Assembly: GCF_014230085.1 (NCBI RefSeq)
Contig: NZ_JACHVB010000064.1
Location: 62,001 to 126,000, forward strand
Direction of reading: 5' to 3'
DNA from: Ruficoccus amylovorans
GTDB taxonomy: Bacteria > Verrucomicrobiota > Verrucomicrobiia > Opitutales > Cerasicoccaceae
Length of the DNA stretch: 64,000 nt
A model generated the notes under the pieces. That model made no database searches. It was not told the origin of the DNA and was given only the letters and a program-made list of their open reading frames with translations. Below, piece by piece: positions 1 to 64,000 of the stretch; position 1 is the stretch's first letter; each line of letters starts with the position of its first letter. Both the position numbers and the translations under genes were made by a program.

Positions 1-222
1 GCGAATTTGGCGCTCTGGCTATTTCTTTATGGCCTTTCTGGGTTTGCCGGTACCCCCCTACGGTGCCTCAGTGCCTTTGTGGTTAAATTGATAAAGCCGT
101 CCGGGAGTGTGGAAGGGAACTTGCCTTGTGCCGCGCCTGTCATGGAAGCCGTTGCCTAATAAAGGCTCGCCTTCGCGGTTGCTTTGGGGGCGCTTTTTTA
201 GCAACCTGCTTATTTATCAACC
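1..222. other. Non-coding leader before the lpt operon
   Basis: No credible reading frame was found. Positions 61-90 hold one arm of dispersed repeat family A, followed by TAAATTGATAAAGCCGT, which loosely resembles the sequence after another family A copy near 33022. A hairpin GGTTGC...GCAACC with an 18-base loop lies at about 177-206, just before lptC; it could end an upstream transcript or sit in the operon leader. No clear -35/-10 pair or Shine-Dalgarno was identified. Confidence 0.5.
61..90 (-). repeat. Family A repeat arm (single, diverged)
   Basis: The sequence reads GTGCCTCAGTGCCTTTGTGG then TTAAATT. This is a diverged copy, in the right-arm orientation, of the family A repeat (reverse-complement core ACCGCAGAGGCGCAAAGA) found at eight other loci here. 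No opposite arm is visible within the window. Confidence 0.6.
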
Positions 223-687
223 ATGAGTTCCCGTCTGTTTTCGCTCCTTCTTGCCGGTGTCGGCTTGTGGGCGGCTGTCGCCGTCACCGCCTGGGCGCGG
301 GATGACGCGATGAGGCCGGACGCCCCGATTAACAAATTTCGCTTGCCGGGCTTCGACGATGCCACCGGTAATCGCACCTGGCTGCTCTCCGGTGACGAGG
401 CTATCGTGAAAAATCCCGAGGAGATCGAAGTCACCGCCATGGTCCTGAAAACCTACGGTGCAGACGATCCGGTCACCGCACAGACGACCATCCAGAGCCC
501 GCTGGCCATCATCTACCCCAAGGAGGGGATCGCCTGGGGGACGGGCCTGATCACGATCCACGACCGCCACGACGCCTACTCCATCGTCGGGGAGAACTGG
601 GCTTGGCACAACAAGGAGCACAAAATCACCATCAATCAGGATGCCCGCGTGACCTTCCGCGAGTCGCTCGGCTCCATCATCGACTGA
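223..687 (+). CDS. lptC: LptC-like periplasmic LPS export protein
   Basis: The 154-residue protein has one N-terminal hydrophobic segment (about residues 5-24) followed by a beta-rich soluble domain, the LptC layout of an inner-membrane anchor with periplasmic OstA-like fold. LptC passes LPS from the LptBFG ABC complex to LptA. Sequence identity to characterised LptC is not obvious by eye. The call rests on topology, size (enteric LptC is about 190 aa) and position directly before an OstA/LptA-like gene and lptB. The spacing to lptA is 12 bases, so the genes are probably co-transcribed. lptF/lptG are not in the window. Confidence 0.6.
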   Translation: MSSRLFSLLLAGVGLWAAVAVTAWARDDAMRPDAPINKFRLPGFDDATGNRTWLLSGDEAIVKNPEEIEVTAMVLKTYGADDPVTAQTTIQSPLAIIYPKEGIAWGTGLITIHDRHDAYSIVGENWAWHNKEHKITINQDARVTFRESLGSIID

Positions 688-699
688 CTTTTTTCATCC

Positions 700-1251
700 A
701 TGACACACCGCTTTATCCGCCACTGCCTTTTCGTGCTGGGAGCCTCGCTGGTGCTCTCCGCGCCATTGTCTGCCCAGAACACGGAAGCCCAGGATACCGT
801 CGTCACCAGCGTCCGCCTCGAAATGGTCGGCGAGGACGACCAGAACGTCTTCCACTTTTATGAGGATGTCGTCGTGACCGGCACCAACCTCAAGGCCACC
901 TGCGACGAGATGACCGTCATTGCCAACCGCCTGACCGACAGTACCGGCGCGGTGGGCGAGTTGGGGACCATCACCCACATTACGCTTGTCGGTAACGTCG
1001 TCATCGAGCAGAGCGGCCGCCGCGCCGAGTCCGGCCGGGCCGAGCTCTACCCGCGCGAGGGCAAGGTTGTGCTGACCGAGAACCCGGTCGTTTACGACTC
1101 CGAGGGCACCGTCAAGGGTGAGCGCATCGAGCTTTACAAGAACGAGAAAAAGGCGCGCGTCTTCGGCTCCGAGAGTGGCGAACCCGGCAAACGGCCCACT
1201 GTCATCCTCCCGAACATCGGGGACATGGGCTACCAGGAGGGTTCCAAGTAA
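700..1251 (+). CDS. lptA: LptA/OstA-like periplasmic LPS carrier
   Basis: The 183-residue protein has a signal peptide (hydrophobic stretch residues 9-25, likely cleavage after LSAQ or nearby). A repetitive beta domain of the OstA/LptA_N type follows, with alternating motifs such as VVVTGTNLKATCDEM and NVVIEQSGRRAESGRAELY, typical of the beta-jellyroll that forms the LPS bridge across the periplasm. Its TAA stop overlaps the ATG of lptB by one base (TAATG), which indicates translational coupling. Function is inferred from fold-type motifs and operon context. Confidence 0.78.
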   Translation: MTHRFIRHCLFVLGASLVLSAPLSAQNTEAQDTVVTSVRLEMVGEDDQNVFHFYEDVVVTGTNLKATCDEMTVIANRLTDSTGAVGELGTITHITLVGNVVIEQSGRRAESGRAELYPREGKVVLTENPVVYDSEGTVKGERIELYKNEKKARVFGSESGEPGKRPTVILPNIGDMGYQEGSK

Positions 1252-2027
1252 TGTCCGCCGAGAACGAGACCGTCGTCATGCCCGCCCTGGAGGGGGAGTC
1301 GGCCCACGGCTCCATCCATACCAAGGGCTTGGTCAAGACCTACGGCAAGCGCACCGTGGTCAAGGGCGTGGACGTTCGCGTGGATGCGGGCGAGATCGTC
1401 GGCCTGCTCGGCCCTAACGGCGCGGGCAAGACCACTACCTTTTACATGGTGGTGGGGCTGGTTGAGGCCACCGGCGGACAGGTCTTTCTGGACCAGCACG
1501 ACATCACCGCCAAGCCCATGTACCGCCGCGCCCGCATGGGCATCGGCTACCTGCCGCAGGAGCCGTCGGTTTTTCGTAAGCTGAGCGTTTACCAGAATAT
1601 CCTCGCCGTGGTGGAGACGCTGCCCGTTCCCCGCCGGGAGCGGCGCGACTTCGTCATGGCTCACCTGGAAGAGCTTGGCCTGGACAAGCTGGAAAAGCAG
1701 AAAGCCTACACGCTTTCCGGTGGGGAGCGCCGCCGCCTGGAAATTACCCGGGCGCTGGTCGCCCGTCCGCGTTTCATGCTGTTGGACGAGCCCTTCAGCG
1801 GGGTGGACCCGATCAGCGTGGCCGAGGTGCAGGACATTATCCGCGGCCTCAAGAGCAAGAACATCGGCGTCCTCATCACCGACCACAATGTGCGCGAAAC
1901 CCTCAGCATCGTGGACCGTGCCTATCTCATCCACCAGGGTGAGGTGCTCTGCGAGGGCAGCAGCGACTTTCTTGTCAACGACCCCAAAAGCCGGGAGTTC
2001 TACCTCGGCGCGAACTTCAACCTCTGA
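1251..2027 (+). CDS. lptB: LPS export ABC transporter ATP-binding protein LptB
   Basis: This is a 258-residue ABC ATPase. Walker [10 protein letters not shown] is at residues 54-62, the signature LSGGERRR at 154-161, Walker B FMLLDEP at 174-180 and the switch histidine in ITDHNV at 211. The motif [12 protein letters not shown] and the short C-terminus match LptB closely. It powers LPS extraction from the inner membrane together with LptF/LptG, which are not in this window. The protein carries about 20 extra N-terminal residues compared with enteric LptB (241 aa). It is the third gene of the lptC-lptA-lptB-hprK operon, and hprK starts five bases after its stop. Confidence 0.95.
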
Positions 2028-2032
2028 TCGTC

Positions 2033-2995
2033 ATGCCCCCTCAACCCAACGCCAAGATCATCGAAAGCATTTCTGTCCGCGACTTTTTCGACTCGTTCGC
2101 GGAAAAGCTCGAGCTGGAACTGGTCACCGGGGAGGAGGGGATGAAGCGCTTCATCCGCGAAAAGAGCATCAACCGGCCCGCCCTCGCGCTGACCGGCTAT
2201 TTCAAGCACTTTGCCAACCGGCGGCTCCAGCTCTTCGGGGCCGGGGAGATGGCCTACCTGCGCGATCTCAACGAGGAACAGCAGTTGCGCATCGTGCGCG
2301 AAATCATCGCCCGGCATATCCCCTGCATTATCGTCTCGCGCAACCTCGTGCCGATCAAGGCCATGTACACCGCCGCCGAGGAGTCGCGCACCCCGATGTT
2401 CCGCACCCCGATGAAATCGAAGGACTTCATCGCCGAAACCACCATCCTGCTGGAGGACAAGTTCGCCCCCCGCACCAGCATTTACGGGACCTTGCTCGAC
2501 ATCAAGGGCATCGGCACCCTCATCCGGGGCAAAAGCGGCGTAGGCAAAAGCGAATGCGCTCTCGCCCTGATCGAGCGCGGGCACAGCCTCGTGGCCGACG
2601 ACGTGACTTATATCAAGAAGGTCGGTGACCGCGAGATCGTCGGCACCAGCGCCGAACTCAACCGCGGCTATATGGAGTGCCGGGGCATTGGTATCATCAG
2701 CGTGAGCGATCTTTTCGGCATCCGCTGCGTGCGGTTGGAGAAGCGGATCGACCTCGTGATCACCTTTACCGAGTGGCAGCCGGGCATCGACGAGGAGCGA
2801 ACCGGCCTGGAGCTCGCTTATTATGAGATTCTCGGGATGAAGGTGCCCCACATCATGATTCCCGTGCGGCCTGGGCGGGATATGGCCCGTCTGGTCGAGG
2901 TGGGCGCTCTCGTGCAGGCCCTCCGTCTGATGGGACATGACTCGGCCAACGAGTTCAATGAGCGTCTCATCGCCGCGATGACCTCCGGTTCGTGA
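2033..2995 (+). CDS. hprK: HPr kinase/phosphorylase
   Basis: The 320-residue protein has the two-domain HprK layout. The C-terminal kinase half has the P-loop GKSGVGKS at residues 166-173, the acidic pair in VADDV at 189-190 and the HprK signature region [11 protein letters not shown] at 214-224. HprK phosphorylates and dephosphorylates a serine of the PTS protein HPr. No PTS gene lies in this window, so here it may serve a regulatory PTS rather than sugar uptake. It is tightly linked to lptB, echoing the lptB-rpoN-hpf-ptsN-hprK neighbourhood of many Gram-negative bacteria but without the intermediate genes. Confidence 0.95.
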
Positions 2996-3547
2996 GCCGG
3001 TTTTTATTCCCGGAGAGGCAATCTTTGCGGGCTGAGAAAATTATTTTTCCTCACCCTCGGGACGTTTGTTACATTCCTGTTCCGGTTTGCCGGGCAGCAA
3101 AATGTCGGCACGATACCCGCTAACTTGTTCAATCAGGACCATTTGCGGGAACTCCAAAAATCATGTCGTTTGTGCAACTAAAAGGTGACAAAATCGGGGT
3201 TGTGGGCGGTGTTAGTAACTTGTGGAAAACTAGAACTTGCCAACAGGGGCGGGGCAAAATTTACTCCCTCCATACAACGCTACTGGGCAGTTTCGGGAGG
3301 AGCCGCCACGACTTACTGGTTTCCCTCCCGCTTCTCAGGTTTAATGCGGAAAGTTGCTACTAACTAATTAATTTTAAACTACTTATGGATTTACTCTCAC
3401 TGCTGCCCCGCCTGGATAACTGACCCCTGTCCGCGCACGCCTTCTGCTGAAGGCCTATTCCGATTAACACAATCCGGTGAGCCGTGATTGTCTATAATTG
3501 TTTAGGAACAGTTTGTGAATAAATCCTCTAAAACGCTGTAACAATAC
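2996..3547. other. dnaA leader, candidate origin region
   Basis: This 552-base gap has no credible gene. It is visibly more AT-rich than its surroundings, notably TAACTAATTAATTTTAAACT near 3361-3380. DnaA-box-like sites are TGTGGAAAA at 3221-3229 and TGTGAATAA (reverse complement TTATTCACA) at 3514-3522. A TATAAT at 3493-3498 is a plausible -10 box 50 bases before dnaA, but no good -35 is seen at normal spacing. The region could be oriC or only an autoregulated dnaA promoter. Two box-like sites are few for an origin, so the origin call is weak. Confidence 0.35.
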
Positions 3548-4969
3548 ATGAGTCAACAGAGCCATCAAACGACTTTATGGGACACGATCAAGGGCGACTT
3601 ACAGAGCCTTTTTCCCCATGATGTCTACCGCACCTGGTTCGAGCCGGTCCAGTGTGTCGATGAAAGCGATGATTTTGTAACCTTGGAAGTGCCGAACGAC
3701 TTTTCGGCGTTTTGGATCCAGGACAACTATCAGGATATTATCACCAAGCGCCTGTGTGAAAACACCGGGCATGCCATGGGCATCCGCTATCGGGTGTCCG
3801 AGGGCGAGGCCGAGGCTGATACCTCGAAGGACGATGGCTCGCTGCCGGGGCGCGCCGTCGGCCCCGTCGCCCAACCGCGCACCCCGCGGGTGAATGAGCC
3901 GCGTGAGCGTACCGCCAGAAAGGGCGGCTTCTCCTCGCGCATCATCCTGAACCCGCGCAATACCTTCGAGAACTTCGTCGTCGGTGCCGGCAACCAGCTT
4001 GCCCACGCCGCCTGCATGGCCGTGGCCAACGCCCCCGCCCGCGCCTACAACCCGCTTTTCCTCTACGGAGACACCGGCCTGGGCAAGACGCACCTCATGC
4101 ACTCGGTGGCCCAGCACGCCCTGCGGACCAACCCAGACGCCGAGATCGCCTATATTTCCACCGAGAGCTTTACCAACGAGTTCATCGAGGCGATCCAGAC
4201 CAACACCGTGACCAAGTTCCGCCAGCGCTACCGCCAGGTGGACATGCTCCTGATCGACGACATCCACTTCCTCTCCGGCAAGGAGCGCATCCAGGAAGAA
4301 TTTTTCCACACCTTCAACGAGCTCTTCGAGCGCCAGAAACAGATTTTCCTCTCCAGCGACCGCCCCGCCAGCGAGATCGCCAAGCTCGAAAGCCGCCTTG
4401 TCTCCCGCTTCCAGTGGGGTCTGGTGGCCGACATCCAGCCGCCGGACTTCGAGACCCGCGTCGCCATCCTTGGGAAAAAGGCCAAGTCCATGAACCTGGA
4501 ACTGCCCGAGCCCATCCTCCAGTTCCTGGCCGAGCGCGTCTCGCGCAACGTCCGCCGGATGGAAGGGGCCCTCACCCGCGTGGCCGGTTTCGCCGCCCTC
4601 ATGAAAAGCTCGATCGACATCCCGACGGTTGAGCGCCTGCTCCACGACATCCTGCAGGAGGAGGCCCAGAACAAGGTGACGATTGAAAAAATCCAGCAGA
4701 AGGTGGCTGACTACTACAAGCTGCGCCTGACCGACATGGTCAGTAAGCGCCGCCCGGCCAATATCGCCTTCCCGCGCCAGATCGCCATGTACCTCAGCCG
4801 CATGCTCACCAGCCACTCCCTGCAGGAGATTGGTGACGCCTTCGGCGGACGCGACCACGGCACGGTCATCCACGCCTGCAAGACGGTCGAGAACATCATG
4901 GAGCAGGACGATTCCGTCTCGCGAGCCGTTGATTACCTGCAAAAGCAGCTCGCCGCCCACCGCTTCTAG
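3548..4969 (+). CDS. dnaA: Chromosomal replication initiator DnaA
   Basis: The 473-residue protein has the full DnaA architecture. It has an N-terminal DnaB-interaction domain (WDTIKGDLQ...TWFEPV, residues 11-33), a variable linker (about 85-130), an AAA+ core with Walker [10 protein letters not shown] at 174-182 and Walker [10 protein letters not shown] at 234-242, and a C-terminal DNA-binding domain with [11 protein letters not shown] at 433-443. It binds DnaA boxes and opens the origin. The usual DHTTV signature reads DHGTV here, a mild change. The ATG follows a gap with DnaA-box-like sites, consistent with autoregulation. No obvious Shine-Dalgarno precedes the start. Confidence 0.98.
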
Positions 4970-5274
4970 CAGGGCATGCGCTGCACCCTCGGGTGCGTGC
5001 CCACGGGACAAGTGCGTGACCGCACGGGACAATCATGGGGCTCGCCCCATCGGAGCCAGAAAGGCTCCTGCCCCGTAAGCGTACTGATCGCCCCGGCGGG
5101 GAACGAGTGCCAGCTCATCCACGCTGGCACTCTCCCGGAAGGAGAAGGCGCAGTGGGCAGCGGCCTTTCTGGACGGGTAGGGGGCAACGCGTATGTGTCC
5201 AGTGCGGTCACGCACTTGGCGTAGCCCGAAAACACGCCGGTGGACAGGCCGGGGGAGTTGTGCTAAGGTAGCGG
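4970..5274. repeat. Family D REP-like palindromic repeat region after dnaA
   Basis: This gap is filled by two inverted copies of a REP-like unit. One copy begins near 5009 with GTGCGTGACCGCACGGGACA, itself a small hairpin, and runs through CCAGAAAGGC to about 5074. The other lies at about 5157-5218 in the opposite sense, with GCCTTTCTGG and then GTGCGGTCACGCAC. A further close copy in reverse orientation is upstream of smc at 18857-18918. The whole stretch can fold into a long interrupted palindrome. The short frames that cross it are not supported as genes. Confidence 0.75.
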
Positions 5275-5991
5275 ATGAGTACGACTGCTTCCTCCCTGCG
5301 CATTCGCCGGGCCGCTGACCGCGGCCATGCCGACCACGGTTGGCTGGACACGTGGCACAGCTTTTCCTTTGCCAACTATCACGACCCGGCGCACATGGGT
5401 TATCGGGCACTGCGTGTCATCAACGACGACCGGATCGCGCCGGGCCGGGGCTTTGGGATGCATCCGCACCGGGACATGGAGATCTTCAGCTACGTGCTCG
5501 ACGGGCACCTCCAGCACGAGGACAGCATGGGCAATGGCCGGGTACTCGGGCGCGGGCAGGTGCAGCTCATGAGCGCGGGGCGCGGCGTGCAGCACAGCGA
5601 GTTCAACCCGAGCGCGGAGGAATCCGCCCGCCTGCTGCAAATCTGGATACATCCGCGTGAGCACGGCCTGACCCCCGGCTATACCGAATGGCAGCCCAGT
5701 CCTGCCCAAGCCGACGCGCCCAAGGTGCTCATCATCTCGCCCGACGGGCGCGAAGACTCGGCCACGATCCATCAGGAGGTGGACATCTACCGCCTGCGGC
5801 TCGCGCCGGGGCAGAGTGCCACGCACGAGCTGGCTCCGGGGCGCGGGGTCTGGCTGCAGATCGCCGAAGGAGCGCTCACTCTGAACGGCGAGACGCTGCG
5901 CGAAGGCGATGGGGCCAGTCTGGAAACGCCGGGCACACTCACCTTGACGGCGGAGTCGGCCGCCGAGGCTCTGCTGATGGACTTCGCGTGA
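5275..5991 (+). CDS. Pirin family protein
   Basis: The 238-residue bicupin resembles the YhhW/pirin group. The N-terminal cupin has the conserved metal ligands H63 and H65 (GMHPHRDMEI) and H107 and E109 (GVQHSEF). Some members cleave quercetin and others act as redox-dependent regulators; the substrate cannot be told here. The protein is full length for the family (about 230-290 aa). It appears to be transcribed alone, with a repeat-filled gap upstream and a family C element starting just after its stop. Confidence 0.88.
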   Translation: MSTTASSLRIRRAADRGHADHGWLDTWHSFSFANYHDPAHMGYRALRVINDDRIAPGRGFGMHPHRDMEIFSYVLDGHLQHEDSMGNGRVLGRGQVQLMSAGRGVQHSEFNPSAEESARLLQIWIHPREHGLTPGYTEWQPSPAQADAPKVLIISPDGREDSATIHQEVDIYRLRLAPGQSATHELAPGRGVWLQIAEGALTLNGETLREGDGASLETPGTLTLTAESAAEALLMDFA

Positions 5992-5995
5992 GCAA

Positions 5996-6139
5996 AATCC
6001 GGTCCGGTGGGCTTGAAGGTTCCCGTTCTTTCGAAGGAACAAAGTTCCGTTTCAAAAGTTTTTGGGGAGAGCGCGAGAGGGTGTTTTTTTCAAAAACACC
6101 CTCTCACATAACCCCCAAAGCTACTTGAATCGGTATTAG
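5996..6139 (+). repeat. Family C element, copy 1
   Basis: This is an element of about 145 bp containing GAAGGAACAAAGTTCCG (near 6033-6049), GGGGAGAGCGCGAGAGGG, and a strong hairpin made of GAGAGGGTG...CACCCTCTC around 6076-6105 with a T/A-rich loop. It ends in GAATCGGTATTA, a weak inverted match to the left end seen in copy 2 (ATACCGATTCTC). It begins within a few bases of the pirin stop codon. The hairpin could act as a transcription terminator, but no T-run follows the stem. Confidence 0.75.
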
Positions 6140-6180
6140 GCTTGCGCGTGAGCCCGCGTGGCACAAGAACCCTTACTATC

Positions 6181-6690
6181 ATGGATTTGACCAACGAACA
6201 AAAGGCGCAAGTCAGCGCCTGGATCAGCGAAGGCCTCGGCCTGTCCGACGTGCAAAAACGCCTGGCCGAAGAGTTTGGGCTCAACATGACCTTCATGGAA
6301 GTCCGCTTTCTGGTGGACGACCTGGACCTGGAACTCAAGGACAAGAGCGGCCCCCGGCCCGATGCCGACCTGAGCCGCGCCCCGGCCCCCGCGCCTGCCG
6401 CCGCTCCCGGCGACGACGAGCCGCTGCCCTTCCCCGGCGCGGAAGACGACATGCCCGGCGGCGGCCAGGTCAGCGTGACTCTGGACAAGATCCAGCGCCC
6501 CGGCGCGGTCCTGAGCGGCTCGGTGACTTTCAGCGACGGGAAGACGATGGACTGGCAACTTGACCAGACCGGCCGTCTCGGCCTGATCCCGCGCAGCGAC
6601 ACCGGCGATTATCGTCCCAGCGAAGGCGACTTGACCGAGTTCCAGATCGCGCTTCAGCAGGAGCTTCAGCGCTCGGGCCGACTCCCGTAG
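6181..6690 (+). CDS. Conserved hypothetical protein, acidic
   Basis: No function is recognised for this 169-residue protein. Residues 1-50 form a helical domain (MDLTNEQKAQVSAWISEGLG then LSDVQKRLAEEFG) that looks like a small helix-turn-helix or anti-sigma-type fold. A Pro/Ala/Asp-rich linker (about 58-90) and a C-terminal beta-type domain (VSVTLDKIQRPGAVLSGSVTFSDG) follow. A longer frame opens at 6142, but the ATG at 6181 gives the natural start because the 39 bases upstream lie at the edge of a repeat element. It is followed by a good intrinsic terminator. Confidence 0.7.
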   Translation: MDLTNEQKAQVSAWISEGLGLSDVQKRLAEEFGLNMTFMEVRFLVDDLDLELKDKSGPRPDADLSRAPAPAPAAAPGDDEPLPFPGAEDDMPGGGQVSVTLDKIQRPGAVLSGSVTFSDGKTMDWQLDQTGRLGLIPRSDTGDYRPSEGDLTEFQIALQQELQRSGRLP

Positions 6691-6768
6691 TGCGGGGTAA
6701 GAACGCGTTGCCGGGCACGAGTGTTTCTGTGAGCGCCCCGGCTGTCGCAGCGAAGCGCGCATTTTTTC

Positions 6769-6802
6769 AGCCCGTCCGGAGATTCTCGGACGGGCTTTTT
6801 TT
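6769..6802 (+). terminator. Intrinsic terminator
   Basis: A 10-bp perfect stem AGCCCGTCCG/CGGACGGGCT (6769-6778 with 6787-6796) with an 8-base loop is followed by a run of seven T. It ends transcription of the hypothetical gene at 6181-6690. The next gene (6867-7859) is on the opposite strand, so the site lies in a convergent gap. Confidence 0.88.
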
Positions 6803-6866
6803 ATGGGCAAAACACTGGCTGAGTAATCCCGAGAACGTTTTTTCTACCGACCCGAATGGTAGCAGC

Positions 6867-7859
6867 TCAGGCGTTGTTTCGCTCCTGACTGAGGAGTGAC
6901 TCGTAAAAACAGGTCATGGTGCAGCGGCTGTACGGCACCAGCCAGATAAAGCCGATACCCAGCGTGAAGATGCAGCCGATGCTCAACAGCCCGAAAAGCA
7001 CCCAGAGCCGGAACAGTCGCCATTTGTTGCCCACCATGAGTGAGCGGCTGCGCTGGAGGCTCTCGAAGACACCCGTCTCAGCATTGTCGGCGAGGATGTA
7101 GAAGACCTGCGAGAGCATCAGGGCAAGGATGCCCCCGGCAAACGCCACGGCCACGCCCATGACAACGAAACCGGTGATGAGCAGCGGGGACAAATCCGGG
7201 CTATCGAAGTCTGTGCCCGTGGCGGCGGCGATCCCGAGGAGAATGCCTCCGGGGATGGCGGCCACCAGGATGGCGACGACGAGGATCGCGCTGTAAAGCA
7301 GGTAGGTGAGAAAGGTTTTCAGGAAAATGGGGAAGGCGGAAAAAAGCTGGTCGGTCTTGGGCTCGCCGCCGCGCGTGTACGTCAGCCAGAAGCGCATGGC
7401 TCCGACCTCCAGCACACCGAAGAGGACAGAGTTGATCAGGCCCCCGATGTAGGGAATGATCTGGATGCCGATATAAACCAGCCCGTAGATCAGGCAAAAG
7501 CCAATCCCGGTGCTCCAGCGGCCACTCATCATGTCGCTGGCCAGAGACATAAGGGCGCGGGCGTTGGCCCCGGCGGGAACCTCAAAGCTGGTCGGCGGCG
7601 GCAGTCCCCGGTCCTGCGGGATGCCTTGGCCGTAGCCGGGGCGGGCCGACGGGGTATCCACGATGGGCGGAAGGTCGCCGAGGGTTTGAGCGGCGGGAAA
7701 CTTCTCGGCCAGGGGGGTCCGGGAGGCGGGTTGCCATTCGTTCATCCCGGCCCGCCACACGAGGGTGTCGGCGGTGACGATGCCCTGCTCGATCAGGCGT
7801 TCGATTTCGGACGGCGAAACCGGGCCGTGCTGGCGGTTGTAGATGGCGTAGTACCACAT
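6867..7859 (-). CDS. GYF_2-domain membrane protein
   Basis: The 330-residue protein has an N-terminal GYF_2 domain (residues 1-50, MWYYAIYNRQHGPVSPSEIE and VWRAGMNEWQPA), a domain common in Verrucomicrobia and Planctomycetes and thought to bind proline-rich peptides. A proline-rich linker follows, then a polytopic region with about five or six membrane segments, resembling the DUF975/glycerophosphodiester-type membrane family. The stop codon is at 6867, facing a terminator from the opposite strand. Only 16 bases separate it from the ligA stop upstream, so it may be read from the ligA transcript. Specific function is unknown. Confidence 0.75.
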   Translation of the reverse strand: MWYYAIYNRQHGPVSPSEIERLIEQGIVTADTLVWRAGMNEWQPASRTPLAEKFPAAQTLGDLPPIVDTPSARPGYGQGIPQDRGLPPPTSFEVPAGANARALMSLASDMMSGRWSTGIGFCLIYGLVYIGIQIIPYIGGLINSVLFGVLEVGAMRFWLTYTRGGEPKTDQLFSAFPIFLKTFLTYLLYSAILVVAILVAAIPGGILLGIAAATGTDFDSPDLSPLLITGFVVMGVAVAFAGGILALMLSQVFYILADNAETGVFESLQRSRSLMVGNKWRLFRLWVLFGLLSIGCIFTLGIGFIWLVPYSRCTMTCFYESLLSQERNNA

Positions 7860-7875
7860 GGCGGCGTGGGGAGGG

Positions 7876-10370
<2,495 letters not shown>

Positions 10371-10395
10371 TTCTTTTTCTTACGATTTGTTTTTC

Positions 10396-10845
10396 ATGGC
10401 AATGTTCCTTCAGCCTGGCTCGCGGTGTTGCGCCTCGGAGAATTTCTTCCGGCCCGCTGGTTTGGCAGATCGCCTGATTGTCGTCCTCGCCCTGATGCTG
10501 TCGGGGGTTGCGTTGCTGGCCTCGTGCATGTCTGGCAATGAGCAGGCGCGTAGGGTCGTCGAGATTGAGGCGGCATTTATGGGCGATCAGTGGCTGGTCC
10601 GGCCTGCCGGGGCGACGGGGGCGCGAGGATGGGAAACGATTGGCGACTTTTTCGATCAGGACGCGGACGAGGTGGCGGCGGTGGTGACTTTCCGCAAAAA
10701 AATCAGTGATGAAAACCGGCTGAAGCTCGAAGACGAATTGGCAATCTACGGGGTTCGAGTTGAAGAGGTGATCATGCCGCGGTCCATGCGGGTGCCTGAC
10801 GGGTCGGATGCGCTGACGGAGAACCCCGTCATCGTCCGCAAGTGA
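10396..10845 (+). CDS. Putative lipoprotein, hypothetical
   Basis: The protein of about 150 residues (ATG at 10396, an in-frame ATG at 10402 also possible) has a hydrophobic stretch VVLALMLSGVALLASC ending in a lipobox-like LLAS-C. The mature part is about 110 residues with no recognised domain. The basic or polar leader before the hydrophobic core is unusually long (about 25 residues), so a later start such as MLSGVALLASC is possible. It is divergent from the VanZ-like gene, with only 25 bases between the starts, so the two promoters must overlap or lie within the coding sequences. Confidence 0.55.
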   Translation: MAMFLQPGSRCCASENFFRPAGLADRLIVVLALMLSGVALLASCMSGNEQARRVVEIEAAFMGDQWLVRPAGATGARGWETIGDFFDQDADEVAAVVTFRKKISDENRLKLEDELAIYGVRVEEVIMPRSMRVPDGSDALTENPVIVRK

Positions 10846-10903
10846 GCGGTCGGCGTCCGGGCTGGGGGGCAAAAACCTCTCGCCCCACGTATTGTCCGGT
10901 TGG

Positions 10904-12061
10904 TCAACTGCCTTTGCCCACCCGGTTGAGCGCGTTGCTGAGGGCGCGGGCGAGATTCTCGATCAGGAAGGGCTTTTGGACGATTTCGGTCACGCCGAAT
11001 TCCTTCAGGCGGGCCTCGGTGCCGGAGTCGTTGAAGGCGGTGACGAGGATAAATGGCAGGCCGGGTCGCACGGCGTAAAGCTGCTCCGCCAACTCGGGAC
11101 CGGACATTTCTGGCATCTTCGAGTCCGAGAGCACGAGGTCGAAGTAATCCGGGTGGCGCTTCACCATGTCAAGCGCCTCGGAGCCATTTTCAGCCACGCT
11201 GACACGGTAGCCGAGCGTGTGCAGGATGTCCATGCCCAGCCCGCGCATGATCGGCTCGTCGTCCACCAGCAGGATGGCTTTTTTCTCCTGCGGATAATCC
11301 TCGGGAGTGGGCATGGGGGCCTCGGGGACGGGTGTCTCGAGCGAGCGCGGCAGCTCGATGGAGAAAGTGGTCTCGATGTCCGGCTGGCTGGTGGCCTGGA
11401 TCTCGCCGCCGCAATCCTGTACGATTTTCTGGACGACGGCCAGGCCCAGCCCGGTGCCCATGCCCAGTTCCTTGGTCGTAAAATAGGGGTCGAAAATGCG
11501 CGGCAGGATGTCGGACGAAATACCGGGGCCACTGTCGCTGACTTTCAGGAGGGCTTTTTGCCGGGCCGCGTCGCAACCGAGGCTGATGCAAAGCCGTCCA
11601 CCCTTGTCCCCGAGGGCCTGGAGGCCGTTCTGGCAAAGGTTCATGACCAGTTGCTGCATCTGGCTGGCGTTGGCCTTGACGCAGACCGGCTTGGGTGGCA
11701 GCTCCACCGTGAGCGTGACTGCCGGGCTGACAAAGCCCTCCAGCAGCCGTTCGACGTGGGCGATGGTTTCGCGCAGGTCGAGCACCTTGTGGGGGATGTT
11801 GTCGTGGCGGCTGTAGGCGGAGATCTGTTCGACCAGCTCGTGGGCGCTGCGGGAGGCGAGCATGACGTTGGCCAGTGCCTTGCGGGCGAGGTTCTCGTTC
11901 TTGAACTCGCGCAGGGCCAGCTCGGTGTTGCCCTGGACCCCGGCGAGGAGGTTTTTCAGATCGTGGGCGATACCGCGGGCGAGCTTGCCCAGGGTGAGCA
12001 GCTTTTCCTCGTTGATCGGTTCGGACGCTTGCGGGTCCTGATGGCTGGCGGGATCGCTCAT
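10904..12061 (-). CDS. Hybrid histidine kinase with C-terminal receiver, no sensor
   Basis: The 385-residue protein begins directly with a HisKA-type domain (phospho-accepting H33 in ARGIAHDLKNLLAG). A HATPase domain follows (N box NLCQNGLQAL, G boxes DSGPGIS and GMGTGLGLAVV), then a CheY-like receiver (VDDEP, phospho-acceptor D313 in VLSDSKMPEMSG, K363 in VQKPF). There is no membrane or sensory domain, so input must come from a partner. It lies downstream of hldD on the same strand with an 18-base gap. The other hybrid nearby (13904-15049) has the reverse domain order. Confidence 0.9.
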   Translation of the reverse strand: MSDPASHQDPQASEPINEEKLLTLGKLARGIAHDLKNLLAGVQGNTELALREFKNENLARKALANVMLASRSAHELVEQISAYSRHDNIPHKVLDLRETIAHVERLLEGFVSPAVTLTVELPPKPVCVKANASQMQQLVMNLCQNGLQALGDKGGRLCISLGCDAARQKALLKVSDSGPGISSDILPRIFDPYFTTKELGMGTGLGLAVVQKIVQDCGGEIQATSQPDIETTFSIELPRSLETPVPEAPMPTPEDYPQEKKAILLVDDEPIMRGLGMDILHTLGYRVSVAENGSEALDMVKRHPDYFDLVLSDSKMPEMSGPELAEQLYAVRPGLPFILVTAFNDSGTEARLKEFGVTEIVQKPFLIENLARALSNALNRVGKGS

Positions 12062-12079
12062 GGAGAAGTCTGTCCGCGC

Positions 12080-13075
12080 TCAGGCAATGCCGGGGTCGAG
12101 CCGCTTGTCGCCGGAAAGGTAATTTTTGACGTAGTCGGTGACGGCCTCGGCCAACGGCCACTGCGTGCCGCCATAGCCGGAGTCGAGCAGCCGGGCGGTG
12201 TCGGCCTGCGTGAAGTACTGGTACTTCGGGCGCAGGGTCTCGGGCATGTCGATGAAGTCGATCTGCACGGGCAGGTCGAGGGCTTCAAAGATCGGCGTGA
12301 CAAGGGTTTTCCAGGTGTTGGCCTGGCCTGAGCCGAGGTTGTAGAGGCCGCCAGCCTTGGCCGTTTCGGCCAGGTGGATCGTCATCTCAACGGCGTCCTT
12401 GACGTAAAGGAAGTCGCGCATCTGCTCCCCGTCGGCGTAGTCGGGGTGGTAGCTTTTGAAGAGGCCGACGCGCCCGGTCTCCAGGATCTGGGCGTAGGCC
12501 TTGTGGACGACGCTGCGCATGTCACCCTTGTGGTCTTCGTTCGGGCCGAAGACATTAAAATACTTCAGGCCGACGATCTGGTCGAGGAAGCCGTGGCGCT
12601 GCGCGTAGAGGTCGAACATGTGCTTGGAGTAGCCGTACATGTTGAGCGGGCGCAGGCGGGAGAGGTCGGGATCCTTGTCGTCCATGCCCTCGGCCCCGTC
12701 CCCGTAGGTGGCGGCGCTGGAGGCGTAAACGAAGCGGCAGCCGTTGTGGAGGGCCCACTCGGCCATGACCTTGGTGTAGTCGTAGTTGTTGTGGACGAGG
12801 TAGCGGCAGTCGCGCTCGGTGGTGGCGGAGCAGGCACCGAGGTGGAAAATCGTCCGGATGTCGTCGAAGTCCTCCAACTCGTCGATGAGGTCGTCGGCCT
12901 CAACATAGTCGGCGTAGCGGAGGGGGACGAGGTTCTTGAACTTCTCGTCCTCGCCGAGGAAATCGCTGATGATAATGTTGTCGAGGCCGCGGCGGTTGAG
13001 CGCCCAGACCAGCCCGCTGCCGATGAAGCCGGCGCCGCCGGTGACGAGGATACGTCCTTTTTCGAGAGAACTCAT
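12080..13075 (-). CDS. hldD: ADP-L-glycero-D-manno-heptose 6-epimerase
   Basis: This is a 331-residue extended SDR enzyme. The Rossmann motif GGAGFIGSG is at residues 13-21, the catalytic Tyr and Lys are in MYGYSKHMFD, and the HldD-type block KYFNVFGPNEDHKGDMRS is present. It converts ADP-D-glycero- to ADP-L-glycero-D-manno-heptose for the LPS inner core, which fits the lpt genes elsewhere in the window. It is slightly longer than the enteric enzyme (310 aa). It lies between proC and a sensor kinase on the same strand with short gaps. Confidence 0.93.
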   Translation of the reverse strand: MSSLEKGRILVTGGAGFIGSGLVWALNRRGLDNIIISDFLGEDEKFKNLVPLRYADYVEADDLIDELEDFDDIRTIFHLGACSATTERDCRYLVHNNYDYTKVMAEWALHNGCRFVYASSAATYGDGAEGMDDKDPDLSRLRPLNMYGYSKHMFDLYAQRHGFLDQIVGLKYFNVFGPNEDHKGDMRSVVHKAYAQILETGRVGLFKSYHPDYADGEQMRDFLYVKDAVEMTIHLAETAKAGGLYNLGSGQANTWKTLVTPIFEALDLPVQIDFIDMPETLRPKYQYFTQADTARLLDSGYGGTQWPLAEAVTDYVKNYLSGDKRLDPGIA

Positions 13076-13092
13076 AATAGATTGGAGAAAAA

Positions 13093-13896
13093 CTAAAGCT
13101 GGGAAAGTTCGACCGAGCGGTCCCTGGCCGCGGTCAGGGCCTCGGTCACGATGGCGCGCAGTTTGTTCCCCTGAAAAGATTCCAACGCGGCCTGGGTGGT
13201 GCCGCCGGGGGAGGTGACGTGCTTGCGCAGGGTTTCGGGGTCTTCGGTCGAAGCATCCATGAGCAGGGCCGAGCCGAGCACGGTCTGCTTGGCCAACACG
13301 GCGGCGGTCGCGCGCTCCAGGCCGAGGGCGACACCGGCCTCCTCCATCGCCTTGGTGAACTCGAAAACATAGGCCGGGCCGGAGCCGCTGAGCGCGGTCA
13401 CGGCGTCGAGCTGGCTTTCGGGCAGGGCGACGGTGAGTCCGAGCGCTCCGAGGATGCCCTCCACGGCGGTCTTGTCCGCGTCCGAGAGGATGTGGCTGGA
13501 GGCAAAAGCGGTCGCGCCCGCGCCGATCTGGCCGGGGGTGTTGGGCATGGCGCGCACGAGGTTGCGCACCTGCGGGAATTTCTTCCCGAGCCGCTCCAGG
13601 GTGGTGCCCGCGAGGATGGAAAGGACGAGCTTGCCGCCGGTGAGCGCGGTCAGCCCCTCGTCGAGGGCGCTGAACTGCTGCGGCTTGCAGGCGAGGACCA
13701 TGATGTCCGCCTCCGGGAGGAGGGAGGCCAGGTCGCGGGAAAAGCCGATGCCGGTTGTTTTCGCCAGTTCGGGGCCGGTGTCGTCGTCGCCGCAGGTGCA
13801 GGCGATGTCATCGGGCCGGTAGAGCTGTTTGCGGATGAGGCCGGAGACGATGGCCGAAGCCATTCTGCCGGCACCGAGGAAAACCACTTTTGCCAT
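13093..13896 (-). CDS. proC: Pyrroline-5-carboxylate reductase
   Basis: This 267-residue enzyme reduces P5C to proline with NAD(P)H, the last step of proline synthesis. The dinucleotide-binding motif FLGAGRMASA is at residues 5-14 and the family signatures ALSGSGPAYVFEF and TSPGGTT are present. The frame opens further upstream at 14010, but ATG at 13896 (MAKVVFLGAG) is the start because it gives the normal N-terminus. It begins seven bases after the stop of the receiver-kinase gene, so the two share a transcript. Confidence 0.95.
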   Translation of the reverse strand: MAKVVFLGAGRMASAIVSGLIRKQLYRPDDIACTCGDDDTGPELAKTTGIGFSRDLASLLPEADIMVLACKPQQFSALDEGLTALTGGKLVLSILAGTTLERLGKKFPQVRNLVRAMPNTPGQIGAGATAFASSHILSDADKTAVEGILGALGLTVALPESQLDAVTALSGSGPAYVFEFTKAMEEAGVALGLERATAAVLAKQTVLGSALLMDASTEDPETLRKHVTSPGGTTQAALESFQGNKLRAIVTEALTAARDRSVELSQL

Positions 13897-13903
13897 AAAA
13901 TTG

Positions 13904-15049
<1,146 letters not shown>

Positions 15050-15194
15050 AGCGCTTGGTGGGTTCGGGTTCGTCGATTATGATGAGCGTGTTCAGGCGGT
15101 CAGCGCAAACCCATTTTTGCGTTAATCCGGGGGGCTTCCCGCGGCTGCGGTGGCTTTTTTCGCCTTGGTGCGTGGGGTGCTGGCGGTTGGCGGC

Positions 15195-15800
15195 TTACTC
15201 CGCGACCACCACTGTGCGGCAGATGAAGTCGTGCCCGGCCCGGCGACGGCGGTTGAAGAAGGGGACGAAGTAGTTGATCCACCACAGCATGGGCAGCGGG
15301 ATGGGGAAGAGCAGGGCGAGGGTCTTGACCGCGCCGCGCAGCACGGACTCGAAGAAATGCGCGGGCTGGCCGCTCTCGGCCTTGACCGTGCGCAGGCCGA
15401 AGGTGCGCTTGCCCAGAGTCGATCCCTTGAACAGCGCCTCCACCAGCCCGAAGTAGATCCAGAAGATGAGCATGGCCTTTTCCCAGGCGTAGGCGAGCAT
15501 GGCGACCATCGGGCTGTCGGCGGTGGGCTGGGGGACGGGCGGCGGCTCCTCGCCGTTGAGCTGGGCTTCCTCGACGGAGGCGGCGTAGCCGTCGATAGTT
15601 GCGATGAACTCCTGCATCCCCTCGTAGTGGTACTGAGGCAGCAGGACCTTTACCAGCAGGAACAGGGTGAAGAAAAACACCAGCACGAAGTCCATCAGGA
15701 AGGCCAGCATCCGCACACCCATGCCTGCCAGCCGCGGCTGAGGCAGCAGCGGAGGCAGGGAAGAGCCTCTGGGCAATCCGGGCGGGGTCGGGTCGGGCAT
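15195..15800 (-). CDS. RDD family membrane protein
   Basis: The 201-residue protein has a proline-rich N-terminus and then an RDD domain. The first membrane segment carries R-x-x-A-x-x-x-D (GVRMLAFLMDFVLVF) and two more segments are at about residues 100-125 and 160-180. A conserved LGKRTFGLRTVKAESGQ follows the second segment. RDD proteins are small transporters or channels of poorly known substrate, and one group acts in Na+/H+ exchange. It sits 12 bases after folD and may share its transcript. Confidence 0.82.
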   Translation of the reverse strand: MPDPTPPGLPRGSSLPPLLPQPRLAGMGVRMLAFLMDFVLVFFFTLFLLVKVLLPQYHYEGMQEFIATIDGYAASVEEAQLNGEEPPPVPQPTADSPMVAMLAYAWEKAMLIFWIYFGLVEALFKGSTLGKRTFGLRTVKAESGQPAHFFESVLRGAVKTLALLFPIPLPMLWWINYFVPFFNRRRRAGHDFICRTVVVAE

Positions 15801-15812
15801 CTGGGCCGGTTG

Positions 15813-16682
15813 CTAGGACTGGCTCAGCTTGAAAGCCTTGAGCGTGTTCTTCATCAGCATGGCCACGGTCATGGGGCCGACCCCGCCGGGGACCGGTGTG
15901 ATGGCGCTGCACATGGGCGCGACGGCTTCGAAATCCACGTCACCCACCAGGCGGTAACCGCTCTTGCGGCTGGCGTCTTCCACGCGGTTGATACCCACGT
16001 CGATCACGACCGCGCCTTCCTTGATCATGTCGGCGGTGATGAACTTCGCCCGCCCGATGGCCGCGACAACGATGTCGGCCTGCGAGACGATAGCGGGCAG
16101 GTTCTGGGTGCGCGAGTGGCAGACGGTGACGGTGGCGTCCCCGAACTCGGCCTTCATCATGAGCAGGAGCGAGACGGGCTTGCCCACGATGAGGCTGCGC
16201 CCGACCACGGCGACGTTTTTACCCTTGGTCTGGACGCCGGAGCGCTTGAGCAGTTCGATAATGCCCGCCGGGGTACAGGCCACGAAGGCGCTCGGGTCTT
16301 CCTGGCAGAGCTTGCCGATGTTGGCGGCGTTGAAGCCGTCCACGTCCTTGAGCGGGGAGACGCGGTTAAAGACTTCGCGCTCGTTCATGTGCGCGGGCAG
16401 GGGGGCCTGCACGAGGATGCCGTGCACGCCGGGGTCGGCGTTCAACTCGTCGATGATGAGGAAAAGCTCCTCCTGGGTGGTGCTTTCGGGCAGCACGCAC
16501 AGGCGGCTTTCGATGCCGACTTCGGCGGCGATGCGCTGCTTTTTGTTCACGTAGGAGACCGAAGCCGGGTCTTCGCCCACGCGGATAAAGGTGACGCAGG
16601 GTTGCCCCATGAGGGAGGCGACTTCGGCGGCCACGTCGGCCTGCACCTGCTTTGAGATCGCGTTACCGTCAATCAATTCCAT
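15813..16682 (-). CDS. folD: Bifunctional methylene-THF dehydrogenase/cyclohydrolase FolD
   Basis: This 289-residue enzyme interconverts 5,10-methylene-, 5,10-methenyl- and 10-formyl-tetrahydrofolate with NADP+. The signature [14 protein letters not shown] places the catalytic Tyr44 and Lys48, the NADP-binding region has [16 protein letters not shown], and the C-terminal block is [13 protein letters not shown]. Start [10 protein letters not shown] at 16682 is preferred over an in-frame ATG 12 codons upstream because it matches the family N-terminus. Confidence 0.97.
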
Positions 16683-16740
16683 TCCCCCGACAGAAAAGCT
16701 CACGCCGCCACTTGGCAATGCCGGATTTTAAGGGGCAACG

Positions 16741-16799
16741 CCTCTTCTTGTCCCGTGCGGCACGCACTGCGGGGTTTGGGGGCGCACGGCCCCCTGATA
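16741..16799. repeat. Decayed family D/E repeat hairpins
   Basis: The sequence TGTCCCGTGCGG-CACGCAC is a diverged piece of family D (GTGCGTGACCGCACGGGACA reversed). It is followed by CTGCGGGGTTTGGGGGCGCA and GGCCCCC, which closely matches the hairpin at 24157-24187. It lies directly after the stop of the SH3-like gene on the opposite side from folD. Confidence 0.6.
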
Positions 16800-17870
16800 C
16801 TAATAGCGATTGAGGCGGATGAACTTGGCCTTGATCAGGATCGGGACGGTGCCGCCGATTTTTTCGGGCAGACCTTCGACGGTGACGGGCTTGTCCAGGT
16901 ACGCCTCGATGGGGGAAACCAGCAGGGCGTTCTCAATATCGACGTAGGCGATGCGTTTGCCGGAGCGGTCTTGTAGCGCGTAGGCGTAGTCAGGTCCGAA
17001 AAAGTCGAAGCTGAAACCCCGGACGCGGGTAAAGACGCCCTCGTACAGGTGCGGGACTTCACGGGAAAGGATTTGCGACTGCGGCGAACTGGTGGTGGCC
17101 ACCGGCATGTAGCCGGGAGGCGGAGCCTTCGGGCGTTGCGGCTGGGCGACGACCGGAGCCGGGGCCGCTGTCTTCGCGGGAGCCGGGGCGGTGGTCCTGG
17201 CGGCGGGGGGCGGTGTCTGCTTGGCCGGGAGCGGTTCGAGCAGTTCGAGTTCTTCCACCGCGATGATTTCGCCGCCCTCCTGGGTCACGGGAATCGTGCT
17301 CACCGCCATGCTGCCGGAGGTCTGGCCGACCGGGATCGTACTCACGGCCACGCCGGGCGCACTGGAGGCAGCCGCCGGGGTGGAGGCCGCCCGCTGGGTC
17401 GTGGCGCCCGCTGTAGTGGCGGCTCTGGCGGGCGGCATACTGGGCAGCGGCGGGAAAAGGGCCGGATTCTTATAATAGACGTGCCCCTCGCCACGGTAGG
17501 AAACGGTGGCCCAGTTGCCGGAGCGGTCGATCACCTTGGCATTGGCCCCATAGGGGATGCGAATGATGATGCCGCTGCTGGTGCTTTTGCGGATAAAAAG
17601 AGGCGCGCCGGGGTTGAAGGTGCCGTCCGCATTGGTGTTGGGGATCTCCACGAAGCCGACGTACTGGCCCGGATAGGCGATACGGTACCAGTTGTTGTCA
17701 ACCGTGCCGTTAATGACGGGGTGCTCCGGTCCGAGTGCTTCGACCTCCGCGAGGGGGGCCGTCTTGAACACGACGCCGTTATCCTCCGGTTCCAGGTAGA
17801 GGTTGACGGCGGGCTGGGCCTGGAGAGTGACTGCGGCCAGCAGGGATAAAATGGCGATAAGGCTACGCAT
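16800..17870 (-). CDS. Secreted SH3-like domain protein, proline/alanine-rich
   Basis: The 356-residue protein has a clear signal peptide (MRSLIAILSLLAAVTLQAQ). SH3b-like segments occur at about residues 20-75 and 90-135 (VDNNWYRIAYPGQYVGFVE, SGNWATVSYRGEGHVYY). A long Ala/Pro/Thr-rich linker with the repeated phrase VSTIPV (about 160-265) and a C-terminal beta domain follow. Start 17870 is chosen because it opens the signal peptide; the longer frame upstream runs through a repeat. It is likely periplasmic or envelope-attached. The function is unknown; SH3b domains often bind peptidoglycan. Confidence 0.7.
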   Translation of the reverse strand: MRSLIAILSLLAAVTLQAQPAVNLYLEPEDNGVVFKTAPLAEVEALGPEHPVINGTVDNNWYRIAYPGQYVGFVEIPNTNADGTFNPGAPLFIRKSTSSGIIIRIPYGANAKVIDRSGNWATVSYRGEGHVYYKNPALFPPLPSMPPARAATTAGATTQRAASTPAAASSAPGVAVSTIPVGQTSGSMAVSTIPVTQEGGEIIAVEELELLEPLPAKQTPPPAARTTAPAPAKTAAPAPVVAQPQRPKAPPPGYMPVATTSSPQSQILSREVPHLYEGVFTRVRGFSFDFFGPDYAYALQDRSGKRIAYVDIENALLVSPIEAYLDKPVTVEGLPEKIGGTVPILIKAKFIRLNRY

Positions 17871-17934
17871 CGCTAGATGCCTTAACCTATCATGCAAACC
17901 CGCCGGAGGGTCAACTGGAAAAGGCGGATTGCCA

Positions 17935-18031
17935 GGTTTGGGAGTTTGAGGGTTTCGGGTTTGAAAGTTTGAGCGTCGCGCAGGCGAGGCCGTCGCAAAC
18001 TTTTGAACGCTCCAACTTTCAAACTCCCAAA
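17935..18031. repeat. Inverted TTTGAAAGTTTGAG-type repeat
   Basis: The left arm (GGTTTGGGAGTTTGAGGG...TTTGAAAGTTTGAGCG, about 17935-17975) and right arm (AACGCTCCAACTTTCAAACTC, about 18006-18030) are near-inverted copies around a GC-rich spacer. Related CTCTCAAACTCTTAAACTTT occurs at 27314-27350 before the acylphosphatase. It lies between the pyrE stop and the SH3-like gene start, both on the minus strand. Confidence 0.65.
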
Positions 18032-18037
18032 GTGCCC

Positions 18038-18607
18038 TCACGACCCGGGCTTGGAGGCGGGGAGGGCGGCGAGTTCGGGGGGGAGCTTGTCGGCCTCGTA
18101 GGTGGGGAAGCTCAGCTCCAGCAGCGAAGTCAGCGGCACCTCAAAGGTCGTCTGGCCCTGGCTGCGGTCTACCAGCACGGCTACGCCGACGCAGTTGCCG
18201 CCCTCGGCCTTGACGATGTCGAGCGCCTCGCGCACACGACCGCCGCGTGTGATCACGTCCTCGACGACGAGGATGCGCTCGCCCGGCTCGATCTTGAAAT
18301 TGCGCCGCAGGGCGAGTTTGTCGTCCACTTTTTCGACGAAAAGAAACCGCGCATCGGCCTGCCGGGCGACTTCCTGCCCGATGACGAGCCCGCCCATAGC
18401 CGGGGCCACCACCGTGTCGAAGGTGTCCGCGCCGACCTTTTCCAGCAGCAGCTCGGCCAGCCGGGTGACTTGCTTCATCCGCTCGCACACCCGCGCGCAT
18501 TGGAAAAAGTGCCCGCTGTGCAGCCCACTGCGCAGCACAAAGTGCCCCGTGAGCAGGGCGCCGGTTTCCTTGAAAATGCTTAAAACTTCGTTCTGAGTCT
18601 CGGACAT
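18038..18607 (-). CDS. pyrE: Orotate phosphoribosyltransferase
   Basis: This 189-residue enzyme joins orotate to PRPP to make OMP in pyrimidine synthesis. The PRPP-binding motif ILVVEDVITRGGRV and the N-terminal block FVLRSGLHSGHFFQ are typical of the PyrE group similar to the Thermus/Chlorobi type. Start MSETQNEVLS at 18607 is preferred; an upstream ATG adds 11 residues without similarity. It appears to stand alone, with repeats on both sides. Confidence 0.92.
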   Translation of the reverse strand: MSETQNEVLSIFKETGALLTGHFVLRSGLHSGHFFQCARVCERMKQVTRLAELLLEKVGADTFDTVVAPAMGGLVIGQEVARQADARFLFVEKVDDKLALRRNFKIEPGERILVVEDVITRGGRVREALDIVKAEGGNCVGVAVLVDRSQGQTTFEVPLTSLLELSFPTYEADKLPPELAALPASKPGS

Positions 18608-18649
18608 GGCCGCTAACTCAGACAAACCCCAGCCCCGCACGCAATATTT

Positions 18650-18979
18650 TTACTGAGAGGCGCGGGTTGCACCCGCAGGCACTGAGGGGGGCAAGCCCCC
18701 TACGCGTCTAAAAGGCCACTACCCCCAGCGGACGGACGGAGAAGGAGCTGAGAGCGCTAGTTGGCTGAGGTCTTGGGGGCGATTTCCCGGGAGCGGTGGC
18801 GGTGTTGCTGTCGCAATGGGTGGATTTTGGGGCAAGCGGACGGTCAGCGTCAGGGGGCAGGCGCCTTTCTGGCGCCGATGGGGCACAGCCCCATCATTGT
18901 CCCGTGCGGTCACGCACCCCGCGCAAAAAGGGTTGCGGGAATCGGGCGGGGGGCCTACATAGACCGGCTTTTAGTCTGC
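18650..18979. repeat. Repeat-rich gap upstream of smc (family D copy)
   Basis: The divergent gap between pyrE and smc holds a hairpin GGGTTGCACCCGC-like (18663-18676), a GGGGGGCAAGCCCCCT hairpin (18686-18701) and a good family D copy at 18857-18918. The family D copy has GGGGCAGGCGCC, then GATGGGGCACAGCCCCATCA, then TGTCCCGTGCGGTCACGCAC and is about 90% identical by eye to the reverse of the 5009-5074 copy. The smc frame is open back to 18761, but that stretch is repeat sequence. Confidence 0.7.
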
Positions 18980-21900
18980 ATGTACCTGCGCGAACTCGTC
19001 ATTAACGGCTTCAAGAGCTTTGCCGACCGTACCCGTGTCCAACTGGACAAGGGGGTGACGTGCATCGTCGGGCCCAACGGCTGCGGCAAGAGCAACATCG
19101 TGGACGCGATCCGCTGGGTACTGGGCGAGCAGTCGGCCAAGGCCATGCGCGGCAGCAAGATGCAGGACGTCATCTTCCAGGGCACCGACCGGCGCAAGCC
19201 CTTGCCCTCCTGCGAGGTTTCACTCGTCTTCTCCGACTGCGAGGCCGAGCTGGGCACGCGCTTCAACGAGGTCGAGATCACCCGCCGTGTGGACCGCGAG
19301 GGCGGGGGCGACTACTTTATCAATGGCAAGCGCTGCCGCCTGAAGGACATCCAGAACCTGTTCATGGACACCGGCGTGGGCCGGGCCAGCTACTCGTTTA
19401 TGATGCAGGGGCAGATCGACCAGATCCTCTCCTCGAACCCGCAGGAGCGCCGCACGATCTTTGAAGAAGCCGCCGGGATCACCCGTTACAAGGCGCAGCG
19501 CAAGGAGGCCCTGAACAAGCTTTCCCTCGTGGACCAGAACCTGTCCCGCGTCACCGACGTGATCGAGGAAGTGGGCCGCCAGATCGGCTCGCTCAAGCGC
19601 CAGGCCAGCAAGGCCCTGCGCTACCAGCGGATCAAGCACCGGCTGACCCACCTTGACCTGGCCTGGAACACCTTCCAGTACGCCCGCCGCAAGGCCGCCG
19701 TGGCCGACGTGGAGAAAAAGGCCGAGCAACTGCGCTCCGACGTGAGCCGCCTCTCCCGGCATCTGGACGAGGCCGAGGGCGGGCTTGAGGGCCGTCGCTC
19801 CGAGCGGGCCGAGCTTTTTACCGCGCTTCAGGAGGCCCAGCAGGCCGTTTCCGACCTGCGCTCGGAGATGGAAAATGCCGCCAATCAGGCTGACTTCGCC
19901 GAGGTGCGGGTGGGGGATATTTCCCGCCGCATCGAGGAGATCGAGGCCGAAGTGGACGGCATGGAAAGCCAGCGCAGCGCCATTGACGAGCAGGCCGCCT
20001 CCACTGAGCAGGACAAGCAGATGGCGCTCGACCTCATGGGGACCTCCGACGAGGCCTTTCGCGAGCGCAACGACGCCTTTCAGGGCCTGCTGGCCCGCCT
20101 CCGCGACGCCGAGCAGCGGCTCGATGAGTACAAGCGCGACCTGCTTATCCGCGAGGGTTCGCTGACCCGCCTGCGTTCCCAGTGTACCACTCTGGAGGTG
20201 GATTTGAAGACTTTTCAGATCAAGCACAGCGACCTCAGCGACGGGCTTTACCAGGCCCGCGAACAGGGCGAAGTGCTGGCCGTGCGCCGAGACGAGACCG
20301 CCCGCGTGCTCGACGAGCGCGAGCGCCAGGCCGAGGAGGCCGCCACCGGCGTAGCTGAGTCCCAGTCGGAGGTGCAGCGCCTGCGCGGCGAGTTCCGTGA
20401 GCTCCAGAAGGAGATTCAGGAAATGGACCGCACGGTGGCCCGCCAGAGCGCCCGGCTGACCACGCTGGAGGATTTGCAGAAGCGTTTCGAGGGCTTCTCC
20501 GCCGGAGCCAAGGCCATCCTGCAGGGCAAGCTCGACGAGGTCTTGCCCCGCGATGAATTTCACCCCCTGACCGCCCTGCTCGACATCGACGAGGGCCACG
20601 CCGGAGCCATCGAAACCCTGCTCGGCGGTTCCGCCGATGCCGTGGTCCTGCGCGACAAGTCCCGCACTGCCGAGGTGCTGGCCGCGTTGGAGGAGCGCAA
20701 ACTGGGTCGTGTATGTCTCCAGGTGGAGACACCGACCCCCGGCTACGTCAACAAGGAGTTGCCCGAGTGGCTTGTGCCCGCCCACCGGGTGGCCCGGGGG
20801 CGCGACGACTCCGCCCGCGAACTGGTTTCGAGCTTCCTCGACGGTTGCTACCTGTGCGAGAGCCTGGCGCAGTTTCTCGACTTTTGGCGGGAGCGGGCCG
20901 ACTTCACTTTTACGCTCGTGGCCACGCAGGCCGGCGAACTGGTGGACCGGCGCGGACTGGTTTTCGGCGGCGGCCCGCGCAAGGGCCAGCAGGAGGAGAG
21001 CTTTATCCAGCGCGTGGCGCACATCAAGCGCCTGCGCGCCGACATCGAGCGCGACAACGAGACCCTGACCCAGCTCAACGAGCGGGCCATGCAGCTCCAG
21101 GCCGACATGGACGCCGCCGACCAGGCGGTGGAGGACAACCGCAAGCGCGAGAACGAGATCCGACAGGAGCTTTCCAGCCTCAAGGCCGAGCTTCGCGCCG
21201 CCGAGCAGTCGCTCAACGAAAACGCCAGCGCCGTCAACCGCCAGCAGAAACAACTCGAAGAACTGGAGGCCAACCGCGAGGACGCCGAAAAGCGTTTGGC
21301 CGATGGCCGGGCCAGCCTCGAAGGGGCCGAAACCGCCCTGACCGAGCAGCGCGACAAGATCACCCAGACCGAGAGCGACCTTCAGCACATGCGCGCCGAG
21401 CGCGATGCGCATCAGGAGGGCCTGGCCGAAGTCCGCCTCGAACTGGCCGAAAAGCGCCAGCGGCTGGAGTTGCTCGACCGCGGCCTGACCGAAGCCCGTT
21501 CGCAGGCCCGGCAACTGGACGAGCGTCTTTTACGTCGCCGTCAGGAGGCCGACACGCTGCGCGTGCAGGTCGAGGAGCTGCGCCGCGATTCGGAGGTGCA
21601 GCGCGCCCGCGCCAACGAGATCGAAAAGACCCTTTCCGTCACCGCCGAGACCCTGCAGGCCAAGCGCGAGGCGCTCAACACGGTCGAGGCCGCCATCCGC
21701 GAGGCCGAGAACGAACTTGGCGGTGAGCGCACCGAGTTGCGCGAGAAGGAGACCGCCCTCAACGGTTGCGAAGTCAAGCTGGCCGAGGAGCGTTCGCAGA
21801 CGAACTTTCTGGCCGAAAAGGTCCGCACCGAGTATGAGCGCGAGATCATGTACATCGACTGGAAGGCCGAACTGTGGGCCGCCGACGAGAAATTCGAGAC

Positions 21901-22702
21901 CCGGCTCAAGCTCGACGACATCGACGAGGACGAGGGCCTCATCGCCAAGAGCAAGGGTGAGCGCGGCGAGCCGACGGCGGAGGACTTCGCCGCCATGGAC
22001 GATACCGACTGGCCCGTGGTCGAGGCCGAGATCCGCGACTTGCGCAACCGCATCCACTCGCTGGGCGCGGTCAACCTCGTGGCCATCGAGGAGTACGCCG
22101 AGCTCAAGGAGCGCTACGACTTCCTCAACTCCCAGAGCGAAGACCTCTGGAAGTCCAAGGAGGAACTGCTCAAGGCCATCGACGAGATCAACGCGACCTC
22201 GCAAAAGATGTTCTCGGAGACCTTCGAGCAGATCCGCAAAAACTTTAAGTTCACCTTCGAAAAACTCTTCGGCGGCGGTGTGGCCGACCTCGCGCTGATC
22301 GAGGCCGAGGACATCCTCGACTCCGGCATCGAAATCACCGCCCGCCCGCCCGGCACCAAGCTCAAGACGCTCTCGCTCCTCTCCGGGGGGCAGCGCACCA
22401 TGACCGCCGTGGGCCTGCTCTTTGCGATCTACATGGTCAAGCCCAGCCCCTTCGCCGTGCTCGACGAGCTGGACGCCCCGCTCGACGACGCCAACATCGG
22501 GCGCTTTGTCGGCATCCTGAAGCAGTTCACGAAGTACTCGCAGTTTCTCGTGGTCACGCACAGCAAGCGCACGGTCTCCGCCGCCGACTCGATCTACGGC
22601 GTCACCATGCAGGAGCGCGGTGTCACCCGTCTGGTCTCGATGCGCTTCAACTCGGACACCGAGGAGGCCATCGAAGTCGAAGAGGGCGGCTCAGGCGTTT
22701 AG
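18980..22702 (+). CDS. smc: Chromosome segregation protein SMC
   Basis: The 1240-residue protein starts at MYLRELVINGFKSFADRT. Walker A GPNGCGKS is at residues 31-38. Long coiled coils flank a hinge domain (from FSAGAKAILQGKLDEVLP to FGGGPRKG). The C-terminal head carries LLSGGQRTMTAVGLLFA and the Walker B block FAVLDELDAPLDDANI. SMC forms condensin with ScpA and ScpB and compacts and separates chromosomes. The frame extends upstream through a repeat, so the family N-terminus decides the start. The TAG stop (22700-22702) is also the first three bases of a MITE-like element, so the native end may have been altered. Confidence 0.97.
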   Translation: MYLRELVINGFKSFADRTRVQLDKGVTCIVGPNGCGKSNIVDAIRWVLGEQSAKAMRGSKMQDVIFQGTDRRKPLPSCEVSLVFSDCEAELGTRFNEVEITRRVDREGGGDYFINGKRCRLKDIQNLFMDTGVGRASYSFMMQGQIDQILSSNPQERRTIFEEAAGITRYKAQRKEALNKLSLVDQNLSRVTDVIEEVGRQIGSLKRQASKALRYQRIKHRLTHLDLAWNTFQYARRKAAVADVEKKAEQLRSDVSRLSRHLDEAEGGLEGRRSERAELFTALQEAQQAVSDLRSEMENAANQADFAEVRVGDISRRIEEIEAEVDGMESQRSAIDEQAASTEQDKQMALDLMGTSDEAFRERNDAFQGLLARLRDAEQRLDEYKRDLLIREGSLTRLRSQCTTLEVDLKTFQIKHSDLSDGLYQAREQGEVLAVRRDETARVLDERERQAEEAATGVAESQSEVQRLRGEFRELQKEIQEMDRTVARQSARLTTLEDLQKRFEGFSAGAKAILQGKLDEVLPRDEFHPLTALLDIDEGHAGAIETLLGGSADAVVLRDKSRTAEVLAALEERKLGRVCLQVETPTPGYVNKELPEWLVPAHRVARGRDDSARELVSSFLDGCYLCESLAQFLDFWRERADFTFTLVATQAGELVDRRGLVFGGGPRKGQQEESFIQRVAHIKRLRADIERDNETLTQLNERAMQLQADMDAADQAVEDNRKRENEIRQELSSLKAELRAAEQSLNENASAVNRQQKQLEELEANREDAEKRLADGRASLEGAETALTEQRDKITQTESDLQHMRAERDAHQEGLAEVRLELAEKRQRLELLDRGLTEARSQARQLDERLLRRRQEADTLRVQVEELRRDSEVQRARANEIEKTLSVTAETLQAKREALNTVEAAIREAENELGGERTELREKETALNGCEVKLAEERSQTNFLAEKVRTEYEREIMYIDWKAELWAADEKFETRLKLDDIDEDEGLIAKSKGERGEPTAEDFAAMDDTDWPVVEAEIRDLRNRIHSLGAVNLVAIEEYAELKERYDFLNSQSEDLWKSKEELLKAIDEINATSQKMFSETFEQIRKNFKFTFEKLFGGGVADLALIEAEDILDSGIEITARPPGTKLKTLSLLSGGQRTMTAVGLLFAIYMVKPSPFAVLDELDAPLDDANIGRFVGILKQFTKYSQFLVVTHSKRTVSAADSIYGVTMQERGVTRLVSMRFNSDTEEAIEVEEGGSGV

Positions 22703-22856
22703 AGCGGTTTAAATAAAGTCGTAGCCCCACAAAAAGGCCGAATGGCTAAATAGTTAAATGGCTAATTGTTGTTTTCTACGTTCCGCATCCAACAATTAAC
22801 AATTGGCCATTTAACCATTTAACGATGGTGGCTACAGTATTTCTTAAACCGCTCTA
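22700..22856. mobile_element. MITE-like element 1, TA-bounded (family B)
   Basis: This 157 bp non-coding element has imperfect terminal inverted repeats (TAGAGCGGTTTAAATAAAG at the left; reverse complement of the right end TAGAGCGGTTTAAGAAATAC). Both ends carry TA. The core has an internal inverted repeat, AATGGCTAAAT...GCTAATTGTTG and CAATTAACAATTGGCCATTT. A second copy in reverse orientation lies at 53484-53606. Its first TAG is the smc stop codon and its last TA is the target of the adjoining IS630-type element. Confidence 0.82.
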
Positions 22857-24013
22857 GTGTGGTGAGTCTAAAGTTTTCGTCATAATAATATTGATATTTT
22901 CTATGATTACGTCATTTATTTATTAATGACACGTCCAGGCCGTCCGGCCACGCCCATAACCTTGTCTTTAGAAGAGCAATCGGCCCTTGAAGGGCTGGTT
23001 CGTAAGCGTAATGCACCGGCGCAGGAGGTTCAGCGAGCCAAGATGGTCTTGCTGGCTTCGCAGGGGCTGAGCAACCGGAGCATTGCCGCGGAGTTGTCCG
23101 TCAAGGCGCACACGGTGGGTTACTGGCGCAATCGTTTTGCCGCCGGGCGGTTGCCCTCATTGAGCGAAGCGCCGCGCAGTGGCCGCCCCCGTACGATTAG
23201 CGATGAGCAGGTGGCCGAAGTGGTGCGTCTGACTTTGGAGCAAAAGCCGGAGTGTTCCACCCACTGGAGCACCCGAACGATGGCTCAGCGCATGGGCCTG
23301 TCCCAAACGAGGATCAGCAACATCTGGCGTGCCTTTCAGTTGCAACCGCATCGCACTGAGAGCTTCACGCTCTCGAAGGACCCTTACTTCGTGGACAAGG
23401 TGCGCGACGTGGTGGGCCTGTACATGAGCCCGCCGGACAACGCCCTGGTCTTTTGCGTGGATGAAAAGAGCCAGATACAGGCCCTGGAGCGCAGCCAGCC
23501 GGTTCTGCCTCTGCGTCCGGGCGCGCCCGAGCGGCAGACCCACGATTATTACCGCCATGGCACCACCTCGCTCTTTGCCGCTCTTGACGTGGCTACCGGA
23601 GAGGTCATCAGCAGCCTCAAGCCACGTCATCGCAGCCGCGAGTTCCTCAGCTTTTTGCGCCAGATCGAACGCACCGTGCCCGAGGGGTTAGACATTCACA
23701 TCGTTCTGGACAACTACGCCACTCACAAGACCGACACCGTCAACCAGTGGCTCAGCAAGCGTCCTCACTGGCACCTGCATTTTATCCCCACGCACTCCAG
23801 TTGGCTCAACCAAGTCGAACGCTTCTTCGCCCTCATCACCACCCGGGCCATCCGGCGAGGCTCCTTCGCAGCACTCGAGCAACTCAAGCAGGCCATCAAC
23901 GACTATATCGACCTCCACAACCAAAATCCAAAGCCATTCGTTTGGACCGCTTCCGCCGATGCCATACTCGGGAAGGTCGCTCAATTATGCCGAAAACTTT
24001 AGACTCACCACAC
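22857..24013 (+). mobile_element. IS630-type insertion sequence, complete
   Basis: The 1157 bp element has perfect 23-bp terminal inverted repeats (left 22857-22879 starting GTGTGGTGAGTCTAAAG; right 23991-24013). It is flanked on both sides by TA, the duplicated target of the IS630/Tc1-mariner group. It carries one intact transposase gene that ends inside the right repeat. The perfect repeats and open frame suggest a recent insertion. It sits against the right end of the MITE-like element 1. Confidence 0.96.
22926..24002 (+). CDS. IS630 family transposase
   Basis: This 358-residue DDE transposase has an N-terminal helix-turn-helix part ([20 protein letters not shown] at about residues 51-70 and a second HTH near [15 protein letters not shown]). 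The DDE catalytic core follows, with [12 protein letters not shown] (first Asp), [12 protein letters not shown] (second Asp) and [12 protein letters not shown] (Glu). The [11 protein letters not shown] and HSSWLNQVE phrases are diagnostic of IS630. The gene is full length and uninterrupted, so the element is potentially active and could mobilise the related TA-bounded elements next to it. Confidence 0.97.
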
Positions 24014-24221
24014 TAGTGTGCTGTGAGCTAAGTTCCTCGCATAAGTTTTGGGGTGCAACCCAGTTTGGATGTTCCTCAGGGATTGTTGCTTTTAGCCAAG
24101 CTAAAAGCAACAATCCCTGACGCGATGCGGCAGCATCGAAAGTGCAGGCTATGCCTGCTGCGGGGCTTGGGGGCGCATAGCCCCCAAAAAATATGCAGCA
24201 AACTTCGGTAACCGCACACTA
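24014..24221. mobile_element. MITE-like element 2, TA-bounded
   Basis: This 208 bp non-coding element runs from TAGTGTGCTGTGAGC to CGGTAACCGCACACTA; the ends are short imperfect inverted repeats (TAGTGTGC(T/G)G). It contains a perfect 21-bp stem with a three-base loop at 24076-24120 and further hairpins (CGATGC...GCATCG at 24123-24138, GCAGGC...GCCTGC at 24144-24158, GGGGGC...GCCCCC at 24170-24186). It starts at the TA shared with the right end of the IS630-type element. Confidence 0.78.
24076..24120. repeat. Perfect 21-bp hairpin inside MITE-like element 2
   Basis: TCAGGGATTGTTGCTTTTAG-C (24076-24096) pairs with its exact reverse complement at 24100-24120 around a CAA loop. No T-run follows on either strand, so it is unlikely to be a classic terminator. 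A stem this perfect suggests recent formation or constraint on the structure. Confidence 0.9.
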
Positions 24222-24371
24222 GTGTCGTGTTAGCTAAGTTCTTAACAAATGTTAATGGCCACAAAAAGGCACAAGAAGCACAAAAAACTTCGTGGATACA
24301 GAGGTCGCTCTGCGTCTTTGCGCCTCTGCGGTGAAAATATTTTTATCAGGAACTAAGCTAACGGGACACTA
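24220..24371. mobile_element. MITE-like element 3, TA-bounded, with family A arms inside
   Basis: This 152 bp element has terminal inverted repeats TAGTGTCGTGTTAGCTAAGT (left) and, reverse-complemented on the right, TAGTGTCCCGTTAGCTTAGT. It shares its left TA with element 2. Inside are a degenerate family A left arm (about 24258-24284, CCACAAAAAGGCACAAGAAG) and a good right arm (24307-24336, CTCTGCGTCTTTGCGCCTCT). The right TA at 24370-24371 overlaps the stop codon of the PEP-CTERM gene on the minus strand. Confidence 0.8.
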
Positions 24372-25001
24372 GCAGAGCGTGCTCCGTGCCAAGCGGCGGT
24401 ATCGGTAGCCGCCAAGGACGAGCAGGCCCGCCAACCCGCCGAGCCAGGTGGTGATGGCGGGTTCGGGGATGGCTGAGCCGACGGCGTAATTCACCGTGAA
24501 AACAATATCCGCGTCGATGTTCTCAAAGGTGATCTGGCCGGAACTGTCGGGGGCCACGCCAATCTGCTCGAAGGAGTAGTTGATGGTGAAGGCACCGTCC
24601 CAGATGACGGCTAACAGCGAGTCGAAGTACTCGACGCTGTAAAAGGTCAGCTTGCCAAAGGAGGCGTCGAATCCGCCGATGCCGGTCAGGTCTTCGGGAG
24701 TGAAGCCGCTGATCGGGTTCCAGGGGATGCCCTCGACCAGAAAGTCCTCGTACTCCCCGTAGTGATACGCCCCGGAGGGCACGACGACGGCGATGGCGTT
24801 GGTCAGGTTCGCTCCGGCGGAGCCGGTGGTCCATGTCGATGCGCCCAGGTCCAGGGTATCGGTGCCGCTGAAGGTGATTCTGGTTTCGTTGGCCGAGAGC
24901 GCCTCGAAACTGATCAGTAACTGCGCGCGCGCGCAGGCGAGAGAGGCCAGCAGCGTCAGCAGGCTGACACCGGTGGTGGTCCAGATGGAGTTCGGTTTCA
25001 C
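24369..25001 (-). CDS. PEP-CTERM sorting domain protein
   Basis: The 210-residue protein has a signal peptide (WTTTGVSLLTLLASLACARA), a beta-rich extracellular domain with no recognised family, and a C-terminal PEP-CTERM tail: IPEPA followed by a hydrophobic segment WLGGLAGLLVLGG and the basic end YRYRRLAR. Such proteins are cut and sorted by exosortase at the cell envelope; no exosortase gene is in the window. The last residues STLC and the TAG stop abut a mobile element end, so the original C-terminus may have differed by a few residues. Confidence 0.85.
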   Translation of the reverse strand: MKPNSIWTTTGVSLLTLLASLACARAQLLISFEALSANETRITFSGTDTLDLGASTWTTGSAGANLTNAIAVVVPSGAYHYGEYEDFLVEGIPWNPISGFTPEDLTGIGGFDASFGKLTFYSVEYFDSLLAVIWDGAFTINYSFEQIGVAPDSSGQITFENIDADIVFTVNYAVGSAIPEPAITTWLGGLAGLLVLGGYRYRRLARSTLC

Positions 25002-25306
25002 GGTTGTGGGGAGTCGGTGGTGAGGGTGGAGAGAGGATATTCGAAAGCAGTTTTCGCGCCATCAGGTCTCGGAATCAGGTGGATTTCTCCCCCACCGAAT
25101 GAGGGCTTCGAGGGCTCCTGTACGGGTTGAAATTTCTGTTCGCTGTATCTGTTTTGGTGGGTGCTGATGTGCTAGACTGGGCGGGTCGGGAGTCATCGGT
25201 ATGGTGTCCTGAGGTCCGGGGACGGGACCCCTCCCCGGAGGCGTCGTATTCTTTTCTTCCTAGACAAGTCATGAGCGGAGGACTATCTGTCACTCTTTTT
25301 CGAGCA
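25002..25306. other. Divergent gap before the aminotransferase gene
   Basis: This 305-base gap has no supported gene. It contains a hairpin TCCGGGG...CCCCGGA at about 25216-25240 upstream of ilvE, without a T-run. Promoters for both flanking genes should lie here, but no convincing -35/-10 pair was found. The ilvE frame is open back to 25127; that part lacks similarity to the family and is treated as leader. Confidence 0.4.
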
Positions 25307-26173
25307 ATGAAGATCTACATCAATGGCAAGTTTTACGGCCGGGACGAGGCAAAGGTTTCGGTTTTCGATCATGGCTTCCTCTATGGGGACGGTATTTTCG
25401 AAGGCATCCGCGTATACGGCAGTAACGTCTTCGAGCTCGACGAACACCTGAAGCGGCTGGAGTACTCGGCCAAGGCGATCATGCTGGAAATGCCCTGGAC
25501 CCGCCAGGAAGTTTCCGACGCGGTCTGTGAAACCTGCCGCCAGAGCGGCGTGACCGACGGCTATATCCGGCTCATCGTCACCCGCGGCGCCGGTGCTCTG
25601 GGCCTCTCGCCCAAGACCTGCCACGATCCGCAGCTCATCATTATTGCCGACCAGATCCAGCTCTACGCGCCGGAAGTTTACGAGAACGGCCTCAAAATCA
25701 TCACCTCGGCCACGCGCCGCAACAGCCCGGCTGCCCTGCCGCCGATGGTCAAGAGCCTGAACTACCTGAACAATATCCTGGCCAAGATCGAGGCGAGCAA
25801 CCTCGGCTACCAGGAGGCGATCATGCTCAACAACGAGGGCTACGTCGCCGAGTGCACCGGAGACAACATTTTCGTCCTCCAGGGGGGCAAGCTCTACACC
25901 CCGCCGGTTTCCTCCGGCTCGCTGACCGGGATCACCCGGCAGGTGGTGGTGAACATCGCCGCCGAATTGGGGGTCCCGCTGGTGGAAACCGCGCTCACCC
26001 GCTACGACCTGTGGGTGGCCGAGGAAATGTTCCTCACGGGTTCGGCGGCCGAGATCATCGGCGTGGTCGAAGTCGATCACCGCAAGATCAGCAACGGCAA
26101 GCCCGGCCCCGTGACCGGCAAGTTCCTGCAAGCCTTCCGCGAACGCGTCACCCGCGACGGGACCAAGCTCTAA
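25307..26173 (+). CDS. ilvE: Branched-chain amino acid aminotransferase (class IV)
   Basis: This 288-residue PLP enzyme of fold type IV starts at MKIYINGKFYGRDEAKVSV. The family motifs FDHGFLYGDGIFEGIRVY, the PLP lysine in MVKSLNYLNN and the C-terminal EEMFLTGSAAEIIGVVEVD are present. The length matches the short IlvE group. It most likely transfers the amino group in Ile, Leu and Val synthesis; D-amino acid transaminase or aminodeoxychorismate lyase activity is possible within this fold and cannot be excluded by sequence alone. leuB at 41218 belongs to the same pathway. Confidence 0.88.
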   Translation: MKIYINGKFYGRDEAKVSVFDHGFLYGDGIFEGIRVYGSNVFELDEHLKRLEYSAKAIMLEMPWTRQEVSDAVCETCRQSGVTDGYIRLIVTRGAGALGLSPKTCHDPQLIIIADQIQLYAPEVYENGLKIITSATRRNSPAALPPMVKSLNYLNNILAKIEASNLGYQEAIMLNNEGYVAECTGDNIFVLQGGKLYTPPVSSGSLTGITRQVVVNIAAELGVPLVETALTRYDLWVAEEMFLTGSAAEIIGVVEVDHRKISNGKPGPVTGKFLQAFRERVTRDGTKL

Positions 26174-26216
26174 GGGCACCCCGGCATTTGGATTGCGGGC
26201 TTATGTCACCCGCTAC

Positions 26217-26372
26217 CTGATTATACCGATTCTCTCCGGGTTTGAAGGTTACCGTTCTGGCGAAGGAACGAAGTTCAGTCCTAAAAGTTTTTCAGGGAGA
26301 GCGCGAAAGGGTGTTTTTTTCAAAAAAACACCCTTTCGTATAACCCTTAAAGCTGCTTAGAACTGATATCAG
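26217..26372 (+). repeat. Family C element, copy 2 (best-defined ends)
   Basis: This element of about 156 bp has inverted ends CTGATTATACCGATTCTC (left) and, reverse-complemented on the right, CTGATATCAGTTCTAAG. It contains GAAGGAACGAAGTTC, GGGAGAGCGCGAAAGGG and the central hairpin GAAAGGGTG...CACCCTTTC. It lies between the ilvE stop and the convergent gene at 26369, whose TGA stop falls inside the right end of the repeat. Confidence 0.82.
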
Positions 26373-27067
26373 TCGTTGTCGGCGCCGCGGCGTTCTTCCT
26401 CGCGGCAGTCGTTCATGACGCGCAGCCAGACTTCGCGCAGGTCGAAGAGCGTGCGGGTGGTCTCAGCCTGGAAGAGGTTGAGGATGCGCAGGTTCTTGAT
26501 CGAGAGTTTCTGGAGGAGGGAGAGGCTGTGGTTGATGGCCGAGAGCGAGTTTTTCAGGTGGCAGACGGTCAGGTTGAAATCGCCCATGTCGAGGGCGTTG
26601 ATGGCCATGACCGCGTTGAGTTCGCCCGCGTGCAGGCTGGCCGAGAACCGGCCGACCTCGACCGGGTTGATCGAGCGCTGGTTCTGGAGCGTGAACATCT
26701 CCCAGCACTTGAACAGGTGCTGGTAAAGACCGTGAGTGACGATGTAGACCGGGTGTTTGTGGATCGTGTACGGATCCAGATCGCTCTCGCCTTCGCGGCG
26801 GGGGCGTTCGCTGTCGTCGTCGTCGGAAAATGAGTTGTCTTCCGCCGAATCGCCGGGGGACCATTCCTCGTTGTCCCATCCCATGATCCGGGCGATGGCG
26901 TCGAGGTGGTCTGGCTCGTGTTTGAGTTTGTGGTAGTGGTTGAGGAATTCTGAAATCTCGCGTTCGTTATCCCTCAGGTACCGCTGCCAATCGTACTCAT
27001 TCCAGGCCAAGTCCTCATTCTGATCCCAATCTCCGTCTGAATAGTTTTCGAAATCGAATCCGCTCAT
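26369..27067 (-). CDS. Hypothetical acidic protein
   Basis: No family is recognised for this 232-residue protein. The N-terminal 90 residues are very acidic and rich in Trp and Asp (MSGFDFENYSDGDWDQNEDL), with an Asp run (FSDDDDSERP) near residue 80. The C-terminal 130 residues look all-helical (YIVTHGLYQHLFKCWEMFTL and LNAVMAINALDMGDFNLTVC), like a four-helix bundle. No signal peptide or membrane segment is seen, so it is probably cytoplasmic. Its stop codon lies in a family C repeat end. Confidence 0.65.
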   Translation of the reverse strand: MSGFDFENYSDGDWDQNEDLAWNEYDWQRYLRDNEREISEFLNHYHKLKHEPDHLDAIARIMGWDNEEWSPGDSAEDNSFSDDDDSERPRREGESDLDPYTIHKHPVYIVTHGLYQHLFKCWEMFTLQNQRSINPVEVGRFSASLHAGELNAVMAINALDMGDFNLTVCHLKNSLSAINHSLSLLQKLSIKNLRILNLFQAETTRTLFDLREVWLRVMNDCREEERRGADND

Positions 27068-27313
27068 GTGGCGTGCCTGGGTTGGCGGTTAATGCTTGAG
27101 TGTAATGTTTCCCAGCCTTCGGTTTTTTTCAATCCCGAATTGAGAGTAAGTTATATCGTACTCTATTCCAGCAGGTAAGGGGCCAACTTTTTCCAAAATC
27201 GGCTCGCGAAAACGGGTGGATTTCTGCTTTTGTGGAGGTACCCCGAAAAAGCGCCCCAATGGTGGGTACGTCCCGTTGCCCGCCCGGCTTCTGCCTGTGT
27301 TGGTAAACGCCAC

Positions 27314-27350
27314 AACTCTCAAACTCTTAAACTTTCAAACTCTCAAACTT
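27314..27350. repeat. CTCTCAAACT-type short repeat
   Basis: The sequence is a run of related units (CTCTCAAACTCTTAAACTTT, then CAAACTCTCAAACTTTT) just before the acylphosphatase start. It matches the right arm of the inverted repeat at 17935-18031. Confidence 0.6.
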
Positions 27351-27356
27351 TTCCGC

Positions 27357-27638
27357 ATGTCGCAGACCGTATTCGCCGCCGATGTCCACTTCTCCGGCCA
27401 TGTGCAGGGGGTGGGGTTCCGCTACACGACGCTTCAGGTGGCCAAGGAGTTCGCCGTGGTCGGCGAGGTGAAGAACCTCTCCGACGGGCGCGTGTACTTG
27501 CGGGCCGAGGGCGAGCGGGCCGAAGTCGAGGCCTTCGTGGAGGAGGTTGGCCGGGCGCTGCGCTCCTACATCCGAGAAACCGAGGTGAAAACGGAAACTT
27601 GCAATTCGCGCTATCGCGGCTTTACTATCAGTCGTTAA
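27357..27638 (+). CDS. acyP: Acylphosphatase
   Basis: This 93-residue enzyme hydrolyses acyl phosphates. The signature HVQGVGFRYTT gives the phosphate-binding Arg (GFR), and KNLSDGRVYL gives the catalytic Asn. ATG 27357 gives a normal N-terminus; the longer frame upstream runs through a simple repeat. Its TAA overlaps the ATG of the ABC ATPase gene (TAATG), so it is the first gene of a four-gene operon. A physical role in the transporter is not implied. Confidence 0.93.
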   Translation: MSQTVFAADVHFSGHVQGVGFRYTTLQVAKEFAVVGEVKNLSDGRVYLRAEGERAEVEAFVEEVGRALRSYIRETEVKTETCNSRYRGFTISR

Positions 27639-28492
27639 TGGAAGCCCCTGCCATCCGTATCCATGATCTCGTCAAGGATTTCCGCATCGGCCTGCGTGGC
27701 TGGAAGCTGCGGGCCGTGGACGATGTTTCTCTCGACATTCACGATAACGAGGTTTTCGGCCTGCTCGGTCCCAATGGCTGCGGCAAGAGCACGACCATGA
27801 AGGTCGTCCTCGGCTTGCTGGAGCCGACTTCCGGCGGCTGCGAGATCTACGGCGTCCCCAGCCATCAGGTGAAGTCCCGGCTCAACGTCGGCTTTTTGCC
27901 CGAAGCGCCGTACTTTTACCGTTACCTGACCGGGCGCGAGCTGCTGAAGTTCTATGCCAAGGTGTGCAGCGTTGAGCCGGGCAAGATCAAGCAGCGGATC
28001 AAGGACGTACTCGATATGGTGGGGCTGACCGAGGCGGCGGACCGCCGGGTGGGCACCTACTCCAAGGGCATGCTCCAGCGCATCGGGATCGCCCAGGCCA
28101 TCGTCCATGACCCCAAGCTCATCATCCTTGATGAGCCGACGGCGGGCGTGGACCCCATCGGTTCGGCCGCTATCGCCGACCTCATCCGCGAGCTCAAGAA
28201 GCAGGGCAAGACGATTATGCTCTGCTCGCACCTGCTGGCGCAGGTCGAGGGCGTCTGCGACCGCGTGGCGATCATGGACCGGGGCAAGGTCGTGCTGGAA
28301 GGCGAAGTGGACGACCTGCTGAGCAAGCACGACCAGCAATCGCTGCTGGTAAACAATTTTCCCGAGGCCGCCCGGGCCGAGGTCGAGGCCGTGCTGGCCA
28401 GGCACGGCTCCAAGCTGGTCGGGGTGGACACGCCGCGCATCAGCCTGGACGACCTTTTCCTCAAACACACCGGCAAGGGAGGCAAGTCATGA
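27638..28492 (+). CDS. ABC transporter ATP-binding protein
   Basis: The 284-residue ATPase has Walker A GPNGCGKST at residues 44-52, a signature region YSKGMLQRIGIAQA (the LSGGQ loop here reads YSKGM, as in many ABC-2 type exporters), Walker B LIILDEPTAGVDP and the H-loop CSHLLAQVE. It resembles the NatA/CcmA-like group that works with ABC-2 permeases. It overlaps the permease gene by four bases (ATGA). The substrate is unknown. Confidence 0.92.
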   Translation: MEAPAIRIHDLVKDFRIGLRGWKLRAVDDVSLDIHDNEVFGLLGPNGCGKSTTMKVVLGLLEPTSGGCEIYGVPSHQVKSRLNVGFLPEAPYFYRYLTGRELLKFYAKVCSVEPGKIKQRIKDVLDMVGLTEAADRRVGTYSKGMLQRIGIAQAIVHDPKLIILDEPTAGVDPIGSAAIADLIRELKKQGKTIMLCSHLLAQVEGVCDRVAIMDRGKVVLEGEVDDLLSKHDQQSLLVNNFPEAARAEVEAVLARHGSKLVGVDTPRISLDDLFLKHTGKGGKS

Positions 28493-29331
28493 GCGGATCC
28501 TGTCACCGTATCCTCACCATCGGACGCAACACCTTTCTGGATGCCGTCCGGCAGAAGTTTTTTAACGCGCTGGTCATCCTGTCGGTGGCGCTGATTGTCA
28601 GCTCGCGCTTTTTCCGGCAGTTCGACTTTGGCAGCGGCGAGCTGAAGTTCATCGCGGACTTCGGGCTGGGGGCGATCCTGCTCTTTGGCTCGATCCTGGC
28701 CGTGGTTGCCACCGCGCAGCTCTTTTACAGCGAGATCGAGAACCGCACGGCCCTGACCATCCTGGCCAAGCCGGTGTACCGCTGGGAGTTTCTGGCCGGA
28801 AAGTTCCTCGGCGTGTTCCTGCTGCTGCTGGTCTTTACCGCGCTGATGTCGGGCATCCTCGGCGTCATGCTCTACTGGCGCGAGAGTGCGCTCATGGAGC
28901 GTTTCGGGGACCAGTTTGAGGACGGGCACCGCCTGGTCAGCTACGGCGGGCTCTTCGGCTTCGCCGTTCTCCAGTGGCTCAAGCTCGGGGTGCTCTGCGC
29001 GGTCACGCTGTTCGTTTCCAGCTTTTCCAATACCAACCTGTACTCGGTGGTCGTGTCGTTCTTCGTCATGATTATCTGCCAGCTTCAGTACATCGCTCGC
29101 GACAGTTGGGAAAACATCGGCAACCCGGTGCTCAAGGGCCTCGTCTGGGCGTTGAGCCTGCTGTTCCCGAATTTCCAGATGTTCAACGTGGGCGACGTGA
29201 TGCTCTTTCCGCACGACGCCACGGAGCAACTCGGAGCGTTCACGCCCTGGGCCATCGGGGGCTACGGGCTCGTCTATATCGTCGTTTTCATCGGACTGGC
29301 CGTGTACGCCTTCCGCCGCCGGGAAATCTAA
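28489..29331 (+). CDS. ABC-2 type transporter permease
   Basis: The 280-residue protein has about six membrane segments and the ABC-2/NosY-like phrase NRTALTILAKPVYRWEFLAGKFLGV. That phrase is typical of GldA/NosY-like permeases in which the first cytoplasmic loop contacts the ATPase. It is translationally coupled to the ATPase upstream, and the TPR-like gene follows three bases after its stop. The substrate cannot be predicted. Confidence 0.9.
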   Translation: MSGSCHRILTIGRNTFLDAVRQKFFNALVILSVALIVSSRFFRQFDFGSGELKFIADFGLGAILLFGSILAVVATAQLFYSEIENRTALTILAKPVYRWEFLAGKFLGVFLLLLVFTALMSGILGVMLYWRESALMERFGDQFEDGHRLVSYGGLFGFAVLQWLKLGVLCAVTLFVSSFSNTNLYSVVVSFFVMIICQLQYIARDSWENIGNPVLKGLVWALSLLFPNFQMFNVGDVMLFPHDATEQLGAFTPWAIGGYGLVYIVVFIGLAVYAFRRREI

Positions 29332-29334
29332 GTC

Positions 29335-30285
29335 ATGGATTTGAAGCGAAACATCTGGGTGCGCCGCACGGTCACGCTGTTGGCCTGCTTCTGCACGCTG
29401 CTGGTGGTCGGCCTGGTGCTGTCGCCGCTCCAGCGCCACGCCTGGGGCAAGGTGCGTTCGCTCCAGCCGGAGCTGAACCTCAAGGAGGTCGAGGGCGCGC
29501 TGGGGCAGGGCCTGGTCATCGGCCTGCTGGGCGGATTCCGCACGATCATCGCGGACATGGTTTTCATCCGGGCAAATGTTTACTGGGAGAAAAAGGACCG
29601 CGAAAAAACCGAGGCCCTCATCAACCTGACCACGGCCATCGACCCGCGCCCGATGTTTTTCTGGCTCAACGGCTCGCGCATCATGGCCTACGACATCCCG
29701 ATCTGGCGCATCAACGAGGCGGGCGGCCTGGACGCCGTCCCCAGGAGCGTGCAGGATCAGATCTACAACCAGCAGGCGCAGCGGGGGATCGACTTCATCG
29801 ACCGCGCCGGGAAGTACTTCCCCGACGACTACCGCATCCCGCTGGAAAAGGCCCAGATCTACAACAACAAGATGAAGGACAAGGAGAAGGCGGCGGAATA
29901 CTTCCTCAAGGCGTACCGCACCAAAGACGGGCCCTACTACACGGCCCGCATCTACGCCGAACTGCTGCGTCAGATGAAGCGCGACCAGGAAGCGTACGAC
30001 TTTTACCGCCAGCTCTACTCGGAACTACCCGACGACGACATGCGCGCGAACAAGCCCGTCGTCCTCGAACGCATCCGCGAACTGGAAAACGAGCTTAACG
30101 TGCCCGCCGTCCAGCGCCTGCCCGCGCAGGAGAACGAACGTTACCTGACCGGCTACATGCAGGATGAGCTCCCGGTCGGTGTGCAGACTCCCCTTGGCAA
30201 CACCCAGGTCTATCCCGGCGAAATGTACCCCGAGCCTGAGCCTCAGCCTTCGCACGCTGACAGTCACGAAGGCCACAGTCACTAG
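29335..30285 (+). CDS. Membrane-anchored TPR-like protein
   Basis: The 316-residue protein has one N-terminal membrane segment (residues 11-31, RRTVTLLACFCTLLVVGLVL). It is followed by helical repeats of TPR type (KKDREKTEALINLTTAIDPR, EKAQIYNNKMKDKEKAAEYF, TARIYAELLRQMKRDQEAYD) and a disordered His/Glu/Pro-rich tail ending SHADSHEGHSH. Its place in the operon suggests it helps the ABC-2 transporter, perhaps as an envelope adaptor. The His-rich tail may bind metal, but this is only a possibility. Confidence 0.78.
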   Translation: MDLKRNIWVRRTVTLLACFCTLLVVGLVLSPLQRHAWGKVRSLQPELNLKEVEGALGQGLVIGLLGGFRTIIADMVFIRANVYWEKKDREKTEALINLTTAIDPRPMFFWLNGSRIMAYDIPIWRINEAGGLDAVPRSVQDQIYNQQAQRGIDFIDRAGKYFPDDYRIPLEKAQIYNNKMKDKEKAAEYFLKAYRTKDGPYYTARIYAELLRQMKRDQEAYDFYRQLYSELPDDDMRANKPVVLERIRELENELNVPAVQRLPAQENERYLTGYMQDELPVGVQTPLGNTQVYPGEMYPEPEPQPSHADSHEGHSH

Positions 30286-30377
30286 TGGGGGAGAGTCGTT
30301 AAAATCCTTTTCGGGGTTGTGCGCCGCGGAACTCCGGTGCGTGGCGTCCGATCCGACTCAGAGCTTATCCAGGCAAA

Positions 30378-30406
30378 TCCTCTGTGCCTTTTGTGGTTAG
30401 AAAAAG
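30378..30406 (-). repeat. Family A repeat arm (single)
   Basis: TCCTCTGTGCCTTTTGTGGT followed by TAGAAAAAG is a diverged right-arm copy of family A. It lies in the 223-base convergent gap between the TPR-like gene and the solute-binding protein gene. No matching left arm was found; the rest of the gap shows no gene. Confidence 0.65.
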
Positions 30407-30508
30407 AACCCGCCAACGGCCCTCGTGAGGGCTTTGCTTACCGGCGAACTTTCTCTGCCGCTCTTCCCGGCCTTCCTGTTAAAAAAATCCTCCGACTCCG
30501 AAAGCCGC

Positions 30509-31303
30509 TTACAAAATCCCCGGCATCTGGGGCAGCCACAGGGCGATGGCGTGGTTGAGCGAGCCGTCTTCCTGCATGGTGGTGAGGGCGGTGTTGACCT
30601 TGTTTTGCAGGGCGGTGTCGTCCTTGCGCATGGCCCAGCCGAGGTGTTCGACGGTGAGGTTCTGCGGGACGGCCACAATCTCGTCACCGGCGCGCTTGGA
30701 GGCGATCCAGAGAATGACGGGCGAATCATAGATAAAGAGGTCCACCTGGCCGCGCACGAGGGCGTCGGTCGCCTGCTCCGGGGTGGAGAACTCGACCGGC
30801 TTGGCCCGCGGGAAGTGATTGTCCACGAAGTTGGCTCCGGTGGTATCGCTGATGACTCCGGCCTGGGCGCGGGTGCTGAGGATGTTGTTGATGGAGTTGT
30901 AGCGCACCTTGTCCTCGCTGCGGACCATGGCCATCTGGCCGTACTCCAGATAGGGCTCGGAAAAGGCGACGAGGTCTTCGCGCTCGCGGGTGACGGTCAT
31001 GCCCGACATCACGATGTCGATGCGCTTGTCCTGCAAGGCCGGGATCATGTCCTCCCACTCCAGCTCGACGAATTGCACCGGGCGCTTGAGCTGCTTGCCC
31101 AGCAGGCGGGCCAGGTCGATCTCGACGCCTTCGAGCTTGTCTCCGGTCTTGAAGACCAGGGGCGGCGAATCCGGGGTCACGCCGACTTTGAGCGGGGCGA
31201 CGCGGAAGGGGCTCAGGTTGGGCCGGTCGGTGTCCTGGCCGACGAGCGGCAGGGCCAGCGTGAACAGGAGCAAGAAGCGGAGGATGTGAGAGCGGATGTC
31301 CAT
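30509..31303 (-). CDS. Periplasmic solute-binding protein, family 3
   Basis: The 264-residue protein has a signal peptide (HILRFLLLFTLALPLVGQ) and the SBP_bac_3 fold. Family motifs are LKVGVTPDSPPLVFKTGDKL, GVEIDLARLLGKQL, RIDIVMSGMTVTREREDLVAFSEPY and LIYDSPV-type hinge (LFIYDSPVILW). These proteins bind amino acids or related small molecules. No permease or ATPase for amino acid uptake lies nearby, so it may serve a distant transporter. Start 31303 is chosen for the signal peptide. Confidence 0.9.
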   Translation of the reverse strand: MDIRSHILRFLLLFTLALPLVGQDTDRPNLSPFRVAPLKVGVTPDSPPLVFKTGDKLEGVEIDLARLLGKQLKRPVQFVELEWEDMIPALQDKRIDIVMSGMTVTREREDLVAFSEPYLEYGQMAMVRSEDKVRYNSINNILSTRAQAGVISDTTGANFVDNHFPRAKPVEFSTPEQATDALVRGQVDLFIYDSPVILWIASKRAGDEIVAVPQNLTVEHLGWAMRKDDTALQNKVNTALTTMQEDGSLNHAIALWLPQMPGIL

Positions 31304-31479
31304 GCGTGCTGCTGAAATATCCCCAATGCGCCCGAAAAAGCCAGTCAAAAGCGGCTCGGGCGGATATTTAAGAAGGTCGGCGCAGGGGCCGGGATGACTG
31401 TGTGCGCGTGCTTTAGGCAGCGAGGATTAATAAATATCCGGGCTTGTGCACGGCGGGGAGAGTTCCTTTAGTGGCCGCC

Positions 31480-32424
31480 ATGCAACTGCTTCCCCGGACC
31501 TCTTTTCTCGGCCTTCTGCTCCTCTCGGCCCTGGCGGCTCTTCCGCTGCATGGGCAGGACGGGCAGACCGCCGGCGAATACGCCTACACGCCCACCGGCA
31601 CCGACTGGGACGAATGGGACGATGTCAACACCGAGGCCTGGAGCAGTTTTGAGAGTTTTGACATGGAGCGCTGGGTCGGCACCTGGGATGACCAGTCGTT
31701 CGGGCTGAACTTCAGCTACGAGTCACAGACGGTGATCTGGGGCTCGCAGGCCGCCCAGCAGTCGATCATGCCGGAATTCGTCTGGCTGGGGCCGCTTTTC
31801 GGGGGGGAGGGCTACACGTCGATCAAGGGTATTATCCCGCTGGATTCGCGTTTTTCCGAGCAGATGTTCATCTACGGGGGCTGGAAGTATCATCTGACCC
31901 CGGACGTTGACGTGGACATCGGTGGCAACATCGTCCTGGCCACGAAGCAGAACTACGGTCCCGGCGTACCCACGCCCTGGGGTTCGGGCTGGTCGGATCG
32001 GGGCACGGTCTATATCGGGCTGATCGCGAACTGCCTGCTGCACCCCTCGGTATACATGGAGTACGACTTCATGCTCGACCAGAAGAACCTGATTTTCGCC
32101 ATCCAGCAGGACTGGGACCTGCACGAGGAGTTCGGGCTGCCCGAGGGGCTGGTGCTGGACTTCGAGGCGCGCTTCGGCTGGCTCTCCGCCAACGCCTGGC
32201 TCGGTAACGGGCGTACGCCCGGCGGCCAGCAGTGGCGCAACGGGTACGTCTATTCGGAGAACCAGCTCAACCTGATTTACAACTTCTTCGAGGGCTTTTC
32301 CACCTACGTTGGCGTCCGCTACGCCTGGAACAACGACGGCACCGGCCCGACCGGCATCAACGGCATCGAGATGGGCCCGGACAGCATGGTGTGGTTTGGG
32401 GCCGGGGTCGGCTACGAGTTTTAA
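31480..32424 (+). CDS. Predicted outer-membrane or secreted beta protein
   Basis: The 314-residue protein has a signal peptide (LLPRTSFLGLLLLSALAALPLHGQ). The mature protein is rich in aromatic and alternating residues and ends in GVGYEF, a typical last strand of an outer-membrane beta barrel with terminal Phe. Acidic Trp/Asp-rich sequence (TDWDEWDDVNTEAWSSFESF) follows the signal. Strand-like segments include DVDVDIGGNIVLATKQNYG and GFSTYVGVRYAWNNDG. No specific family was recognised. Start ATG 31480 begins the signal peptide; an in-frame start at 31444 is less likely. Confidence 0.68.
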   Translation: MQLLPRTSFLGLLLLSALAALPLHGQDGQTAGEYAYTPTGTDWDEWDDVNTEAWSSFESFDMERWVGTWDDQSFGLNFSYESQTVIWGSQAAQQSIMPEFVWLGPLFGGEGYTSIKGIIPLDSRFSEQMFIYGGWKYHLTPDVDVDIGGNIVLATKQNYGPGVPTPWGSGWSDRGTVYIGLIANCLLHPSVYMEYDFMLDQKNLIFAIQQDWDLHEEFGLPEGLVLDFEARFGWLSANAWLGNGRTPGGQQWRNGYVYSENQLNLIYNFFEGFSTYVGVRYAWNNDGTGPTGINGIEMGPDSMVWFGAGVGYEF

Positions 32425-32498
32425 ACGGCCGGGGTTAACGTCACACGCCTGACAAAGGGGGTTGCCTTGCGGGCCAGAGTGGGTTCACAGTGTTTTTC

Positions 32499-32903
32499 AT
32501 GCGACAAGCATTCATTCTTTCCGCTCTGTTGTGCACGCTGGCCTGGTTCACGGGCTGCGTCAGCGAAGACACTTTCAAGCACCCGGCACCCGCCGCCCTC
32601 TCCGGCGAGTGGGTGAACGCGGGCAACGGCAACGCCCTTCAGTTTCAGGACAACAACCGCTTCTCCCTCGTCGTCGAGGGTGAGACCCCCCGCCGCCTGA
32701 CCGGCTGGGCCTACTACCCGCAGAGCAACCATGTCAGCCTGCAGTTTGACTCGCGGCTGGCCATCTGCCCGGACGTGACCGGCGTCTATCTCTACGAGCG
32801 CGACGGTGACAAGCTGAGCCTGACCCCCGTCCGTGAAAGCTGTGAGGAACGCAAGGAGATGGTCGGCGGGTCCTGGGAGCAGAAGGATTCTAGCTGGTTC
32901 TAG
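32499..32903 (+). CDS. Putative lipoprotein, hypothetical
   Basis: The protein of about 134 residues has a lipoprotein signal (MRQAFILSALLCTLAWFTGC) with the acylated Cys in WFTGC. The mature domain is a small beta-type domain with no recognised family (SGEWVNAGNGNALQFQDNNR). An in-frame ATG lies three codons earlier. It follows the beta-barrel-like gene by 74 bases on the same strand and may be co-transcribed. Confidence 0.68.
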   Translation: MRQAFILSALLCTLAWFTGCVSEDTFKHPAPAALSGEWVNAGNGNALQFQDNNRFSLVVEGETPRRLTGWAYYPQSNHVSLQFDSRLAICPDVTGVYLYERDGDKLSLTPVRESCEERKEMVGGSWEQKDSSWF

Positions 32904-32950
32904 GGCGAAGGCGCCCTCAACTGACGTTGGCTTGGTTGCTGATCGCACTA

Positions 32951-33040
32951 TTCCACCGCAGAGGCACAAAGACGCAGAGCGATCTCTGGGTGTTTGAAGG
33001 CTTTTGTAGTCCTCTTGTGCCCTTAAATAAAGCCGTATCC
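32951..33040. repeat. Family A repeat pair
   Basis: The left arm TTCCACCGCAGAGGCACAAA plus GACGCAGAGC (32951-32980) is a good family A copy. The right arm (about 33003-33028, TTTTGTAGTCCTCTTGTGCC) is degenerate and runs into TTAAATAAAGCCGTATCCC, which resembles the end of MITE-like element 1 (TTTAAATAAAGTCGTAGCCC). Confidence 0.7.
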
Positions 33041-33063
33041 CATTTGTTGGTCGGGTTCAGGCG

Positions 33064-33228
33064 CTAGACAGCGGCGAGGATGCCGCCGACAAAAGCGATC
33101 AGGCCGATTAGCGTCCATTCCGCCACGGCTTCATCCTTCGCCCCGATCCGCCAAGACATCAATCCGTGCAGCAGGAACGGCGACCCGAGTAGGAGGCCGA
33201 AGACGAAAATGACGATGAAACCCAACAT
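33064..33228 (-). CDS. Small membrane protein, hypothetical
   Basis: A 54-residue product from ATG 33228 has two membrane segments (MLGFIVIFVFGLLLGSPFLL and WTLIGLIAFVGGILAAV) joined by a short charged loop. A longer frame starts at 33300, but its extra 24 residues are polar and unlike the rest. No family is recognised. It lies between family A repeats and may be small but real; coding support is weak. Confidence 0.4.
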   Translation of the reverse strand: MLGFIVIFVFGLLLGSPFLLHGLMSWRIGAKDEAVAEWTLIGLIAFVGGILAAV

Positions 33229-33321
33229 AATACCTAAACCGTAGTACCGTATTGCCAGTGATTCAAGAGATTTGAGATCGCGTATCCTGCAGGAGAGCAA
33301 CCCGCAGGTGCCCGATCAAAG

Positions 33322-33350
33322 CCTCTGAGTCTTTGCGCCTCTGCGGTAAA
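33322..33350 (-). repeat. Family A repeat arm (single)
   Basis: CCTCTGAGTCTTTGCGCCTC then TGCGGTAAA is a close right-arm copy of family A. It lies 107 bases before the DUF748 gene and 94 bases from the small membrane protein start. Together with the pair at 32951-33040 it brackets the small membrane protein gene. Confidence 0.8.
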
Positions 33351-33456
33351 AACAAAACCATTTCGCGAGCCGCAGAGGAGATAAACGTCTGCTTTGAGCG
33401 TCATTTTTATCATACCGGTGGTTGCACCGTCGCATGAATGCTCCTAGCGTGGGGGT

Positions 33457-36400
33457 ATGATGGCGGAGAAACCACGACGCAAGTTCAAGTGGCTGCGGCG
33501 CATTGCCATTACGGCGGTGGCGCTCGTCCTGTTTTACACCGTGTTTGGCTTTTGGGGCGTGCCCCTGCTGATCCGTTACGTGGGGCTGGCCAAGGTCAAT
33601 GACAGCATCGCCGGACATGGCGAAATCGAGGCCATTTATTTTAACCCGTACACCTACCAACTGCGCGTGGAGGGCATGCAGGGCTTCACGCCGGATGGTG
33701 AGGTCGCGCTCGGGATGCGGGAGTTGCGGGTCAATTTCGCGTTCACCTCGCTCTTTGGGGACAACCTGCGCTTTCAGGAAGTTTACTTCGGCGAGCCGAT
33801 GTTTAACCTGGTCGTCGATCCGGACGGAAACGTCAATATCCAGAGTGCGCTGGAGCAGTTGCAGGCGCAGGTCGAGGACCAGGTGCATCAGAACGAGGAG
33901 TCGGGTGAGCCGTTCGAGATCCCCGTCATCGAGGTCGAAATCCTTCAGGTCGAAAAGGCCACCCTCAGCGCCCGGCTGGAAAACCTCAGCGACCCCTTCG
34001 AGCGCAAGGTCGAGAACCTGTCGTTTGTGATGAAGGATATCCGGACCTCGCCCGACCGCGACAACCCCTACCATTTTACCCTCGATACAACCTCCGGCGA
34101 GGAGATCAAAATCGACGGCAGCATCAAGCTCGACCCGCTCAGCTCTGATGGGAGCATCAGCATCGACCGGATCAAGCTGGCCGATTTCTACAAGTTCACC
34201 AACGACGAACTCGGCTTCACCGTGGCCGGGGGCGAGTTGAGCTTTTCCGCCGACTATGCGTTCCGTCCGGTGCGTGAGCCCCGCGAGCTGTTTATCCAGA
34301 ACGGACGCGTGCTGCTGGAAGGGTTTGAACTGCGTCCGCGTGGCTCCGACGAGCCCTTCCAGACACTGGAGCGTTTCGAGATGGATGGCATCGCCGTCTA
34401 CCTGTTCCGGGGGGCGGTCGCGGTGGACAAAATCGACATCGTCAACGGCATGCTCAAGGTCGTCCGCGACAAGGCCGGGGTGCTTAGCCTTGTCCGCTAC
34501 GTGACCCCGAAGGAGCGCCAGGCCGAGCTGGAGCAGATGGTGGCCGCGGAGCAGCAGGCCGACAAGGCCGCCCGCGAGTTTATCTTCGGGCTTATCGCCG
34601 ACCAGCAGGACATCGGTCTGGCCTTCACTTCGGCCTGGCAGCAGTTGCAGGAGATGGTCGAAGTGAGCTGGGATCTCAAGGTCGGCCAGCTCAACGTCGA
34701 GAACCAGAACCTCATCCTCATCGACGAAGTCCCCGCCGACCCCGTCAAGGTGACGCTCGGCGAGATCAACCTCGCCGTGACCGACATGGCCAACCAGAGC
34801 GAAACGCCGTTCCCCTTCGACCTTGCGCTCAACGTCAACGAGACGGGCAAGGTCACGGCCAGGGGCACCTTTACCTCGGTCCCTCCGTCCGTGGATTTTG
34901 AGTACAACGTCGAAAACATCGACCTGACCGCTTTCAGCCCGTACGTGGCGGCTTCCTCGCCCGCCCGCCTCAATCGCGCCGTCCTCGCCAACAAGGGTAA
35001 ACTCAAGGCGAGCTTCCCCGACCAGGCCCTGCCCACGGTCGAGGCCAGCTACACCGTTACGCTGACGGACTTCGACACGACCGTCGGCCCACCGCTTTAC
35101 ACCGCCGAGGCCCCGCTGCACGTCGCCGCCCAGCGCCTCGTCCACAGCGGGCGCACGCAGGCGAGCTTTCCGGCGGATGACCTGCCGGACATGACTTCGC
35201 TTGGCGACGCGCTGGTGGCGGGCTTCGCGCTCGGGCGCGGGGCGGACACCGAGCCGCTGGTGAGCTGGGACAAGCTGACCATCACCGCCATCGACACCGC
35301 CACCCACCCGATGAAGGCCCAGGTGGACACCGTTACGCTTGAGGGCCTGACCACCCATGTCGTTCGCGCCCCCGGCGGCGAGCTTAACCTCCTGACCGAG
35401 CTGATCCCGCAAATGCCCGACTCCGCGACTCCCCCGGCAGCAGACGCTACTTCCGCCGCCGGGGACAAGCCTGTGCCTGCGGGTCCGAGTGCGGGAAACC
35501 AGTCTCAAGCCGCCGGCGACACAGCACCCGACGGGCCGGGACCGGCCTTTGATGTCGATCCCGCTAATATCGGGCTGAAGCGCTTCGTGCTCAAGAACGG
35601 GACCGTCTCGGTCCTCGACCAGACGGTGACACCCAATGCGGCCTTTACCCTCAAGCAGATGGCGGCCACGGTCGGCCCGCTCAGCCTCGCACCCGGCGCG
35701 ACGACCGACATCGACTCCAGCCTGACGCTGGAAAAGGACGGCTCGGGCACGATCAACGTCACCGGCACCACGCTGCTGGTCGATCCGCTTTCGCAGTCCA
35801 CCGTCCAGGTCAACATCAGTGACCTGCCGATGACGGGCTTCTCCGGCTACGCCGTACAGGCGGTCGGTTCGCCCCTGACGGGCGGCACCTTCAACGGTGA
35901 CTTCTCCTACGGGGTCAGTACCGACGAGCTCAAGGGCGACAACAAGCTGAAGATCAAAAAAGTGCGCTTCGGCCAGCGTGTGCCCGAGAGCAAGGCCCCG
36001 AATCTGCCGCTCGATCTGGGCATCGCCGTGATGGAAAACCGCGACGGCTTTATCGACCTCGACGTGCCGGTGAGCGGGAATCTGGAAGACCCCCAGTTTA
36101 CGATCAGCAAGGTCGTTAGCACCGCGTTGTCCAATATCTTTGAGAAGGTCGTGACCGCGCCGTTTGCGTTGCTGGGCTCGGCCTTCGGCTCCGGCGGCGA
36201 GGCTCCGCCGAGCGAAGTCACCTTTGTCGCCGGAAGCTCAAACCTGCCGGACGCGGCCAGGGAGCCGCTCACCCTTTTGGCAAAGGCGCTTTACGACCGC
36301 CCGGCGCTTGCGCTCAACCTCGTGCCCTCGGTCGATATGAAAAAGGATGTCGAATTCTTCCGCGAGGATCTGGTGGAAGACAGCATCGAGGAACTGCGTA

Positions 36401-36720
36401 CCCAGGAGGGCAAGGATTGGAACGACGCGGTTGAGGCGCTCTTTGACAAAGCCTTCCCCGAAGGGCTCCCGGCCAACCCCGACGGCACCGAAGTCACACT
36501 CACACCCGGCGTGATGAAGGCGAAGCTGGTCGAGGTGCAGGAGGTCCCCGACACGCTGCTGCAACTGCTCGCCCACCAGCGGGCCGAGGAGGTTAAGACA
36601 TTTATCCTCGCCAGCCAGGAGCTCGACGCCGGACGCGTGGCCGAAGAGGCCCCCGAAGGCGGCTTCGCCCAGGACGGCTCCAAGGTCAGCTTCAAGCTCG
36701 GCGTGGCCAAGTCGAAGTAG
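33457..36720 (+). CDS. DUF748 AsmA-like envelope protein
   Basis: The 1087-residue protein has one N-terminal membrane segment (about residues 10-35) and a very long periplasmic beta region. The C-terminal DUF748 hallmark is LPLDLGIAVMENRDGFIDLD followed by VPVSGNLEDPQFTISKVVST. An OmpA-like stretch (VTFVAGSSNLPDAAREPLTL) follows. Between about residues 650 and 690 there is an Ala/Pro/Asp-rich spacer. AsmA-like proteins such as TamB and YhdP are thought to carry phospholipids between membranes. It appears to be a single-gene unit. Confidence 0.85.
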   Translation: MMAEKPRRKFKWLRRIAITAVALVLFYTVFGFWGVPLLIRYVGLAKVNDSIAGHGEIEAIYFNPYTYQLRVEGMQGFTPDGEVALGMRELRVNFAFTSLFGDNLRFQEVYFGEPMFNLVVDPDGNVNIQSALEQLQAQVEDQVHQNEESGEPFEIPVIEVEILQVEKATLSARLENLSDPFERKVENLSFVMKDIRTSPDRDNPYHFTLDTTSGEEIKIDGSIKLDPLSSDGSISIDRIKLADFYKFTNDELGFTVAGGELSFSADYAFRPVREPRELFIQNGRVLLEGFELRPRGSDEPFQTLERFEMDGIAVYLFRGAVAVDKIDIVNGMLKVVRDKAGVLSLVRYVTPKERQAELEQMVAAEQQADKAAREFIFGLIADQQDIGLAFTSAWQQLQEMVEVSWDLKVGQLNVENQNLILIDEVPADPVKVTLGEINLAVTDMANQSETPFPFDLALNVNETGKVTARGTFTSVPPSVDFEYNVENIDLTAFSPYVAASSPARLNRAVLANKGKLKASFPDQALPTVEASYTVTLTDFDTTVGPPLYTAEAPLHVAAQRLVHSGRTQASFPADDLPDMTSLGDALVAGFALGRGADTEPLVSWDKLTITAIDTATHPMKAQVDTVTLEGLTTHVVRAPGGELNLLTELIPQMPDSATPPAADATSAAGDKPVPAGPSAGNQSQAAGDTAPDGPGPAFDVDPANIGLKRFVLKNGTVSVLDQTVTPNAAFTLKQMAATVGPLSLAPGATTDIDSSLTLEKDGSGTINVTGTTLLVDPLSQSTVQVNISDLPMTGFSGYAVQAVGSPLTGGTFNGDFSYGVSTDELKGDNKLKIKKVRFGQRVPESKAPNLPLDLGIAVMENRDGFIDLDVPVSGNLEDPQFTISKVVSTALSNIFEKVVTAPFALLGSAFGSGGEAPPSEVTFVAGSSNLPDAAREPLTLLAKALYDRPALALNLVPSVDMKKDVEFFREDLVEDSIEELRTQEGKDWNDAVEALFDKAFPEGLPANPDGTEVTLTPGVMKAKLVEVQEVPDTLLQLLAHQRAEEVKTFILASQELDAGRVAEEAPEGGFAQDGSKVSFKLGVAKSK

Positions 36721-36818
36721 GAGAAGGGGGGAAACGTGTCCGTTTGCTGCCACATCATGTGAGGTGGCCGGATACCTATTTGACTCGCCTTGAGGTTGGT
36801 TCGTGAAGAGAAAGGTCA

Positions 36819-38171
36819 GTGATGCCTGAGAAGGAGCCATCGCCGCCGCATGAAGCCGCTCAAGGCCTGTCCGCCGCCGGAGCTCAGGCGGGACTGCGCC
36901 AATTTATCGAGTGGCGTTTCGTGCTGGCCGCCGCGCTCGTGTGCCTGGCTGCCGGGGTTGTCGGGGCGGTTTTTACCTGGATGCTCGAAGGGGTGGAGCA
37001 CGCGGTTTTCGGCTTTAGCACGGGGACTTTTGCCGAGGCCATTACCAAGGTCCCGGCGCATCACCGGTTTATTGCGGTCTGTGTGGCGGGGCCGCTGGTG
37101 GCGGTTGCCTGGTTTTTACTGCGTAGGCATGGGCCGGGCATCCCGTCGGTCTCGGGCATTTACAGCGGCAAGCGAATTCCCCTCGGCTGGATGGCGGCCG
37201 ACACGACCCTGCAAGTGGTCAATGTCGCCTTTGGAGGCTCCATTGGCCGCGAAGGTGCGCCCCGGCAGGATGCGGCGCTCACGGCCACAGACTCGGCTTC
37301 GTGGCTGAGGCTGGGAGAGTGGCAGCGGCGGGTGCTCGTCGCCTGCGGAGCCGGGGCCGGCTTGTCCGCGATTTATAATATCCCCTTTGGAGGGATGCTC
37401 TTTGCCGTCGAGATCATGATCGGCCTGCGCGTGCTGTGGTCAGCACGCAAGCTTGCACTGGCGGTGGTGGTATGGTCCTTTCTTATTTCGTGGGGCGCGA
37501 CGATTATCGCGCGGATCGCCGTCCCCGACGCCCATGCCTATCAGATGGAATGGGGGAGGGTGGATCTTTCGCTCGTCCTGATCGCGGTACTGATTGGCCC
37601 GCTGGCAGGGGCATTGGGCTACGGCTTCGGAAAGCTGGTGGAGGGGGCATCCGCGCGAGCACCGAAGGACCGTAATATCCTCTGGATGATGCCCGTCTGC
37701 TACCTGTTGCTGGCGGGGCTGGCCATTCCGTTTCCGCTTATTCTGGGAAATGGACACGCGATGGCAGAGGACATTTTCAGTGGCGAGGTGCCCTTGCTCA
37801 TTGTTGGGCTGCTTGTCGTGGCAAAGCCGGTCGCCACGCTGCTGACTGTCCGCGCCGGGGCCACGGGTGGCAAGTTGACCCCTTCAATGTCAACCGGGGC
37901 GGCGGTCGGGATGATGCTGGCCGCCGGGTTCTCGCTCTTCTTGCCGGTGCATGCCGCCATGGCGGCCGTGCTCGGTGCGGGGGCGTTTCTGGCGGGCTCG
38001 ATGCGTGCTCCGCTAACAGCAGGAGTGCTTGCGATTGAGCTGACCGGAGCTGCGCCCGCGGTGTGGCCGCTGGTGGTGGTGGCTATCGGTGGAACGCAGT
38101 TGGTGGACGTTGGGCTGGCTTACCTGCGACGCAGGAAAAAAGGGCCGGACGGACCTGGCCTGCTGGAGTGA
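36819..38171 (+). CDS. ClC family chloride channel/transporter
   Basis: The 450-residue protein has 10-12 membrane segments. The ClC ion-pathway motifs are GPGIPSV, GREGAPRQDAAL with the gating Glu, and GGKLTPS in place of the usual GGxFxPS. These put it in a divergent bacterial subgroup; whether it is a channel or a Cl-/H+ exchanger is not clear. GTG 36819 or ATG 36822 may be the start; a purine-rich GAAGAGAAAGG precedes them. A family C repeat follows the gene. Confidence 0.85.
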   Translation: MMPEKEPSPPHEAAQGLSAAGAQAGLRQFIEWRFVLAAALVCLAAGVVGAVFTWMLEGVEHAVFGFSTGTFAEAITKVPAHHRFIAVCVAGPLVAVAWFLLRRHGPGIPSVSGIYSGKRIPLGWMAADTTLQVVNVAFGGSIGREGAPRQDAALTATDSASWLRLGEWQRRVLVACGAGAGLSAIYNIPFGGMLFAVEIMIGLRVLWSARKLALAVVVWSFLISWGATIIARIAVPDAHAYQMEWGRVDLSLVLIAVLIGPLAGALGYGFGKLVEGASARAPKDRNILWMMPVCYLLLAGLAIPFPLILGNGHAMAEDIFSGEVPLLIVGLLVVAKPVATLLTVRAGATGGKLTPSMSTGAAVGMMLAAGFSLFLPVHAAMAAVLGAGAFLAGSMRAPLTAGVLAIELTGAAPAVWPLVVVAIGGTQLVDVGLAYLRRRKKGPDGPGLLE

Positions 38172-38238
38172 GCCGGAAGGCGGACGTTTCGTGGAGAAAC
38201 TTCTCCGGCGACCGGTATGACAATAGTTAATGAAAAAC

Positions 38239-38260
38239 GTGTAGTTAAAAACAACTACAC
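38239..38260. terminator. Possible terminator hairpin
   Basis: GTGTAGTT...AACTACAC forms a stem of eight or nine base pairs with a short A-rich loop, about 70 bases after the ClC gene stop. No T-run follows on the plus strand, so activity as a terminator is uncertain. Confidence 0.35.
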
Positions 38261-38284
38261 ACCTTGTCGTCGAAAACCGGATAC

Positions 38285-38433
38285 ATTCCTGATGCCGCTT
38301 CTCTCCACGGCTTAACGTTCCTGCAAAGGAACGAAGTTCCGTCTCAAAAGTTTTTTGGGGAGAGCGCGAGAGGGTGCTTTTTTTAAAAAACACCCTCTCG
38401 CCTAAACCTCAAAGCTGTTTCGACCGGTCTAAT
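38285..38433 (+). repeat. Family C element, copy 3
   Basis: This copy of about 149 bp has GGAACGAAGTTCCG, GGGGAGAGCGCGAGAGGG and the central hairpin GAGAGGGTG...CACCCTCTC (about 38367-38399). Its left end resembles copy 2 (CTGATGCCGCTTCTCTCC) and its right end is GACCGGTCTAAT. It fills the gap between the convergent ClC gene and alaS, ending about five bases before the alaS stop codon. Confidence 0.8.
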
Positions 38434-38437
38434 GCTC

Positions 38438-41101
38438 CTACTGGAGCAGGGCCTTGAGAGCCGGGGCGAGCTGGTCGGCGTCCTTGCCGCCGCCCATGGC
38501 GAAGTCGGGTTTGCCGCCGCCCTTGCCGCCGAGCGCGGCGGTCAGCTCGCGTACGATGTCGCCCGCCTTGTGGCCTTGCTTGATCGCTTCGGGCGAGCAG
38601 GTAGCCAGGACCGTGACCTTGCCGTCGAAGTCGCCACCGAGCACGACCACGCCTTCGCCGAGCTTCTTGAGCAGGTCGATGGCGAGCCCGCGCATGTCGT
38701 TCGGGTTAGCGACTTTGACCGGGGCGGCGATCCACTTGATACCGTCCTTTTCCACCGCGTGCGAGAGCAGGTCCCCGCCTTGGGCGGCGGCCTGTTTCTG
38801 CTCCAGTCCGCGCAGCTTTTTCTCCAGTTCGGAGCGCTGGTCGAGGAGGACTTGCAGGCGCTCTTCGAGTTCGTCGGGACGGCAGGAGAGCTTGCGCGAA
38901 AGGCTGCCGAGGCGGTCGAAATTACGCCCGGCCAGCTCAATGGCGTTCTGTCCGCTGACGGCCTCAATACGCCGTGTGCCCGCCGCGATGGCGGCCTCCG
39001 AGACGATCTTGAACATCCCAAGCTCACCGGTGGCGCGGACGTGGGTGCCGCCGCAAAGTTCCTTCGAGTAGCCGCCGATATCGACCACACGCACGATGGC
39101 CCCGTACTTCTCGCCGAAGACCGAGACGACATCGTCGGGCTTGTCTTCGAGCGGGATTTCGTACCACTGGACCGGGTCGTTGGCGATGATCCTGGCGTTG
39201 ATCATCTCTTCGATCTCGTGGAGTTGCTCAGGGCTGAGCGCCTCGAAGTGGCTGAAGTCAAAGCGCAGGTGCCCCGGCGAGACGAGCGAACCGGCCTGGC
39301 GGATGTGTGAGCCGAGCTGCTCGCGCAGCGCCCAGTCGAGCAGGTGCGTGGCCGAGTGGTGGCGCTGGATCTGGCGGCGGCGGGCGGTGTCCACGCTGAG
39401 CACGGCGGGCTGGCTGACGAGCTTGTTGTAGGCGTCCGACTTGGGGGCCTTGTGCAGGACGTGCCCGGCGGCGTCCGTGATTGTATTCAAAATCTCGATA
39501 CGCTGGCCGCCGATCTCGGCATGGCCGGTGTCGCCGACCTGGCCGCCCATTTCCGCGTAGAAGGGCGACTGGGCGAAAACGAGGTAGCTCTCCTCCTCAC
39601 CCTCGAAGGTGCCGACGAGCGTCGTCTCGACGTGGGAGATTTCGGAGCAGTTGTAGCCGACGAACTGGGTGGAGTGGACTTTTTCCCCCTCCTCGAAGAC
39701 GGAGATGACGTCCTTTTTCTGCGCGGAGCGGGCGCGCTGGCGCTGCTGCTCCATCTGCGCCTCGAAGCCCGCGCTGTCCACCGTGAGCCCGCGCTCGCGG
39801 GCGATGATCTGCGTGAGATCGAGCGGGAAACCGTAGGTGTCGTAGAGGATGAACGCCTGCTCGCCGGTGATGCCGGTGCCGTCGAGGGTGAACTTGTCAA
39901 AGAGCTGGAGGCCGCGGTCGAGCGTGCGGTCGAAGGCCTGCTCCTCCTGCCGGATTACTTTTAGGATGACCTCCTGCTGGTCCGCCAGTTCGGGGAAGTG
40001 GGGAGCCATTTTGGTGACCAGCGGGGCGACGAGGTTGGCGAAGAAGCCGCGCGGCAGGTTGATGCGCTTGCCGAACATGACGGCGCGGCGCAGGATGCGG
40101 CGCAGCACGTAGTTGCGGCCCTCGTTGCCGGGGAGGATGCCGTCGGCGATGGAGAAGGACAGGGTGCGGATGTGGTCGGCCAGCACGCGGAAGATGACGT
40201 CCGTCATTTCCTGGCCGGAGAGGTCGTCGCGGTTCTTCGGGACGGTACCGGTGTAGGTGCGCCCGGACATGTCCGAGATGTGCCGGAAGAGGTCGCCGAA
40301 GAGGTCGCTGTCGTAGTTGCTGGGCTCTTTGGTGAAATCCTTAAACCCGTCGGTCGTGGCGAAGATCCCGGCCACGCGCTCGAAGCCCATGCCGGTATCG
40401 ACATGCTTGGCCGAGAGGGGCTTGAAGGTGCCGTTGGCCTCGGCGTTGAACTGCATGAAGACGAGGTTCCAGATCTCGATGCACTGCGGACTGTCGGCGT
40501 TGACCAGCTCGCCGCGCGAGTCGCCCTTGGGCGTGAGGTCGATGTGGATTTCCGAGCACGGGCCGCAGGGGCCGGTGTCGCCCATCATCCAGAAGTTGTC
40601 CTTCTTGTTGCCGGTGCGGATGTGCAGCTTGGGGTCGAGCCCGTCGGCGCTGAGCACGTCCTTCCAGATGTCGTAAGCCTCCTGGTCGAACTCCGCCGGA
40701 TCGCCTTCGTCGGGGCGGTAAACGGTGGCGTAGAGCCGTTCCCTGGGCAGCCCCCAGACGCGGGTCAGCAGTTCCCAGGCCCACTCGATGGCTTCGCGCT
40801 TGAAGTAGTCGCCGAAGGACCAGTTGCCCAGCATCTCGAAGAGCGTGTGGTGGTACGTGTCGAAGCCGACATCGTCGAGGTCGTTGTGCTTGCCCCCGGC
40901 GCGGATGCACTTCTGCGTGTCGCAGGCCCGCTTGAACGGGGCCTTCTGCTCGCCCAGAAAGTACGGGACGAACTGGTTCATCCCCGCGTTGGTGAAGAGC
41001 AGGTTGGGCGAGCTCGGCATGAGCGGAGCCGAGGACACGACCGTGTGCCCCTTCGAGGCGAAGAAGTCGAGGAAGCTCTGACGAAGTTCAGCGGAGGTCA
41101 T
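38438..41101 (-). CDS. alaS: Alanine-tRNA ligase
   Basis: The 887-residue class II synthetase has the usual layout. The aminoacylation core starts with FLDFFASKGHTVVSSAPLMP and includes CIRAGGKHNDLDDVG and WNLVFMQFN. The editing domain has the zinc-binding RHHSATHLLDWAL and CGGTHVRATGE, and a C-terminal C-Ala domain is present. It charges tRNA-Ala and edits Ser and Gly mischarging. A family C repeat abuts the 3' end and a family A inverted pair lies just upstream of the start. Confidence 0.98.
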   Translation of the reverse strand: MTSAELRQSFLDFFASKGHTVVSSAPLMPSSPNLLFTNAGMNQFVPYFLGEQKAPFKRACDTQKCIRAGGKHNDLDDVGFDTYHHTLFEMLGNWSFGDYFKREAIEWAWELLTRVWGLPRERLYATVYRPDEGDPAEFDQEAYDIWKDVLSADGLDPKLHIRTGNKKDNFWMMGDTGPCGPCSEIHIDLTPKGDSRGELVNADSPQCIEIWNLVFMQFNAEANGTFKPLSAKHVDTGMGFERVAGIFATTDGFKDFTKEPSNYDSDLFGDLFRHISDMSGRTYTGTVPKNRDDLSGQEMTDVIFRVLADHIRTLSFSIADGILPGNEGRNYVLRRILRRAVMFGKRINLPRGFFANLVAPLVTKMAPHFPELADQQEVILKVIRQEEQAFDRTLDRGLQLFDKFTLDGTGITGEQAFILYDTYGFPLDLTQIIARERGLTVDSAGFEAQMEQQRQRARSAQKKDVISVFEEGEKVHSTQFVGYNCSEISHVETTLVGTFEGEEESYLVFAQSPFYAEMGGQVGDTGHAEIGGQRIEILNTITDAAGHVLHKAPKSDAYNKLVSQPAVLSVDTARRRQIQRHHSATHLLDWALREQLGSHIRQAGSLVSPGHLRFDFSHFEALSPEQLHEIEEMINARIIANDPVQWYEIPLEDKPDDVVSVFGEKYGAIVRVVDIGGYSKELCGGTHVRATGELGMFKIVSEAAIAAGTRRIEAVSGQNAIELAGRNFDRLGSLSRKLSCRPDELEERLQVLLDQRSELEKKLRGLEQKQAAAQGGDLLSHAVEKDGIKWIAAPVKVANPNDMRGLAIDLLKKLGEGVVVLGGDFDGKVTVLATCSPEAIKQGHKAGDIVRELTAALGGKGGGKPDFAMGGGKDADQLAPALKALLQ

Positions 41102-41122
41102 TTGGGAATAAGATGTTGGATG

Positions 41123-41206
41123 TTAACCACAGAGGGCACAGAGAACACAGAGAGGTTCTATCTTAATTCTTTTCTTCTCTGTGTTCTCTGTGCCCTCTGT
41201 GGTTAA
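41123..41206. repeat. Family A repeat pair, perfect 31-bp palindrome
   Basis: The left arm TTAACCACAGAGGGCACAGA plus GAACACAGAGA (41123-41153) and its exact reverse complement (41176-41206) surround a 22-base spacer. The arms are a sequence variant of family A in which GCAAAG is replaced by GCACAG. The unit fills the gap between leuB (stop) and alaS (start), both on the minus strand, so RNA of the leuB 3' gap would form a strong hairpin. Confidence 0.92.
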
Positions 41207-41217
41207 AAAATTATGAA

Positions 41218-42318
41218 CTATAAACGTTCGATAATAGCGTCGGCCATGACGGTGGTGCCGACCGGGCTTTTGCCGAAGGCGATGTCGCCGGTGCGGACGC
41301 CGTCCTCGACGGCCTTGCGGATGGCGGCGGAGAGGCGGTCGGCGATGGCGTCGAGGCCGAAGCTGTAGCGCAGCATCATGGCGGCGGAGAGGACCTGGGC
41401 GCAGGGGTTGGCGATGCCCTTGCCAGCGATGTCGGGGGCGGTGCCGCCGGCCGGTTCGTAGAGGCCGTAGGGCAGGCCTTGCGAATTGTTATCCGTGCCG
41501 AGGCTGGCGGAGGACATCATGCCGAGCGAGCCGCAGATGATGGCCATCTCGTCGCTGAGAATGTCGCCGAACATGTTCTCAGTGAAAATGACGTCGAACT
41601 GGTTCGGGTCGCGCACGAGCTGCTGGGCGGCGTTGTCCACGTAGAGGTGGCTCAGTTCGAGGTCCGGATGGTTCTTCTTAAAATACTCGACCACGGTCTT
41701 GCGCCACAGGACGGAGGTTTCGAGGACGTTGGCCTTGTCCACCGAGCAGACGCGGCCGCTGCGGGCCTTGGCGGTGACGGCGGCGACTTCGGCGATGCGC
41801 TCGATCTCGCTGACCTTGTAAACCATCGTGTCCACAGCCTGCACGTCGCCGTCTTCGAGGGTGACGGTCTGCTTGGGCTGGCCGAAGTAGATGCCGCCGG
41901 TCAACTCGCGGATGCAGACGATGTCGATCCCCTCGGGGATGCTGTCCGGGCGCAGCGGGGAGGCGTCCACCAGTTCCTTGAACAGGAGGCCGGGCCGGAT
42001 GTTGGCGAAAAGGTTAAAGGCTTTGCGGATGGGCAGGAGGGCGGCGCGCTCGGGCTGCTCCTTGGGCGGGAGGTTCTCCCACTTGGGGCCGCCGACGGAG
42101 CCGAAGAGGATGGCGTCGGCGTTGCGGCAGACTTCCAGCGTGCTCTCGGGCAGGGCGGTGCCGTGGTTGTCGATGGCGATCCCGCCGACGTCGGCGTGGG
42201 TGAAGTCCAGGGCGATGCCCTCGGGTTTGGTGGCAGCTTCGAGCACCGCGAGGGTGGCGTCCATCACTTCGGGCCCGATTCCATCGCCGGGCAGTACGGC
42301 AAACTTGAGTGTCTTCAT
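41218..42318 (-). CDS. leuB: 3-isopropylmalate dehydrogenase
   Basis: This 366-residue enzyme oxidises and decarboxylates 3-isopropylmalate in leucine synthesis using NAD+. The start is MKTLKFAVLPGDGIGPEVMD. Family motifs are SVGGPKWENLP, IRELTGGIYFGQ with the substrate Arg, the metal-binding NMFGDILSDE, and GTAPDIAGKGIANP. A longer frame upstream overlaps the divergent MBL gene and is not used. The gap to the divergent MBL hydrolase is 91 bases. Confidence 0.96.
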   Translation of the reverse strand: MKTLKFAVLPGDGIGPEVMDATLAVLEAATKPEGIALDFTHADVGGIAIDNHGTALPESTLEVCRNADAILFGSVGGPKWENLPPKEQPERAALLPIRKAFNLFANIRPGLLFKELVDASPLRPDSIPEGIDIVCIRELTGGIYFGQPKQTVTLEDGDVQAVDTMVYKVSEIERIAEVAAVTAKARSGRVCSVDKANVLETSVLWRKTVVEYFKKNHPDLELSHLYVDNAAQQLVRDPNQFDVIFTENMFGDILSDEMAIICGSLGMMSSASLGTDNNSQGLPYGLYEPAGGTAPDIAGKGIANPCAQVLSAAMMLRYSFGLDAIADRLSAAIRKAVEDGVRTGDIAFGKSPVGTTVMADAIIERL

Positions 42319-42409
42319 GGCAAAGCGGCCCAGTAAAACCGAGACGGGCGCGAATGAAAAGCGTTTTTCCTTTCCTCGGGGCGGTTGTGGGCGTTCAATT
42401 GAGACCGAT

Positions 42410-43036
42410 ATGCAAATCCGGTCCTTTGAACTGCCGCCCATCGGAACCAACGCCATCCTGATCGACAACGGCTCACACGCCGTGCTTTTCGACGCCCCGG
42501 CCACCGCTTGGCAGACGGTGCTGCCGATCCTGGAGGCCGAAAAGCTCACGCTCGACGCGCTCGTGTTAACCCACGGGCACTGGGACCACATGATCGACAC
42601 GGCAACTTTCAAGGGTGCGGGCATCCCGGTCTGGGCGCACGAGGCCGACCGCGAGTGGATCGAGGACCCGATGCGTCAGGCCGCGTTTCTGCCGCCGGGC
42701 TACGAAATCCCGCCCGCCAAGGTGGATCGCTTTCTCGCTGCCGGGGAAAAGGTGCAACTGCTTGGCCAGGACGCGGAAATTCGCCACGTGCCCGGCCATT
42801 CCCCCGGCAACATCGCCATTTATTTCCCGGAAGAGGAGTGCTGCGTGGTCGGGGATGCGATTTTCGCCGGCAGCGTGGGGCGTCCCGACCTGCCGGGTGG
42901 CGACTGGCCGACGCTGGAGCATTCGATCAAGACCCAGCTTTACACCCTGCCGGACGCGACGATTCTCTACCCCGGCCACGGCCCCATCACCAGTGTGGGC
43001 CAGGAAAAAAAGACCAACCCGTACGTGCGCGGTTGA
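42410..43036 (+). CDS. MBL-fold metallo-hydrolase (glyoxalase II-like)
   Basis: The 208-residue protein has the metallo-beta-lactamase fold. The metal-binding motif THGHWDHMID is at about residue 55 and the later ligands are in VPGHSPGN, VVGDAIFAGSVGR and LYPGHGPITSV. It resembles YcbL and other small glyoxalase II-like hydrolases acting on thioesters. ATG 42410 gives the family N-terminus. It is divergent from leuB and appears monocistronic. Confidence 0.9.
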   Translation: MQIRSFELPPIGTNAILIDNGSHAVLFDAPATAWQTVLPILEAEKLTLDALVLTHGHWDHMIDTATFKGAGIPVWAHEADREWIEDPMRQAAFLPPGYEIPPAKVDRFLAAGEKVQLLGQDAEIRHVPGHSPGNIAIYFPEEECCVVGDAIFAGSVGRPDLPGGDWPTLEHSIKTQLYTLPDATILYPGHGPITSVGQEKKTNPYVRG

Positions 43037-43097
43037 TTGCGCGGCTGACCGGCGCGCGGGGTGATCCGGGCGTCATTGTGTCGGGAATACCCGGCTG

Positions 43098-43117
43098 TTG
43101 TTTAACCTGTTAAGCAA
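43098..43117. promoter_or_regulatory. Candidate LacI-family operator
   Basis: TTGTTTAACCTGTTAAGCAA is a 20-bp imperfect palindrome (TTGnTTAAC half-sites facing each other), the size and style of LacI/GalR-family operators. It lies 138 bases before the GH130 gene. The LacI-type regulator encoded just after GH130 (44301-45332) is the obvious candidate binder. No second copy was found near the regulator's own start. Confidence 0.5.
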
Positions 43118-43254
43118 GGGCTGCGTGGCCTTTGGCTTTCTCCTGTGCGATACCGGGAGGATGAGGTTTTTCCGTTGAAGAGGGGATGCCGCCGGGCGCG
43201 GCTCCTCCGCCGTTCTGGCAGCGGTAAACCTGAAAACCCTTACCTCATCCAGCC

Positions 43255-44196
43255 ATGATCAGAGCCAAGAAAAGCCTCGTGCGGCGCTACGCCGCGAACC
43301 CCATCCTCACGGCGGCGGACTTCCCCGGCGACATTGTGTCGGTTTTCAACGCCGGGGCAGTCAAGCAGGACGGACGCTACCTCCTCGTCTGCCGTTGCGA
43401 AGACTCGTGCTTCGGGCGCTACATGTGGGTCGCCGAGAGCGAGGACGGCATCCGCTTCACCCCGCGTCCGGAACCGTTGGCGGTGCCATCGGACGACCCG
43501 GTTTTCAACCAGTACGTGGACGCGACCAAGTCGTACTGGGATCCCCGCGTGACCGAGATCGACGGCCAATACTACATCACGCATGCCGCTGACGTGACCA
43601 ACGGAAAAACCTGCCAACTGGGTTTGTTCAAGATCGACCGGGACTTCCGCCGCCTCGAATGGATGGGCCTGATCAGCGAGCCGGATAACCGCAACGGCGT
43701 TCTCTTTCCCGAGAAAATCAACGGGCTGTATTGGAGGCTCGACCGCCCGAACGATAACTCGTTCGACATCTGGGCCAGCGCCTCGCCCGACCTGGAATTC
43801 TGGGGGCACTACCGCCGGGTCTTGGCCAAGGAAACCCTCGGCTGGGGCGAGAAAAAAATCGGCCCCGGCTCGGTGCCGATCAAGACGGACAAGGGCTGGC
43901 TATGCATCATGCACGGCGTGCGGCGTCAGGTGAATGACGAGGTTTACAGCCTCGGCGTCATGCTGCTCGACCTGGCCGAACCCTGGAAGCTCATCGGCCA
44001 GAGCAAGCGCGCGATCCTCGCGCCCGAACTGCCCTTCGAGTTCCAGGGGCAGAGCCCGAACGTCGTGTTTACCAACGGCTCGATTGCCGAGGACGACGGC
44101 ACAGTGAAGATTTACTACGGCGCGGCGGACCAGGTGCTTTGCCTGGCGGAGAGCACGGTCGGGGAGTTGCTAGGCGCCTGCCTTGACGGGGAATAA
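43255..44196 (+). CDS. Glycoside hydrolase family 130 protein (phosphorylase)
   Basis: The 313-residue five-bladed propeller protein belongs to GH130, whose members phosphorolyse or hydrolyse beta-mannosides. Typical motifs are NPILTAADFPGD near the N-terminus, NAGAVKQDGRYLLVCRCED, SYWDPRVTEIDGQYYITHA and NGVLFPEKINGLYWRLDRP, with HGV (LCIMHGVRR) and IYYGAADQV at the C-terminal blade. The linkage specificity cannot be read from sequence. It is followed by a strong terminator and then a LacI regulator. Confidence 0.9.
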   Translation: MIRAKKSLVRRYAANPILTAADFPGDIVSVFNAGAVKQDGRYLLVCRCEDSCFGRYMWVAESEDGIRFTPRPEPLAVPSDDPVFNQYVDATKSYWDPRVTEIDGQYYITHAADVTNGKTCQLGLFKIDRDFRRLEWMGLISEPDNRNGVLFPEKINGLYWRLDRPNDNSFDIWASASPDLEFWGHYRRVLAKETLGWGEKKIGPGSVPIKTDKGWLCIMHGVRRQVNDEVYSLGVMLLDLAEPWKLIGQSKRAILAPELPFEFQGQSPNVVFTNGSIAEDDGTVKIYYGAADQVLCLAESTVGELLGACLDGE

Positions 44197-44210
44197 CCGT
44201 TGGGGAAAAG

Positions 44211-44259
44211 CGCGGGCCTGCGGTTTCATTTGGAGCCAAAGCAGGCTCGCGTTTTTTTT
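44211..44259 (+). terminator. Intrinsic terminator after GH130
   Basis: An 11-bp stem CGCGGGCCTGC/GCAGGCTCGCG (one G-T pair, 44211-44221 with 44241-44251) is followed by eight T. It ends the GH130 transcript before the LacI gene begins at 44301. Confidence 0.88.
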
Positions 44260-44300
44260 GCCTGTTTTCATGCTGGGGGACGGTTTGTTTTCGAGCACTT

Positions 44301-45332
44301 ATGTCCGGCCCCGCTGATAGAACCCCGTCCCTGCAGGACATTGCTGACAAGCTTGGTGTGACCAAGGCGACGGTCTCGATGGCGCTGCGCAACCACCCGC
44401 GAATCAGCCTCAAGACGAGGGAGGCCGTCAAGCAGACCGCCGCTGAGCTGGGCTACCGGATAAACCCCCTCGTGGCCGCCTGCATGACGCAGATGCGCAC
44501 CCGCCGCGAGCCGGGGGGCGAAACGACGCTGGCTTTTCTCCACGACCACCGGCAGGAGGATATCGTTCGCGGCTCGCTGCCTGCCTCCTATGCTTTTCGC
44601 GGGGCCGTCGAGCGCGGCCAGCCGCTGGGCTACCGGGTGGAGCCCTTTGCCATCAATTCCCCCGGCATGACACATCGGCGGCTGAGCGACATCCTCACCC
44701 ACCGGGGCATTCGCGGCGTCATTGTCTCGCTGTTGCAGGAGTCAAAAGTCGTCGATCTGGCCTGGGACCATTTCGCCGGGGTGAGCATCGGCTATACGCT
44801 CCACCCCGCCGTGCTGGACCGTATTTGCCATGACCATTTTACCGCCTGCCTCTCGACTCTAGAACGCCTGACCCGGCTCGGCTACGGGCGTATCGGCCTG
44901 GCGCTGCGGGGGATCGACCACCGGCGTTCGGTGCATTTCTGGGCGGCAGCCTACCTGAGTTTTTTCCGCGAGAACCACAAACGTCCGCTGCCCATCCTGA
45001 TCGTCGAAGGGGAGGACCGGGCGGCGCTGGCCCGCTGGCTGCGCGAGGCTCGCCCCGATGTCGTCCTCAGCGGTAATTCCTTCATCCCCGGCTGGGCGCG
45101 GGAAGACCAGTTGGCCGACGCGGAGACCGATTTCGTGAACCTCTCCTGGGAGCCGGGGCACGCGGAGCTGGCGGGCGTCTCGCACACATTTTCTGAGATG
45201 GGGGCCGGCGCGGTCGAGAGCGTGACCGCCGCGCTCCAACTCAACCAGACGGGCCTGCCCCTGAAGCCGAAAACCACCCTCATCCCCGGCGAATGGATCG
45301 ACGGCCCGTCACTCCGGCACGCCTGCGACTGA
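44301..45332 (+). CDS. LacI family transcriptional regulator
   Basis: The 343-residue regulator has an N-terminal HTH (LQDIADKLGVTKATVSMALRN) and hinge (AAELGYRINPLVAACM), followed by a periplasmic-binding-protein-like ligand domain ending GEWIDGPSL. The ligand domain diverges from classical LacI, with long insertions typical of Verrucomicrobial members. It is likely to control the GH130 gene upstream through the palindrome at 43098-43117. The effector is unknown. Confidence 0.92.
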   Translation: MSGPADRTPSLQDIADKLGVTKATVSMALRNHPRISLKTREAVKQTAAELGYRINPLVAACMTQMRTRREPGGETTLAFLHDHRQEDIVRGSLPASYAFRGAVERGQPLGYRVEPFAINSPGMTHRRLSDILTHRGIRGVIVSLLQESKVVDLAWDHFAGVSIGYTLHPAVLDRICHDHFTACLSTLERLTRLGYGRIGLALRGIDHRRSVHFWAAAYLSFFRENHKRPLPILIVEGEDRAALARWLREARPDVVLSGNSFIPGWAREDQLADAETDFVNLSWEPGHAELAGVSHTFSEMGAGAVESVTAALQLNQTGLPLKPKTTLIPGEWIDGPSLRHACD

Positions 45333-45408
45333 CCCGCAGTGCCGTTGCCGCCTGCCGGTTGACACAAAAAAGCGGGCACCATATGGCGGCCGTATTTCTC
45401 TCGCCGTG

Positions 45409-46080
45409 CTACTTTCCCAGCCAGAATGCGCGGCCTTCATCCGATGACCTCTCGGTCGGAGTCGTTTTAGGGTCGCGTGCGGAGACATTGCCATCGGCAA
45501 AGAGGATGTATACATTGTTATCGAAAACGGGCTGCACTTCGTTGGCGTAACGTGCTTCATAGACAGCCGCATTAAAGGCGTTTCCGTTCCATATCCCGTG
45601 CATGACCAGTGCGAGTTTTTCGGGCTGGATAATCTCCTGAAACGACTGGACTCCCAGCGGGGTGAAATTTCCGTCGGATTGGGGTTTGCCAATGCGCCCG
45701 TTCATCCCGAAAGAGTAGGCGTCCTTGAATCCGAATTGCTCGCGCTGCGCATCGCATCCCAGGGTCTTTTCGTCCTCAATCGGGCCTGCCAGGTAGCCGT
45801 TCTCGATCAGCCGGTAGCCAATCGTTGCCCTCATGCCAGTGTGGCCGGGATAAACTTCGTAGGCGGGCAGGATCGCACCGTTGTTCTCTGTCGCGTAGAG
45901 CTGGAGAAAAACGAACCAGTTGCGCAGGCGGCTGGTTGTCTTTGTGCTCTGTGCCGAGTTGGTGATTCCGCCGACTGCAGCGAATATAATCGCTCCGAGT
46001 ATGGATATCACCGCAATGGAGACCAGAAGCTCCAGAAGTGAAAATCCGGCTAGTTTCTTTCGTTCAAGGGTAGTTCTCAT
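45409..46080 (-). CDS. Prepilin-type N-terminal cleavage/methylation domain protein
   Basis: The protein of about 223 residues has a type IV prepilin-like leader. A basic end (MRTTLERKKLAG) is followed by the processing site G-FSLLELLVSIAVI with Glu at +5 and a long hydrophobic helix. The C-terminal domain has the DUF1559/Verrucomicrobial pseudopilin style (YATENNGAILPAYE, VYILFADGNVSARDPKTTP). Such genes are very numerous in this phylum and often sit by surface or polysaccharide genes. It lies 58 bases downstream of the FG-GAP gene on the same strand. Confidence 0.88.
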   Translation of the reverse strand: MRTTLERKKLAGFSLLELLVSIAVISILGAIIFAAVGGITNSAQSTKTTSRLRNWFVFLQLYATENNGAILPAYEVYPGHTGMRATIGYRLIENGYLAGPIEDEKTLGCDAQREQFGFKDAYSFGMNGRIGKPQSDGNFTPLGVQSFQEIIQPEKLALVMHGIWNGNAFNAAVYEARYANEVQPVFDNNVYILFADGNVSARDPKTTPTERSSDEGRAFWLGK

Positions 46081-46138
46081 AACGCGCAACAAGGGGTGGT
46101 TTTCTGCGGGTAGGCAACTTGCGTCAGGATGGCGCTGG

Positions 46139-48913
46139 TCATGGGATTAATTCCTCACGCTCAAAGCGGTAGATGCGTCCATCTTCGGCGCCGATCAGCA
46201 ACGCGGAGGGAATGGCTCCGCCCTCTGCAAACAACGGCCACATGGCGGTGATGTGCGTGCCAAAGTTCAGGCGTTTGCCATCCAGATGCAACGGGCGAGG
46301 ACGGGCGAGCCGAGGGCTTTGTTCGCTGCCTTCATTGCGGAAGACGAACGGCATGCTGTTTGCCTCGACCGCTTCGTCACTGAAGAAAATGTTATTGATC
46401 CGGTTGGTTCCGAAAAGCAGGTCGCGCCGCCCGTCGCCGTCCCAGTCAACCCAGCAGAACTTTCCTCGCCCCCATGCTCCGACTGGGCCGCATGTCAGCA
46501 CTGTCTCTCCGTCTGTATAGTGAATTTTCTCCACGGACTCGATGCTCAACTTTCCGGTGGCGACCGGTGTTGCCAAGGCCAGGTCTCCCTCGCCGTCAAT
46601 CACCAGCAGACCTGGGCGGCCTTCGCGTGCCATCGGGTCATCCCCAGAGACAAAAGCGGGACGCTGTCGCCACGGAAGGTTGAGCTTTTTACCCCCGGCA
46701 TCGGTGAAAGGACGCGCAGGAAGCAGATCGAAGGGGTTTTGAGGATTGCGCTCCCAGTACAGCAAGTCCCCGTTGATGTCGCTTGTTATGAGGTCCAGGC
46801 GTCCCTGCCCGCTCCAGTCGCATACCAGCGGATTCACGTACCCCCAGCGGGCTTCGTTTGGTCCCTGTAAAGAACCGTGATAACCGGCCTGTATGTGTAT
46901 TCTCTCGCCCTGGCTGGTCAGGTATTTCGGCTCGCCGAAGACCTCCGGGTCCGCCGTGCCGGGCCAGCACATGAGCGAGCCCGAAGCGTCCCCGGCGATA
47001 ATGTCCTCGTACCCGTCGCCGTCCCAATCGGCCACGGTCGGCACGATCAGGGTCTGCATGGCGAGCGGCCCTCCGCGCGTGACGACCGGAAGTTCCACGA
47101 ACTGGCCGACCGTACTGCCTTTCAGGACGGATACTGAACCGGGATTCCCTGATACAACAATTTCTTCCTCTCCGTCGCCATCGATGTCCCCGATGGCCAG
47201 CGCCTCGATGATGTAGGTGTTTTGTATGGGGGCGTCATCAGCCATTAAGGGGATGGCTTCCTCGCACCTGAGTGCGTCGTCTTCCTCACGTAGGGGTAGG
47301 GCGAGGAGCTTGTCCAAGTCGCCGGTGATGATGAGATAGGACTGGCCATCCCGGTTAATCACCCCGGCGTTGGAATAAAAGTAGGTTTTCCATTGCACGA
47401 TAAAATCTTCGTCTCCGAAGTATATCGGCTTCATTGGACCGAAGCTGAGCGTCTCGTCTGCCGAGAGTCCGCCCTTTGCCCAGTAATAGGTGTCGATATT
47501 CTCCCCTCCCAGCCATTTTCCATTGACCGAGTAGCCGCGTCCGGGGCCGCTGTTGGGCAATGGGCGGTTGACCCAGAAATGGTCCGGCGCGTCCGGGTAG
47601 TAGGAGCCAACCGAGCGGGTCTTCACCAGAATCAGGTCGGGAACCTCATCTGCGTCCACCCGGCCCACATAGCTGAGGCGCGCGCCGGGGTAGGCTTGCG
47701 AGAACGTTTTGCCGTTGCACAGGAGGGCTTCGGCGAATTCGAAGTCCTTTCCCTCTTCACCGCTTAGGCGCAGGCGGAGCAGATCCGTTTTATTGGTCAG
47801 GGGGTTAACGCCGAGCAGGATCAGACCGGGTTCCACGCCTTCGGTGTCCAATCCGAAAAACGGGGGGTTGCTGCCCGGTTGTCGGTGGGGCAGGAGAGGA
47901 CGGAAGTCTCCGTTGCCGACATCGAACACCGCCTGCCCTTGAAAAGTATCCTCACGGTTTCCTTCTGGGGCATGGTCAAAAACGATCCGTGACGCGCCGA
48001 AGGTGCGCCCCTGTGTCATCATCCGCGGCAAACCTCCTTTGCCGTCTGGTATCAACGCCGTCCTCACCAGGTGGCCGGCGGCGAGCGGCAGGCGGGTGTC
48101 GTCGGCCACTCGCAGGCGGCGCTGCGCGTACTCTTCTGCCGCAACGTCGGGGACGGCAGAGCGCCCGGTGGCCGCCGTGTCCAGCAGCCTGTCCATCCTT
48201 GTGGCAGAGTCGGCGCCGGCCAGTGCCGAGATCGAATTCTGGTCCAGGCTTCCGTCATAAAAGGCGAGCGCGCCCATCCTCCCCCGCAGAGCCCGGTGCC
48301 GGAAGCTACCAATCTGCAGGCGGTCAATGCGATGGCGGAAACGCGCTTTGCCGCCGGAGGTCGCTCCGTCGGGTACGCCGTTCTGGAAGAGGCGGAGATT
48401 GTCCGAGCTGTCGGCCATTGCGGTTACATTGACCCATGTGCGCAAAGGCAGTTCGCGCTCCCCGGTCAGGGAGGAGAAGCCCGACACCATCCGATGGGCG
48501 ATTCGCAGTCGCTTGTTGTAAATGGAGAAAAAGACCAGGGCGTTTTCGCCGTCTGACAAGGTGGCAATCGTTGCCGGGCTGACGCTGCTGAAACCGTCTT
48601 TACCTTCGTCGATGAAGCGATCGAGATATATCCAGGCTGAGAGCGTATAGCCGCCCCCGTCGAGACTCCCTTGCAGGGGGATGGTTTGCGCGGAGGCGTC
48701 GGCGTCAAATGAAGGGGCGTTTCCCCACTCGCCCGCGCCATCGGCGACAAAACGACCGAGCAGCGTTACGGGCTCCGTCGCGTCGGCCTTGAATGCGGTC
48801 GGTAGCAGCATGGCCGCGATGCCGACAAGCGTGCTGTGAACCAGGCAGGCGATCCGCGCTTTTGCGAGGCGTATGTTCCTGGGGGACGGGTAGTGGGGGC
48901 GGTGATAAGGCAT
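46139..48913 (-). CDS. Secreted LamG plus FG-GAP/VCBS repeat protein
   Basis: The 924-residue secreted protein has an N-terminal signal region (about residues 18-45). A LamG/concanavalin-like domain (about 50-230; GGYTLSAWIYLDRFI, RLQIGSFRHRALRGRMGALA) comes next, then a beta-propeller with FG-GAP calcium-type repeats: GDIDGDGEEEIVVSG, ADWDGDGYEDIIAGD, CDWSGQGRLDLITSD and VDWDGDGRRDLLFGT. The D-x-D-x-D-G loops suggest calcium binding. A role in polysaccharide binding or degradation at the cell surface is plausible but not shown. A motif TTTCTGAAATTA lies 250 bases upstream. Confidence 0.82.
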   Translation of the reverse strand: MPYHRPHYPSPRNIRLAKARIACLVHSTLVGIAAMLLPTAFKADATEPVTLLGRFVADGAGEWGNAPSFDADASAQTIPLQGSLDGGGYTLSAWIYLDRFIDEGKDGFSSVSPATIATLSDGENALVFFSIYNKRLRIAHRMVSGFSSLTGERELPLRTWVNVTAMADSSDNLRLFQNGVPDGATSGGKARFRHRIDRLQIGSFRHRALRGRMGALAFYDGSLDQNSISALAGADSATRMDRLLDTAATGRSAVPDVAAEEYAQRRLRVADDTRLPLAAGHLVRTALIPDGKGGLPRMMTQGRTFGASRIVFDHAPEGNREDTFQGQAVFDVGNGDFRPLLPHRQPGSNPPFFGLDTEGVEPGLILLGVNPLTNKTDLLRLRLSGEEGKDFEFAEALLCNGKTFSQAYPGARLSYVGRVDADEVPDLILVKTRSVGSYYPDAPDHFWVNRPLPNSGPGRGYSVNGKWLGGENIDTYYWAKGGLSADETLSFGPMKPIYFGDEDFIVQWKTYFYSNAGVINRDGQSYLIITGDLDKLLALPLREEDDALRCEEAIPLMADDAPIQNTYIIEALAIGDIDGDGEEEIVVSGNPGSVSVLKGSTVGQFVELPVVTRGGPLAMQTLIVPTVADWDGDGYEDIIAGDASGSLMCWPGTADPEVFGEPKYLTSQGERIHIQAGYHGSLQGPNEARWGYVNPLVCDWSGQGRLDLITSDINGDLLYWERNPQNPFDLLPARPFTDAGGKKLNLPWRQRPAFVSGDDPMAREGRPGLLVIDGEGDLALATPVATGKLSIESVEKIHYTDGETVLTCGPVGAWGRGKFCWVDWDGDGRRDLLFGTNRINNIFFSDEAVEANSMPFVFRNEGSEQSPRLARPRPLHLDGKRLNFGTHITAMWPLFAEGGAIPSALLIGAEDGRIYRFEREELIP

Positions 48914-49372
48914 TTTCAGGCAGCTATGTGAGAATCAAGTTATCCGGAAGGACTCTGCTCCACGGTATTATTTGGCGGTGGAAAAACCAGGTATCCTCTC
49001 CTGTCGCAGACTGTGCGCAGGGGGGGGCGGGCGGTACAGGGACTTGAAGCGTTGTTGGTCTTTCAGTGACAAATGTTGGCGGTAAGGCCTTCGCGTCTGC
49101 TGGCATTCCATATCGCTTCGACTCTATTAGTACATGCGGGAATGAGTTTTGTGTCAATTTGTTTCTGAAATTAAATTAAATTAATTCATTTGTTTTTTCA
49201 GGGTGTATTGGGAACTCGAGGCTGGCCGGCGCGAACATGCTCTCGCTTCGTTATTTGAAGGCGGCACCTGGGGCTTTCGGTGTTGGGTTCGAGAGACGGC
49301 GAGGCCGCCGCCTGTTGCCTGGCGGCGGCCTGAGGACAGCCGTTGATGATGTTACAATGCCAACAGGGCGCG
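48914..49372. other. Gap between FG-GAP gene and LamG/PEP-CTERM gene
   Basis: This 459-base gap has no supported gene. It holds a strong hairpin GGCCGCCGCC...GGCGGCGGCC (49303-49312 with 49321-49330) just after the PEP-CTERM gene stop on the minus strand; no T-run follows. An AT-rich stretch around 49160-49190 contains TTTCTGAAATTA and a plausible promoter for the FG-GAP gene. Confidence 0.5.
49162..49173. promoter_or_regulatory. TTTCTGAAA motif upstream of FG-GAP gene
   Basis: TTTCTGAAATTA is a near-palindrome also found upstream of the symporter gene (56705) and, as ATTCTGAAATAA, upstream of the aldolase gene (54738). It may be an operator for a shared regulator such as the LacI protein at 50580-51611. 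AT-rich sequence makes chance matches possible. Confidence 0.3.
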
Positions 49373-50239
49373 TCAGTTCTTGTGGCGACGCAAGTAGCAG
49401 GCGAGTGTGAGCAGGAGGCCAAATGCTCCCAGTCCCAGTTGGGAGGGCTCGGGAATATTAATCAGTAACTGGTCGGGCGATAGTGCCACATCGCTGATGC
49501 GGACCTCGCTGATGGCGCCGTCGAGGCCGCGCCGATAGGCGCTGCTCGTGCGGGATGCGCCGATCGTGAGGGTCGGAGAGGTCAGCGAGGGCGTATCCGG
49601 GGAATTGGAGGAGGTTACCACATCGTTATTGATGTACAGGCTGATCAGTCCGTCGCTGTCACGCGTAACGCCTACATAATACCAGGCATCCGTCTCCAGT
49701 GCCATATTGTGGGTGACGGACTTGGTTTTTGTGGTCCCTCCGTCATCGTAGGTGTAGAAAAAATCGACTGTGGTTAAACTTTCGTCGTTGACTGTTGTCG
49801 TGAGCACACGAAGCCCGTAGTTGATTAAGCCGACGGAACCGTCGTAGTTGATAAGCTCCAGGATGGAATACGGGGTGTTCGTCGTATATCCTGATGCCGG
49901 GAGGGTGGCGAGGTTGATAAAGGCCTCAATTGTGAATGTGTCAAGGACCAAGGCTGACGCGTTTGCAGTAGATGCCAGCGTCAATGCGTTGTAGTTCGGG
50001 CTGCCATCGGTGCGGAATTGTAGGTACGTATCTCCTTGCTCAGTAACCCAGGCTGGATCGGCATAACCCGTTTGGCTGGTTCCAAGCTGGAGGGTCATGT
50101 CGGCGGCGGTGCCCGTACTGGCCAGATTTTGTCCGCTGCCTTCATTGAATGTCCAATAGGCGGTTGTTTCTGAGCGCAAGACTCCTTGGCTGATGCAAAG
50201 GAGGGGGAGCGCAAGCAATATTGTCATCTTCTTTTTCAT
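49373..50239 (-). CDS. LamG domain PEP-CTERM protein
   Basis: The 288-residue protein has a signal peptide (MKKKMTILLALPLLCISQG) and a LamG/concanavalin-like fold (TTAYWTFNEGSGQNLASTG, LVLDTFTIEAFINL, DAWYYVGVTRDSDGLISLYI, GLDGAISEVRISDVALSPDQ). The tail is a PEP-CTERM signal: NIPEPSQ, then GLGAFGLLLTLACYL and the basic RRHKN end. It is likely sorted by exosortase to the cell surface and may bind carbohydrate. TTTCACGAAA at 50324-50333 lies upstream. Confidence 0.9.
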   Translation of the reverse strand: MKKKMTILLALPLLCISQGVLRSETTAYWTFNEGSGQNLASTGTAADMTLQLGTSQTGYADPAWVTEQGDTYLQFRTDGSPNYNALTLASTANASALVLDTFTIEAFINLATLPASGYTTNTPYSILELINYDGSVGLINYGLRVLTTTVNDESLTTVDFFYTYDDGGTTKTKSVTHNMALETDAWYYVGVTRDSDGLISLYINNDVVTSSNSPDTPSLTSPTLTIGASRTSSAYRRGLDGAISEVRISDVALSPDQLLINIPEPSQLGLGAFGLLLTLACYLRRHKN

Positions 50240-50579
50240 ACTCAGATATATGGGGGTTGGGAGTCGCCGTCAGATCGGCTATGGTATGGTACTTTTCAAA
50301 AATGAGAGAAATAGTCAATCTTATTTCACGAAACAAAATGACTATTTGTTGGCTTTATTTGTTGTTATGCCTCAATCTCTCAGCGGTGATGGAGAATGGT
50401 TGCGTCGTCATTGAAGATGAATGGAGCTCAGTTTCTTTCCGCCTCAATGTGATGTCAGTGTCAATGCCGCCTGCCCGCCAGGCCGGCTCCTGCGGGTACG
50501 GCAAGGCTATCGACTCTCGCGAGGGTGGGGCGAGTCGGGGAGTTTTTGGTTGGCATGGCCTCCTGGCCGGAGTGCCTGC
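50240..50579. other. Gap upstream of LamG/PEP-CTERM gene
   Basis: This 340-base gap has no supported gene. It is AT-rich near 50280-50360 and contains the near-palindrome TTTCACGAAA at 50324-50333, a possible operator for a LacI-type regulator, about 85 bases before the gene start on the minus strand. Confidence 0.4.
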
Positions 50580-51611
50580 TCAGTCGCCCAGGATCAACTG
50601 CGGAGCGACCGAAATCTTGATCGGGCGCGCCTTGGCGCCGGGGTCTTCCATCTGGCGCATGATCTCTTCGACCGCGCACTGGGCGACCAGGTGGGTATCG
50701 ACCTGTATGCGGGCCGGTCGCGGCTGGAGTGAGGCGATCAGCGGGCGGTTCTGCTCGCAGCAGATGACTTCCATGTCTTTGCCGGGGCGCAGTCCGCAGG
50801 CTTCAAGGGCGCGGTAGATCAGCCCGACAAACATTCCGACGGGCACAAAGGCGCCTGTCGGCCTGGGCTTCATCGCTTTCAGGCGTTGGACTTGCTTGAG
50901 GACATCCTCGTAGAGGGCTTCCCAGTCAACATCATCTCCGCCGGGCAGGCGGGTGGGCTCCGAGCGGAAATACTCGACTGTGGCCCCGGCCCGCGAGGCG
51001 GCGAAGGCGAAGAACTCCCCGCGCGTGCCGTGGACGGGGTGGCTGTCGGGGATCTTGAAATAGGCCAGGTGTCGGTGGCCGCGCTCGATCAGGTAATCGC
51101 CCGCCATGCGGCCGATGTCCTCGTTCCCGGCCAGGGTGAACCCGCTCTGCCCCTCGTGGTGGGAGCTCAGCCACAGGGAGGGCATCCCCTCCAGCATGGA
51201 GCGCAGGCGCGAAGGGTAATCGGCCCCGGCCAGCAGGACGGCGTCCACCTTTCCGGCCAGCACGGCGCGGGGCAGGACGGCTTCCTCGTCGATGGTCCCG
51301 AAGATCATATCGATGCGCTTGCTCCTGAGGATGCTTTCCACGGCGAGGATCGTCCGGTACAGGTCGGCGGAATTGGTGTGCAGGCCGTCCGGGGAGACGA
51401 TCAGCACGGCGATCGTCCGGTTTTTGTTGGAGCTGTTGTCCAGCCCGCGCATGCGCGGCATGGCGCCGAGTTCGTCCAGGGCTTCCTGCACACGCTTGCG
51501 TTTGTCTTCGGACACCCCGGTTGAGCCGTGGAGGATGCGGGAAACAGTCGCAGGGGAAACACCGGCTTTTTTCGCGACCATTGAAACTGAAACCGAACGC
51601 TTTTTATCCAT
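50580..51611 (-). CDS. LacI family transcriptional regulator
   Basis: The 343-residue regulator has an N-terminal HTH (SVSMVAKKAGVSPATVSRIL) and hinge (EALDELGAMPRMRGLDNSSN), and a ligand domain with NRTIAVLIVSPDGLHTNSAD and the C-terminal VDTHLVAQCAVEEIMRQMED. It lies between the LamG gene and the divergent DUF3748 gene, with a 261-base gap to the latter. Likely targets are the neighbouring surface-protein, aldolase and symporter genes; this is inferred from position and shared TTTCTGAAA-like motifs. Confidence 0.93.
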   Translation of the reverse strand: MDKKRSVSVSMVAKKAGVSPATVSRILHGSTGVSEDKRKRVQEALDELGAMPRMRGLDNSSNKNRTIAVLIVSPDGLHTNSADLYRTILAVESILRSKRIDMIFGTIDEEAVLPRAVLAGKVDAVLLAGADYPSRLRSMLEGMPSLWLSSHHEGQSGFTLAGNEDIGRMAGDYLIERGHRHLAYFKIPDSHPVHGTRGEFFAFAASRAGATVEYFRSEPTRLPGGDDVDWEALYEDVLKQVQRLKAMKPRPTGAFVPVGMFVGLIYRALEACGLRPGKDMEVICCEQNRPLIASLQPRPARIQVDTHLVAQCAVEEIMRQMEDPGAKARPIKISVAPQLILGD

Positions 51612-51872
51612 GTCGTAGTGCTGCTGGAGGTGGTGGCCCGTTTGTCATTTCACTCGCAGGCGGGGGTTGCGCATGGGGTAAGGTGCTCTTATCCGGCAGG
51701 ATGTGCAATGCGTATCCGTCTGAAGGACCGTTGAAATGTTGGGTAATATTGGCTGGCGGTGAATGACTCTTGAGCTTGAACTATATTTGATGTTTTACCT
51801 TGTCCTCCTGAAACAACAACTTTTTTTTCATTCAGGCCGTTCACGTTTTCTTTCCTTGTCCCCTTGTCTGCC

Positions 51873-53291
51873 ATGTCTCATCGTCCCATGCTTTCGCTGA
51901 TATTTGTGCTGTGTTCCGGTGTTGTGATTTCTCCGGTTGTCTTTGCTTTTCATGCCTCGCCGGAGTCAGGGGATGGGGCGACCTCATTTCCGGTTGAGAC
52001 GCAATTGACCGCGGGGCCTGAGGGACACCGCATCAGCAACAGCAATGTCTGGTCTCCTGACAGCCAGTGGATTGTTTACGACGGGCGCACGGGAGAGGAC
52101 TTTAACGGCAGTGACATCCGGCGGGTTAATATCGAGACATCGGGGGTACAGACCCTCTATAGTTCGCCCGAAGGCAGCCATTGCGGAGCCTCTTTCTATC
52201 ACCCGCGTGCGGATTATGTGACTTTTATTCTCAGCCCGAAGGGGCCGGACCCGGAGTGGACCTACGCTGCCAGTCGGCGCCGCGGGGGGCTGGTCGATGT
52301 ACGTTCGCCGGGGGAGTGCCGGAGTCTCGATGCGATGGACTATAGTGCTCCGTTCACGCCCGGGGCGTTGCGGGGTGGCTCTCATGTGCATGTTTTCAGT
52401 GGCGACGGCCAGCTTGTCAGCTTCACGTATGAGGATGAAATCCTGCGGCAACTGGACGGCCGCGAGGGGGCTCCACCGTCACAGCGGAATATCGGCGTGC
52501 TCTTCCCCGCCGGGCCGGTTGAAGTCTCGCCGGATCATCCCCACAATAGCGACGGTGATTATTTCAGTGTGCAAATCAGTGAGACCGTGGCTGCCCCTGT
52601 TCCCGGCAGTGACGAGATCAGCCGTGCCTGCGAAAATGGCTGGGTCGGCACGGGGGGATACCTGAAGCCCGACGGTACGCGGCAAGCTTACGCCGTGGCG
52701 TTCAAGGGGCTGGTCACGGCTCCCGATGGCACCCGGCATTATGAGGTTTTCATTACGGATATACCGGAGGGGCTGGTTCCGGAGGCCCGGCCGGGCACAC
52801 CGCTGGAGGGCACGCTCACGCAGCCGCCGTCGCCGCCCCGTGGGATTGGCCAGCGTCGGTTGACTTTCACGGCGGGGCGCGAATACCCCGGGCTTCAGGG
52901 GCCTCGGCACTGGCTGCTAAGTTCGCCCGATGGTTCGCAGATTGCTTTCCTGATGAAAGACCAGGATGGCCTGCCTCAGCTTTTCAGTATTTCTCCCAAT
53001 GGCGGTGAGCCGCGTCAGATTTCCGAATCGCCCTTTGGCGTGTCCTCGGCGTTCAGTTGGAGTCCGGATGGGCGCTTCATCGCCTGCGCGCGGGACAACA
53101 GTATCTTTATCACCGAAGTGGCTACGGGCGAAGACCGGCGGCTGACTGCCCGCAGCCCGGACGAAACCGCCCCGCTGCCCTATGCCTGCGTGTTTTCTCC
53201 CGACGGGCGTCATATCGCCTATGAGCGTCTCGACGCGGATGGCAACGAGCAGATCTACATCGTTTCGGTTCCGGGGGCGTCGGGCGACTGA
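51873..53291 (+). CDS. DUF3748 (YidR-like) secreted beta-propeller protein
   Basis: The 472-residue protein has a signal peptide (MLSLIFVLCSGVVISPVVFA). A TolB/WD40-like beta propeller of the DUF3748 family follows; the phrases NSNVWSPDSQWIVYDGRTGE, FTPGALRGGSHVHVFSGDGQ and HNSDGDYFSVQIS closely match YidR-type proteins. PD40 repeats (LSSPDGSQIAFLM, WSPDGRFIACAR, FSPDGRHIAYERLD) form the C-terminal blades. A TTG start three codons earlier is possible. Its role is unknown; the position near aldolase and symporter genes suggests sugar-acid or surface glycan handling. Confidence 0.85.
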   Translation: MSHRPMLSLIFVLCSGVVISPVVFAFHASPESGDGATSFPVETQLTAGPEGHRISNSNVWSPDSQWIVYDGRTGEDFNGSDIRRVNIETSGVQTLYSSPEGSHCGASFYHPRADYVTFILSPKGPDPEWTYAASRRRGGLVDVRSPGECRSLDAMDYSAPFTPGALRGGSHVHVFSGDGQLVSFTYEDEILRQLDGREGAPPSQRNIGVLFPAGPVEVSPDHPHNSDGDYFSVQISETVAAPVPGSDEISRACENGWVGTGGYLKPDGTRQAYAVAFKGLVTAPDGTRHYEVFITDIPEGLVPEARPGTPLEGTLTQPPSPPRGIGQRRLTFTAGREYPGLQGPRHWLLSSPDGSQIAFLMKDQDGLPQLFSISPNGGEPRQISESPFGVSSAFSWSPDGRFIACARDNSIFITEVATGEDRRLTARSPDETAPLPYACVFSPDGRHIAYERLDADGNEQIYIVSVPGASGD

Positions 53292-53371
53292 ATCCACGGG
53301 CCGGCCAGCGTGCTGCGCTTTGGCGTGTTTATAAATGACTGCCGCGAATGCTAATCGCGGTGGATGGTGGA

Positions 53372-53662
53372 TTAACCGCAAAGGCGCAGAGGCGCAAAGA
53401 GGGTTTTTTCGCGACGGACCCGGTGCTTTCTGCGCTGGGTGGTGATGATGTTATTCAAGCATCGCGAATTGCAGGCAGTGGTTGAATGGCTAAATGGCCA
53501 ATTGTTAATTGTTGGATGCGGAACGGGGAAAACAACAATTAGCCATTTTATCATTTAGCCATTCCGTCTTTCGGTGGACGGCTACGGTTTTGTTTAAACC
53601 GCTCTATGTGTACAGTGGCGTCCTCTCATAAAAACCTCTGCGTCTTTGCGCCTTTGCGGTTA
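53372..53662. repeat. Family A repeat pair flanking a MITE-like copy
   Basis: The left arm TTAACCGCAAAGGCGCAGAG plus GCGCAAAGAGG (53372-53402) and right arm (53635-53662, reverse complement TTAACCGCAAAGGCGCAAAG plus ACGCAGAGG) face each other across 232 bases. Between them lies a reversed, truncated copy of MITE-like element 1. The pair occupies the convergent gap between the DUF3748 and aldolase genes; no gene is present in 53292-53698. Confidence 0.85.
53484..53606 (-). mobile_element. MITE-like element 1, second copy, reversed and truncated
   Basis: The core (AATGGCTAAATGGCCAATTG ... TTAGCCATT) is the reverse complement of the 22740-22823 core with only a few differences. The right side GGTGGACGGCTACGG...TTTAAACCGCTCTA matches the reversed left end of the 22700 element. 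The other terminal repeat is missing, its place being taken by sequence next to a family A arm. Confidence 0.85.
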
Positions 53663-53698
53663 AGCAAAAACCGTCATCGGTTAGGCAACGCTGCGCGA

Positions 53699-54619
53699 TT
53701 ACCGGCACATCGGCCCGTAGTGCTCTTCGTAGCACAGGGCGAGTCCGTCGAGCAGCTTTTCGCTTTCGGGGGTAAAGGGGCAGGTGATCCGTGTCTGCGT
53801 CCCGATGCGGACCCCCCGGCGTTGCAGGTGAACCTTGGCATTGCTGGGGTAGGTGTTGTTGCCGCTCATGGTTTCGACGGTGTTGAGGAAGTGCTGGATG
53901 CTCTCGGCACGGGACGGATCACGCCCCACGCAGTCGCACAGCTCCACATAAACCTCGGGGTGGAAATTTGCGCCCACGCCACAGTAGCCATTGCCGCCCC
54001 AGCGCAGGGAGTCGAGCAGGGTCGGGCTGTGTGCATTGTAGAAGCGTAGCGGTGTGCCGCGAACGGCGTCCACCTTTGCCCGGATGCTGTCGATGTTGCA
54101 GGAGGTGTCCTTGTGGAAAAAGAAGCGCCCGGTCGCGGCAATCCGGCTCATCGCCTGCGCCGACAGCAGCCGGTGGTAGGGCGAGGGGGATTCGTAGATG
54201 CCCAGCCCGTCCCAGGGCATGGCTTCGAGGCGGTCGCATAGTTCTTCATCGCTTTGGTCCGGCTCGGCCAGGCGGGCGGCCACGAGGACGACGTAGGTGA
54301 CACCAATGTCGAAGAGCATTTGTATCCGCTCTTCCAGGGAGGGCGTTTCCGCCGCCGCCATCGCATGCGGGGTGGCAGCCACGGGGATGCGGCCCTGGGT
54401 CAGGCGTACCGTCTGCCGGTTGATCTCCAGGGCTTCGTCGAAGCTGAGGTACTCGGTTTCACTCGACCAGCAGGTGGACAGCAGGCCGTGCACGCCGTGG
54501 CCGACATAGAAATCGACCAGGCTGGCCAGTCCGTCAAAATCGACGCTGAGGTCGGACTTAAACGGAGTTAACATTGCCGGCCAGACGCCGCGTTCGATCG
54601 TGCTCAGGTCAAGGTTCAT
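53699..54619 (-). CDS. DapA/NanA-family aldolase (dihydrodipicolinate synthase family)
   Basis: The 306-residue TIM barrel of the DHDPS/N-acetylneuraminate lyase family has the Schiff-base Lys in FFHKDTSC and the catalytic Tyr in GIYESPSPY. The usual N-terminal GTTGE motif is replaced by CWSSETEYLS, which points to a substrate other than that of classical DapA. Because it sits beside a Na+/solute symporter and surface-glycan genes, a sugar-acid or sialic-acid-like substrate is plausible, but the specificity is not determined. ATTCTGAAATAA lies about 120 bases upstream. Confidence 0.85.
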   Translation of the reverse strand: MNLDLSTIERGVWPAMLTPFKSDLSVDFDGLASLVDFYVGHGVHGLLSTCWSSETEYLSFDEALEINRQTVRLTQGRIPVAATPHAMAAAETPSLEERIQMLFDIGVTYVVLVAARLAEPDQSDEELCDRLEAMPWDGLGIYESPSPYHRLLSAQAMSRIAATGRFFFHKDTSCNIDSIRAKVDAVRGTPLRFYNAHSPTLLDSLRWGGNGYCGVGANFHPEVYVELCDCVGRDPSRAESIQHFLNTVETMSGNNTYPSNAKVHLQRRGVRIGTQTRITCPFTPESEKLLDGLALCYEEHYGPMCR

Positions 54620-54977
54620 GGGAAAAGCGGGAGTGGGGAGTGTGGGTTGTGAAGTCCTCGCGTTCGTGCTCTCGGCGACAGGTGCGTGCCTGTGGCTTGG
54701 TCGAGGCGTGAACGTCGTTCTTGAAATTAAAATGATAATTCTGAAATAAAAATCAAATAAATAATGAAACTACTTTTGATAGTTGCTGGAAATAAACGAA
54801 TGAATAGTTTGTTTCTCATTTATTAATAGTGGGTAATGGATGAATTTATATTTGGATCTTGCATGTCTCACGTGGTGGGTGAGCGTGGCAAGCTCCCCGC
54901 GACGATGCGTTCGCATCGAAAGTTCAGGCTAAAGTACTGGCCGAGTTGGACTTGCCGCGAGCTTGGGACTCGCCGCC
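54620..54977. other. Gap between symporter and aldolase genes
   Basis: No gene is supported in these 358 bases. The part next to the aldolase start (54717-54840) is very AT-rich and contains TTCTTGAAATTA and ATTCTGAAATAA. A hairpin CGATGCG-TT-CGCATCG at 54903-54918, followed by AAAGTTCAGGCT, matches the hairpin in MITE-like element 2 (24123-24150, CGATGC...GCATCGAAAGTGCAGGC). Confidence 0.5.
54738..54749. promoter_or_regulatory. TTCTGAAA motif upstream of aldolase gene
   Basis: ATTCTGAAATAA, with a similar TTCTTGAAATTA 20 bases away, resembles the motif upstream of the symporter (56705) and FG-GAP (49162) genes. It is a possible shared operator; the AT-rich context lowers confidence. Confidence 0.3.
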
Positions 54978-56549
54978 CTAGTCGAGCGCTTTTCCGTCCT
55001 GATCCCAGACCGTGAGGTTGGTCAGGTCCGCCGGGGCGGGCTTGATCCACAACGACAGCACCACCGCGATGCCGAGGGCCATGCAGTTGCCGATGACCGA
55101 CACGTAGTAGGCGGGGATGCGGATGGCCAGGTGATCCGGAATGGCTCCCGCGTTGCTGAGCATGACCCAGCTAGCAAACGCCAGGGCGCAAAGCACCCCC
55201 GTCCAGATGGACGCGGTCCCGATCCGGCGGGTGAACATCCCCGCGACGAAAAAGGAGGGGATGCCGATGGTGATGACGACACCGACGGACAGCATGAGGT
55301 CGGCCAGCGTCATGGTGTCCATCGTGTGGACGAGCTGGGCCCCCAGGAACATGAGGAGCGCCGCCACTACGGAGAGGATTTTTCCCAGGATCAGACCCCG
55401 GCGTTCGCTCATGCCGGGGTTGAGGTACTTTTTGTACAGGTCGTTGACACCCACCATGCTGCCGACGTTGATCGACGAGCTGAGCGTGGACATGGCGGCG
55501 GCGAAGGCGGCTGAAATCACCAGCCCTACGATCCCTACAGGCAGGTAGTTCATGATGAAATACGGGACGATGACCTCCGCCTTTTCCGTGCCGTTGAGGG
55601 CGGCCTCGGCCACAGCCGACTTATGGTAAAGGAAGAATACGAACAGGCAGATGCCCAGGAACTGGAAAGAGGCCCAGATTGGGATGCAGCCCAGTCCGAG
55701 CACGTACATCGACTTGCGCGCATCCTTCGCCGTCCGCGCTGTGCACCAGCGCTGGACTGTGGACTGGTCGAACTGGAGGTTCAGGTATTGAAAGAGTCCG
55801 ACCAGAAAAACCATCAGGACGGTCTTTTCCCCGAAGCCGCCGAACCACGCCGTAGGGGCGAGTTCCTTTGTGACCGGGTCGAGATCCCAGAAGGAAAATT
55901 TGTGGTGCGCGATGCCGTCACTGAACACGGTGGCCAGCCCGTCGGGAATGCCCATCACCGCCACGACAATGCACGCGATACCGCCACCGGCCAGGATCAC
56001 CGCCTGCACCGCGTCGGTCCAGATCACAGCGCGGATCCCGCCTTTGACCGTGTACACGCCGGTTACGATGATGACCAGGATCAACGACCAACTGAAGCCC
56101 CAGCCTGTGATTTCCCCGACCAGCAGCGACAGCAAGTAGGCGATCATGCTGGTGCGCACGACCTGGGTGACGATGAAGACGACCGAGGCGTAGGCGGATA
56201 CTGAATTATGGAAGCGCAGGGCCAGGTATTGGTAGGCGGAGGTCAGGGTGCCCCGGCGGAAGAAGGGAATGAGTAGCCAGGCCGCCAAGAGGGCGATGAC
56301 CGGGAAGGCGAAGTTCGGGATGAAGCGGAACCAGGCCGTTTTAAAAGCGTCGGCGGGCGTCGCCATGAACGTGACCGAGCTGATGACCGAGCCGATGAAG
56401 CTCACCCCGACCAACAGGCCGGAGAAGGACTTGCCCGCCAGGAAGTATTGGCTGGCCGACGTGTTCTTGCGCCCCACGTACAGGCCAATCGCGATTTGAC
56501 TGGCGAAAAACAGCACGAGTACGGCGACATCGATCAGGGATAGTTTCAT
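54978..56549 (-). CDS. Sodium:solute symporter family protein
   Basis: The 523-residue SSS transporter has about 13 membrane segments. Family features are the N-terminal VLFFASQIAIGLYVGRKN, FLAGKSFSGLLVGVSFIGSV, the substrate-helix region TDAVQAVILAGGGIACIVV and SAAFAAAMSTLSSSINVGSM near the Na+ site. It imports a solute with Na+; sialic acids, sugars and carboxylates are all known for the group. Start MKLSLIDVAVLV at 56549 is preferred over 56573. It lies upstream of the aldolase on the same strand, 358 bases apart. Confidence 0.92.
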   Translation of the reverse strand: MKLSLIDVAVLVLFFASQIAIGLYVGRKNTSASQYFLAGKSFSGLLVGVSFIGSVISSVTFMATPADAFKTAWFRFIPNFAFPVIALLAAWLLIPFFRRGTLTSAYQYLALRFHNSVSAYASVVFIVTQVVRTSMIAYLLSLLVGEITGWGFSWSLILVIIVTGVYTVKGGIRAVIWTDAVQAVILAGGGIACIVVAVMGIPDGLATVFSDGIAHHKFSFWDLDPVTKELAPTAWFGGFGEKTVLMVFLVGLFQYLNLQFDQSTVQRWCTARTAKDARKSMYVLGLGCIPIWASFQFLGICLFVFFLYHKSAVAEAALNGTEKAEVIVPYFIMNYLPVGIVGLVISAAFAAAMSTLSSSINVGSMVGVNDLYKKYLNPGMSERRGLILGKILSVVAALLMFLGAQLVHTMDTMTLADLMLSVGVVITIGIPSFFVAGMFTRRIGTASIWTGVLCALAFASWVMLSNAGAIPDHLAIRIPAYYVSVIGNCMALGIAVVLSLWIKPAPADLTNLTVWDQDGKALD

Positions 56550-56704
56550 AAGGGCAAGGCGGTTACCGGGCACTGGGCTCCGACAGGCTGGTCAAGGCAC
56601 TCCGAAGCTTGTTTGCGCGACTAACTTGGGAAAGAAGCTCTGGGCTTTGTGTATGGGAGGTTGTTCTTGTTCAGGCTGCATGCTTGATTTGTTTTTTCAA
56701 TAAA

Positions 56705-56716
56705 TTTCTGAAATTA
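56705..56716. promoter_or_regulatory. TTTCTGAAA motif upstream of symporter gene
   Basis: TTTCTGAAATTA is identical to the motif at 49162-49173 and close to that at 54738. It lies about 155 bases before the symporter start on the minus strand and could be an operator shared across the locus. Confidence 0.3.
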
Positions 56717-56790
56717 TAGTATTTATTTCTTAATGCGTACTTTTAGATGTAGCTTCATTGTTTTGAAGATGCCTGGCGGGAAGCTAAAAG

Positions 56791-56824
56791 TGCTCAAAAA
56801 AAGAGCCACACCCGATCGGGTGTG
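56791..56824 (-). terminator. Minus-strand terminator-like hairpin without an assigned gene
   Basis: CACACCCGA-TCGGGTGTG (56807-56824) is a perfect palindrome. On the minus strand it is followed by GCTCTTTTTTTGAG, a T-run, so it would stop transcription coming from the uvrB side. No minus-strand gene is visible there, which raises the possibility of a small RNA or an antisense transcript; it may instead be a relic. Confidence 0.55.
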
Positions 56825-57073
56825 ACACCCCTGAAAAGACGGCTGGATGTTTCGTGGCTCAGCGCCGAGACCGGGGGGAGGGTTTCGACGATTGGCTAGC
56901 CAGTGCCGCTTGTTGACGAGCCCGGAGAGAACCGCTCCGTCGATTCCGAAACGGGAGCGGGAGCTTTTCGTTATCCGGAGCTTACGCTTTTAGGCTGACA
57001 TCGTTGGAACTGGCACCGAGGCGTTTGCACAGCCGGAGCTTGCGGTTTGGGGGGAGTTGGGCAAGGCTGGGGC

Positions 57074-59101
<2,028 letters not shown>

Positions 59102-59112
59102 TGCCGCTGCGT

Positions 59113-59213
59113 GAGGACCCTCTCGCGCTCTCCCCAAAGAACTTTTGAGCCGGAACTTCGTTCCTTCGCAGGAATGGGGGGAGCCTTTAAATCCGGAGAG
59201 AATCGCTATCCCA
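59113..59213 (-). repeat. Family C element, copy 4 (truncated)
   Basis: Read on the minus strand this copy has ATAGCGATTCTCTCCGG, GCGAAGGAACGAAGTTCCGG and TTTGGGGAGAGCGCGAGAGG. It then breaks off in the first half of the hairpin, so the second stem half and right end are missing. It lies 11 bases after the uvrB stop, in the orientation opposite to the other three copies. Confidence 0.78.
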
Positions 59214-59251
59214 GTGATGAGCACGGACCATTCAGTGGGTCCGTTTGCAGA

Positions 59252-59281
59252 TCTCGGTGCCTTTGTGCCTCCGTGTGAGTT
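59252..59281 (-). repeat. Family A repeat arm (diverged)
   Basis: TCTCGGTGCCTTTGTGCCTC followed by CGTGTGAGT is a diverged right-arm copy of family A after uvrB. No left arm is seen. Confidence 0.5.
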
Positions 59282-59330
59282 TCTTTTATATTCCCTCTTT
59301 TTTATCGAGCCGGGAGTTCGGTGGTAGGTA

Positions 59331-59367
59331 TAAAAAAACAGGCGGACAGTAAACTGTCCGCCTGTTT
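59331..59367 (-). terminator. Strong intrinsic terminator on the minus strand
   Basis: A 15-bp perfect inverted repeat (59336-59350 and 59353-59367; core CAGGCGGACAGT) is followed on the minus strand by seven T. It would end a transcript from the RHH gene at 59592-59804, leaving a 3' region of about 220 bases between stop and terminator. Confidence 0.88.
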
Positions 59368-59591
59368 GCTTGGTAAGATTAATAACGCTTAGCTTAGCGG
59401 ATAAAATCGGTCAATGAAAGGCGCAGATGACCGGTTGCTAATTCCAAATCCCCAATTATTGCCTTAATGGCACCATCGCGCACGCAAACGATGGCCCACT
59501 TAGTAACTCGTGCCCTTGCGGGCTTTGGTGATTGTGCAACCTGATGCAAGATAACCGGTTGCCGGGTTTTTAAAACTCGCCGAGACGAGTG
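59368..59591 (-). ncRNA. Structured region, possible 3' UTR or small RNA
   Basis: About 220 bases lie between the RHH gene stop and the minus-strand terminator. No reading frame is supported. On the minus strand the sequence GCAACCGGTTATCTTGC and a second GCAACCGGTCATCTGCG recur about 110 bases apart. Local hairpins are GCCCGCAAGGGC and CCATCG...CGATGG. It does not match tmRNA, 6S, SRP or RNase P RNA features that I could check. It may be a long 3' UTR, an independent RNA or decayed sequence. Confidence 0.3.
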
Positions 59592-59804
59592 CTATTTTTT
59601 ACGGGCGGTTTTGAACGCCGCTGCCGGTTCGCTGGCAACTACGCCGTCCGCGAGCCTTTCGAGATGAGTCGCAATGTAATTGGAACGATTGCGATTCTCC
59701 TCTTCCGCGAGCTTGTCGATACGCTCAACCAAGTTCTGCGGTAGGCTGATGGAGATTTGGGTTTTTCCGGGCGCACGCCCGTGGTTTTGTTTTCTTTGTG
59801 CCAT
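59592..59804 (-). CDS. Ribbon-helix-helix (CopG/Arc-type) protein
   Basis: The protein of about 70 residues (start MAQRKQNHGR at 59804; a longer frame starts at 59873) has an RHH fold. The strand KTQISISLPQNLVERIDKLA is followed by two helices (ENRNRSNYIATHLERLAD). RHH proteins bind DNA and are often antitoxins, but no toxin-like gene is adjacent: the next frame upstream is sucD, and downstream is a non-coding stretch. It may be an orphan regulator. The upstream gap (59805-59971) is AT-rich and may hold its promoter. Confidence 0.8.
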   Translation of the reverse strand: MAQRKQNHGRAPGKTQISISLPQNLVERIDKLAEEENRNRSNYIATHLERLADGVVASEPAAAFKTARKK

Positions 59805-59971
59805 ATGCAGTGTGCTTATTGATAAACCTTTCTCTTTTACACTGGCAGAAATGATTTTCAACAAAAATATCATTCATGCCATATGTGGTAAGATACGGGT
59901 TATCTCGATATATTCCGCTGTCTATTTAACTACCCCCTCCACTGGGAGGAGGCAGTACGGTTAGTTTATAA

Positions 59972-60847
59972 CTAACCTTTGTAGATTTCAAGTAAGGTAT
60001 CAGCGATTTCCGACGGTGTCGGTGCGACGGCGATACCCGCGTCTTTGAGAGCGGCGATTTTCGTTTCCGCCGAGCCACTGCTGCCGGAGACGATGGCTCC
60101 CGCGTGGCCCATGCGGCGTCCGGGGGGAGCAGTCGTGCCCGCGATAAAGGCTGCGACGGGTTTTTTTACATTGGCCTTGATGTAGGCGGCGGCTTCTTCT
60201 TCGGCACTGCCGCCGATTTCTCCGATAAGAATGATGGCCTCGGTGGCCGGGTCTTCATTGAAGAGCTTGACCGCGTCGAGGTGGCTGGTGCCGTTGACCG
60301 GGTCCCCGCCGATACCGATGCAGGTGCTCTGGCCGTGACCGCGCACGGTGAGTTGGTACATCGCCTCGTAGGTCAGGGTGCCGGAGCGGCTGACCACGCC
60401 AACCTTGCCGGGCTGGGCGATGTAGCCAGGCATGATGCCGATGTTGCACTGGCCGGGGGTCATGATGCCGGGGCAGTTCGGGCCGATGAGGCGCGTCTTG
60501 CTCTTGCGCAAGGCGTCCTTGACGATGGTCATGTCGCGCACCGGGATGCCCTCGGTGATGCAGATGACGGTCTCGATCCCGGCGTCAATCGCCTCCAGGA
60601 TGGAGTCGGCGGCGAAGGGCGGCGGCACGAAAATAACGGAGGTGTTGGCGCCTTCCTTTTCGACGGCGTCCCTGACCGTGTTGAAGATGGGGAGCTTGTC
60701 CTCCCATTTGGTTCCGCCCTTGCCCGGTGTGACGGCGGCCACGTAGTTGGTGCCGTAGGCGATGTTGTTGAGGGCGTGCAGGGTGCCGGCCTTGCCGGTG
60801 ATGCCCTGTCCGACGACTCTGGTGTCTTTTCCGACGAGTACGCTCAT
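59972..60847 (-). CDS. sucD: Succinate-CoA ligase, alpha subunit
   Basis: The 291-residue subunit has the CoA-binding Rossmann domain ([20 protein letters not shown]) and the ligase domain with the phospho-histidine loop [17 protein letters not shown]. With SucC it makes ATP or GTP from succinyl-CoA in the TCA cycle. It follows sucC by 49 bases on the same strand. The TAG stop lies in a small hairpin GGTTAGTT...AACTAACC. Confidence 0.97.
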
Positions 60848-60896
60848 TGTAACGAAAGTTTGATAATGAAGGATTGGGTGATTGCCGGAGGGCGGC

Positions 60897-62084
60897 TTAC
60901 TTCTGGATCAGCTCGACGATCTTTTTGGCCGCGTCGGCCAGGGAATCGGCCGAGGTCAGTTTGAGGCCGCTTTCGTCGAGCAGCTTCTTGCCTTCCTTGA
61001 CTTCGTTGCCTTCGAGGCGGACGACCAGCGGGACATTCAGCTCGACGTTCTTGGCCGCGCCGATGATGCCCAGGGCGATCGTCTTGCAGCTCATGATACC
61101 GCCGAAAATGTTGACCAGGATGCCTTCGACATTCGGGTCGCTGAGGATGATGCGGAAGGCTTCGGTCACCTGCTGCTCGTTGGCACCGCCACCCACGTCG
61201 AGGAAGTTGGCCGGGTTGCCGCCGAAGTGCTTGATGATGTCCATCGTGGCCATGGCCAGGCCCGCGCCGTTGACGAGGCAGGCGATGTTGCCGTCCAGCG
61301 CGATGTAGCTGAGGCCGGACTTGGAGGCTTCGATTTCCTTGGGGTCTTCTTCGCCGAGGTCGCGCAGGGCGACGATTTCGGGGTGGCGATAGAGGGCGTT
61401 GCTGTCGAAGTTGACCTTGGCGTCGAGCGCGACGATGTCGCCTTCGGGGGTGGTGATGAGCGGGTTGATTTCAACCAGCGCGCAATCCTTGGCCCAGAAA
61501 AGGTCGTAGAGGCCGGTCAGGAGCTTGTCCATCTGCTTGAGCTGCTCCTTGGTGGTCAGCCCCAGGGCGAAGGCTACGGCGCGCTTGTGGAAGGGGTGAA
61601 GTCCGCCGGCGGGATCGACGTGGATACGGGCGATCTTCTCGGGGGTCTCGGCGGCGACCTTCTCAATGTCCATGCCGCCCTCGGTCGAGGCGATGAAGAC
61701 CGGCTGCGAATTCTCGCGGTCGAGCAGGATGGCCAGGTAGTACTCCTTGGCGATCGCGCTGGCTTCGGTGAAGTACACGGTTTTGACCTCGCGGCCCTTG
61801 GGGCCGGTCTGGTGGGTGACGAGGGTGTTGCCGAGCATGGCCTTGCCGGCATCGAGCGCGGCCTCCTTGCTGTCCACGACCTTGACGCCGCCCTTGTACC
61901 CGTCGGTAAAGGTGCCTTTGCCGCGGCCACCGGCATGGATCTGTGACTTCACGACGATTTTCTCGCCGGAGATGCTGTCAACAGCCGCTTGGAATTGTTC
62001 TACATTTTGAACTGCCTTACCTGCCGGCACCGGGATGCCGAACTCCGTAAACAGTTCCTTGGCCTGATATTCATGAATGTTCAT
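60897..62084 (-). CDS. sucC: Succinate-CoA ligase, beta subunit
   Basis: The 395-residue subunit has the ATP-grasp domain ([64 protein letters not shown]-like block) and the C-terminal ligase domain ([18 protein letters not shown]). It is the first gene of the sucC-sucD pair. The gap to rph (62085-62171) shows no other gene. Confidence 0.97.
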
Positions 62085-62171
62085 GTTGTGTGCTGTGCGT
62101 TTATCACAATGACGGGGGATTGGCCCGGCATGGCAACCAATTTTTTGCGATTGCAGGTATTAGAAGCACTC

Positions 62172-62903
62172 TTAACCGAGTACTTCAGCTTGTCTGGCCG
62201 TAATCTGCGCGACGGCATGCTTCCCCATGTCCAGCAGACGGGCCAATTGCTCGGACGAGAAGGTGGCTTCTTCGCCCGTGCCCTGTACTTCTACGTACTG
62301 GCCGCCGCCGGTCATGACAATATTAAAGTCAACCGAGGCTTCGCGGTCCTCGTGGTAATTCAGGTCGGCAATCTCCAGGTCGTGGAAAATCCCGACGCTG
62401 ACCGCCGCCACCGAGTCGGTGAAGGGGCTCTCGGCCAGGACGCCGTCGGCCATGAGGCGGCGCACGGCGAGCTGCGAGGCGACGTAGGCTCCGGAGATGG
62501 AGGCGGTGCGGGTGCCGCCGTCGGCCTGGAGCACATCACAGTCGATCCACAGCGTGTAGCCGGGGAGCTTTTTCAGGTCCACCACGGCGCGCATGGAGCG
62601 GCCGATGAGGCGTTGGATCTCTACCGAGCGGCCGTCGAGCCGGCCCTTGGCGATGTCGCGGGCTTTGCGGTCGTGGGTAGAGTAGGGGAGCATGGAATAC
62701 TCCGCCGTGATCCAGCCACCCTCGACGCCCTGTTCCCGCATCCAGCCGGGGACGCGCTTCTCCAGCGTGGCCGCGCAGATGACCCGCGTGTTGCCGAAGC
62801 AGGCCAGCACGGAGCCGGTGGCATGGGGGGCGAACCCGGGTTCAAAAGAAAGGGGGCGGAGCTCATGGGGAAGGCGTCCGTCAAGTCGCTTTTCTGTGGA
62901 CAT
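62172..62903 (-). CDS. rph: Ribonuclease PH
   Basis: This 243-residue enzyme trims tRNA 3' ends using phosphate. Family motifs are RPLSFEPGFAPHATGSVLAC, the basic loop RSVEIQRLIGRSMRAVVDLK, IDCDVLQADGGTRTASISGA and the C-terminal EVQGTGEEATFSSEQLARLL. The length and order match RNase PH. A GxxExxY cassette separates it from ispG upstream on the same strand. Confidence 0.97.
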   Translation of the reverse strand: MSTEKRLDGRLPHELRPLSFEPGFAPHATGSVLACFGNTRVICAATLEKRVPGWMREQGVEGGWITAEYSMLPYSTHDRKARDIAKGRLDGRSVEIQRLIGRSMRAVVDLKKLPGYTLWIDCDVLQADGGTRTASISGAYVASQLAVRRLMADGVLAESPFTDSVAAVSVGIFHDLEIADLNYHEDREASVDFNIVMTGGGQYVEVQGTGEEATFSSEQLARLLDMGKHAVAQITARQAEVLG

Positions 62904-62980
62904 ACGCCGCGCACCATTGACGGTTTACGCCCCCGGGGCAACGGGAAAGCACCGCTTCAGCATGATCTGAGGGGTGCTTT

Positions 62981-63012
62981 TTCACCACAGAGGCACAAAG
63001 GCACAGAGAGGT
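62981..63012 (+). repeat. Family A left terminal repeat of GxxExxY cassette
   Basis: TTCACCACAGAGGCACAAAG followed by GCACAGAGAGGT is the left inverted repeat, 13 bases after the GxxExxY stop. It lies 77 bases upstream of the rph start. Confidence 0.88.
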
Positions 63013-63025
63013 GAAGGTCTGGCGT

Positions 63026-63409
63026 TTACAGTGCCAACCGCTGAATACCGTCTTTGATGAGCGCAGAGTTAAAGTTAATCAACAGGCCCAGTCTGCATCT
63101 ACTTAGTTTCAAGTAAGTGAGGAGTTGGGCTTTATGGACCGGAAGAAGACTCTCAGTGGCTTTAAGCTCTACGATGAGTTTGCGCTCCACCCATATATCC
63201 AATCTCAACCCGGCGTCCAAGGTGACATCATCGTAACGGATGGGAAGGCTGACTTGTGACTCGGCATGTACACCTCTTTTTCTCAGTTCATGGAGCATGC
63301 AAGCCTCGTAAACGGACTCAATAAGCCCCGGGCCCAAGGTGGTGTGAACTTTAAAGGCAGAATCAACAACCAGGCCGGAGAGATGGTTGTACTCATCTGG
63401 CGGGCCCAT
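63026..63409 (-). CDS. GxxExxY family protein, PD-(D/E)XK nuclease-like
   Basis: The 127-residue protein matches the GxxExxY family: G28-x-x-E31-x-x-Y34 within TTLGPGLIESVYEACML, then LRLDIWVERKLIVELKATES, which carries the PD-(D/E)XK-like residues D71, E81 and K83, and Q95 in HKAQLLTYLK. The family has been placed with PD-(D/E)XK nucleases, but its biochemical role is not known. The gene is bracketed within a few bases by family A inverted repeats and interrupts the rph-ispG gap. The start ATG lies four bases inside the right repeat. Confidence 0.93.
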   Translation of the reverse strand: MGPPDEYNHLSGLVVDSAFKVHTTLGPGLIESVYEACMLHELRKRGVHAESQVSLPIRYDDVTLDAGLRLDIWVERKLIVELKATESLLPVHKAQLLTYLKLSRCRLGLLINFNSALIKDGIQRLAL

Positions 63410-63413
63410 CTTA

Positions 63414-63445
63414 AGTTCTCTGCGTCTTTGCGCCTCTGCGGTGAA
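63414..63445 (-). repeat. Family A right terminal repeat of GxxExxY cassette
   Basis: AGTTCTCTGCGTCTTTGCGC followed by CTCTGCGGTGAA is the right inverted repeat. It ends six bases before the ispG stop codon and four bases before (on the minus strand) the GxxExxY start, so it may also act as that gene's leader. Confidence 0.88.
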
Positions 63446-63451
63446 ATAACT

Positions 63452-64000
<549 letters not shown>

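Follow-up and report, generated by a model that had tools for sequence, protein, structure and literature searches.

The GxxExxY gene studied here and the two inverted repeat arms that enclose it appear to form one heritable unit, in which a small predicted PD-(D/E)XK nuclease is paired with its own cognate repeat and would act on it as RAYT proteins act on REP/REPIN sequences. We assign this reading a probability of about 0.6. GxxExxY enzymes probably have a repeat set of their own, as RAYT has REP, although the two kinds of enzyme are unrelated. In the following, the window denotes the whole 64-kb stretch of DNA that was analysed.

A predicted nuclease gene between two inverted arms

The gene lies between rph and ispG and encodes a protein of 127 aa that matched PF13366 (PDDEXK_3, E 2e-40) and TIGR04256 (E 9e-42) in profile searches, the two matches scoring 142 bits against a curated cut-off of 35 and 138 against 22. 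The first-pass annotation had already described a 127-residue protein with D71, E81 and K83 as PD-(D/E)XK-like residues; all three are invariant in 61 homologues, as are G28, E31, Y34, Y99 and N112, and Q95 is nearly so, yielding the motifs E81-x-K83 and Q95xxxY99. The closest solved fold to the structure model (pLDDT 96) is Cas4 SSO0001 (Z 9.7), with weaker matches to lambda exonuclease and other PD-(D/E)XK enzymes. As modelled, the protein has the core fold of the PD-(D/E)XK superfamily with the conserved D and ExK. The residues E31, D71, E81, K83, Q95 and Y99 follow one another in an order that we take to be typical of RecB/Cas4-class motifs, and the protein is presumably a nuclease. A profile search of the PDB with the family returned chance matches alone and no close solved homologue by sequence. 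PF13366 was the sole Pfam match in the gene unit, which included neither the HUH/Y1 domain PF01797 nor a transposase of a known family. A function in defence was considered and dropped, as PADLOC-DB, which holds known anti-phage defence systems, gave no match at E 0.01. The literature searched contained no paper on GxxExxY genes or their repeat words, and we found no assigned role.

Both arms of the gene consist of a TTTCACC leader and then three 8-bp units that fit CRCRRAGR (Table 1). They match at 26 of 32 positions, the same count as had been obtained at first, and lie close to the gene as described then, the distances being 14 bp on the stop-codon side and 5 bp on the start-codon side instead of 13 and 4 bases. 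The local inverted-repeat score at the gene is 46, compared with a maximum of 30 in shuffled sequence. Nine further arms were detected in the window at a threshold of at least 20/30, at which shuffled sequence gave none. They are located at six places, three of which are inverted pairs; the dispersal of the repeat reported in the first-pass annotation is thereby upheld, with nearer six places than the eight other loci counted there.

Two side observations concern sequences between loose arms. An ORF for a predicted membrane-like protein of 78 aa (33064-33300, minus strand), without a Pfam match, lies inside the arm pair 32951/33351. A second dispersed palindromic repeat of ~165 bp (AATGGCTAAATGG...CCATTTAGCCATT, ends TTTAGAGCG...) is present at 22740-22850 and 53500-53600 and also in L014, L020 and L022, and is once nested between the arms 53371/53664.

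Table 1. Positions of the GxxExxY gene, repeat arms and the arm-carrying MITE in the window
Feature	Position	Strand	Description
Solo arm	58..87	-	TTTAACC type
IS630-type MITE	24219..24372		154 bp, terminal CTAGTGTC..., CTAGTGT ends
Loose arm, first of inward pair	32951..32980	+	pair without GxxExxY gene
Loose arm, second of inward pair	33322..33351	-	pairs with arm starting at 32951
Gene-less arm pair	41123..41206		hairpin, loop ~24 bp; TTAACCACAGAGGGCACAGAGAACACAGAG and its inverse
Loose arm, first of inward pair	53371..53400	+	pair without gene
Loose arm, second of inward pair	53635..53664	-	pairs with arm starting at 53371
Solo arm	59252..59281	-	CTCACACGG type, as L004/L005 genes
Inverted arm, gene 3' end	62980..63011	+	leader TTTCACC and three 8-bp units CACAGAGG CACAAAGG CACAGAGA
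GxxExxY protein gene	63026..63409	-	127 aa; PF13366 and TIGR04256 matches, conserved residues, structure model
Inverted arm, gene 5' end	63415..63446	-	TTTCACC and CGCAGAGG CGCAAAGA CGCAGAGA

Bracketing of GxxExxY genes across genomes and phyla

The genome (4.5-Mb assembly), which we place in Verrucomicrobiota on the evidence of its relatives, encodes seven GxxExxY genes with tight inverted arms at 7/7, and the arm words differ among them (CACAGAGG, CACGAAGGA, CGCGAAGnnn, CAGGAAGGA, CACAAAAG). At locus L006, the arms flanking the GxxExxY gene face outward and one of them is common to the neighbouring unit, in which the gene for a T5orf172/MUG113 (GIY-YIG-like) protein (1943-2596, minus strand) adjoins the GxxExxY gene and lies between inward arms; three arms thus serve two nuclease genes. 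Two related GxxExxY genes located ~1.4 kb apart (L004/L005, G000:C12:220029-221921) each have their own arm pair of the CTCACACGG type.

Among 53 loci from ten genomes of the same family, the median score of a locus's own arm pair was 40 versus 18 for mispaired flanks, i.e., left and right flanks combined at random between loci. The corresponding medians were 35 and 19 in a cross-phylum sample (80 loci taken, 75 testable) from more than ten phyla, namely Bacteroidota, Cyanobacteria, Planctomycetota, Proteobacteria, Desulfobacterota, Chloroflexota, Acidobacteria, and others. An inverted-repeat score of 24 was reached by 83% of the GxxExxY genes versus 2.8% of 357 other ORFs on the same contigs, and a score of 36 by 47% versus 0.6% (p 4e-33 for bracketing). 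All seven genes of the own genome and most of the 75 loci have inverted arms of three or more 8-10-bp units. The tandem period of GxxExxY arms is 8-10 bp, and the arm sequences of the family and cross-phylum loci contain neither a GT(A/G)G head nor a palindrome. GxxExxY genes of relatives, which the first-pass annotation had suggested inspecting for flanking repeats, are therefore generally enclosed by arms.

Genes for PF05635 four-helix-bundle (23S-IVP) proteins in the same genomes are also bracketed, with 19/30 loci above the 95th percentile of mispaired flanks. Their arms are composed of 7-bp units (AGTTTGA, GAATTAT, AGTGCGG), in contrast to the 8-10-bp units of GxxExxY arms, and scanning 1.4 Mb de novo gave the same split in unit length. 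The four-helix-bundle (23S-IVP/bAvd-like) loci comprise L176-L205 (PF05635), L124 (5081-5530) and L162 (11089-11506), each with its own 7-bp word in inverted arrays.

Arm sequence differs between loci, whereas the two arms of one locus agree. Protein identity correlates with arm similarity both within the own family, after removal of pairs with shared flanks (rho 0.39, p 0.001), and across phyla (rho 0.26, p 0.002), and the correlations are the same with or without GC correction. Leader classes (CTC versus others), which were set by simple pattern rules such that a few labels may be wrong, require 5 changes on the protein tree, while shuffled labels require a mean of 21 and a minimum of 15. 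As judged from these sequence comparisons, arm type follows the protein tree.

Dispersed arms in gene-bearing genomes

Loose arms were surveyed in 145 genomes of the phylum with a strict three-unit pattern that sees one arm type with an 8-bp period. The pattern was present in 49/68 gene-bearing versus 6/77 gene-less Verrucomicrobiota genomes (p 3e-16); counted by family, it stands at 26/7 with the gene versus 2/8 without it (p 0.001). Gene-bearing genomes contain 1350 matches in total compared with 112 for the reversed pattern, and the own genome contains 119 compared with 2, a count that includes overlapping matches and MITE-borne copies. The pattern, which covers 8-bp-period arms alone, is absent from 19 gene-bearing genomes. 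Gene number and arm number are weakly related within gene-bearing genomes (rho 0.24, p 0.046).

The 27-mer CTCACACGGAGGCACAGAGGCACGGAG of the L004/L005 gene type occurs 36 times in the own genome (14 exact copies) and 14, 9, and 5 times in three congeners, with one weak match in six genomes of other genera. Identity does not extend beyond the 27-mer, each place examined having flanks of its own, and no MITE carrier was found at the examined copies of the CTCACACGG arm family. Genome G001 has 14 CTCACACGG arms and no gene of that type; arm spread may therefore proceed without a resident cognate gene, or copies may outlive the gene.

The copies that the first-pass annotation united as family A are dispersed as stated there, but some of them are carried by an unrelated MITE. 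The 154-bp IS630-type MITE has captured an arm pair, consisting of 24251-24286 (plus strand) and the window copy at 24308-24336 (minus strand), and brings it to ~17 places in the genome. The own arm of the window gene has 22 exact copies in the genome, most of which lie inside this MITE and were therefore not counted as arm spread; an interpretation of the 22 copies as recent spread was dropped, most being MITE-borne hitchhikers. An IS630-like element with a DDE_3 transposase gene (22926-24002) and ends CTAGTGTGGTGAGTCTAAAG occupies 22854-24016.

Orthologous sites and inheritance

At the L007 site, gene and arms are present in the own genome and, with matching flanks, in G004, G007, and G009, while G003 has a gene-less arm hairpin and G001 and G002 have neither gene nor arms. 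The L002 site holds gene and arms with three different words in the own genome, G001, and G002, and a C-terminal gene stub with one arm in G003. At the L005 site, the own genome and G002 have the gene, while G001 has one arm of another type. Arm pairs occur where the gene is absent, and it follows from the stub with its arm and from the gene-less pairs at orthologous sites that gene loss leaves arms behind. The gap between groES and dnaK (flanking gene names assigned by eye) contains an arm pair in the own genome, is empty in G001, contains a pair of another type in G002, and in G003 (L256) contains an arm pair around a different ORF. This ORF encodes 107 aa with four cysteines near the C-terminus and has no confident Pfam match (weak EAD11); its interpretation as a zinc ribbon was made by eye and has no support from Pfam. 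The groES-dnaK gap of G001, the one clean empty site, gave no sign of a target-site duplication. The solo arm at 59252 is absent from the orthologous place in G001. The gap between rph and ispG, which the first-pass annotation had suggested comparing in close relatives, does lack the gene in G001, yet it is not a clean empty site, as one degenerate arm is located at the same place. A wide synteny comparison with G001 recovered only the last 7 kb.

GxxExxY genes are largely inherited vertically and under purifying selection. Flanks are shared across genera at many loci, and dN/dS values, taken where synonymous sites are unsaturated, lie at 0.03-0.22. GxxExxY genes were found in 8/72,556 plasmid records and 0/50,697 phage records, and a plasmid- or phage-borne element was rejected on these counts. 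Vertical inheritance across genera and this near absence from plasmids and phages leave no support for free movement, as was implied by the minimal mobile unit of the first-pass annotation. The likeness of orthologue arms is ~0.89 within a locus, a value that is inflated by the delimitation of arms through their own best alignment, versus 0.75 on average between orthologues, with values as low as 0.3; the per-group test of within-locus versus between-locus likeness was marginal (p 0.052).

Proposed mechanism and alternative explanations

We propose that the predicted GxxExxY nuclease would bind the short tandem units of the two arms, probably as a dimer that spans the pair, and would cut or nick at the arms. 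Host repair could then place copies of an arm or an arm pair at further intergenic sites and keep the two arms of a locus alike. Gene-less pairs would originate from gene loss and from spread in trans, and solo arms would partly be the remains of gene-less pairs, which would make the enzyme a resident repeat-maintaining nuclease. The parallel to REP and RAYT that had been drawn from the window sequence extends to the bracketing of the gene, the tracking between arms and protein, the loose arms in genomes with the gene, and the gene-less pairs, but not to a freely moving gene. It is tempting to go further and propose an independently evolved second enzyme-plus-dispersed-repeat system across Bacteria, in which a minimal Cas4-like nuclease, with its own word per gene, recognises the tandem units of inverted arms and both maintains and spreads arm pairs, and which would belong to a wider class together with four-helix-bundle (IVP/bAvd-like) proteins and their 7-bp words; to this broader proposal we give slightly less than even odds.

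The arms might instead be a MITE-like family moved by another enzyme, with the GxxExxY gene as a frequent passenger or with the repeats serving it as landing sites. Such an origin would accommodate that arm pairs also enclose other ORFs (T5orf172/MUG113 beside L006, the unclassified ORF in G003), that the IS630-type MITE transports an arm pair, and that arms of a type without a resident gene are numerous in G001. It is nevertheless unlikely, as arm type tracks the GxxExxY protein tree, the arm period differs with the protein (8-10 bp in GxxExxY arms, 7 bp in four-helix-bundle arms), and other ORFs in the same contigs are almost never bracketed. Alternatively, the protein could autoregulate via the arms as cis-regulatory sites, and loose arms could be decayed remains of lost genes. 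The few bases between the upstream arm and the start codon and the decayed L002 site of G003 agree with this idea. However, 119 pattern matches versus 7 genes are far above any plausible number of lost genes, the 14 exact copies of the 27-mer, which are sharp-edged and set in unrelated flanks at the places examined, have the look of copied sequences and not of remains, and autoregulation needs no downstream inverted arm, so that we consider it quite improbable.

An RNA-level element like a 23S rRNA intervening sequence, in which the arms form a transcript stem that is processed by RNase III and the gene lies in the loop, would be compatible with the inversion of the arms and with the same architecture at four-helix-bundle 23S-IVP relatives. 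This possibility is very improbable given that the loci are intergenic and outside rRNA, and that mismatches between arms have no preference for G.U-compatible changes (103 vs 122, p 0.23). The lack of such a bias means that there is no sign of RNA-stem selection and fits matching of the arms as DNA; the RNA stem was rejected on this negative asymmetry test. A known RNA family was also rejected, as the Rfam search of the window returned none.

Comparison with known systems

RAYT genes lie between inverted repeats that are also dispersed, their position is fixed while the repeats drift, and the repeat type tracks the protein (PMC2817692, PMC3116915). As in REP/REPIN-RAYT, the small GxxExxY gene lies between two inverted repeats, further copies of which are scattered through the genome both as single arms and as inward pairs, orthologues keep their place while the flanking arms change together (with a marginal per-group test), and the repeat type tracks the protein. 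Unlike RAYT, the GxxExxY enzyme is a predicted PD-(D/E)XK nuclease and not an HUH tyrosine transposase (PF01797), and unlike REP, its arms are tandem 8-10-bp units without an internal palindrome or a GT(A/G)G head. Set against REP-RAYT, the GxxExxY system is found in phyla across Bacteria.

Inverted ends, gene-less derivatives and intergenic copies are shared with MITEs and IS elements such as IS630 and its MITE in the window, from which the GxxExxY unit differs by lacking a DDE or HUH transposase, by arms that differ between loci of one genome, and by a mostly vertically inherited gene; a target duplication was not seen at the one clean empty site. Classical intervening sequences interrupt rRNA. 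Those of 23S rRNA with an S23/IVP ORF (PF05635) resemble the GxxExxY unit in that a small ORF lies between inverted repeats, and intergenic PF05635 genes of the same genomes also lie between tandem-unit arms, but the protein is different and the PF05635 unit length is 7 bp. With Cas4, RecB and lambda exonuclease, the GxxExxY protein shares the predicted fold and the motif order E, D, ExK, QxxxY; it differs from this class as a single 127-aa domain, and no CRISPR or recombination partners were seen beside it at the loci read.

As GxxExxY genes occur commonly in numerous phyla, the link to their own repeats provides a testable function and would account for many short interspersed repeats that so far lack an explanation. 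The pair-specific words additionally represent a natural set of protein-site combinations for studying changes of specificity in a small nuclease. By analogy, the GxxExxY system is best read as working like REP-RAYT without being a member of it, i.e., as a non-homologous counterpart, and a lifestyle like that of REP-RAYT may have emerged around an enzyme unrelated to RAYT.
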